Shown: piece by piece, positions 1 through 34,477 of the stretch
Numbering within the stretch: position 1 is the first letter of the stretch
Layout: every line of letters begins with the position of its first letter
Assembly: GCA_022360155.1 (NCBI GenBank)
Contig: JAKSDJ010000034.1
Span: forward strand, 1 to 34,477
Origin: Chloroflexales bacterium
GTDB lineage: Bacteria > Chloroflexota > Chloroflexia > Chloroflexales > Chloroflexaceae
Direction: 5' to 3'
DNA length: 34,477 bases
The notes under the pieces: generated by a model
Databases searched by the model: none
What the model was told of the DNA's origin: nothing
What the model saw: the letters and a program-made list of their open reading frames with translations, nothing else
Made by a program: the position numbers and the translations under genes

Positions 1-247
1 CGGTTCGGACGCGCCGGGGCGCATACCTTCCGGCGTGGCGCTCGCGCGGGAGCAGGTTTGAGGCCAACAAGCAGAGGCGACGAGTTGCGGAGACGAAAAG
101 GCGATGATGCCACACAGACGGCCATGCGCTGCCAACGGTCCTGGCTCTGTTTGCACCGATGCACCTATCGCAGCGGCAGCCTGGGATACCGGCCATGCGC
201 AATCCGACCACGCCCCTTCCCCCGCGTGCGGGGGACCAAGGGGGGAC

Positions 248-290
248 TGCGGAGGGGTTAAGGGGAACCGTCAGGGTTCCCTTGCGGGGA
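248..290 (+). repeat. Hairpin repeat, copy 1
   Basis: This copy begins TGCGGAGGGG, then has a hairpin at 261-283 with arms GGGAACC and GGTTCCC around a GTCAG loop, and ends GCGGGGA. The same layout recurs at 770-810 with a GTTAG loop. Two copies sharing both flanks and stem argue for a dispersed intergenic repeat rather than chance. The lack of a T-run makes a simple terminator less likely. Confidence 0.6.
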
Positions 291-769
291 GGCTGAGGGG
301 CGGAGCCCCTCGGAGTTGCGAGATACTGCATATCGGGGCGGTGTGATACGACGCGGCACGTGCGGACGAACGAAGCGTCAGGGCGCCTCATCCTGTCACT
401 GCCGCACCGCCTCAAGGCGGCACTACGTTGAACGATACCGGCGGCGTTTCAGCCCCGGCCCGTGGCATCCTAACGGCATGGCGGGGCTGCGGGCCCCGCA
501 CCCGCGGACGGGGACCGCCCCGTCACCCAGCCCAGGGCGCTGCGCCCGCCAGGCCACCCGCATGTTGTGCCAGGAGCGGTGCGGACGCTCCGTGACACAT
601 GCCTCCGCACGCTGCGCGGGTGCAGATATCACCAGCTGCAAGATTGCTGCGGACGCGGACGCCCGAATCAACGGCCAGGCGTTGCCCGTCGCCCGTTCTC
701 GCTTGTGCCCATCCAGCCCTCGCAACGGAGGCATGCGCTGCAGCCGCACGACCTGCCGACCAGGTCACC

Positions 770-810
770 TGCGGAGGGGTCTGGGGAACCGTTAGGGTTC
801 CCCAGCGGGA
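770..810 (+). repeat. Hairpin repeat, copy 2
   Basis: This is the second copy of the repeat at 248-290. It has a perfect 10-bp stem (781-790 with 796-805) around the loop GTTAG, flanked by TGCGGAGGGG and GCGGGA. Stem differences between copies partly compensate: CTGGGG pairs CCCCAG here where copy 1 has AAGGGG with CCCTT. This suggests the folded form matters, or that both derive from one mobile or slippage-prone parent. Confidence 0.6.
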
Positions 811-910
811 TACTGTTATTATAAGGTTGAAACGCATTATCGATATCATGCATGACGTGCTATCCCGGCGCACGGGCAGCAACGGCCGAGCAGCGGGTGG
901 TTGTGCGCGG

Positions 911-1302
911 TCAATCCGCCGGCCAGGTCACCAGACGAACCAGATGAATGGCCACTGCCAGAGGAGTGTTGCTATATTTGAAATGCCACTGGACGAGTGC
1001 TCCACCCATACTATGCCCCAAGACCACTGGTGGATATGCCAATCGATGAATCTCAGCAGCGAGAAATTGATAATAGTACTGGAGGGTGCAGCAGCGTAGT
1101 GGACGTTGCACGGGCGATTGTCCATGGCCGGGTAAGCTGTACGCATGCGTTTCCCATCCATAGCTGGCTAGGAGTTCCTGCCAGGCGCGCCAACATACAT
1201 GCCATGCTGAAACAAGAGGGGTTTACAATAATATGGTCTATGCGGCCGCATAATGATCCATTCAATGCGGTCAACGATCGAATGTTCAACCGCAAAACTC
1301 AT
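911..1302 (-). pseudogene. Alpha/beta-hydrolase pseudogene (frameshifted, truncated)
   Basis: Two overlapping minus-strand frames together spell one alpha/beta-hydrolase. The first starts at ATG 1302 with an AAGGA ribosome site 8 nt upstream and reads to PLLFQHGM, which is the oxyanion-hole HG strand. It then hits a stop. The second picks up from about 1222 with LVSAWHVCWRAWQELLASYG, then SLPGHGQSP and the nucleophile elbow VVLGHSMGG, and stops at 911. The frames cross near 1193-1210, inside a repeated GGCATG word, so a slippage deletion is the likely cause. The protein ends about 23 residues after the elbow, so the region that should carry the catalytic Asp and His is missing. The intact start and ribosome site suggest recent decay. 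A sequencing error could explain the frameshift but not the missing C-terminal half. Confidence 0.75.
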
Positions 1303-1665
1303 GGCTATTCCTTCTTGTTGATCCTATAGCATGCAATCCCTAAGCTTATCTATGCTAATGCTCCGCCGCAGTTGGCGATGCTTGTTTCATTTACAGAACT
1401 TACGCGGTTGCTTTCCCGCACATTGTGGAGTCACGCACGAAACCGCACATGATGCGTTGGGTCGCCGGTGGTCGCGTGGCTCCAACAATCATCGGGTATC
1501 GGGGGCGTGGCTGCAAGCCGCGCCTACAGAAACGAAAATACGGCGACATCGAGGGCTGACTCCGAACTCGTCAATCTCCGGTGATTGCCATGTCGAACAT
1601 GGTTCCATCCAATGTGTTCCCCAAGCGTCAAGGACGTGGGTAGGGACCGCGCTTCCCCGCGGGGC
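1303..1665. other. Spacer with a dispersed repeat copy
   Basis: I see no supported gene. On the minus strand, 1505-1530 carries a 26-nt word (TCTGTAGGCGCGG followed by a GCTTGCAGCC core) that recurs with two differences at 14047-14072 on the plus strand. The rest is the upstream region of the broken hydrolase and the 3' flank of the acetyltransferase ending at 1666. A CCCCGCGGGG palindrome sits just past that stop. Confidence 0.5.
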
Positions 1666-2217
1666 CTAGTCCTCTGGGAACGCGCCAGGCCACGGCCCTG
1701 GTGATCTCTCTGGGAGATCCTGCTCTGTATGCACGATGTCGAACACACGAAAGCCTCGTGCTTGGTAGCCGAGCAGGGCGTTAGGATGATCAAGCGAACA
1801 GGTATGAACCCAAACCCTGCGCGCGCCAATCGCCCAGGCGCGCTCGACGGTCGCTGTGAGGAGCGCCGCGCCTAACCCCTGGCCGATGAATTGGGGCAGG
1901 AGACCAAAGTACGCGATTTCGACGTTCCCGTCTGCCTGTGTTTCTAGCTCGAAGTAGCCGGCTGGCGTCCCTGAGACATAGGCCGCCCATGTCTCAACAC
2001 CCTCCCGTTCAAGATAGCTTTGCCACTGCGCGTAGGACCATCCAAGGCGATCAAGCCAATACCAATCGCCGCCCACAGCGGCGTAGAGGAACCGATTAAG
2101 AGGGGGACAGGGCAACTCCACTTGAGCTAGGGAAAAAGCGATGTGCGGCTTGCGCGCTGGCACAAGCTGCGATGGATGCGTCATCTCGAGATGATACGTA
2201 ACGATTTGCTTCCACAT
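1666..2217 (-). CDS. GNAT-family N-acetyltransferase
   Basis: This 183-residue protein has the GNAT fold signature. A beta-strand pair (TWAAYVSGTPAGYFEL, EIAYFGLLP) leads into the acetyl-CoA pyrophosphate loop QFIGQGLGAAL, then a helix and the strand RRVWVHTC, with the typical late element NALLGYQARGFRVF. The family transfers acetyl groups from acetyl-CoA to an amine; the substrate cannot be read from sequence. The chosen ATG has a GCAGG-like site about 10 nt upstream. An internal Met at residue 12 is the alternative but lacks a ribosome site. It lies 204 bp downstream of a second, different GNAT gene on the same strand, and the spacer between them holds nothing I recognise. Confidence 0.85.
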   Translation of the reverse strand: MWKQIVTYHLEMTHPSQLVPARKPHIAFSLAQVELPCPPLNRFLYAAVGGDWYWLDRLGWSYAQWQSYLEREGVETWAAYVSGTPAGYFELETQADGNVEIAYFGLLPQFIGQGLGAALLTATVERAWAIGARRVWVHTCSLDHPNALLGYQARGFRVFDIVHTEQDLPERSPGPWPGAFPED

Positions 2218-2421
2218 GCGTAAAGCCTGCTTTGGTCTTTCCTTATCTCGGCCATGCCCTGCTATCGGATAAGGATTTACGTTTGTCCAGGGGAGGACAC
2301 CTCTGGTTTTTTCCTAAAGCGCTAGGTGTCCAACGTCGGCGATCAGCTGCGCCGGAAAGCGGCGCATAAATTGCGGAAGCAATTTGTGTGACGCTTTTTG
2401 GTGTCATCTGCATCGCTCTTG

Positions 2422-2952
2422 TTAGGCCGCAGCCGGCCGTGGGATCTGAAAGACATCGCGCTCGAGACCATCCGGAAAGCATTGTCGCTCAACAACGTAG
2501 CCTCCAAGGCTTAGCACAAGCGCGCGCGCAGCCGTGTTTTCATCGTTCATATACGTTCGAACCTCCGGCCATCCGAAGACCGAGTACGCATGATTGATTG
2601 CTGCGACGGATGCCTCCTTGGCGAAGCCCTGGCCACGTACCTCTGGCGCCATCCACCAGGTCAATTCACGTGGCCAGCCTTTACCTTGCCAGAAGCCGCA
2701 GGTTCCTACGATGTCTCCTTCGATTCTGCGCTCTACTGCCCATACGCCAAAGCCTTGGAGGCGCCAAGACCCCAAATCGGCTGCGAGGCGAGTCCAAGCG
2801 GCGCCGCTGCTAATGGGGCCTCCGTAAGCTGCAGAGGCTACAGGATCTGTGTAGAAACGTTGGTACGCGGAATCGCATTTGATGCTAGGAGGTATGAGGC
2901 GTAAGCGCTTTGTTTCCAGTGTCGGGATCTGCATTGAGGTTGGGGGCTCCAT
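2422..2952 (-). CDS. GNAT acetyltransferase, RimJ/RimL type
   Basis: This 176-residue protein opens with LETKRLRLIPPS, the usual start of RimJ/RimL-like GNAT enzymes. It has the acetyl-CoA loop VRGQGFAKEA near residue 107 and ends with the strand GGYVVERQ. Relatives acetylate protein N-termini, ribosomal proteins or small amines; the target here is unknown. The start ATG follows an AGGT site. It is only distantly like the GNAT protein encoded just downstream, so the pair is not an obvious tandem duplication. Confidence 0.87.
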   Translation of the reverse strand: MEPPTSMQIPTLETKRLRLIPPSIKCDSAYQRFYTDPVASAAYGGPISSGAAWTRLAADLGSWRLQGFGVWAVERRIEGDIVGTCGFWQGKGWPRELTWWMAPEVRGQGFAKEASVAAINHAYSVFGWPEVRTYMNDENTAARALVLSLGGYVVERQCFPDGLERDVFQIPRPAAA

Positions 2953-3076
2953 GGTGAGACCTAACGAGTGAATCTACGGCGATTGGTGGCGGATATTCGG
3001 CCTTCTCGCCTCGTCTTCCCGCCTCCTCTACTCATACTGTCTTCGCCTTCTGTCCTCGCCTACTCATCTCATCCCA

Positions 3077-3463
3077 TCATTCCAATAACCAGTGCTCGGG
3101 CAGCAGCTCGCGCAGGGTAACCACTTGGTTCTTGCCAATAATGACCCGGCAATCAAGATTCCGAACATCAATCTGCGCCATCGTCTCCCGGCAGCGACCG
3201 CATGGCGGTACAATCCGTCGCCAGGAGACGGCGACAACAGCTGCAATCTGCGTCTCACGGCGCTTCAACATTTCGGCGATCGCGGCGACTTCGGCGCAGA
3301 AGCCGAGACCACACGCCAGGTCGATGCAGATCCCGGTGTAGATGTTTCCCTGCGTGGTACGAAGAGCTGCCGCGACTGCACCGGCAGAGAATTCTTCCGA
3401 CAACGAAAACTTGCCGCATTCGGCTTGAGCCGCCGTGATCAGCGATACCAGGGGTTCATCCAT
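3077..3463 (-). CDS. Cytidine/blasticidin-S deaminase-family protein
   Basis: This 128-residue protein carries the zinc deaminase signature: CAE at residues 56-58 (zinc Cys and catalytic Glu) and PCGRC at 87-91, the PCxxC zinc pair. Length fits the small tetrameric cytidine deaminases. A Cys rather than His as first zinc ligand is normal for that group and for blasticidin-S deaminases. The enzyme should hydrolyse an amino group from a cytosine-like ring. ATG at 3463 was chosen because GAAAGG lies upstream; an in-frame GTG at 3478 would add five residues. It follows bchD on the same strand after 149 bp, with no sign that it belongs to pigment synthesis. Confidence 0.85.
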   Translation of the reverse strand: MDEPLVSLITAAQAECGKFSLSEEFSAGAVAAALRTTQGNIYTGICIDLACGLGFCAEVAAIAEMLKRRETQIAAVVAVSWRRIVPPCGRCRETMAQIDVRNLDCRVIIGKNQVVTLRELLPEHWLLE

Positions 3464-3612
3464 AGCTGGCCCTTTCACTTAGGACAAAGTCCTGCGAGAG
3501 CATACAGATGATGTATATGTACGCAGATTGCCGTGGAGTTTGCCGATCGATATCAATCTACGACTGCTCTGCGGCGCAATTTCCGTTTTGATGTGGTTTC
3601 GCCCTTGGGTTG

Positions 3613-5643
3613 TTACTCCTCAGCGCTGGCATCGAGCACCGCCTGGGCAATTTGATCGCTGCGCCCTTGCGGCAGATAGACGTAGCGCCCGCCGAGCCAG
3701 GTCGCCAATTGCTGCGCCTCGCCGCGTGAGACGAAGCTGCGTTGCGTATCGATCACCACAGCGCCGATCCCGGCTATGCGCAACTTCCCAGCCAACCGCT
3801 GCACCTCTTCACGCGCCAAATCGAGGCGCTGCTGTTTGCCCAGGGTTGGGTCGGGTTGCAACGGCACATTAGGCCGCCCATCGGTGATCAGCACCAGGGT
3901 TGTGCGATGAATACCCCGGCTGCGCGCCTGTTCGGCTAGTTGGTAGGCGGATAGCAACGCCGCCGCCAGGGGTGTGCCGCCGCCGGTGGGCAATACATCG
4001 AGGGCGCGTTTGGCCAGTTCGACGCTCTGTGAGGGTGGGAGCAGCAACTCGGCGCTCTCGCCGCGAAAGGCCAGCAGCGCCACCTGGTCGCGGTGAACAT
4101 ACGCCTGTTGCAGCAGCGCGTTGACTGCCCCCTTGGCTTGGCGCATCCGATGCAGCGCCATCGAGCCGCTGGCATCGACCAGGAAGCAGAAGAGCGTTCC
4201 CGCTTTGCTGCGGAAGCGCTTGATATGCAAATCGTCAGCGCGTAGCCTGATCCGCGGTGCGTCTTGCGCGTTGGAGGATGGGTGCGCGCCATTTGTGTGA
4301 TTAGCCTTCGGGCGTTGCGGCGCGTTTGTTGTAGGCGGCGGCTCGTCCTTTGCCCGTAACTGTTGCCACGGCGCTGCAGCGCGCAGAGTGGCGATCACGT
4401 CGAGGCGACCATCGCCAGGCAGGCCAGGGACCGAGCGGATGTGGCGACCCCGTTTCCCGCTTGTGGACCCGCGCGAACCGCTTCGCCCGTGTCGCCTGAT
4501 GGTGAACGGCGTTTCCAGCACATCAGGGGGAACATCGGTCTCCATCGCCGCGAGTACCAGGTCTTCGATGGTCAGCGAATCCTCGGACGGATCGGGCGGT
4601 GTCTCCTCCTCATCGTCCTGCTGGTTGTCCTGCTCTGTGGGCGGTGGTTCGGGCGGTTCGGGCGGTTCGGGCGGCGGCGGTTCATCCGCTTCGAACTGCG
4701 GGATACGTGTGGCGCGGGGCAAGAGCACGAAGCGGATCGCCCGCTCCAGATCCTCGTCGGTGACTTCGTCGCGCCCGGCGAGCGCCGCCGAGGCCAGCGC
4801 CGCACGCGTGGCGAAGATATCGGCGCGTTGTCCCTCGACGCCAAGCGCCAGGGCTGATCCGACGATCTGTTCGATCTGTTCGTCGCTGATGATCACTGTG
4901 GGGAGCGTTTCACGAGCCGCCAAGATCATCGCCCGGAGGAGATCTTCCTCCTCTTCCCACTCGTCAAGCAGGCTCGGGGGCGTGGATTGGGTGTTCGCAT
5001 CACGCCGCTGACTTGGTGTGTGCAGCCCATGAGCCAAATTGCGCCGGACAACTTCGGCGCGGGCGGGGGCCGGCGCCTGAGCTATCGGCGCAACGATCAG
5101 GCCGATCCGGTCGAGCAAGTGGCGGCGCGGCGGCCCTTCTGCGGGGTCGTAGGTCGCCAGCAACGCAAAACGCGCTGGCTCAGCGACACTGAGACCATCG
5201 CGTTCGACCCGCACAATGCCGGTGTCGAGTGCGCCGAGTAGATGATTGATGGTGCTGTCTTCGAGGAGATTGACGCCGTCGGCATAGAGCAAGCCGCCGT
5301 GGGCGCGGGCCAGCAATCCGCTACGGTGCGTGCGCCGACCGGTCGCCAGGGTCGCTTCGAGGTCGAGCCCGCCTAGAATCCGGTCCTCGGTCACCCCGAC
5401 GGGCATTTCAACAAAAGGCGATTCGAGCTGCGCAAGGTGCGGATGCTGCCCGGCGCCCTCCAATTGCCAATCTTGTATCTCTAGCAAGCGAGCAAAGCTG
5501 CGCATCAAGGTACTTTTGCCGGTACCGACGCCAGCAGCCAGAATAACCCCGCCCAGTTGCGGGTCGACGGCCAGGAGCAACAAAGCCTGTCGGGCTGTGT
5601 CGAGGCCGACCAGGGCGGGAAAAGGGAGCGTTGGTGTTTTCAT
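3613..5643 (-). CDS. bchD: Magnesium chelatase subunit D (BchD)
   Basis: This 676-residue protein is the D subunit of Mg-chelatase, which with BchI forms the ATP-driven motor inserting Mg2+ into protoporphyrin IX on BchH. Residues 1-310 form a BchI-like AAA+ domain with Walker A GVGTGKST (38-45). The Walker B site reads ADGVNLLED, so the catalytic Glu of BchI (DE) is Gly123 here. A Pro/Glu-rich linker covers about 318-356. A von Willebrand A domain follows, with the MIDAS motif DASGS (490-494), Thr557 and Asp588. This fits BchD as a non-hydrolysing partner that bridges through its metal site. The ATG lies 4 bp after the bchI stop, so the two are almost certainly translationally coupled. The next gene downstream is unrelated. 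Confidence 0.96.
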   Translation of the reverse strand: MKTPTLPFPALVGLDTARQALLLLAVDPQLGGVILAAGVGTGKSTLMRSFARLLEIQDWQLEGAGQHPHLAQLESPFVEMPVGVTEDRILGGLDLEATLATGRRTHRSGLLARAHGGLLYADGVNLLEDSTINHLLGALDTGIVRVERDGLSVAEPARFALLATYDPAEGPPRRHLLDRIGLIVAPIAQAPAPARAEVVRRNLAHGLHTPSQRRDANTQSTPPSLLDEWEEEEDLLRAMILAARETLPTVIISDEQIEQIVGSALALGVEGQRADIFATRAALASAALAGRDEVTDEDLERAIRFVLLPRATRIPQFEADEPPPPEPPEPPEPPPTEQDNQQDDEEETPPDPSEDSLTIEDLVLAAMETDVPPDVLETPFTIRRHGRSGSRGSTSGKRGRHIRSVPGLPGDGRLDVIATLRAAAPWQQLRAKDEPPPTTNAPQRPKANHTNGAHPSSNAQDAPRIRLRADDLHIKRFRSKAGTLFCFLVDASGSMALHRMRQAKGAVNALLQQAYVHRDQVALLAFRGESAELLLPPSQSVELAKRALDVLPTGGGTPLAAALLSAYQLAEQARSRGIHRTTLVLITDGRPNVPLQPDPTLGKQQRLDLAREEVQRLAGKLRIAGIGAVVIDTQRSFVSRGEAQQLATWLGGRYVYLPQGRSDQIAQAVLDASAEE

Positions 5644-5647
5644 AACT

Positions 5648-6733
5648 TTATGACATACTCAAAACCTCGGCCACCGCCCGTTCGATCTTCGCCTCGTCGT
5701 CCTGGGTTTCCAGCGGATCTTTACGCAGGCGGTGACGGAGCGCCAGCGTTGCGATGCGGCGCACATCGTCATTGCTCACTTCGTTGTGGCCTTCGAGCGC
5801 AGCAAGCGCTGTGGCAGCACGGCTGATCGTCAGCTCGCCGCGATGGCCGTCAACCGCGAGTTTGACGCACAACTCGGCGATCTTGTAGAGCACCGGGTCG
5901 GGCAGCGTCACGTTGGGCAGCCGCTTTTGCGCCTGTTTGATCTTGCGCTGCAAGCGGGTTTGCTCTTTCTCCCACGCTGCGGCGAATGCATGCGGATCGT
6001 CGTCGTAGGCGCGGCGCCGCTTGACGATCTCGACCCGCTCGGCCACGTCGGTGATGGTGGTGATTCGCGCGTGCAGGCCAAAACGATCGAGGAGTTGGGG
6101 GCGCAGGTCGCCCTCTTCGGGGTTGCCGCTACCGACCAGCACAAAACGCGCTGGGTGACGAATGCTGATCCCTTCACGCTCGACGACATTGACCCCGCTG
6201 GCGGCGACATCAAGCAGTACATCGACCAGGTGGTCTTCGAGCAGGTTGACCTCGTCGATATAGAGAAAGCCGCGGTTGGCGCGGGCCAGCAAGCCCGGCG
6301 CAAAGGCCTGAATGCCCTGAGTGAGCGCTCGCTCGATGTCGAGCGTGCCACAGACGCGGTCCTCGGTCGCCCCCAATGGCAGATCGACGACCGGCACCGC
6401 CGTTGTTATTGACTTGGGGCGGGTGCGGCTCGTCCCATTGCAGCGTTCGCATAGCCTGGCGGGTTGCTCAGGCGCACAGGCGTAGGGACAGCCCGAGATG
6501 GCTTTGATGGAAGGCAAAGTTGCGGCTAGGGCGCGTACGGCGGTAGACTTGGCCGTACCACGGTGCCCCATGACCATGACGCCGCCAATCGTGGGTGATA
6601 CCACACAGAGGAGCAGCGCAAGTTTCAGTTCAGCTTGTCCAACAATTGCAGTAAACGGGTAGGGTGGGGAGGCAGTCGTTTCTCGTCCATTGGAGGGCGC
6701 TGTGGTGGGCGCATTGAGTTGTTGTGTAGCCAT
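5648..6733 (-). CDS. bchI: Magnesium chelatase ATPase subunit I (BchI)
   Basis: This 361-residue AAA+ ATPase powers Mg2+ insertion into protoporphyrin IX. Visible motifs are Walker A GHRGTAKST (56-64), Walker B FLYIDEVNLL (Asp160-Glu161), VDLPLGATEDRV between them, and sensor 1 GSGNPEEG near 201. Between the AAA+ strands it has four cysteines (Cys82, Cys86, Cys95, Cys98), spaced like a small metal or redox site. The start is uncertain. ATG at 6733 gives the usual length but has no clear ribosome site; an ATG at 6754 and a GTG at 6802 lie in frame upstream, but those extra residues fall in a repetitive spacer and look non-coding. It follows the small membrane gene by 104 bp and is coupled to bchD. 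Confidence 0.95.
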   Translation of the reverse strand: MATQQLNAPTTAPSNGRETTASPPYPFTAIVGQAELKLALLLCVVSPTIGGVMVMGHRGTAKSTAVRALAATLPSIKAISGCPYACAPEQPARLCERCNGTSRTRPKSITTAVPVVDLPLGATEDRVCGTLDIERALTQGIQAFAPGLLARANRGFLYIDEVNLLEDHLVDVLLDVAASGVNVVEREGISIRHPARFVLVGSGNPEEGDLRPQLLDRFGLHARITTITDVAERVEIVKRRRAYDDDPHAFAAAWEKEQTRLQRKIKQAQKRLPNVTLPDPVLYKIAELCVKLAVDGHRGELTISRAATALAALEGHNEVSNDDVRRIATLALRHRLRKDPLETQDDEAKIERAVAEVLSMS

Positions 6734-6754
6734 AATCAGTGATGTATGATCCAT

Positions 6755-6830
6755 GACACGTGATACGCGAGGAGTGCTCACGCGACACGCAACACGGATC
6801 ACGCATCACGTATCACGCGCCATACAGGTG
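6755..6830. repeat. Short-period ATCACG word repeat
   Basis: The spacer between the small membrane gene and bchI is built from imperfect copies of cacg and atcacg words (gatcacgcatcacgtatcacgcg and similar). It has no ribosome site for bchI and overlaps the doubtful upstream starts of that gene. Comparable word arrays lie in other spacers of the window. Confidence 0.5.
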
Positions 6831-6837
6831 ATTCGCC

Positions 6838-7038
6838 CTAGCGCCAGCGTCCAGCAGCGGTGTCACGCGGCTCTGCACCGACGGTAGGTTTGCGACCACT
6901 GCGCAACCGGCGGGCAAACGCGGTAATATTGGTGAAGTAGAAGCTGACAACTAGGCCGACGACAGTAATAATCAACGATGCCCAACAAACGAGCAGCGGA
7001 GTGAGCGGGCCGATCATCTCGGTGAAATTGCCAGTCAT
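6838..7038 (-). CDS. Small single-helix membrane protein of unknown function
   Basis: I do not recognise this 66-residue protein. It has a short acidic N-terminus, one hydrophobic helix from about residue 12 to 35 (LTPLLVCWASLIITVVGLVV), and a basic tail with RRLRSGRK. This predicts one membrane span with the tail in the cytoplasm. ATG 7038 is well supported: GAGAGGAG sits 8-9 nt upstream, better than the in-frame start 18 nt earlier. It has its own promoter and a long leader, and is followed on the same strand by bchI and bchD, so it heads that unit. The helix has no His, so it is not an ordinary antenna polypeptide. Small one-helix subunits occur in reaction centre-antenna complexes of filamentous phototrophs; a similar role is possible but only a guess from position. 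Confidence 0.75.
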   Translation of the reverse strand: MTGNFTEMIGPLTPLLVCWASLIITVVGLVVSFYFTNITAFARRLRSGRKPTVGAEPRDTAAGRWR

Positions 7039-7307
7039 AGGATATTCTCCTCTCAACGCTTTCGCTCTTCTAGCGCGAAAAACGGTACAATCAACTCGTA
7101 CTTTTTGGTGGATCGATGTAGCTGGTCTTTACTAATTTTACCATAGACCGTAGATGATCACACGGGATTGCCGCCAGTATCTTGATTGTGTTGGGAAGAT
7201 CGTTTATCGGCGGCGACAACCAAGATCACCCCCTCGCGCTCTAGAGCGCCGGAGAGTGGGACCGCAGGCTACCGCACGTTTATTTGCTCACGAACATGTC
7301 ATGCTCC
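7039..7307 (-). promoter_or_regulatory. Long structured 5' leader of the bchI-bchD unit
   Basis: From the promoter at 7308-7336 to the start at 7038 the transcript would carry about 260 nt of leader. It contains a 14-bp perfect palindrome GCGCTCTAGAGCGC (7236-7249). It also has two complementary 6-nt pairs that interleave: ATCTTG (7221-7226) with CAAGAT (7179-7184), and GCCGCC (7209-7214) with GGCGGC (7170-7175). They can form either a pseudoknot or two mutually exclusive hairpins. No known riboswitch class is recognised, so control by the leader is an inference. Confidence 0.4.
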
Positions 7308-7336
7308 CTTATACTACATGTTTGTCTTATAGTCAA
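7308..7336 (-). promoter_or_regulatory. Sigma-70-type promoter for the small membrane gene, bchI and bchD
   Basis: On the minus strand the -35 box TTGACT (7331-7336) is separated by exactly 17 nt from the -10 box TATAAG (7308-7313). Each matches its consensus at 5 of 6 positions. It points at the small membrane gene and the coupled bchI-bchD pair, and lies downstream of bchX, so it would let the chelatase genes be transcribed apart from bchF-bchC-bchX. A second TTGACT lies 24 bases farther upstream. Transcription would begin near 7301. Confidence 0.6.
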
Positions 7337-7383
7337 ACGAACTTCGACGACTTGAGTCAAAGCAACAGTGCAGAGATAGCACA

Positions 7384-7409
7384 ACTACCCCGCATAGCTG
7401 TGGGGTAGT
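7384..7409. terminator. Inverted repeat downstream of bchX
   Basis: Arms ACTACCCC (7384-7391) and GGGGTAGT (7402-7409) pair perfectly around a 10-nt loop, and part of the loop can extend the stem. It lies about 110 bp past the bchX stop and about 50 bp upstream of the next promoter, so a terminator for bchF-bchC-bchX would fit. No T-run follows on either strand, so it could instead be a protein-binding palindrome. Confidence 0.35.
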
Positions 7410-7517
7410 CGTCTCAACTTCGTTCCGGTGCAAACTTCAGACAACGGAAAGCTTTTACATAATTACCTGCTATATTTTTTCATACAGCGTAAGTGTGTCG
7501 CCCGCCTTGGCGCCTCT

Positions 7518-8750
7518 TCAGCGATAGAGCGGTGATGCCGGGCGGCGCAGATCGACATAGCGATACGGCTCCCCGCTCTTTTGCAACGCAGCGAGAATGG
7601 CGAGCTTGCTCTCGATCTCGTGTTCGTTGCCAAAGCAGATGGTCGTATTGCCGTCGATCGTCAAGGTCAACCCCTTTTTAGGATCTTGGTTGGCCTCGGT
7701 AACATACATGCCCAACTCTTTGAGCAGCCGCGAGACGACCCGTTTGGTCGTTGCGTCCAGCCCTGGCTTCTCGCTAACTGCCGCCTGTTGCATCAGATCG
7801 AGCGAAAGGTGCGGGATAACTTTCGCCTTCTTGCTGCCAAATAGCTCGTCTGCCGTTGCGCCGGTGGGAACGATATCGGGTTCTTCGGCGCCAAAGACGG
7901 CCAGAAAATCCTTGTACGGCAGCGGCCTGACCTGTTCCATATCGACCGGCGGCGTCGTTTTGTTGACGATATGCTGGGCCAGATCATCAAAGATTTTGTC
8001 GAACATCGGGTCGACCAACGCCAGCTTGCAGGCATCAGCTAGTTCGCGCACCCGCCGATCGAGGGGGATTTTGGCCAAGATCGGCAGGTTGATCTGCGAT
8101 GCGAAGGCTTCGGCTACGCCGCTGCCATCGTCGCGATTGATAATCAGGCCAAGCAGGCGAGTCCGCCCGCCCATGCTGGCGAAATACTTCGCGGCGCTGG
8201 CGATATTGTTGGCGGCATAGAGGCTCTGGCGATCATTCCCGCAGAGGATAATCACCTCTTCGGCGAGCGAACGGGAGAGCGGCGTGGCGAAGCCGCCACA
8301 CACCACGTCGCCCAGGAAGTCCATCACCACATAGTCGAGCATCCACTGGCTCATGCCAAACTTTTCGAGCATATCGAAGCCGAAGGTGATGCCGCGTCCG
8401 CCGCAGCCGCGCCCAACTTCAGGGCCGCCGATTTCACAGCCGTAAACAGTCGCCTTGCCTTCCATGATCTCGGTCTTGAAGATCACGTGGTGCGCCTGCA
8501 AGTCCTCTTCGTGACCAGACTCCTTGAACTCGCGCCAAGTATCGCCAAGCGTCGGCAAGCTGACTCCGCCAAAGAGCGCGTTGCAGCTATCGTGCTTGGG
8601 GTCGCAGCCGAGCTGCAAGACGCGATTGCGCAGCAACGCAAGCTTGCTGACCAGGTTGGTCGTAAAGAAGGATTTGCCCATACCCCCTTTACCGTAGACG
8701 GCAAGCATCCGTGCATTCGTTGAACCAGGCGATTTGGGGTTGGCAGGCAT
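7518..8750 (-). CDS. bchX: Chlorophyllide a reductase iron protein BchX, C-terminally extended
   Basis: BchX is the nitrogenase-like ATPase that passes electrons from ferredoxin to BchYZ for reduction of chlorophyllide ring B. Residues 13-300 match BchX rather than BchL: Walker A YGKGGMGKS (19-27), LQLGCDPKHDSCNALFGG, GPEVGRGCGGRGITFGFD with iron-sulfur Cys116, and VVMDFLGDVVCGGF with Cys151. ATG 8750 is chosen because AGGAGGTGTGTG precedes it; an earlier in-frame start adds 34 unlikely residues. The protein is 410 residues, against about 330-360 for most BchX I know. The excess, from about 307, ends LTIDGNTTICFG...KLAILAAL...YRYVDLRRP, which resembles the C-terminal strands of the cell-division protein FtsQ/DivIB. 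It lies 71 bp after bchC. The partner genes bchY and bchZ are not present. Confidence 0.94.
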   Translation of the reverse strand: MPANPKSPGSTNARMLAVYGKGGMGKSFFTTNLVSKLALLRNRVLQLGCDPKHDSCNALFGGVSLPTLGDTWREFKESGHEEDLQAHHVIFKTEIMEGKATVYGCEIGGPEVGRGCGGRGITFGFDMLEKFGMSQWMLDYVVMDFLGDVVCGGFATPLSRSLAEEVIILCGNDRQSLYAANNIASAAKYFASMGGRTRLLGLIINRDDGSGVAEAFASQINLPILAKIPLDRRVRELADACKLALVDPMFDKIFDDLAQHIVNKTTPPVDMEQVRPLPYKDFLAVFGAEEPDIVPTGATADELFGSKKAKVIPHLSLDLMQQAAVSEKPGLDATTKRVVSRLLKELGMYVTEANQDPKKGLTLTIDGNTTICFGNEHEIESKLAILAALQKSGEPYRYVDLRRPASPLYR

Positions 8751-8821
8751 CACACACCTCCTAAGACCGAGAATAGAAAACAGACTATGTCGTTCCAGCA
8801 ACACATACAATGTGTTGTGGG

Positions 8822-9811
8822 TTACCTCCCATTTGTCTTCTCTTGTGGCCACTCGACAATCAGCTTCAGACAGGATGGGTCTTCGAGGGCGAGCCGATAG
8901 GCGGCCTGAATGCGATCAAGCGGCACGCGGTGAGTCAACAGACCACACACGTCGAGTTCGTTGTTCGCGATCAAGTCGCGTACGCGCGGCAGATCGCCGT
9001 CGGCGCCAAAGCTCCACTCGCGTGCGATCAAGATTTTGGCCTCGCGCATAAACACCGGCGCATAGGGAATATCAATATGGTCATAGTAGCCCAAGAGCAA
9101 AATACGCCCGCGATTGGCCAGTAAGGGTAGCGCGCCGGTCAGTGCGTTCATCGAGCCGGTGGCTTCGATTAGCACATTGATATTGGACTCGACCAGAACC
9201 TCATCCAAAGATTCCTTAGTCACGTCGATCACTTGGTCGGCCTGAGACGCTGCAAGGCGGACGGCGACTCGGTCGGCGACGGCAACGAACTCAGCGCCGG
9301 CCAGGCGGGCTAAGCGCGCCGCAAGCTGGCCAACAATGCCCTGCCCCAACACAAGCACCCGGTCGCCACGCCGGATCTTGGCCAGATTAACGCCGTGGAG
9401 CGCGGTTGCTGCCAGGGCCAGGATGACGCCGGTATCTGGGTCGATCCCATTGAGCGGTACAACCCGACCCGACTCGGTGCAGATGTATTCGCTCTGCCCG
9501 CCCCAGGCGGGGTTGACGCCTTTAAAGCAGCGCGCGCCGCCGACATAGACCCACTGATCAAGGAGGTGCTGCGGCGCTTGCGTACCAACCTTCACCACTT
9601 TTCCCACCGTCTCATAACCGGGGACAACCGGGAACAGCAGGGCTGGATGGGGCATGCGGCCATCAAGCAACATCCGCTCTGTCCCCGCACTGATGGAGGT
9701 ATAGGCGGTGTGGACAAGAACATCGCTCGCCTTCGGTTCTGCGACATGCACGGTTTGCAATTCAACGACGTGTCGCCGTGGAATAACTACTGCTTGAGAC
9801 TTGAGAGCCAT
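8822..9811 (-). CDS. bchC: 3-hydroxyethyl bacteriochlorophyllide a dehydrogenase (BchC)
   Basis: This 329-residue protein belongs to the medium-chain dehydrogenase family and oxidises the C3 hydroxyethyl group, made by BchF, to the acetyl group of bacteriochlorophyll a. The N-terminal GroES-like half has TSISAGTERMLLDG and VVPGYETVGKV. The Rossmann half has the NAD-binding motif VLVLGQGIVGQLAARLA, followed by an acidic strand end (VAVADR). The usual Cys/His zinc ligands of alcohol dehydrogenases are not evident, as is normal for BchC. It sits between bchF (103 bp upstream) and bchX (71 bp downstream) on the same strand, the arrangement expected for a shared transcript. Ribosome site: GAAAG, weak. 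Confidence 0.93.
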   Translation of the reverse strand: MALKSQAVVIPRRHVVELQTVHVAEPKASDVLVHTAYTSISAGTERMLLDGRMPHPALLFPVVPGYETVGKVVKVGTQAPQHLLDQWVYVGGARCFKGVNPAWGGQSEYICTESGRVVPLNGIDPDTGVILALAATALHGVNLAKIRRGDRVLVLGQGIVGQLAARLARLAGAEFVAVADRVAVRLAASQADQVIDVTKESLDEVLVESNINVLIEATGSMNALTGALPLLANRGRILLLGYYDHIDIPYAPVFMREAKILIAREWSFGADGDLPRVRDLIANNELDVCGLLTHRVPLDRIQAAYRLALEDPSCLKLIVEWPQEKTNGR

Positions 9812-9914
9812 CGTCGTATGCTTTCTAGTGTTCAGCTATCAGCAATCAATATGGAGAATGGCATCGTCATCGCTGATACCCGATTATAAGCTGTTAGTTT
9901 ATATGCATAAGGCT

Positions 9915-10400
9915 CTATTGTTGGGCGCCGACTATGGGCAGGTCTGCTGCTGCCATCGCACGCCGTTCACGGCCCGAACGGATACCCTTGACAATGAATT
10001 GCACTGCATTGAAGAGATACGTGATGTAGGCAAAGAGCATAACCATCATCGCGGTGCGATTGTCAAATTGCAGCCACTGCGCCACGAAGTAGGCATTATG
10101 GGTAATGATGGCGATCAAATTCCCCATATCTTCCCAGAAGAATTCGCGGGCCATAAAATAATGGCCATAGACATCTTTTTCCCATAGCATACCGGTGATG
10201 GTGAGCGCCCAGATCAATGCAATTTTTATCCATACGCTAATCGTTGCCGCCAAATAGCCTTGATTGGTTAGCAAGTAGCGTACAACTAGAATGAAGCTAA
10301 TAATAAAGACGATGAACTGGATCGGCGCCAAAATAAATTGCACACGTGTCCAGGGCGATGCGTTACGCCGAGCCAGTTGTTCGTGCGTATATATCCCCAT
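9915..10400 (-). CDS. bchF: 2-vinyl bacteriochlorophyllide hydratase (BchF family)
   Basis: This 161-residue integral membrane protein is the hydratase that adds water to the C3 vinyl group of chlorophyllide. It shows the family's opening ASPWTRVQFILAPIQF, about four hydrophobic segments, and the central WEKDVYGHYFMAREFFWED with conserved acidic and His residues, then NAVQF near the end. Length matches BchF. The paralogue BchV, which acts in bacteriochlorophyll c synthesis in green bacteria, is very similar. The adjacent bchC and bchX favour BchF, but BchV cannot be excluded by eye. The ATG follows an ACAGGAGC ribosome site. It appears to be the first gene of bchF-bchC-bchX. Confidence 0.92.
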   Translation of the reverse strand: MGIYTHEQLARRNASPWTRVQFILAPIQFIVFIISFILVVRYLLTNQGYLAATISVWIKIALIWALTITGMLWEKDVYGHYFMAREFFWEDMGNLIAIITHNAYFVAQWLQFDNRTAMMVMLFAYITYLFNAVQFIVKGIRSGRERRAMAAADLPIVGAQQ

Positions 10401-11037
10401 GCAGTTCGCTCCTGTTCTACGCTGTTACAAAAACTTATACAGAACGTCCCCTGGCGATGAGAATACTGTAGTTCTGCAAGCCTGTTCCATCCAGCCCTGC
10501 CTGAATCCGGCTCATCAAGCAAAGCGTTGCGTGCTACCGGTGCAACAGAACATGCCAGTGCGGCTACGCCATCCCCTGTGCGCTCATCATCAACAGGGTG
10601 ATCCAGAAGCCGAGGTCAGGACGAGAAAGAATATACTCAGCATGGTGTCGAGGCGCGTCTTTCACTGCACCTGTGTTTTTACCGTTGTGTGAGTGACTAT
10701 TTCTCTCACTGTCTCCTTGCTGGGGTGAAAGCTTGGCGATGGCTGCTGTAGGCGTTGCCTGACGAAACCGGTGCTCCGGCGCTCCCTTTTCTCCTTCTTC
10801 TCCTGGCTCCTCCCTTCTGTCCATCGTTGCGATGGCATATCCAAAATGACCCCGAAGCGCTGTTCGGGTTCCAATGCGCTCCCCAAACAGCGCTGGTAGG
10901 CCAAGCGCCGATGCGGCATCATTCTGCAATGGCACGTTGATGTTGCAGATGGACGCCAATCGCCTCAGAACAAGCATTGAGGCGTTCAAATCGGCCAATG
11001 TAACTAACGCGCCACCCGGTCAACATCGTTGTTGCGA
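10401..11037. other. Spacer between the pucC-like gene and bchF
   Basis: This 637-bp stretch has no gene I can support. The longest minus-strand frame (10564-10998) would need a TTG start, has no ribosome site and resembles nothing. Near bchF a TATAAG word (around 10436) could be a -10 box, but no good -35 box is at the right distance. The promoter of bchF-bchC-bchX probably lies in this stretch but cannot be fixed. Confidence 0.5.
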
Positions 11038-12396
11038 TTATCCCGCCGTGTCGAAGGCCATTGCCCGACCGATATCAGCGCGGCTCAAGCCCTTGAATTC
11101 CTGGACGCTTACCCCGCGCAAAACACCGATGGCTGTAATCATAATCAAGGCCTCGAACCCAAAGATCAAGCTATAAGCGATTGAAGGCGTGAACAATCCC
11201 GTTTCGATCAAGCTGGTATGGAGGACGCCGCTGAGCACATTCGCCAGACCATTCCCTAGGCCCTGCGCCATACCCCACAACCCCATATAGAGCCCAACAA
11301 AACCCTCAACCGTCATATCCATCGTCATCGACAAGGCGCCAACATTGAACAGACCCGTCCCCATGCCCATAATCAACAGGCCAGGCATCACCAGCGGGCG
11401 CTGATAGTACAGCGATGAGAGCGCAATCATCCCCAGGCCAAGCGCAATACCTAGCCCACCTATGGTTGCGATGGTTTTCTTGGAAATCGGCAGCATCCCA
11501 GAGAGAATCCCCATGATCAGCATACCAAGGAGGACGCCGCCGCCCCAACTCTGCTGGAAGCTGGTTGTTTCTTCTATGGTCATGTTGAAGACCTCGGCGC
11601 CGAAGACTTCCAGAATGGCATCTTGCAAGAAAACGCCCGTAATGGCCAGCATGATGAAGACAAAGAAACTGCGAACCTGCCCATTGCTGCCCATCAATCG
11701 CCAGGCCACCCGAAAGGGATTCCCAGGTTGAGCTTCGAGCCGCTGCTGTTTCATCAGGGCTACGTGCTCCTCCGGCGTGATCCGCCGTTCCATCCCGATC
11801 AAGCCGATCAGAGAGCTGATCAGAACAATGAAGGGGGTAAGATTATAGAGGAACTGCATCTTTTGCGGCTCATACACGGGCATAATCTGCTTGGCGACAG
11901 CAGCGGAGACGATACCGCTGATGATAATAAAGGTCCAGACGACGGCAATCACCCCGCCCCGCTCTTTTTCACTCGTCACCTCCGCCACGAGCGAGTTGTT
12001 GGAGGTGCCGTTGGCGGCCATTGCCACGCCGAAGATGAACAGCAGCCCGAAGGCGCCAATGATTGCCGCCGATGAGCGCTCACCCAACCCGATTGCCACC
12101 GAAGGCAGGGTTATAAATACGATACTGGCAACCAATCCGCTGCCCAGAATATAGGGTGTGCGACGATAGCCAAAGAAAGGGTGATGATCAGCCAGGCGTC
12201 CCCAATACACTTGGAAGAAAGAAATAAAGTGATGCAGTCCGATCAGTGATGTCACGATGATCGCCAACGCTCCCAACTCATGGATCGCAACCCGATTGAA
12301 GTTGAAGGTCAGGAGTGCGAACATCCACCCAACGCCAATGCGGATCATTGCCAAGCGCAAGGTTTTGAACGCCAGACGTAGAAACTTCATCGACAT
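11038..12396 (-). CDS. PucC/LhaA-family antenna assembly protein (MFS fold)
   Basis: This 452-residue membrane protein belongs to the PucC/LhaA/BCH2 branch of the major facilitator superfamily, whose members help assemble light-harvesting complexes or handle bacteriochlorophyll. It has about twelve hydrophobic segments. Family features include FNFNRVAIHELG in helix 1-2, GRLADHHPFFGYRRTPYI after helix 2, EVTSEKERGGVIA in the middle, and QDAILEVFGAEVF at the start of the second half. The start ATG follows AAAGG; a second ATG two codons later is equally possible. It is transcribed toward bchF, but 637 bp of empty spacer separates them. Which complex it serves cannot be told, since no antenna or reaction-centre genes are in the window. 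Confidence 0.9.
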   Translation of the reverse strand: MSMKFLRLAFKTLRLAMIRIGVGWMFALLTFNFNRVAIHELGALAIIVTSLIGLHHFISFFQVYWGRLADHHPFFGYRRTPYILGSGLVASIVFITLPSVAIGLGERSSAAIIGAFGLLFIFGVAMAANGTSNNSLVAEVTSEKERGGVIAVVWTFIIISGIVSAAVAKQIMPVYEPQKMQFLYNLTPFIVLISSLIGLIGMERRITPEEHVALMKQQRLEAQPGNPFRVAWRLMGSNGQVRSFFVFIMLAITGVFLQDAILEVFGAEVFNMTIEETTSFQQSWGGGVLLGMLIMGILSGMLPISKKTIATIGGLGIALGLGMIALSSLYYQRPLVMPGLLIMGMGTGLFNVGALSMTMDMTVEGFVGLYMGLWGMAQGLGNGLANVLSGVLHTSLIETGLFTPSIAYSLIFGFEALIMITAIGVLRGVSVQEFKGLSRADIGRAMAFDTAG

Positions 12397-12593
12397 TGAC
12401 CTTTCTGTCTAGTACAGAACTTCGGCTTGAAAGTAGTAGTACTGACTCCAAACTACGAAGAAACAATCAGAGAATATTTAGATCTGAAATCGCGTGGGTG
12501 ACGAAATTATTTCTAGCGGAGTTCGGGTCGATTGATGCCCAGTGACGGTATCAAGCACATGCCGACGAAACTCACAAAAATCATATTAATAAA

Positions 12594-12650
12594 GATCGCT
12601 AGTTTACTACTTAGTATTATTCTTATGTCGATAACACAATATTAGCGATC
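12594..12650. repeat. Inverted repeat upstream of the pucC-like gene
   Basis: Perfect 8-bp arms GATCGCTA (12594-12601) and TAGCGATC (12643-12650) enclose 41 bp of AT-rich DNA about 200 bp upstream of the pucC-like start. Two half-sites this far apart could be a regulator pair that loops DNA, or chance. No protein can be assigned. Confidence 0.4.
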
Positions 12651-13111
12651 AGTAAGCCTATTTTGACTAGGGGGTTCAATAATACGGAGTATAGCATACA
12701 GTGAAAATTGCCGCAATGTTTGCATATCTTGTGCAAATCTTTTGAGGACAACGGGTTTTTATGCAATCAGGTGATTATAGCTATACCCAATTGCGTGGAT
12801 CATTGCAGATATACCCATCGAAATGGAACGGCGCTTGCAGAATGCACAATCTATACTTGTGCGGTAGTGGTATTGTTACAGCGTGCCATCAGCAAGGGCT
12901 TATAACTGAGGCAGGTTTACAATGTATGGGCGTCCGTCATATTGTGGGTGAAGACCATGTTGATAAAGCGAGCATGATACTTGTAATGGATTGTATGCAT
13001 GCGATTTTTCCCGCATTCCTTTGTCTAGAGCGCTCGTTGCAAAGCTTTGTACTTTTAAGATTGCTACTGTAGTACAGATTTTGGACTACAGCGAACATTT
13101 CATATATAGTA

Positions 13112-13140
13112 TTCAAAAACACGACGATATACGCTATAAT
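13112..13140 (+). promoter_or_regulatory. Possible sigma-70 promoter
   Basis: A perfect -10 box TATAAT (13135-13140) lies 17 nt downstream of TTCAAA (13112-13117), a 4-of-6 match to the -35 consensus. It faces the small plus-strand gene at 13429, leaving a leader of about 280 nt. The surrounding DNA is AT-rich, so a chance match is possible. Confidence 0.35.
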
Positions 13141-13428
13141 AGTAAACAAAATATCTACAAGTTTTCATAATCTCTTCAATTGTCGAAACTCGCTGTGACG
13201 TTGGAACAGTAGGGTTCTTGTGAGTGATCAAAGCTGAAGGAAGCAGCAAGGTTGCTCACCTCTCGTGTTATACGATGCATCGTGCTTGCTCCTCTTGATC
13301 ACGCATTTGTCAAGCTTTGAGTAGTCACCGGTGCAGATGTGACAATGATGGTGTATGGTGTATGGGTGCGGCGTCATTGGGGGCGAGCGCTTTGGAGCAT
13401 TCCGAGATGCTCAATGAGGGGGTGTGTC

Positions 13429-13854
13429 ATGTATGTGCGCTGGGTTGTACGGCGACATAAAAATGCATCCATCGCTGATACAAGCTTTCACGACGCCTAT
13501 CTTGTCGAAAGCTATCGTGACCAGAATGGCAACCCACGCCAACGAACCATTTGCTATCTGGGAAACATCAGACAAATTGGCGATGATTTTCCAACCATTG
13601 AACGTGAGCTTTTTCTGTTACGCGCCGAACGTATCTTGCTCTCGATCCCTGATTTGAGCGAGAACGATCGCGAGGAAGTTATACGTATGCTGCACGAGAA
13701 GGTGCGGCCGTTGACCGATAGCGAGGTCTTGCGCGCCTTCGCCGAGAATCTCCGTTGGTACCGCCGTTGGTGGGAGCAGCATGGTGGCGGCCCAACTGAC
13801 GAGGAGATGATGAAGATCATTCGCGAGGCGCGTGGCATGATCGGCCCAATTTGA
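13429..13854 (+). CDS. Small protein with transposase-like N-terminal segment
   Basis: This 141-residue protein is one of two complete plus-strand genes in the window. ATG 13429 is supported by a GGGGGTG ribosome site. Residues 1-50 (MYVRWVVRRHKN, then YLVESYRDQNGNPRQRTICY and LGNIR) look like the N-terminal beta hairpin of IS1634/IS4-type DDE transposases, where a similar 'lvesyR..g..rqr...lG' pattern occurs. The remainder is helical, charged and ends EEMMKIIREARGMIGP; it has no DDE catalytic core. It is therefore not a transposase. It could be a protein that took over the transposase N-terminal domain, or a fragment that has become a gene. No inverted ends flank it. Function unknown. Confidence 0.72.
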   Translation: MYVRWVVRRHKNASIADTSFHDAYLVESYRDQNGNPRQRTICYLGNIRQIGDDFPTIERELFLLRAERILLSIPDLSENDREEVIRMLHEKVRPLTDSEVLRAFAENLRWYRRWWEQHGGGPTDEEMMKIIREARGMIGPI

Positions 13855-14175
13855 GGCCAGATCAAAACCTCTTGCAGAGTGCTGGTTCAACCCCGATAGA
13901 GCGTCAGAGCCTGTCTGGCAAGGGTGTGGAGATGCTGCCGCGTGCAAGCATGGCTTGCGCACTCCAGCGCCTGTCACTATCGACGCCCGCCTATTATGTG
14001 TTAATGGTTTCAGGGTAACCGACATCACCTTACTTTTGGAGCTTTATCTGTAGGTGCGGCTTGCAGCCGCGCTGGCTTTGTGGTTTGCAACCGTACCTGC
14101 CCTTGTAAAACGTCTACGAACCATGCCTTCTTGTGTCGCATAAGCCGGCATGTGCCGGACGGCTCAGCAGTCCGT
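13855..14175. other. Convergent spacer with small hairpins
   Basis: This 321-bp gap lies between convergent genes. I see no gene. It contains a copy of the 26-nt dispersed word (14047-14072), whose core GCGGCTTGCAGCCGC forms a hairpin, and another small hairpin CCGGC-ATGT-GCCGG at 14145-14158 just past the methyltransferase stop. None has a T-run, so terminator function is only possible. Confidence 0.5.
14047..14072 (+). repeat. Dispersed 26-nt repeat copy
   Basis: The word TCTGTAGGTGCGG followed by CTTGCAGCCGCGC matches 24 of 26 bases of the minus-strand sequence at 1505-1530. The inner GCGGCT-TGC-AGCCGC is self-complementary, so the element can fold in either orientation. Two copies 12.5 kb apart in unrelated spacers suggest a small genome-wide repeat family. 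Confidence 0.55.
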
Positions 14176-14877
14176 CTATATCATCAACCGGATAGTCATG
14201 CGGAGCGGCCCATCCATCTGTACAACCCCATCAAGCCCGGTGCGACGCAGCAATTCGCGAACCTCGCCGGGCGTGTAGGCGCGCAAGACCGAGAGCGGTC
14301 CATCATGGCGACTCATCGCGCTGCGCTGGACCAGCCCCAGCAGCCGAGCGCCCCAATATGCTGGCCAGGAGCGGACCAAGTCGCTGATCACGACGGCGCG
14401 CCGCGCAACGCGCTTCAGTTCGCGCAGCAACGCGATCGCTGCGTGTTCATCGCAATGATGGAGAACCTGGGCGCAGGTGATGACGTCTACGGACTTGTCG
14501 GCATAAGGTAGGCGAAGCGCATCGTGGCAGATCAGCGGGATCGCGCCGTGGGTGTAGTGTTGCGCTTCGGCGAGTACCTCGCGGCGTAAGTCGGACGCAT
14601 AGACCTGGAGCGGTATACCCTGGCGCTGCGCCCATCGTCCGAGCGCGCGGGGCGTATCCGCCGAACCTGTCGCCACATCGAGCAGGGTGATGGGAGCTTG
14701 AGGCCGAGCCAACTCCCAATCAGTAATCACGCAGGCGACGGCGCGGATTATGCTTGTACTGCCGCCAAGCCAGCGATTGACCGCACGGATGTCGGCCAGA
14801 TTCGCGGCCAGTTCGGCCTGGTTGGTGATTGGCGCGTCGAGGAGTTCGCGGCGGTGGGTGCGGTGTGGCGTGAGCAT
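14176..14877 (-). CDS. Class I SAM-dependent methyltransferase
   Basis: This 233-residue protein has the Rossmann methyltransferase core. ITLLDVATGSADTPRAL is SAM-binding motif I, near residue 80. VYASDLRREVL carries the acidic end of strand 2, LICHDALRLPYADKSVDVITCAQVLHH covers motifs II-III, and VVISDLVRS follows. The N-terminal ANLADIRAVNRWLGG is seen in a UbiE-like group often found near polyketide or isoprenoid genes, but the substrate is unknown. It is not BchM by its motifs. No ribosome site precedes the ATG. It lies 155 bp after the large membrane protein on the same strand, which may or may not share its transcript. Confidence 0.82.
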   Translation of the reverse strand: MLTPHRTHRRELLDAPITNQAELAANLADIRAVNRWLGGSTSIIRAVACVITDWELARPQAPITLLDVATGSADTPRALGRWAQRQGIPLQVYASDLRREVLAEAQHYTHGAIPLICHDALRLPYADKSVDVITCAQVLHHCDEHAAIALLRELKRVARRAVVISDLVRSWPAYWGARLLGLVQRSAMSRHDGPLSVLRAYTPGEVRELLRRTGLDGVVQMDGPLRMTIRLMI

Positions 14878-15032
14878 GGTGTAAGCATTCAGCTATCGGT
14901 TATGAGCCGCCAGAATGACACCTGTCTGGGTCCAATGAACGCATTCGGATCGCACCATATACCAGCGCGCCAACGGAAATATTCGCACACGCCGGTAACT
15001 GAGGAGCGAAGTTTGAGCGCCCACGTTTCGAC

Positions 15033-17213
15033 TCACGGTCGTGGCCTTGGCTCGACCCGCGGATTCGCCTGCGCCCCACGCCCATTGGGTTGGTAGAAAT
15101 GTTGCCCCAGCGTATTCAGGTTTTCTTCGGTCAGTGCTTGCAGCGACCCAATGAGTGTGTCGAGCGTAGCCTCGGCTGTTTGCGGCGATTCATATGGGGC
15201 TATGTAAGCAATAATGATCGTGTCGGTCGGATTATTCGGTGGATTGATTACCACAAGGTGCATGTCTGGATAGGGGACTTCTTCAGCTCTCACCAACCGA
15301 TAACGAAAGCCGTTGGCTACACGTTCCTCACTTTCAGAGTTGGCAAAATCCGCATCTGAGTCTCTAACGACTATCAAGGAATGAAATGGGCCTTCGTAAA
15401 AGACAGACCATTCCTCACGATTACTATTGAAAACCGCACCGCGGATCGCCGGATCGGGGAGCTGGGATGGGATATAGATAGTCTCATCGGTAACGCGTAG
15501 CGCCTCGTCAAGCGAAAGCGGTGTTTGATCGAAGGAATAAAGATGAGGAAATCTTACACTAAACAATTCTGGATACGTTAATTGCGTATCCGCAGGTGTT
15601 AGCGTAAAAAGATTGGTAGGTGTAATCGCCTCAATTGTGACAGTTGTAGCGCGCCAGGGATGCTGCACAATCGCCGTGCTGTCGCTCTGCGCCACCACGG
15701 CGACGTCGAGCAAGGTGTAAGTTTGGAGGTCGATTGTCAGAATGATCTGCGATGGGGCGGGTTCCGGAGGTGTATTTCTCGCGCCGCCAAATCGTTCAAA
15801 GTGCGGCGGGAAGGGTTGGTCGGTCGTATAGGTCACCATCTGCGCTTCGCGGCCATCGATATTTGTGCCGCCCAAGGTTGCTAGTTCCGCATTGCTAGCC
15901 TGGGCCAGGTAGAAGTGCCCCAGGTCGAGCGGGTTTATTGCGAAGTGATTGGGTCTTCCGATCGGTGAAAAATCCGGCTGTTGGCGTAGCGTTGGCAAGA
16001 AAGCGGCCAGTTCTTGCGCCGAGGTCGTTACATCGAGACCAACGCTATGCACCCGCGATCCTGAGAGGTCGTAACGCAAGCGGAATTGCACCTGGCTCTC
16101 GCCATCGGTTGCAAGCGCATACATTGTTTGATCGGCTTCTTCAGCAGTCACAACAACTTTCACGCGGTTGGGCGAGTCATAATCATACCACCGCTCCAGC
16201 GACCAGCGCTGCCCATAAAGTTCACCAGCAAAGACTTCGTGCAAAAGCCCCTGTTGTACGGGCGGATGTTCGAATCGATGGATCGCAGTTTCGACCAGTT
16301 CGTCGGGCGTCAGGGTTGCTGTCGCCATCACAGATGCCGCACCGCGAGACTGGTTGCGGGTGAATTCCGGGATGATCAGCAGCAGGAGAACAATCAGAGC
16401 GACGCCGCCGACCGCCAAAAAACGCAACTGTTTCGGGTTGAGTGTTCGGGAGTGCGGCTTGTCTATGTTGTCCAGCAGTCGGTCGTTCAGGTCTGGCGGC
16501 GGCGTGGCGGCATAGAGGAGTGGAAGCGCACGCTGCAGCAACGAGTCGGTTGCAAGCAAGCCGTCGCGGACTGCGCGGGCTTTCGCGCTCGACAAGAGCA
16601 AGGCGCGGGCTCGCACTGCTGCGTCACCCTCCAGTCGCCCGGCCAGAAACCGCGCAATCCGAAGGACCATTGTGCGCTCGGTTGTGGCCGGAATATGCTC
16701 CAAGGCCAGCGCTGCCGTGCAGCGCAATTCGATAAGCGCCTCGATGGACGACTGTATCGTTTTGCCTGGCTCTGGCAGCGCTGCGCCCTCAGGTATGGCG
16801 ACAGCATCAGCCGGTAGGCCCAGGAGAGTGTGCAAGCCCAACTGGAGGCGCGCTTCCGGCGATGCGTCCGCCAGAACCTTGAGCAGTGTTCGCGCTTTAT
16901 CTGCGGAGAGATTGGCTCGTCCCACTGTGGCCAGATCGGGTTTCCAAGCCTCTGTACTCCGTTTCAACCTGGCCAGCCAGCGTAGCGGACGCCGCTTTTC
17001 ACCCTGGGAGGGCAACAAGGCGCGCGCCAAGTCCAATTCCGGATCCGTAGCTGTCGGCGAGAGGTTGGCAAATGCCGCGATGAGGCGTTCGGCAGCGGCG
17101 GATGGTGATCCTGTAACGAGCAAGGCCAGACGGTAGAGCCGATCCTTGTAGTGGATAATGATGTCGCGAGTGACGTGCGCGGCGGTTTCGCCGTTATGTG
17201 GTGTTGTGAGCAT
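15033..17213 (-). CDS. Sigma-like N-terminus, TM helix, RseB/LolA-like exterior
   Basis: I cannot name this 726-residue protein. Residues 20-50 (HYKDRLYRLALLVTGSPSAA, then AERLIAAFANL) resemble the start of an ECF sigma factor region 2. The following 200 residues are helical and could mimic sigma domains, but no clear -35-binding helix-turn-helix is seen. A membrane helix follows at about 265-284 (LRFLAVGGVALIVLLLLIIP). The outer part (about 300-710) is rich in beta strands, with ILTIDLQTYTLLDVAVV and IYIPSQLPD...GAVF. These recall LolA/RseB and DUF4367-type sensor domains that sit outside anti-sigma factors. A one-protein envelope sensor is a reasonable inference. It ends in a Pro/Arg tail. 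It lies 270 bp after bchH, separated by a terminator, so it is probably transcribed alone. Confidence 0.8.
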   Translation of the reverse strand: MLTTPHNGETAAHVTRDIIIHYKDRLYRLALLVTGSPSAAAERLIAAFANLSPTATDPELDLARALLPSQGEKRRPLRWLARLKRSTEAWKPDLATVGRANLSADKARTLLKVLADASPEARLQLGLHTLLGLPADAVAIPEGAALPEPGKTIQSSIEALIELRCTAALALEHIPATTERTMVLRIARFLAGRLEGDAAVRARALLLSSAKARAVRDGLLATDSLLQRALPLLYAATPPPDLNDRLLDNIDKPHSRTLNPKQLRFLAVGGVALIVLLLLIIPEFTRNQSRGAASVMATATLTPDELVETAIHRFEHPPVQQGLLHEVFAGELYGQRWSLERWYDYDSPNRVKVVVTAEEADQTMYALATDGESQVQFRLRYDLSGSRVHSVGLDVTTSAQELAAFLPTLRQQPDFSPIGRPNHFAINPLDLGHFYLAQASNAELATLGGTNIDGREAQMVTYTTDQPFPPHFERFGGARNTPPEPAPSQIILTIDLQTYTLLDVAVVAQSDSTAIVQHPWRATTVTIEAITPTNLFTLTPADTQLTYPELFSVRFPHLYSFDQTPLSLDEALRVTDETIYIPSQLPDPAIRGAVFNSNREEWSVFYEGPFHSLIVVRDSDADFANSESEERVANGFRYRLVRAEEVPYPDMHLVVINPPNNPTDTIIIAYIAPYESPQTAEATLDTLIGSLQALTEENLNTLGQHFYQPNGRGAQANPRVEPRPRP

Positions 17214-17415
17214 AATGTTAATGGTGCTGTTGTTCCAGAGCTTTGGTTTCCAACGAGCTCTTTCATGCTACCACAACACGTCAACTGACGCTGCTCAGGA
17301 TTCGCGATTATAGATGAGAAATTGATGAATCTCCGCCTCACGATGCGGGAAATGGAGTCCTGGGATTGCAGGTGTTTGCCTGCTTTTGGGGCATTGGCAA
17401 AGGAAAAAGTTGGCG

Positions 17416-17464
17416 CCGATAGGCGTCGATGCGTTAGGTATCTGTTTCAATCGACGCCTATCGG
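17416..17464 (-). terminator. Rho-independent terminator of bchH
   Basis: Perfect 15-bp arms (17416-17430 and 17450-17464) enclose a 19-nt loop. The structure starts 20 bp after the bchH stop, and on the minus strand it is followed about 10 nt later by CTTTTTCC. This is the clearest terminator in the window and separates bchH from the sigma-like membrane protein downstream. Confidence 0.75.
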
Positions 17465-17484
17465 TATTCCTGGGTAACGCGAGG

Positions 17485-20400
17485 TTATGCGCCGCTTTCG
17501 TGAACGGCGATTCCTTCCAGTCGATCCTCCAGGTCGGAGTAGATGTCACGCAAGGCTTCCAGCGTCGACTCATCCGCCTCCCAGAAGCCGCGGCTGTTGG
17601 CTTCGAGTAGCCGTCCCGCCATCGCCGCTGCGGCGTGGGGGTTGAGTTGCGCCAGCCGTTCGCGCATTGTCTCGTCGAGCAGGTAGGTGTTGGCAACGCC
17701 CTGATAGACCCAGCCCTCGACGGCGCTTGCAGTCGCGCTCCAGCCGAACGTGTTGCTGACCCGCGTCTCAATCTCGCGTACGCCTTCGTATCCATGGGCT
17801 AGCATCCCCTCGAACCATTTGGGATTGAGCAGTTTGGCTCGACTCTCTAGGCGCACCATGTGCTCCAACGACTGGACCCGGTTACCACCGGGTACAGCAA
17901 ACGCCTCGCTGACCAGAACCGGCGGTCGTTTGCCGCGCAGGCTCTCGACGCTCTTGGTGACGCCGCCCAGATATTCATAGTAGTGGTCGATATCGCTGAT
18001 GCCTAATTCGACGCTGTCTATATTCTGGAACGTAACATCCACCGTCGCCAGCGCGCTCGCGAGCAAGGAGCGCGATTCGCACCAGCCTTCGCGGGTGTCG
18101 AACGCGAAGCTCTTGCGGTTCATGAAGGCGTCGCTGAGTTGCTGCTCGTCTTCCCAGGTGCTGCTTTCGACCAAATGGTTGACATTAGCCCCGTAACTGC
18201 CTGGCGCATTGGAGAAGACCCGCGCCGCAGCTTCGTCGAGCGAAATGCCAAGCTCGGCGGCCTGGGCCAGGGCGTGTTTGCGGACGAAATTCTGCGCGGC
18301 AGGCTCGTCGGCGCTTGCCGTCAGACGCGCGGCTTTGTCGAGCAAAGCGACCTGGTGGGCCATGAGGTCGCGGAAGATTCCGCTAACCGTGACGACCACA
18401 TCGATGCGTGGGCGGCCCAATTCAGCCAATGGAATCAACTCAATATCGGCGACTCGCCCCAATTCGTCGAGGATCACGCGCGCGCCGAGCAAGGCTAGGG
18501 TCTGCGCGATACCTTCCCCATCGGTCTTCAAGTTGTCGGTGCCCCAGAGCACGATTGCCACCGTTTCAGGCAGCTCGCCCTGGTCGCGGGCGCTGCGCTC
18601 CAACAGTTCGGCAACCAGCCGCGCTCCCGTGGTTTGGGCCATCGGCGAAGGGATGTGGAAGGGGTCCAGGCCGTGGATATTGCGCCCGGTCGGGACGACC
18701 GCCGGGTTGCGGACCACGTCGTTGCCCGGCGACGGCGGAATATAGCCGCCTCGCAACGCGCGCAGCAATCCCTCAATCTCCTGCTCGTTTACAATCCGCC
18801 CCAGCAGATCGCCAAGGTAATCCCAAAGCGGTTTGAGCGTCCCAGGGCGGATCTGCGCAGCGGTATGCAGATATTCGTCGACCGATTTCAGCGCTTGGAA
18901 TTTGGCAACTGGATTGTCCGCCGCAAATCCCAAATCCACAAATCGGTTGATTGCTTCGCGTACAATGCCATGTACCTGTTCCCAGCGCTGTTGGGCGGCT
19001 GGGTCGTGCTTGAGGCGCGCACAGAGGTTGGCATAGTCCCAACCTAGCCCGTGCGCCACTAGATGTGGCAGCGGCAAACCCTTCGGGTCGGGTCGCGCAA
19101 ACGCAGCGACCAGGCCCAGAATATCGGCGCGTTCGCTCGCGGCGGGCGGTGTGCCTAGGACGTGGAGCCCGACTGGGATCATGCGCTGCTCGATCTGGAG
19201 CAACTCATTGGCAAGCGCGGCGACGTAGGCTTCGTCGCCGAGCGGCGCTTGCGCATCGGCGCTGTCGTTCGTTTCATTGAGGCGCTGGTTTCCGATCTCT
19301 AAGCGCTCGGCTTGGAGGCGAATATCTTCCAGCAACTCGGGATCTGGCTGCTGGCGATAGCGATCGATGCTGTCCTTGAGCAGACGCAGCCCTTTGTAGA
19401 GCCCGGCGTTTTGCACCGGGGGAACCATGTAGCTGATCAAGGTCGCCGCACTACGCCGCTTGGCAATGCTGCCCTCGCTTGGATTGTTCACGCAGTAATA
19501 ATAGAAGTTGGGCAAGCTGCCGAGTAGCCGTGCAGGCCAGCAGCTATGAGCCAGGCCGGCCTGCTTGCCGGGCATGAACTCGAGCGCGCCGTGGGTGCCA
19601 AAGTGCAGGACCGCATCAGCCCCAAACACCTTATCGAGCCAGGTGTAGAAAGCGGCGAAGCCATGGTGCGGCGCGGCGTCCTTGGCCATCAGCAGGCGCA
19701 TTGGGTCACGCTCATAGCCAAAACTGGGCTGGATGCCGACAAAAACATTTCCAAAATGTCGACCGAGAATATAGAAGCTTTTGCCGTCGTTGAGCAGTTC
19801 GCCGGGCGCGCTGCCCCAGTATGGCTCGGTATCGACATAGGCCGGGAAGAGCCGCCGGTAGTCTTCGACGGTCAGCCGATCGGCGACGTTGCCGTCCGTA
19901 CCGTAGACCAGCGCATTCCCCTCGACCAGCGCTTGGCGCAACGCCTCGGCGCTGGCCGGCAACTCGACGTTGTACCCTTCGGAGTGCAGTTCTTGGAGCA
20001 GCCGGTAAATACTCGCAAAGACATCGAGGTACGCAGCCGTCCCCACATTGCCCAGAGTCGGCGGGAAGCTGAACAACACGATGGCAATTTTCTTCTCGCT
20101 ATGGGGCTTGCACCGCAGGGCCACGATCCGGGCGATGCGCTCGGCTGCCAGTTCGATCTGGCGGGGAAGCGCGAGAAACGTATCGTTCTCAGCGCTGGGG
20201 CCGCTGTAGACCCATGGTTCGATAGCGCCATCGAGTTCGGGCAAGGCTATATTCATTGCCAGTTGCACTGGCAAGAGGCCACGGTCGTCGTGTTGCCAAT
20301 CTTCAACCCGCTGGAACACCAGCGGGATCAGATCGACAAACGGCACATCGAGCGGGTCAAGCACCTTCAGGGCCTGGTCGGGTTGACTCGCCGCCGGCCC

Positions 20401-21414
20401 GCCAACCAGGGCGAATCCGGTCGTGGTGACGAGGATGTCAATCGTTGAGCGAACGTTCTGCGCCGAGTGTGGTTCGCGGGCTATAAAAAACTTCTCAATC
20501 GCCTTGCGTCCATCGAGCCCAGCGCTATAGGCCATGCGCACTTCCAGGCCGCGCGTTTCGAGGGCGCGGGTCAACTGCGCAAGATGGTCGATTTTGCCGC
20601 TCAGGGCGAGGGCGCGCAGCGTGAGTAAGCCGACCGTGCCGGATGTCGTTACAGCACGGTCCTCCTGCGCGTCGGGGCGCTTCGAGAACTTGGTTTTGTG
20701 GCGCTTGGCCGCCTTATTGCGTTCAGCCCGCCACTTTTGATACGCCTCAAGACTCTCGAACGGCGCCGCAGCGTCGGGATGAAATAACGCGGCGTCGGGA
20801 TACACCAACGGATCTTCGATGGGCAGGCGTCCTTTGTAGCCCGGCACGTAGCGTTCAATCAGCATGCACAGCATCCGCCGCAGGTTTTCGGGCGAGCTGT
20901 GGGTCCAGTACTGGTGGATCGCGATATAACTATGGAGATCGCGGGCCTTGCCAGGCAGATACTTGAGCATCTTGCTCATACCGCGTACCAGAGCCATTTG
21001 GCGTTGCGCTTCGCCGTGGCCGTGTTTGGGGCGAAAGGCGCGCATCAGACGCTGGAGCGGCGAGCCGCCTTTGCCGGCGCTCTCATCGTCGCGCTGCTTC
21101 AAGACAAACTTGCCAATGCGCGTACTGCGGATGAGCACCGGGTTGCTCATGATCATACAAACTGGGGCGCTGGTTTTGGCCAGCAAGCGCTCCAGCGGGC
21201 GAACATACTCCTCGCCGAATAACATCGATCCGAGCACGAAGTCGGCGCGTAGCAGATCCTGTTCGAGGCGTTGCCAGTCTTCGTCCCGCTTGAGCGAGGG
21301 CGCATTATAGAAGTTGATATTGAGCTCAATACCGTGATCGCGCCGGATCATGACGGCTGCTTCTTGGAGCGCCACGCCGGTGCTGGTTTCAAGCGCCATA
21401 ACAATGAAATGCAT
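17485..21414 (-). CDS. bchH: Magnesium chelatase subunit H (BchH)
   Basis: This 1309-residue protein is the porphyrin-binding catalytic subunit of Mg-chelatase, of the CobN/BchH family. It binds protoporphyrin IX and receives Mg2+ with ATP energy from BchI-BchD. Family landmarks are GSMLFGEEYVRPLERLL (62-78), the central conserved block HFGTHGALEFMPGKQ (604-618) followed by LGSLPNFYYYCVNNPSEG, and the C-terminal APGSYGANVNHLVE and DEQQLSDAFMNRKSFAFD. Length is within the family range. AAGGGGG lies 6 nt before the ATG. Green and filamentous phototrophs often have several BchH paralogues (BchH, BchS, BchT); which one this is cannot be settled here. A terminator follows directly, and the glycine cleavage genes lie upstream on the same strand after a 222-bp gap. 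Confidence 0.95.
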   Translation of the reverse strand: MHFIVMALETSTGVALQEAAVMIRRDHGIELNINFYNAPSLKRDEDWQRLEQDLLRADFVLGSMLFGEEYVRPLERLLAKTSAPVCMIMSNPVLIRSTRIGKFVLKQRDDESAGKGGSPLQRLMRAFRPKHGHGEAQRQMALVRGMSKMLKYLPGKARDLHSYIAIHQYWTHSSPENLRRMLCMLIERYVPGYKGRLPIEDPLVYPDAALFHPDAAAPFESLEAYQKWRAERNKAAKRHKTKFSKRPDAQEDRAVTTSGTVGLLTLRALALSGKIDHLAQLTRALETRGLEVRMAYSAGLDGRKAIEKFFIAREPHSAQNVRSTIDILVTTTGFALVGGPAASQPDQALKVLDPLDVPFVDLIPLVFQRVEDWQHDDRGLLPVQLAMNIALPELDGAIEPWVYSGPSAENDTFLALPRQIELAAERIARIVALRCKPHSEKKIAIVLFSFPPTLGNVGTAAYLDVFASIYRLLQELHSEGYNVELPASAEALRQALVEGNALVYGTDGNVADRLTVEDYRRLFPAYVDTEPYWGSAPGELLNDGKSFYILGRHFGNVFVGIQPSFGYERDPMRLLMAKDAAPHHGFAAFYTWLDKVFGADAVLHFGTHGALEFMPGKQAGLAHSCWPARLLGSLPNFYYYCVNNPSEGSIAKRRSAATLISYMVPPVQNAGLYKGLRLLKDSIDRYRQQPDPELLEDIRLQAERLEIGNQRLNETNDSADAQAPLGDEAYVAALANELLQIEQRMIPVGLHVLGTPPAASERADILGLVAAFARPDPKGLPLPHLVAHGLGWDYANLCARLKHDPAAQQRWEQVHGIVREAINRFVDLGFAADNPVAKFQALKSVDEYLHTAAQIRPGTLKPLWDYLGDLLGRIVNEQEIEGLLRALRGGYIPPSPGNDVVRNPAVVPTGRNIHGLDPFHIPSPMAQTTGARLVAELLERSARDQGELPETVAIVLWGTDNLKTDGEGIAQTLALLGARVILDELGRVADIELIPLAELGRPRIDVVVTVSGIFRDLMAHQVALLDKAARLTASADEPAAQNFVRKHALAQAAELGISLDEAAARVFSNAPGSYGANVNHLVESSTWEDEQQLSDAFMNRKSFAFDTREGWCESRSLLASALATVDVTFQNIDSVELGISDIDHYYEYLGGVTKSVESLRGKRPPVLVSEAFAVPGGNRVQSLEHMVRLESRAKLLNPKWFEGMLAHGYEGVREIETRVSNTFGWSATASAVEGWVYQGVANTYLLDETMRERLAQLNPHAAAAMAGRLLEANSRGFWEADESTLEALRDIYSDLEDRLEGIAVHESGA

Positions 21415-21549
21415 ATGATCCCCCTTCTCTGAAAGATCTTCACACGGATAGCGCTATACTATCACACTCCTCGATATAACGTGGAACGTTGGAACGTTCA
21501 TCTCCACATCTTCTCATCATTTCTGCGTCTCCTGCTGGCGTCTTCAAGC

Positions 21550-21589
21550 AAACACCGCAGACGCTGCGGCGCAGACATCTCCGGTGTTT
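21550..21589. terminator. Hairpin between gcvPB and bchH
   Basis: Arms AAACACCG (21550-21557) and CGGTGTTT (21582-21589) surround a second inner hairpin CTGCG-C-CGCAG. The structure lies about 50 bp past the gcvPB stop and 135 bp before the bchH start. On the plus strand it is followed by TTTAAG, but on the minus strand, where the genes lie, no T-run follows. Termination of the gcv transcript is possible but unproven. Confidence 0.4.
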
Positions 21590-21636
21590 TAAGTGTTTAG
21601 GCGGCAAATGAGCGATACGGGTGCGCTACCGGCAGA

Positions 21637-23109
21637 TCACCCATCGCGTAGTTGCGCAAACTGCTCGGCGTTGTAGCGCAATACGGGTTGGCGCGCGGCG
21701 CGCACCTCGTCAAGGCGACGGGCGGGCGCTTTGGTCGGCGCTTCGTGTAACATTTCAGGCGTCTCGACGGCCTCGTGCGCAATGTCGCGCATGGCCTGAA
21801 CAAAAGCGTCGAGGTTGCGTTTGGTCTCGGTTTCGGTGGGCTCGATCATCAGCGCCTCGGGAACGATCAGCGGGAAGTAGATCGTTGGCGGATGGAAGCC
21901 GTAATCGATCAGCCGCTTGGCAATGTCCAGGGTGCGCACGCCCTTTGATCTGGAGATTTGGCCTTTGAGAACGACTTCATGCATGCAGATCCGGTTCACG
22001 GCGGGCGGATAGATTGCGCCCAGTTGAACCCGCAGATAGTTGGCGTTCAGCACCGCGATCTCCGAGACTTCGCGAAGGCCGGCGGCGCCCAGCGTACGGA
22101 TGTAGGTCCAAGCTCGCACCAGCATGCCAAAGTTGCCGTGGAACGCTTTCATACGCCCAATACTCTTGGCAGGGACGAAAAACTCGTAATTGCCGTTGCT
22201 GGCTTGACGAACGTTGGGGCCAGGCAGGAAGGGTGCGAGTTCAGCGGTGCAGCCGACCGCGCCGCTGCCTGGACCGCCGCCGCCGTGTGGCGTGGTAAAC
22301 GTCTTGTGCAAGTTGTAGTGCATGAAGTCGAAGCCCAGTTCGCGCGGCTTAGCGATGCCCAGGATCGCGTTGAAGTTCGCGCCATCGCCGTACATTAAGC
22401 CGCCCGCTTCATGCACGATCCGGGAGACCTCGGTGATATGCTCCTCGAAGAGGCCAAGCGTATTGGGGTTGGTCAGCATCAGGCCGACAGTGCGCGATGA
22501 GAGTTTGGCTTTGAGGTCATTAAGATCAACATTGCCGCGCGCATCGCTTTTGACTTCAATTACCTTAAATCCGGCCATCGCCGCCGTCGCCGGGTTGGTG
22601 CCGTGGGCCGAATCTGGCACTAGCACTTCGTTGCGTTCGGTGTCGCCCCGGTCGAGGTGATAGGCGCGAAAGACCAGGATTCCGGTGAATTCGCCCTGGG
22701 CGCCGGCAGCCGGTTGTAACGAAACGGCGTCAAATCCGCTAATTTCGGCCAGATCGCTTTGCAATTCGTACATCAGCCGGAGCGCACCCTGGGACAGCGT
22801 TTCATCTTGCAAAGGATGGGCGGCAGCAAAACCGGAGAGCCGGGCAGCCTCTTCATGGATCTTGGGGTTGTATTTCATTGTACACGAACCGAGCGGATAC
22901 ATGCCGGTGTCGATACAAAAGTTGCGCTGGCTGATGCGGGTAAAGTGGCGGATGACCTCAGGCTCGCTCAACTCAGGGAAATCGGCGAGGTCATCCTGAC
23001 GCAGCAGATGTGCCGGCAACGCCGCAGCCGGCACATCCAACTCCGGCAGGTTTGCGCCTTGCTTGCCTGGCGCGGAGAGCTCATACAGCGGTGGTTCATA
23101 AGTATTCAT
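21637..23109 (-). CDS. gcvPB: Glycine dehydrogenase (decarboxylating) subunit 2
   Basis: This 490-residue protein is the PLP-binding half of the two-part P protein, which decarboxylates glycine and loads the aminomethyl group onto GcvH. Family blocks are FCIDTGMYPLGSCTMKYNPK near residue 65, QPAAGAQGEFTG, PDSAHGTNPATAAMAGF, and NLHKTFTTPHGGGGPGSGAV, in which the Lys is the PLP Schiff-base residue. The C-terminal tail after the IEPTETETK block is somewhat variable in the family. It is the last gcv gene in transcription order, 288 bp after gcvPA across a repetitive spacer. The ribosome site GAAAG is weak. Confidence 0.96.
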   Translation of the reverse strand: MNTYEPPLYELSAPGKQGANLPELDVPAAALPAHLLRQDDLADFPELSEPEVIRHFTRISQRNFCIDTGMYPLGSCTMKYNPKIHEEAARLSGFAAAHPLQDETLSQGALRLMYELQSDLAEISGFDAVSLQPAAGAQGEFTGILVFRAYHLDRGDTERNEVLVPDSAHGTNPATAAMAGFKVIEVKSDARGNVDLNDLKAKLSSRTVGLMLTNPNTLGLFEEHITEVSRIVHEAGGLMYGDGANFNAILGIAKPRELGFDFMHYNLHKTFTTPHGGGGPGSGAVGCTAELAPFLPGPNVRQASNGNYEFFVPAKSIGRMKAFHGNFGMLVRAWTYIRTLGAAGLREVSEIAVLNANYLRVQLGAIYPPAVNRICMHEVVLKGQISRSKGVRTLDIAKRLIDYGFHPPTIYFPLIVPEALMIEPTETETKRNLDAFVQAMRDIAHEAVETPEMLHEAPTKAPARRLDEVRAARQPVLRYNAEQFAQLRDG

Positions 23110-23305
23110 AGGAGACTTTCTAGTTGATCCTCAATAGCTCGCCGTTGAGCTACGTGACATTCTCTCTTGTGTGTTGCGGATAGTATGGCAATTCTACGGA
23201 TTGCTGTGTTTCGTATTCGACAACTGCTTTTCAGGTTGGACGCTGTGCTCTACACACACCGTTGCATACAAACGAACTCGCAGCGATCGACTCAGAAGAG
23301 AGGAA

Positions 23306-23397
23306 CCGCCAATACACGCCGATGTACGCCGATAGAAACGTGCTAACCTGTCAACGTGCGAACGTGCTAACCCCTGTTCTGAGCGCAGCGAAGGATG
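23306..23397. repeat. Word-repeat spacer between gcvPA and gcvPB
   Basis: The spacer repeats cgccgat-type words (acacgccgatgtacgccgat), then aacgtgctaacc words three times with variation (aacgtgctaac, tcaacgtgcg, aacgtgctaac). It ends with TCTGAGCGCAGCG (23378-23390), the same 13-mer found in the inverted repeat at 24980-25065. The words continue up to the gcvPA stop codon (gctaacctgctac), so the 3' end of that gene may have been overwritten by the repeat. Confidence 0.5.
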
Positions 23398-24759
23398 CTA
23401 ACCTGCTACATCGGCGAATGCGGCGACCAAAGCGTCGATCTCGGCCTTGCTGTTCATCTCCGTGACACAGAGCATCATCGCATCGCCCAATGCTGGCTCG
23501 TCGCCGGAAAGGTCGTAGCCGCCGATGATGCCCCGTTCGCGCAGGGCGGTATTGATCGCGGCGACCGGGTGGGGGCACTGTACAACAAACTCCTTGAAGA
23601 AGGGGATCGTATCGTGGACCTGGAAGCCCGGCAAGCGCCCAATTTGGGCGGCGGCATAGTGGGCGCGGTGGTAACAGAGTTCGGCGACCCGGTGCAGCCC
23701 TTGCTTACCTAGCAGGCTCAGGTAGACAGTTGAGGCGAGGGCCATCAAGCCCTGGTTCGTGCAAATATTGCTTGTGGCCCGTTCGCGGCGAATATCTTGC
23801 TCGCGGGCGCGCAGGGTCAAAACATAGGCCAGTTGGCCGTCGACATCCCGCGTGACGCCAACGATGCGCCCGGCAATCTTGTGGACATATTTCTGCTTGC
23901 AGGTGAAAATCCCCAAATACGGCCCGCCAAAGTTGAGTCCCAGGCCCAGCGGTTGACCTTCGGCGGTGGCAATATCGGCGTCTATCTCGCCCGGCGTCTG
24001 GAACAACCCCAGCGCAATCGGATCGAAGTGGACCGCCAGTAACGCACCAGCCGCATGGACTTGATCGGCGATCCCGCGCAGATCATGGAGCCGACCCAGG
24101 AAATCGGGCGACTGCACAATCACTGCCGCCGTTGTGTTGTCAACCTGGTCCAAAGCGTACCGCAGAGCGGCATCAGGAGCCTGATCGTTGCTCGCGGGTT
24201 GCTCGTCGCCGACGATTGTGATGTCGAGGGCTTGCAGATAGGTGCGCAGCACCGCCCGGTATTGCGGATGCACGCTGCGCGCGACAACGATTTTGCGGCG
24301 GTTGCGCCCGATGTTGAGCGCCATCATAGCCGCTTCGGCAATAGCTGTGCCGCCGTCATAATGCGAGGCGTTGGCGACTTCCATGCCGGTCAAACTACAG
24401 ATGAGAGTCTGGTATTCGAAAATTGCCTGTAGCGTGCCCTGGCTAACTTCGGGTTGGTAGGGTGTATACGCTGTGTAGAATTCGCTCCGGCGCAAAATCT
24501 GGTCGACGGCGGTGGGGACGAAGTGGTTGTAAGCGCCTGCGCCGAGGAAGCAGTTATGGGTCAGGGCGTTGGCGTTGGCATTACTCAAGCTGTGCAGCTC
24601 GCGGATCAACGCCGGCTCAGAGAGCGGCGCAGAAAGATTGAGCCGGGGGAAACGCAGTTCTGTCGGGACATCGGCAAAGAGCGCCTCGACCGACTCGACG
24701 CCGATTGTTTGCAGCATTTCTGCACGCTCGGCAGGCGTGATAGAAGTGTAGTGAGACAT
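23398..24759 (-). CDS. gcvPA: Glycine dehydrogenase (decarboxylating) subunit 1
   Basis: This 453-residue protein is the N-terminal half of the P protein, partner of GcvPB. Recognisable blocks are FLGAGAYNHFVPTAVDQIL near residue 72, YTAYTPYQPEVSQGTLQAIF, NASHYDGGTAIAEAA, and a C-terminal GLMALASTVYLSLLGKQGL. The two-gene P protein is common in Chloroflexota, archaea and many Gram-positives, unlike the single-chain enzyme of enteric bacteria. GGAG precedes the ATG by about 8 nt. It lies 330 bp after gcvH, a long gap for an operon, filled by an inverted-repeat element. Confidence 0.96.
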   Translation of the reverse strand: MSHYTSITPAERAEMLQTIGVESVEALFADVPTELRFPRLNLSAPLSEPALIRELHSLSNANANALTHNCFLGAGAYNHFVPTAVDQILRRSEFYTAYTPYQPEVSQGTLQAIFEYQTLICSLTGMEVANASHYDGGTAIAEAAMMALNIGRNRRKIVVARSVHPQYRAVLRTYLQALDITIVGDEQPASNDQAPDAALRYALDQVDNTTAAVIVQSPDFLGRLHDLRGIADQVHAAGALLAVHFDPIALGLFQTPGEIDADIATAEGQPLGLGLNFGGPYLGIFTCKQKYVHKIAGRIVGVTRDVDGQLAYVLTLRAREQDIRRERATSNICTNQGLMALASTVYLSLLGKQGLHRVAELCYHRAHYAAAQIGRLPGFQVHDTIPFFKEFVVQCPHPVAAINTALRERGIIGGYDLSGDEPALGDAMMLCVTEMNSKAEIDALVAAFADVAG

Positions 24760-24979
24760 GATAACTCCATTGGGGATTTCGGATTGAAATTCTTATTGAA
24801 AACCCAACATCTAAAATCTAAATTACTCGCACGCTCAGTTGCGACGCTCCGGTACATCTAATTGTGACGAATGCAAGGTCATCTCAAGCGTTTGGGTTAC
24901 AGATATGTCATTGGACTGCTGCTAATACCTTATAGCCTGTTAGGATTTCAATCCTGATGCAGATGACAGTGCTTCTTCC

Positions 24980-25065
24980 AGACGTTGTCACTCTGAGCGC
25001 AGCGCAGTTGGCACAAGCCGACGCTCGGCAGAGACCATACGCTGCGCTCAGAGTGACAAACGTCT
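24980..25065. repeat. Long inverted repeat in the gcvH-gcvPA spacer
   Basis: The spacer 24760-25089 has no gene but holds this element. Nineteen-bp perfect arms (24986-25004 and 25040-25058, core CACTCTGAGCGCAGCG) extend to about 25 bp with one bulged base (AGACGT on both ends). The 35-nt middle contains a smaller hairpin GCCGA-CGC-TCGGC. The 13-mer TCTGAGCGCAGCG also occurs at 23378-23390 beside gcvPA's other end. On the minus strand no T-run follows. It looks like a repetitive palindromic element (REP or MITE-like) that would fold in the gcv transcript and could protect or block RNA downstream of gcvH. Confidence 0.65.
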
Positions 25066-25089
25066 TTGGCGTGGCGAGGCTCGCGTGTC

Positions 25090-25479
25090 CTAGTGCTGCG
25101 CTTCTTCGACCAGCTTTTCGTAGGCTACAGCATCGAACAGTTCGCTCTCGGCGCCGGATGGCTTCAGGCGTAACATCCAGCCTTCGCCATAGGGGTCGGT
25201 ATTGATCGGGGCTTGATCGTTTTCTAAAGCGGTGTTGACCGCCATGACCTCACCGCTTACCGGCGCATAGAGGTCGGAGGATGCTTTGACCGACTCGATC
25301 ACCCCAAAGACTTCGCCGGCATTGAAGGTCGTGCCGACGCTGGGCAGTTCGATATAGACCACGTCGCCAAGCGAGTCTTGGGCATAATCGGTGATGCCGA
25401 TAACGATCTCATTCCCTTCAGTGCGTACCCATTCGTGTGTTTTGGCATAGCGCAAGTCGGGCGGGATATTGAAACTCAT
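25090..25479 (-). CDS. gcvH: Glycine cleavage system H protein
   Basis: This 129-residue lipoyl carrier shuttles the aminomethyl group from the P protein to the T protein. It has the family start TKHEWV-like block YAKTHEWVRTEGNEIVIGI and the lipoylation hairpin GVIESVKASSDLYAP with Lys65 as the modified residue. The C-terminal GEGWMLRLKPS is also typical. AGGAG lies 4-5 nt before the ATG. It follows gcvT by 121 bp on the same strand. Confidence 0.97.
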   Translation of the reverse strand: MSFNIPPDLRYAKTHEWVRTEGNEIVIGITDYAQDSLGDVVYIELPSVGTTFNAGEVFGVIESVKASSDLYAPVSGEVMAVNTALENDQAPINTDPYGEGWMLRLKPSGAESELFDAVAYEKLVEEAQH

Positions 25480-25600
25480 CAGTCTCCTCTTTTGTACTTC
25501 AAGGCGCCAATACGATGATTGTTAGATGTCCATGTGGTTATGCCGCATCTTGATACAAGAAAATGTTTCTTCAGCGTTGAGCTGTCGGTTCTGGGCAGAT

Positions 25601-26707
25601 CTATTTCTTATAGCGCGCCTTGTAAAAAGGCATTTTTATGGCGCGCGCGCGCACTGGCTTGCCACGAATGATGACATCGAATTCACTGCCCGGCTTGCTC
25701 AACTCCATGGACACATATCCCATGCCAAGCGGTTTGCCCAGGGTTGGCGCCGGCATGCCAGTGGTTACATAGCCAATTGGCTCGCCTTCTGTGCTATGGA
25801 TCGGGTAATCGCCACGGGCGATGCCTTTGCCGACCATCTCAAACCCAGTGAGTCGCCGGTTAGGGCCTGCCGTCTTGATCTGTTGTAGCGCTTCTCGCCC
25901 TACAAAATCGCCCTTGTCCAATTTGACCACCCAGCCGAGGCGGGCTTCATACGGATTGATATTATCCGCAATCTCGTGGCCATAAAGCGCCAGGCACGGC
26001 TCAAAGCGCAAGCTGTCGCGAGCGCCCAAGCCGCACGGCTTGACCCCGCCCGGTTCGCCGAGCGCGAGCAGCGCTTCCCAGATGCGTGGAGCGTGTGCAG
26101 CGTCGAAGAACAACTCGAATCCATCTTCGCCGGTATAGCCGGTACGCGCGATCAAACCCTCAACGCCGAAGAGGCGATAGAGGGCGACGCCGTGGAACGG
26201 CAGATAAGCCAGATCATCGGCCTGGACATCCTCGGCCATGTCGAGCAGACTCTCGGCTGTCGGCCCTTGGAGCGCCAGCATTGCCCAGTGATCAGAGCGA
26301 TTGTCAAGGCTGACGTTAAACCCGCCGGTGTGGCGTTGCATCCAATCCCAGTCTTTGCTGCGGTTGGAGGCGTTGACCACGACCAGGTACTCGTTGGGGA
26401 GGTGATAGATGAAGATATCGTCGATGATCCCGCCATCGGGATGACAGAGCAACCCGTAACTCGACTGGCCAACCTCGATGCTGGCGACATCGCAGGTGAC
26501 GACGTGCTGGAGGAACGCAGCGGCATCGGGTCCGCTCACCATAAAACGACCCATGTGGCTGATGTCAAAGAGGCCGGCGGCGTTGCGAACCGCGTTGTGT
26601 TCTTCGACGATGCTTGTATATTGGACGGGCATCTCCCATCCGCCGAACTCGACCATACGGGCGCCATGCGCGATGTGACATTCATAGAATGCAGTGCGTT
26701 TGAGCAT
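25601..26707 (-). CDS. gcvT: Aminomethyltransferase (glycine cleavage T protein)
   Basis: This 368-residue protein transfers the methylene group from aminomethyl-GcvH to tetrahydrofolate and releases ammonia. It shows the family opening HGARMVEFGGWEMPVQY, FDISHMGRF, YTGEDGFELF, and the late folate-site block LGARDSLRFEPCLALYGHE. The start at 26707 is set by GGGAG 9 nt upstream and by the family's usual N-terminus; an in-frame start 231 nt earlier would run into the upstream gene. It is the first gcv gene, 103 bp after the CpXC protein gene. No glycine riboswitch is visible ahead of it. Confidence 0.96.
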   Translation of the reverse strand: MLKRTAFYECHIAHGARMVEFGGWEMPVQYTSIVEEHNAVRNAAGLFDISHMGRFMVSGPDAAAFLQHVVTCDVASIEVGQSSYGLLCHPDGGIIDDIFIYHLPNEYLVVVNASNRSKDWDWMQRHTGGFNVSLDNRSDHWAMLALQGPTAESLLDMAEDVQADDLAYLPFHGVALYRLFGVEGLIARTGYTGEDGFELFFDAAHAPRIWEALLALGEPGGVKPCGLGARDSLRFEPCLALYGHEIADNINPYEARLGWVVKLDKGDFVGREALQQIKTAGPNRRLTGFEMVGKGIARGDYPIHSTEGEPIGYVTTGMPAPTLGKPLGMGYVSMELSKPGSEFDVIIRGKPVRARAIKMPFYKARYKK

Positions 26708-26810
26708 ACCTAATTCTCCCAAGTACCAGTGAGAAATGATAAACGACGAGTACGACATGGGTGCAAGCTGTGGCGCAACGCACGCATCACTCGTGACTCG
26801 CCGCTCATCA

Positions 26811-28118
26811 CTACTCTTCCAATCCTTCGCGCACCTTGCGTAACATCGCTCGGCACTCGACGGCATAGGCCGCCAGTTCTTCGTCGCCGCTGGCGCGGGC
26901 ATCTGAAGCAAAGCGCCAGAGCGCTTCCTGGGCGGCATCGGTCAACAAGACAGGATACTCGTCGAGCGCCTGGGCCATCGCTTCTTCGTCTCCGGCGGTT
27001 AGCAACGCCGCGATGGCGGTTGCGATCTGAGGGTCAAGTGCGCCCCCTGCCATCGCGGCGCTGTCCGCCTGCATCTGGCCCTGCCCGGTAACTTCTGCAA
27101 GCAGCTCTCGCCGTTCATGCAGAAGTTGGGCTAAATTCTCGTTCCCCTCGTCGAGGGCCGTATCCAGCCGGTACGACAGATAATCGCCGACCCAGGGTTC
27201 CAATAACACCGGATAGTCCTGTGCCGTCCGCAGCAGCGTGTCGCTTGTATCGACCCGGAGCAACGCTTGATAGGCCGGGTCTGGCAGGACTGATGCAGCG
27301 GCGCTCATTTCCGCAGATCCGTGCGGCGGTGATGCTGTTTCAGCTTCCAGCGTCAAGTCGGCGTCTCCTTCGGCGCGGATATTGGCGAGGAGTTGGCGTG
27401 CATGGTGCAGACTTGCTGCAATGTCGTAGGCGCGTTGTTCGAAGGCCACGTCACTCAATTGTGCTAGAGCGCTGTCTGTTTCCCTGGCTAGTAGAATGGG
27501 ATGCTCCGCAAGGACAGCTTGAAGCGATGCGGGCTCATCGGCGCCGATCAGCGCTTGGATCGCAACCAGCAGCGGTGACGACTCGGCGGTTTCCGCAGGC
27601 GGCGTATGGCTTGCCTCGACTTTCGCATCAGCTTCCGCGAGCGGCGTATGGCTTGCCTCAGCTTCGGTGGCGGTTTCCGCAGGCGGCGATGTCGGTCCAG
27701 ACGTGTTTATCTGACTGCTGCGCAGTCGTTGCGCTTTACGCAGAATATGCGCAATCCCGCCAACGTCCTGGGCGATCTGCACATCGCTAAGATAAACGCG
27801 GCGCTCTTCGATCGGGATACTGCCGACGAGGAGGCTATGTAGTTCGCGGACCTGCTCACGCCACTCGTGTTCGGCAGCGCCAGGCGAGGCGGCGAAGATT
27901 ACTTGCCGAGCCGCCCGGTCGTGGAATAGCAGCGGCGCGCCAGCCGGGCCGGTACTGCCGCAGTTCGCGCAGGTCACGCGATTCAGCGTACCGTCGTAGA
28001 TCGCCTGGAGCTGTTCGGGATGCTCCTGCGCATCAAGGACCAGCCACACATCGGCATCAAAATCGGAGCCGCAGTCTGGGCAAGTAAGTTGGGCCGGTTC
28101 GCTATAGGAAATAGCCAT
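26811..28118 (-). CDS. CpXC zinc-ribbon protein with three C-terminal repeats
   Basis: This 435-residue protein begins with a CpXC domain: CPDC at 13-16 and CANC at 50-53 form a probable zinc ribbon, followed by a beta-rich part (PLLFHDRAARQVIFAASP). A low-complexity linker (about 135-180) repeats EASHTPPAE-like words. The rest holds three related blocks of about 60 residues. Each runs LL-x-x-x-E-x-x-L-x-x-x-L-x-E-x-P-V/I-LL, then two helices and LLxxV/I, for example AMAQALDEYPVLLTDAAQEA. Such helical repeats are common in Chloroflexota proteins and suggest protein binding. Function is unknown. It could share a transcript with gcvT, but the 103-bp gap holds a word-repeat stretch and no obvious functional link. 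Confidence 0.85.
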   Translation of the reverse strand: MAISYSEPAQLTCPDCGSDFDADVWLVLDAQEHPEQLQAIYDGTLNRVTCANCGSTGPAGAPLLFHDRAARQVIFAASPGAAEHEWREQVRELHSLLVGSIPIEERRVYLSDVQIAQDVGGIAHILRKAQRLRSSQINTSGPTSPPAETATEAEASHTPLAEADAKVEASHTPPAETAESSPLLVAIQALIGADEPASLQAVLAEHPILLARETDSALAQLSDVAFEQRAYDIAASLHHARQLLANIRAEGDADLTLEAETASPPHGSAEMSAAASVLPDPAYQALLRVDTSDTLLRTAQDYPVLLEPWVGDYLSYRLDTALDEGNENLAQLLHERRELLAEVTGQGQMQADSAAMAGGALDPQIATAIAALLTAGDEEAMAQALDEYPVLLTDAAQEALWRFASDARASGDEELAAYAVECRAMLRKVREGLEE

Positions 28119-28327
28119 AAACCATTACGGTTCTCAGATCGGTCGCAGATAAACCTGCACCTTTGGTATATATCTTGAAACAGCGTACTCTGTATTGTAC
28201 CACGAAGGAGTTATGCTATTGGCAGGCCACATCCCTATGTGTATTTCCGCACAATGACGGGGTAAAAGGGGTTTATACGCGAGGCTGTCATTGCGTTCCA
28301 ATGCTAGTATGCCGAACCCGACAGGTT

Positions 28328-30472
28328 TTATTCCACCTCGATCTCATAGATCTGCCGAATTTCTTCGGCGCCGCCCGTCAACTCCAACTCCAGGGCATAG
28401 CGGCCAGGCTGTGTCGGGGTAAGGCGTAAGCGATCCACTTCTTTGGTGAAACAATCGGCCTCGAGGTCGAAGGTATGATCGAGTCGGGCGATGAGCGAGC
28501 CGTCTGGAGCGCGTAAGCGGGCTAGCAGTTGCAGATCGTCGACTGCGTGTTGTGCGTCGTTGCTCGCGTAGAGCGGCAGTTCGATGGGTTCGGCGATGCG
28601 GTAGACACGCGGTTCGAAGAGGGTGAAGACATACTGCGGGCTAAAGGCCATGCGCAACGCATAGTATGAGCGTTTGGGTACGCGCCAATAATCCACCAAG
28701 CTCCAAAGGATGGCCGGGTAGGGATCGAGAAACAGGAAGGGCACAATACCGCCGGTGGGACGATACTTGTGATAGCGCAGTCGGTCGACGTAGAAACGGT
28801 TGATAAAAATTTGATAGTCCTGCGACATATCGATCAGATCGGCGAGCGATGTCGCCTTGCGCCAAGCTATCCATTTACCCATAATATCGCCTTGGAAGCC
28901 GTGGCGTTCGACAAGATGCTTGAAGTCAATCTGCTCGATCTCCGCCGGCATGAATTTATGGCAGCTTTCGAGGTTCGGAAAACTCTGCGCGCCAAACTCG
29001 GTGATGAAGCGCAGGTTGCCGGTAAAGCGTTTCCGCATTACTTCCGCATCGCGAAGCGTACCATAGGCGTCATACCACCCGAAGTAGGCGTGAGCATCGG
29101 TGCCAGTGCGCAGCTTGGGAATTTCGAACTCGCCCGAAGAGCGCACAACCGGGCGGCGGGGATCTTCGCGCTGAGCGACATGCGCGAGTTGCGTATCCAT
29201 CACGTCGCGGTTCCAGCTAAACCCGAAAGTTGTGTTGTAGGTCCGCAGGCGGGTGGCAATGGTTTCATCCGCCGTATCGGTGACAAAGATGGCCTCATTA
29301 TGCATACACCAGATAACCACGCTCGGATGGTTGTAGAGTGTCTGCACCATCGCCTTAGCCTGGCGTCTGGCCTCGAACAAGACCGTCGTGCGATAGAGCC
29401 ATTGGAGGGGCATATCTTGCCACAACAGCACCCCATTAGCGTCGGCGGCGTCATAGAAGGCCGGGTGATCGACATGGGCGTGGATGCGCAGCAGGTTCAT
29501 GTGGCAATCGCGGACCAAGCGGAAATCATGCTCGCAACGCTCTGGGGTCATCGTCGCGATCCGCATGTCGCCGGGCGGATAGTTGTTGCCCTTGACTAGG
29601 AAGCGTACGCCATTCAGATGGGGAATCCAGTTGCGCAACTCGAAGCGACGCACTCCGTAGGCAAAGCTGGCGCTGTCGCTGACTACGCCTTCATACAAGA
29701 TATCGAGCGTCATAGTGTAGAGATCGGGGTCGCCCAGGTCGTGCGTCCACCAGAGGCGCGGAGCATGCAGCTTGAGCAGGCCACTAATCGTTTGTTGGCC
29801 GCTCCGCAGCATCCGGCGTTGCTCGAAGGTCTGGACTGGGCCGGCAAAGGTGCGCGGCGCAATCGTCCAACGTAGCACAACCGGGCCGGAGGCGCTGCTC
29901 GCAAGATCGGCGTAGTAACGCAGTTGTGCGAAGCGGTTGTCGAAGGTTTCGGTGTGGCAACGTGCGGCTTGTAGGCGGATTGGACCGCTGCGGTGCAGTT
30001 CGACCGGCAGCCAGAGCCCGCCGGGATTTGACAGTGGGTCGAGGCAGTCCCAGTGTGAGAAAATGCCGGTGATCATGCGTTTGCCGAATTTGTCGTGCTC
30101 ATCGGGGCACTCGACTTCGATCAGCAGTGTGTTGTCGGCCTGTACCCAGTCGGTGATCTCGTGTTCGTAGGGGATAAAGTAGCCCTCGTGCCGCCCCAAA
30201 TCTATTCCATTCAGGTAGGGTTGCGACCAATAAAAGGCGCCGTTGACTCGCAGCCAGGTTCGGGTGTAGGGTTGCGCTGTATTGCGATCATCAAGCGTAA
30301 AGCGGCAACGATAGACCACTTTGCCGGCGTGGTGTTCTAATGCTGGAATCTGTTGCCAGTGGCCCGGCACGGTTGCGGGAATCCAGCCAGCGTCATCGCG
30401 CGGGTAGATCCCATGCTGAAATTCATCGAGCGCTTTGATCGACCAGTTGTCAGAAAGAGTTATTGGATGCAT
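28328..30472 (-). CDS. Glycoside hydrolase family 2 protein
   Basis: This 714-residue enzyme has the GH2 architecture: a jelly-roll sugar-binding domain (about 1-165, with YLNGIDLGRHEGYF), an immunoglobulin-like domain (about 170-285), a TIM barrel (about 290-610) and a short C-terminal domain. The acid/base Glu393 is in VIWCMHNEA and the nucleophile Glu492 in FITEFGAQSFP. GNNYPPGDM and LLRIHAHVDHPAFYDAADANG are typical of beta-mannosidase-like members, so a retaining beta-mannosidase or relative is most likely; exact sugar is unknown. No signal peptide is present, so it should act in the cytoplasm. It follows a glycosyltransferase gene by 34 bp, suggesting an operon. No good ribosome site is seen. 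Confidence 0.9.
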   Translation of the reverse strand: MHPITLSDNWSIKALDEFQHGIYPRDDAGWIPATVPGHWQQIPALEHHAGKVVYRCRFTLDDRNTAQPYTRTWLRVNGAFYWSQPYLNGIDLGRHEGYFIPYEHEITDWVQADNTLLIEVECPDEHDKFGKRMITGIFSHWDCLDPLSNPGGLWLPVELHRSGPIRLQAARCHTETFDNRFAQLRYYADLASSASGPVVLRWTIAPRTFAGPVQTFEQRRMLRSGQQTISGLLKLHAPRLWWTHDLGDPDLYTMTLDILYEGVVSDSASFAYGVRRFELRNWIPHLNGVRFLVKGNNYPPGDMRIATMTPERCEHDFRLVRDCHMNLLRIHAHVDHPAFYDAADANGVLLWQDMPLQWLYRTTVLFEARRQAKAMVQTLYNHPSVVIWCMHNEAIFVTDTADETIATRLRTYNTTFGFSWNRDVMDTQLAHVAQREDPRRPVVRSSGEFEIPKLRTGTDAHAYFGWYDAYGTLRDAEVMRKRFTGNLRFITEFGAQSFPNLESCHKFMPAEIEQIDFKHLVERHGFQGDIMGKWIAWRKATSLADLIDMSQDYQIFINRFYVDRLRYHKYRPTGGIVPFLFLDPYPAILWSLVDYWRVPKRSYYALRMAFSPQYVFTLFEPRVYRIAEPIELPLYASNDAQHAVDDLQLLARLRAPDGSLIARLDHTFDLEADCFTKEVDRLRLTPTQPGRYALELELTGGAEEIRQIYEIEVE

Positions 30473-30506
30473 GTTGCAAGGTTTGGGGGCTCAAGAGTGA
30501 ACATTG

Positions 30507-31511
30507 TTAGTCTTTCAATCCACTGCGCAACACAGCAGCATAAACGCCAATGCGTCGCCTTCGTAGCGAGCGGCGATGGCCCAGCAGCAACTTGGCGCCC
30601 TCGCTGCCCAATTCCCAGATGTAGCAGAGCAGCACAAATAGGCGCAACGCCAGTGCAAAAAAGGGACCGTACCACAGATAGGCTAGGCGCAACTTGCTGC
30701 GTTGAAAGTTGAGATGCCGGTTGGCTAAAACTTGTTCGCTGCTTTTGCCCTCGTGGTGAATAATGACCGCATCGGGCAGATAGACAATCGCTGAAGGTTC
30801 GTTACACCTGCTCCCTTTTTCTGGCTGTTGCAAGCGATACTGCCACTCCAACTCCTCGCTGTACATGAAAAACTGCTCGTCGAGCAGCCCTGCCTGCGCA
30901 ATCGCCGCACCGCGAACCAATATTGCCGCACCTACGAGCCAGTCGACTGCTTGGGTCTGGGTGTCGCTCTGATCGGCGCAGTGGTAGCGGCGTGCCCAAG
31001 GATTGGCGGGCCAGAAGCGTTCCAACGGCGTGCTCTCCCAGAAGAAGGTCAACCGAGCGGGGAAGCGCCGCCGTGACGACTGAATGCTCCCGTCGGGGTA
31101 GCGCAACTGTGGTCCAACCGCAACGAGTTTTGGGTGCGCCGTGAGATAGTCGAGCAGCCGGGGCAATGCTGCGCCGGCTGGTTCCGTATCTGGATTGAGC
31201 AACAGCACGAACTGGGGTAATCCATTAGTGCTAGACGCACAAGCGTGCTGTTGTGCGCCGAAGCCCAAGGTGCGGAGGGCGAGGTTGTTGCCGCCGGCAA
31301 AGCCAAGGTTATGTCCCGGCTCCAATAGCTTTACTCTGGGAAACTCGGCGCGAAGCATGTCTGGCGTGCCATCGCTGCTGGCGTTGTCCACAACGATAAT
31401 GGCATGGGCGATGCCGCTATCGGCTAGTGAGGCTTCAGTAGCACGCAGACAACGCTGAAGTAGGTCACGTATATTCCAGGAAACAATAATGATGGCGAGG
31501 GTTGGCATCAT
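30507..31511 (-). CDS. Family 2 glycosyltransferase
   Basis: This 334-residue GT-A enzyme transfers a sugar from a nucleotide donor. It opens with LAIIIVSWNIRDLLQRCL, then IIVVDNASSDGTPDML (Asp42), the rhamnosyltransferase-like GHNLGFAGGNNLAL, and LLLNPDTEP with Asp108 as the DxD-like metal site. GAAILVRGAAIAQAGLLDEQFFMYSEELEW holds the acceptor-side acidic residues. A hydrophobic segment near 275-297 (FFALALRLFVLLCYIW) suggests membrane attachment. Two adjacent ATGs are possible starts, and the start region is duplicated (see the 13-bp repeat). It is 34 bp before the GH2 gene and is likely used for envelope or exopolysaccharide glycans. Confidence 0.92.
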   Translation of the reverse strand: MMPTLAIIIVSWNIRDLLQRCLRATEASLADSGIAHAIIVVDNASSDGTPDMLRAEFPRVKLLEPGHNLGFAGGNNLALRTLGFGAQQHACASSTNGLPQFVLLLNPDTEPAGAALPRLLDYLTAHPKLVAVGPQLRYPDGSIQSSRRRFPARLTFFWESTPLERFWPANPWARRYHCADQSDTQTQAVDWLVGAAILVRGAAIAQAGLLDEQFFMYSEELEWQYRLQQPEKGSRCNEPSAIVYLPDAVIIHHEGKSSEQVLANRHLNFQRSKLRLAYLWYGPFFALALRLFVLLCYIWELGSEGAKLLLGHRRSLRRRRIGVYAAVLRSGLKD

Positions 31512-31524
31512 GGGTTGGCATCAT
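31499..31524 (-). repeat. 13-bp tandem duplication across a start codon
   Basis: The word GGGTTGGCATCAT occurs twice back to back (31499-31511 and 31512-31524). Read on the minus strand it is ATGATGCCAACCC, so the first codons of the glycosyltransferase are duplicated out of frame just upstream. The identical copies imply a recent event. The true start lacks a ribosome site, and the duplication may have displaced it. Confidence 0.8.
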
Positions 31525-31580
31525 GATGATGCGACGTGTAGCCGCCGCGCTGCTTGTTTACAATTCATAGCGTAGAGTGG

Positions 31581-31611
31581 ATTATACCATCTCGTTCGCG
31601 AATGTGTGCAA
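31581..31611 (-). promoter_or_regulatory. Possible promoter of the glycosyltransferase-GH2 pair
   Basis: On the minus strand a perfect -10 box TATAAT (31581-31586) has TTGCAC (31606-31611) 19 nt upstream, slightly long spacing. Transcription would begin near 31574, giving a leader of about 60 nt. It lies in the 287-bp spacer between divergent genes. For the plus-strand gene only a TATAAA (31728-31733) without a good -35 box is visible. Confidence 0.45.
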
Positions 31612-31798
31612 TCGTATGTTGTAATTCTGCAGCGGGGTAGTTGCGCCATTGTGGAGTTAGTACCAATGGTCTATTCTCGTATACTTTTTCTTCTACTACC
31701 CTATATTTTGCCATGTTGTGTTCACACTATAAAGCAACTCAGATGTCGTATTTGTCTCCTCAATGCGCTATACGTTTCTGACCACAAGGAGGAAGTGC

Positions 31799-33958
31799 AT
31801 GCTGAAGCGGCTTAATCGTTTCTGGCGCCGGCCTGATAGCTATGACCAGAACGCGCGCCTGCTATTTACTCGTTGGTGCTGGCCGACACAGTTTCGTGTT
31901 GTTCTCTGTACTATGGCTCTGGCGCTTGCTCTATCGGCTTGCGCGGGTGCAGAGGTACAGCCGTCTGTTCCCACAGACGTTCAGGGCACTCCAGTTCCAG
32001 TGGCTCAAGCATCCGCCACGCCGGGGGCAAGTTTGGCGCAGGATTACGCTAGCCAGCCAGAAAGTCCAAACGCCTCTGCGGCGGGTATGGTTCTCGATCA
32101 AAGCGTTGCTGATCTGGCAGGCGAGGCCGAGTATATCGTTATTGGCGCTGTTCGGAACGTTCAGTCGGATTGGAACGCGGATCAAAGCGCTATGTTCACA
32201 ACCGTCGATATAGATGTGCAGGAATATCTAAAAGGAAGCGATGCTGCGCCTACGTTGACGCTCACCCTGCCTGGTGGCGTGGTTGGAACGATCAGCCAGA
32301 TCGACCCGAATACCCCAGTATTTACATCTGACACGAGCGTTTTGCTGTTTCTCAAGCAGGGCAGTGCTGCTGGCATGAGCATCGTGGGCGGCTGGCAAGG
32401 GCGTTATCTCATCGAGGGCGAAGAGGCGTTTCAACCGGAAACGCAGCGCCGAGTACCGCTCGCGCCGTTAAAAGACGAGATCAAGGCCGCCGCAGTCGTG
32501 CCGCTGCCGAGTTATGCCGGAGCCTTCCTCATTGAACAAAGTATCGAGGAGTTGAGCGCTGAAGCCGACCGCATCCTTATCGGCAAAGTCTTGACGATCC
32601 GTGAAGCATTCACCCCCGATCGGCAAAGCATCAACACCACGGTAAGGCTGGAAGTGCAGGATGTCTTGAAAGGGGAAGCGGCATCTGAAGAGGTGTTGGT
32701 CTTGCCGGGCGGCAGCGTCGGTTGGATCACACTGATGGTTGGCGGCGTCCCCAACTTTCTCGTTAACGAACAGACATTGCTTTTCCTCGCCGACGACTCG
32801 CCCTATGTGATCGCTGGCATGTGGCAGGGCAAGTACAGTCTGACCGGCAACGAAGGGTTTCAACCCGAAACAGGGCAAACGATCCATATCGCTGAACTAT
32901 CCGAACGAATCAGCAATGCCTTGGAATCGCCAGTCACTATTAATCCGACGCTCAAGATTGCCTATGCGCGCTATACGTTAAGCTGCGCTGCTTGGCAGCC
33001 GGATCAGATTCCGGTGCCTCACTACGTGAATCCGGCCAATCCCGGCACTGGCGCACCCGCCGGAACGGATTTCGTTCGGTTGGCCTACGATGCTTTGTAC
33101 GCCTGGCAAGCGCTGCCCGACTCATGGATTGCACAGCAGGTTGCAGGAACCACCACACGTAACGGACAAGCGCATTTCGATGGCAATAACGATATTGTCT
33201 GGTCCGATCTGAGCGGCGCCACACTTGGCGTCAATTACTGCGTAACCAGTGGGAATACCCGGATCGACTCGGACTCACTCTTCGACAATTCGGATCGCTC
33301 GTGGACCATTTTGGCGGAGCGGGGTAAAACCGATCTCCGTTCGGTGATGGAGCACGAGTTTGGGCATGGCATTGGGATTGGTCACAGCGATCAGGTGTGT
33401 GATGGCAGCGCTGCCACTCCGCTGATGTGTGCGGCGATTTCTGCAGGGCAACGCAAGGTGATCCTCGACGATGATGCAACCGCTGCCAGCGACATCTATG
33501 CGTTGAGCGGCAGCGCACCAAGCGCACCCGCTGGGCTGAACGGGAGCAGCGCGAACCAGGCCGTTACACTGACTTGGGTCGACACGGCGAATAATGAATT
33601 GGCCTTCGAGATTCAACGGGCTAGCGGTAGTTGCTCAGCAACCTTTCGGGCTGTTGCAACAACAGAGTCTAATACGACGACCTTTAAGGATGATGACTAC
33701 GGCGCCGGCTTAACTTTGGGAAGTTATTGCTATCGGATCAAAGCGTTAGGCCGTGGCGGCGACTCACTGTTTTCGCCGACCTTCAGTATCAATGTGACAA
33801 ACGTGAATAGCACCGTCACCCCTGTACCAACGACCACGTCAACCCCCGACCCGACGGGTACTCCCGTACCAACCCCCGACCCGACGGGTACTCCCGTACC
33901 AACCCCCGACCCGAGACAGAATCAGAAGCAACTCATACCACAAGTCTTTACGCCGTAG
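31799..33958 (+). CDS. Secreted matrixin-like lipoprotein with duplicated N-terminal domain
   Basis: This 719-residue protein has a signal with lipobox LSAC (Cys48) after an unusually long, basic 33-residue n-region. Residues about 100-230 and 245-375 are two copies of one domain (SVADLAGEAEYIVIGAV / SIEELSAEADRILIGKV, with shared LPGG and EAFQPET / EGFQPET blocks). A metalloprotease-like domain follows, with HEFGHGIGIGH (His519, Glu520, His523, His529), the metzincin zinc motif, and a candidate Met-turn at PLMCAAIS. A fibronectin III-like domain (about 573-668) and a Pro/Thr repeat tail complete it. ATG 31799 has a perfect AAGGAGG site. It is probably anchored outside the cell membrane. The substrate is unknown. 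A hairpin terminator follows the stop. Confidence 0.88.
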   Translation: MLKRLNRFWRRPDSYDQNARLLFTRWCWPTQFRVVLCTMALALALSACAGAEVQPSVPTDVQGTPVPVAQASATPGASLAQDYASQPESPNASAAGMVLDQSVADLAGEAEYIVIGAVRNVQSDWNADQSAMFTTVDIDVQEYLKGSDAAPTLTLTLPGGVVGTISQIDPNTPVFTSDTSVLLFLKQGSAAGMSIVGGWQGRYLIEGEEAFQPETQRRVPLAPLKDEIKAAAVVPLPSYAGAFLIEQSIEELSAEADRILIGKVLTIREAFTPDRQSINTTVRLEVQDVLKGEAASEEVLVLPGGSVGWITLMVGGVPNFLVNEQTLLFLADDSPYVIAGMWQGKYSLTGNEGFQPETGQTIHIAELSERISNALESPVTINPTLKIAYARYTLSCAAWQPDQIPVPHYVNPANPGTGAPAGTDFVRLAYDALYAWQALPDSWIAQQVAGTTTRNGQAHFDGNNDIVWSDLSGATLGVNYCVTSGNTRIDSDSLFDNSDRSWTILAERGKTDLRSVMEHEFGHGIGIGHSDQVCDGSAATPLMCAAISAGQRKVILDDDATAASDIYALSGSAPSAPAGLNGSSANQAVTLTWVDTANNELAFEIQRASGSCSATFRAVATTESNTTTFKDDDYGAGLTLGSYCYRIKALGRGGDSLFSPTFSINVTNVNSTVTPVPTTTSTPDPTGTPVPTPDPTGTPVPTPDPRQNQKQLIPQVFTP
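33841..33914 (+). repeat. 30-bp tandem repeat inside the lipoprotein gene
   Basis: Two identical 30-bp units and a 14-bp partial unit encode TPDPTGTPVP repeats in the C-terminal tail. The unit length keeps the frame, so copy number can vary without breaking the gene. Such Pro/Thr spacers commonly hold a domain away from the cell surface. The last residues, LIPQVFTP, follow directly. Confidence 0.85.
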
Positions 33959-34018
33959 CGGCAAGATGCATGTCGTGCCGTCTCGTCGCATGGAAGCAGC
34001 GAAATCGGCAATATCAAG

Positions 34019-34051
34019 AGCGCCGCCTTCACATTGCCTGAAGGCGGCGCT
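34019..34051. terminator. Strong hairpin between convergent genes
   Basis: Perfect 13-bp arms (34019-34031 and 34039-34051, AGCGCCGCCTTCA with its complement) enclose the loop CATTGCC. It lies 60 bp past the lipoprotein stop and 33 bp past the phosphatase stop, so it can serve both strands. T-runs are weak on either side, so the U-tract part of an intrinsic terminator is poor. Confidence 0.65.
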
Positions 34052-34083
34052 CGATTAAACAGCCTTGGTTAGTTGTCAGAAAC

Positions 34084-34477
34084 CTAATCCTTGTCCAATG
34101 CTCCACTCTCGTCCTCGGCTTGTTCGATAAACCAACGCGTCGCTTCGGCAATACATGTGCCAGCTATTGCGCCGCTTACAACATCTCCTGGATAGTGCGC
34201 GCCGACATAGACTCGCGAAAAACCGACCAGAATAGCAAGTGCATACCACAGCGGAGTCTTCTCCGGATAGTGTTTGTGTATCAACCAGGCGCCCGCGAAC
34301 GCTGCCGCCGAGTGACCAGAGGGGAATGAGTACGAACCAGGCTTGCGGCCCACAGCAATTGCCTGCACAACATCGATAAAAGGGCGACGGCGGCGGAAAT
34401 AGCTCTTGACCGGATATTCGATCGTCATCGTCGCGAACCAGAGCGGCGGGACAACCTGGTGGAATGCGCGCTGGCCA
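34084..34477 (-). CDS. PAP2-family phosphatase, 5' end outside the window
   Basis: The open frame runs off the right edge without a stop, giving at least 130 residues. All three PAP2 motifs are present: KSYFRRRRP (K-x6-RP), SFPSGHSAAAF (PSGH) and SRVYVGAHYPGD (SR-x5-H-x3-D). Family members dephosphorylate lipid phosphates such as phosphatidate or undecaprenyl pyrophosphate at the membrane. An internal ATG at 34428 exists, but the upstream reading VVPPLWFATMTIEYPVK fits the family, so the gene very likely starts beyond 34477. The charged C-terminal tail (EQAEDESGALDKD) is unremarkable. Confidence 0.92.
   Translation of the reverse strand, partial: GQRAFHQVVPPLWFATMTIEYPVKSYFRRRRPFIDVVQAIAVGRKPGSYSFPSGHSAAAFAGAWLIHKHYPEKTPLWYALAILVGFSRVYVGAHYPGDVVSGAIAGTCIAEATRWFIEQAEDESGALDKD

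Follow-up and report, generated by a model that had tools for sequence, protein, structure and literature searches.

A domain related to the cell-division protein FtsQ at the C terminus of BchX from phototrophic Chloroflexota

Introduction

The closest described relatives of the protein that we analyse here are the BchX proteins of purple bacteria (TIGR02016), the iron-protein subunits of chlorophyllide a reductase (COR). They have the same NifH-like core, P-loop, and cluster cysteines, and their genes also lie among bch genes. They differ at the C terminus: as an earlier note on this DNA had already supposed, purple BchX ends early, about 30 residues past the core, with a KPSLEVxYDDA-type end. 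Among the matches listed (plasmids and genome contigs), no purple-bacterial BchX has the FtsQ-like domain that we describe below. Another comparison is BchX from family f8 of the Chloroflexia, which we infer to be similar to 'Ca. Chlorohelix'. It is a BchX homologue from the same class and is followed by bchY and bchZ, but its open reading frame is just 294-307 amino acids long and has no extension.

The extension itself is related to the cell-division protein FtsQ/DivIB (PF03799; PDB entries 8p1u, 8bh1, 6h9o, and 2vh1), with which it shares a homologous alpha-beta-beta-beta-alpha-beta unit and a Y-x-DLR end. Unlike FtsQ, BchX lacks a POTRA domain and a membrane helix, does not lie in a ddl-ftsQ-ftsA locus, and matches only positions 44-114 of the Pfam model. 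A further comparison is with the N-terminal arm of BchL from DPOR, as described in PMC7948495. This arm, too, is tethered to a NifH-like iron protein that acts in making bacteriochlorophyll, but it is N-terminal, flexible, and autoinhibiting, whereas the addition to BchX is C-terminal, folded, and derived from FtsQ.

We found no earlier description of an FtsQ-like domain on BchX in the portion of the open-access literature that we could consult, and it may have been mentioned elsewhere. In open-access full text, BchX and FtsQ were mentioned together in a Rhodobacter transcriptome study alone.

The bchX gene and its C-terminal extension

The window that we analysed is a stretch of 34,477 nucleotides (contig JAKSDJ010000034.1). 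Its relevant features, with their basis in parentheses, are:

7518..8750, minus strand: bchX, COR iron-protein subunit X, 410 amino acids plus stop (translation, TIGR02016, Fer4_NifH)
7848..8711, minus strand: BchX core, residues 14-301, a NifH-like ATPase (TIGR02016 match)
7755..7847, minus strand: flexible linker, residues ~302-332 (AlphaFold pLDDT, identity, omega)
7521..7754, minus strand: FtsQ-derived mini-domain, residues ~333-410, predicted alpha-beta-beta-beta-alpha-beta (PF03799, HHalign, AlphaFold, Foldseek)
7545..7559, minus strand: YVDLR at residues 398-402, the strand that bears the 'Y-x-DLR' signature of FtsQ (tail alignment, PDB FtsQ alignment)
6841-7038, minus strand: gene for a 66-residue single-pass membrane protein, between bchX and bchI (conserved next to bchX in almost every f1 genome)

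The protein is BchX, as judged by the equivalog model, the P-loop and cysteines, and the bch gene context. The NCBIfam equivalog TIGR02016 matches residues 14-301 with 463 bits (cut-off 331; E = 3e-139), and Fer4_NifH matches with 231.7 bits. The P-loop (GKGGMGKS) is at residues 20-27, and the cluster-ligand cysteines C116 and C151 are invariant in our alignment of BchX. According to Pfam, the neighbouring genes encode a ChlI-like subunit of Mg-chelatase (BchI), a VWA/AAA chelatase subunit (BchD), and a BchC-like zinc dehydrogenase, with BCHF, PUCC, and CobN/Mg-chelatase (BchH) as further neighbours. By reading the translation of BchX, we saw no signal peptide, hydrophobic N-terminal segment, or membrane segment. 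The assembly that the window comes from has 1048 contigs that sum to 8.9 Mb, and its contamination is estimated at 6%; it is bigger than those of most relatives and may be a mixed bin.

The earlier note had reported about 100 extra residues after a normal BchX core, and this is correct: TIGR02016 stops at residue 301, and 7518-7832 encodes residues 307-410 plus the stop codon. The motifs that it had quoted are at residues 363-374 (LTIDGNTTICFG), 382-389 (KLAILAAL), and 396-404 (YRYVDLRRP). The DLR of the YVDLR strand is invariant across 12 of 12 diverse BchX tails. The end of the BchX model at residue 301 also disposes of the alternative that the extension is an already-known BchX domain unrelated to FtsQ. 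As for the proposed likeness to the end of FtsQ/DivIB, the resemblance holds up but the span needed refinement: the tail covers just the latter half of the beta domain, and the folded part begins at about residue 333, after a disordered linker.

Homology to the beta domain of FtsQ

The Pfam family FtsQ_DivIB_C (PF03799) is the sole family that matches the isolated tail, with 24.1 bits (above the cut-off of 21). In whole BchX, the match is to residues 338-402 and falls just below the cut-off (20.8 bits, E = 7e-4). The match covers profile positions 44-114 of 114, so the domain is incomplete. Among the 12 diverse BchX tails, 5 match PF03799 at E ≤ 0.1.

Genome searches led to the same family. 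When we searched whole genomes in six frames with BchX, most relatives had one more matching gene, which aligned to the tail alone and was 27-44% identical to it. These additional genes coincide with genes that were found independently with PF03799, and they adjoin ftsA and mostly ddl. A profile built from the 12 diverse tails and run against 41 whole genomes in six frames matched only BchX and the ftsQ gene at E ≤ 0.01. The window's genome has an FtsQ of its own, with POTRA_1 and PF03799, which is encoded between ddl and ftsA on a different contig from bchX. In scans of viral contigs, no relative was confirmed, either for BchX or for the tail.

In a profile-profile comparison with HHalign, 52 BchX tails aligned to 34 FtsQ sequences from Chloroflexales with a probability of 98.8-99.2%, 37-39% identity, and a score of 106, as compared to a mean of 12 (standard deviation 2.5, maximum 23.4) for 100 controls with shuffled columns; these FtsQ sequences were initially chosen by their likeness to the BchX tail, but the Pfam, gene-order, and PDB tests are independent of that choice. 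The N-terminal part of FtsQ gave no HHalign match to the tail (probability 0.1%). Against the PDB, the best match of the tail profile was an FtsQ, namely that of entries 8bh1 and 8p1u (E = 0.001), and IDLRYP of FtsQ from the P. aeruginosa divisome structures aligned with the DLRRP strand region of BchX. A phmmer search of the PDB with a single tail found nothing credible; the match came with the profile only.

The likeness to FtsQ that was noticed from the sequence is thus homology and not mere resemblance, given the PF03799 match and the HHalign probability of up to 99.2%. It is all but certain that the tail of BchX is a homologue of the FtsQ/DivIB beta domain. BchX itself is not an FtsQ, because it has only half of the beta domain and no POTRA domain, membrane helix, or export. 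(A Pfam scan found no POTRA domain in BchX, unlike in this genome's own FtsQ.)

Predicted structure

We modeled full-length BchX and the tail alone with AlphaFold. The mean pLDDT was 78.9 for BchX (alignment of 12 sequences) and 67 for the tail (5 sequences), with about 80 over the folded part of the tail; the alignments are shallow, the placement of the domains is uncertain (pTM of 0.65 and 0.51, respectively), and the quality is modest. Both models agree on a disordered linker, a helix, three strands, a helix, and a strand. The predicted elements are helices at 333-346 and 379-392 and strands at 350-356, 360-365, 369-374, and 398-400. Linker residues 307-323 have pLDDT below 50.

The fold comparison with the FtsQ beta domain that the earlier note had suggested came out in its favour. 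When we compared the model to the PDB with Foldseek, the top 10 matches were all FtsQ, with probabilities of 0.93-1.00, a best E value of 1.9e-3, and TMq of 0.39-0.52, and the probability dropped to 0.23 at rank 11. The tail is therefore predicted to adopt the FtsQ beta fold.

Distribution across phototrophs

In class Chloroflexia, we found BchX in 63 of 158 genomes, and 61 of the 63 belong to families f1, f2, and f4. In 58 of these 61, BchX has the full tail (to residue 408-410 of the query). Two of the other three are cut by contig ends (G034 and G002), and the third (G032) lacks the last residues. In Anaerolineae, all 18 BchX matches, from 17 genomes, have the tail. Every complete BchX that we searched in type-II phototrophic Chloroflexota, in about 75 genomes, carries the tail. 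One genome from Anaerolineae (G298) has two divergent copies of BchX (L091 and L092), both with an FtsQ-like tail.

The remaining two Chloroflexia genomes with BchX are from family f8 and lack the extension: the match ends at 286-288 and the open frame is of the length given above. The FMO protein is encoded in both of these genomes and is missing from six genomes with extended BchX, so family f8 most probably represents the type-I 'Ca. Chlorohelix' lineage (PMC10972752). For the other lineages with related genes, the phototrophy of 'Ca. Thermofonsia' (Anaerolineae) is regarded as a transfer from Chloroflexales, and BchX from Chlorobiales groups with that of Chloroflexales in published trees (PMC10972752).

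BchX from the isolate Oscillochloris sp. ZM17-4 (L098; the end of bchX is near 7158) ends in YRYVE and a stop codon, about 10 residues short, so that LRRPASPLYR is missing. We did not find the lost residues in other reading frames. From this truncation, the last strand seems not to be absolutely required.

Two other loci have a NifH-like protein with a different kind of addition. By reading, the frames of 768-879 amino acids in L178 (G030:C1289, from 1417) and L179 (G001:C60, from 999) combine a NifH-like iron protein with a NifD/BchN-like subunit, so that an iron protein and its catalytic partner share one chain. In L179, the next open frame (442 amino acids) resembles a second NifD/BchN-like subunit.

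Origin and selection

In a tree of the BchX core, the sequences from f1, f4/f2, and f29 unite on one branch (98%), and those from f8 and the purple bacteria fall outside it, although the f8 sequence has a very long branch and its placement is unsure. In a tree of the tails together with FtsQ, which rests on 90 columns, the BchX tails group together except that two very long FtsQ branches (L184 and L186) fall among them, which is probably an artefact. A single fusion is likely. We infer that it took place long ago in the ancestry of the type-II phototrophic Chloroflexia and that the fused gene was later passed to the Anaerolineae along with other photosynthesis genes. The donor was an FtsQ, probably from Chloroflexota, but the tails do not branch from within the FtsQ sequences that we sampled.

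The tail is under strong purifying selection, almost as tight as that on the catalytic core. Pairwise Nei-Gojobori estimates of omega for core, linker, and tail were 0.033, 0.140, and 0.031 within f4; 0.084, 0.228, and 0.105 within f29; and 0.075, 0.295, and 0.097 within f1, where dS is near saturation. Amino acid identity within f1 was 0.54 for the linker (taken as 291-334) versus 0.85 for the core. Since the tail is held nearly as tightly as the core, it is functional in most species.

A small membrane protein beside bchX

The 66-residue membrane protein encoded at 6841-7038 was a candidate for an FtsB-like partner of the tail. It matches chain N of PDB entry 8ydm (E = 7e-21), which is annotated as a hypothetical protein. 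In the Roseiflexus-like genome G042, the small membrane ORF located downstream of bchX matches the chain that 8hju and other entries name 'subunit Z / reaction center small polypeptide', and the small membrane protein of one f4 genome is nearly identical to the reaction-centre 'subunit Z' chain of 8hju, one of the clues to the probable identities of the families. In most f29 loci, we found no such small membrane ORF after bchX. We therefore rejected this candidate as a proven partner and regard it as a probable subunit of the reaction centre.

Possible roles of the extension

The earlier note had suggested that the extension could serve docking, dimer control, or membrane localisation. BchX of type-II phototrophic Chloroflexota is best explained as a fusion in which a flexible linker connects the COR iron protein with the latter half of an FtsQ/DivIB beta domain, and we propose that the tail may act in the cytoplasm as a tethered module for docking proteins. 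The analogy is with E. coli FtsQ, where a strand of FtsB pairs with the final strand of the beta domain, centred on Y248 (PMC6134095). This residue comes after the Y-x-DLR motif, whose Y243, D245, and R247 are named in the same study. By pairing at its edge strand, the tail would keep the iron protein of COR close to a partner, which could be BchY/BchZ, a neighbouring enzyme of the pathway, or a membrane protein. The disordered linker in the AlphaFold models counts toward docking. In the alignment, BchX residue 403, which is equivalent to Y248, is arginine in nearly all f1 sequences, tyrosine in most of f4, f2, and f29, and glutamate in genus g21 of f4. Because it varies among families, the FtsB hot spot is not consistently kept, and the details of an FtsB-like binding mode are not conserved. 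BchY and BchZ from the same genomes have no obvious co-occurring extra domain, so we did not find the docking partner there. The loss of the last ~10 residues in Oscillochloris sp. ZM17-4 and the shallow alignments behind the models also weigh against this reading. Docking is our leading guess for the role of the tail, but a tentative one that we would put somewhat below an even chance. A more specific version is that this divisome-derived beta module is a strand-addition dock in the cytoplasm that would bring the COR iron protein to the place of reaction-centre assembly, for instance via a small membrane subunit of the reaction centre. The candidate gene for that subunit adjoins bchX in f1 and is near it in Roseiflexus-like genomes, but we consider this version very unlikely.

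The C-termini of NifH-type proteins run along the dimer, and this general knowledge, together with strong purifying selection and the lack of an evident partner, would fit a tail that stabilizes the BchX homodimer or its folding and has no separate partner. A variable linker that is predicted to be disordered speaks against such tight packing, and the BchX of purple bacteria and of the FMO-bearing f8 genomes manage without a tail, so we think this is unlikely. A flexible linker would instead permit the tail to reach back over the BchX dimer as a regulatory arm, covering or releasing the [4Fe-4S] cluster or the docking face for BchY/BchZ in response to nucleotide or oxygen. The sister enzyme provides a precedent: according to PMC7948495, the flexible N-terminus of BchL autoinhibits via its cluster, and ATP binding releases it. 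The tail is also confined to the COR iron protein, as other NifH-like proteins from the same genomes are not matched by the tail profile. But as described there, the BchL element is a flexible arm and not a folded domain, and we saw no conserved cysteine or other redox motif in the alignment of the tails. A regulatory arm is rather unlikely, though a serious contender.

The beta domain of FtsQ and the part of FtsB that binds it are outside the cytoplasm. This weighs on the idea that the tail couples pigment synthesis to the divisome by binding partners of FtsQ such as FtsB: the contact between FtsQ and FtsB is extracytoplasmic, while BchX has no signal peptide or membrane segment, and the arginine in place of Y248 in nearly all f1 sequences is also unfavourable. 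So even though the tail derives from the part of FtsQ that bears the FtsB-binding strand (PMC6134095), a link to the divisome is highly improbable. The reading that the tail is a functionless passenger of an accidental gene fusion would account for the loss of its end in one isolate, but it is strongly disfavoured by the data on selection and distribution. The tail is kept in 58 of 61 genomes from Chloroflexia (with two of the other three cut by contig ends) and in 18 of 18 cases from Anaerolineae, with omega of 0.03-0.1. Taken as a whole, an old domain fusion that was reused as a tethered dock in the cytoplasm is the best explanation, which we favour at slightly better than even.

Significance

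This architecture is apparently undescribed: a piece of an extracytoplasmic cell-division protein on a cytoplasmic nitrogenase-like ATPase, under selection across the type-II phototrophic Chloroflexota. The tail is a clean shared marker for the movement of bacteriochlorophyll genes, as it is on the Anaerolineae copies and is missing from the FMO-bearing sister lineage. Its presence or absence on BchX of Chlorobiales would make one disputed gene transfer testable. The tail also predicts that the green filamentous phototrophs have a partner for COR or a means of controlling it.
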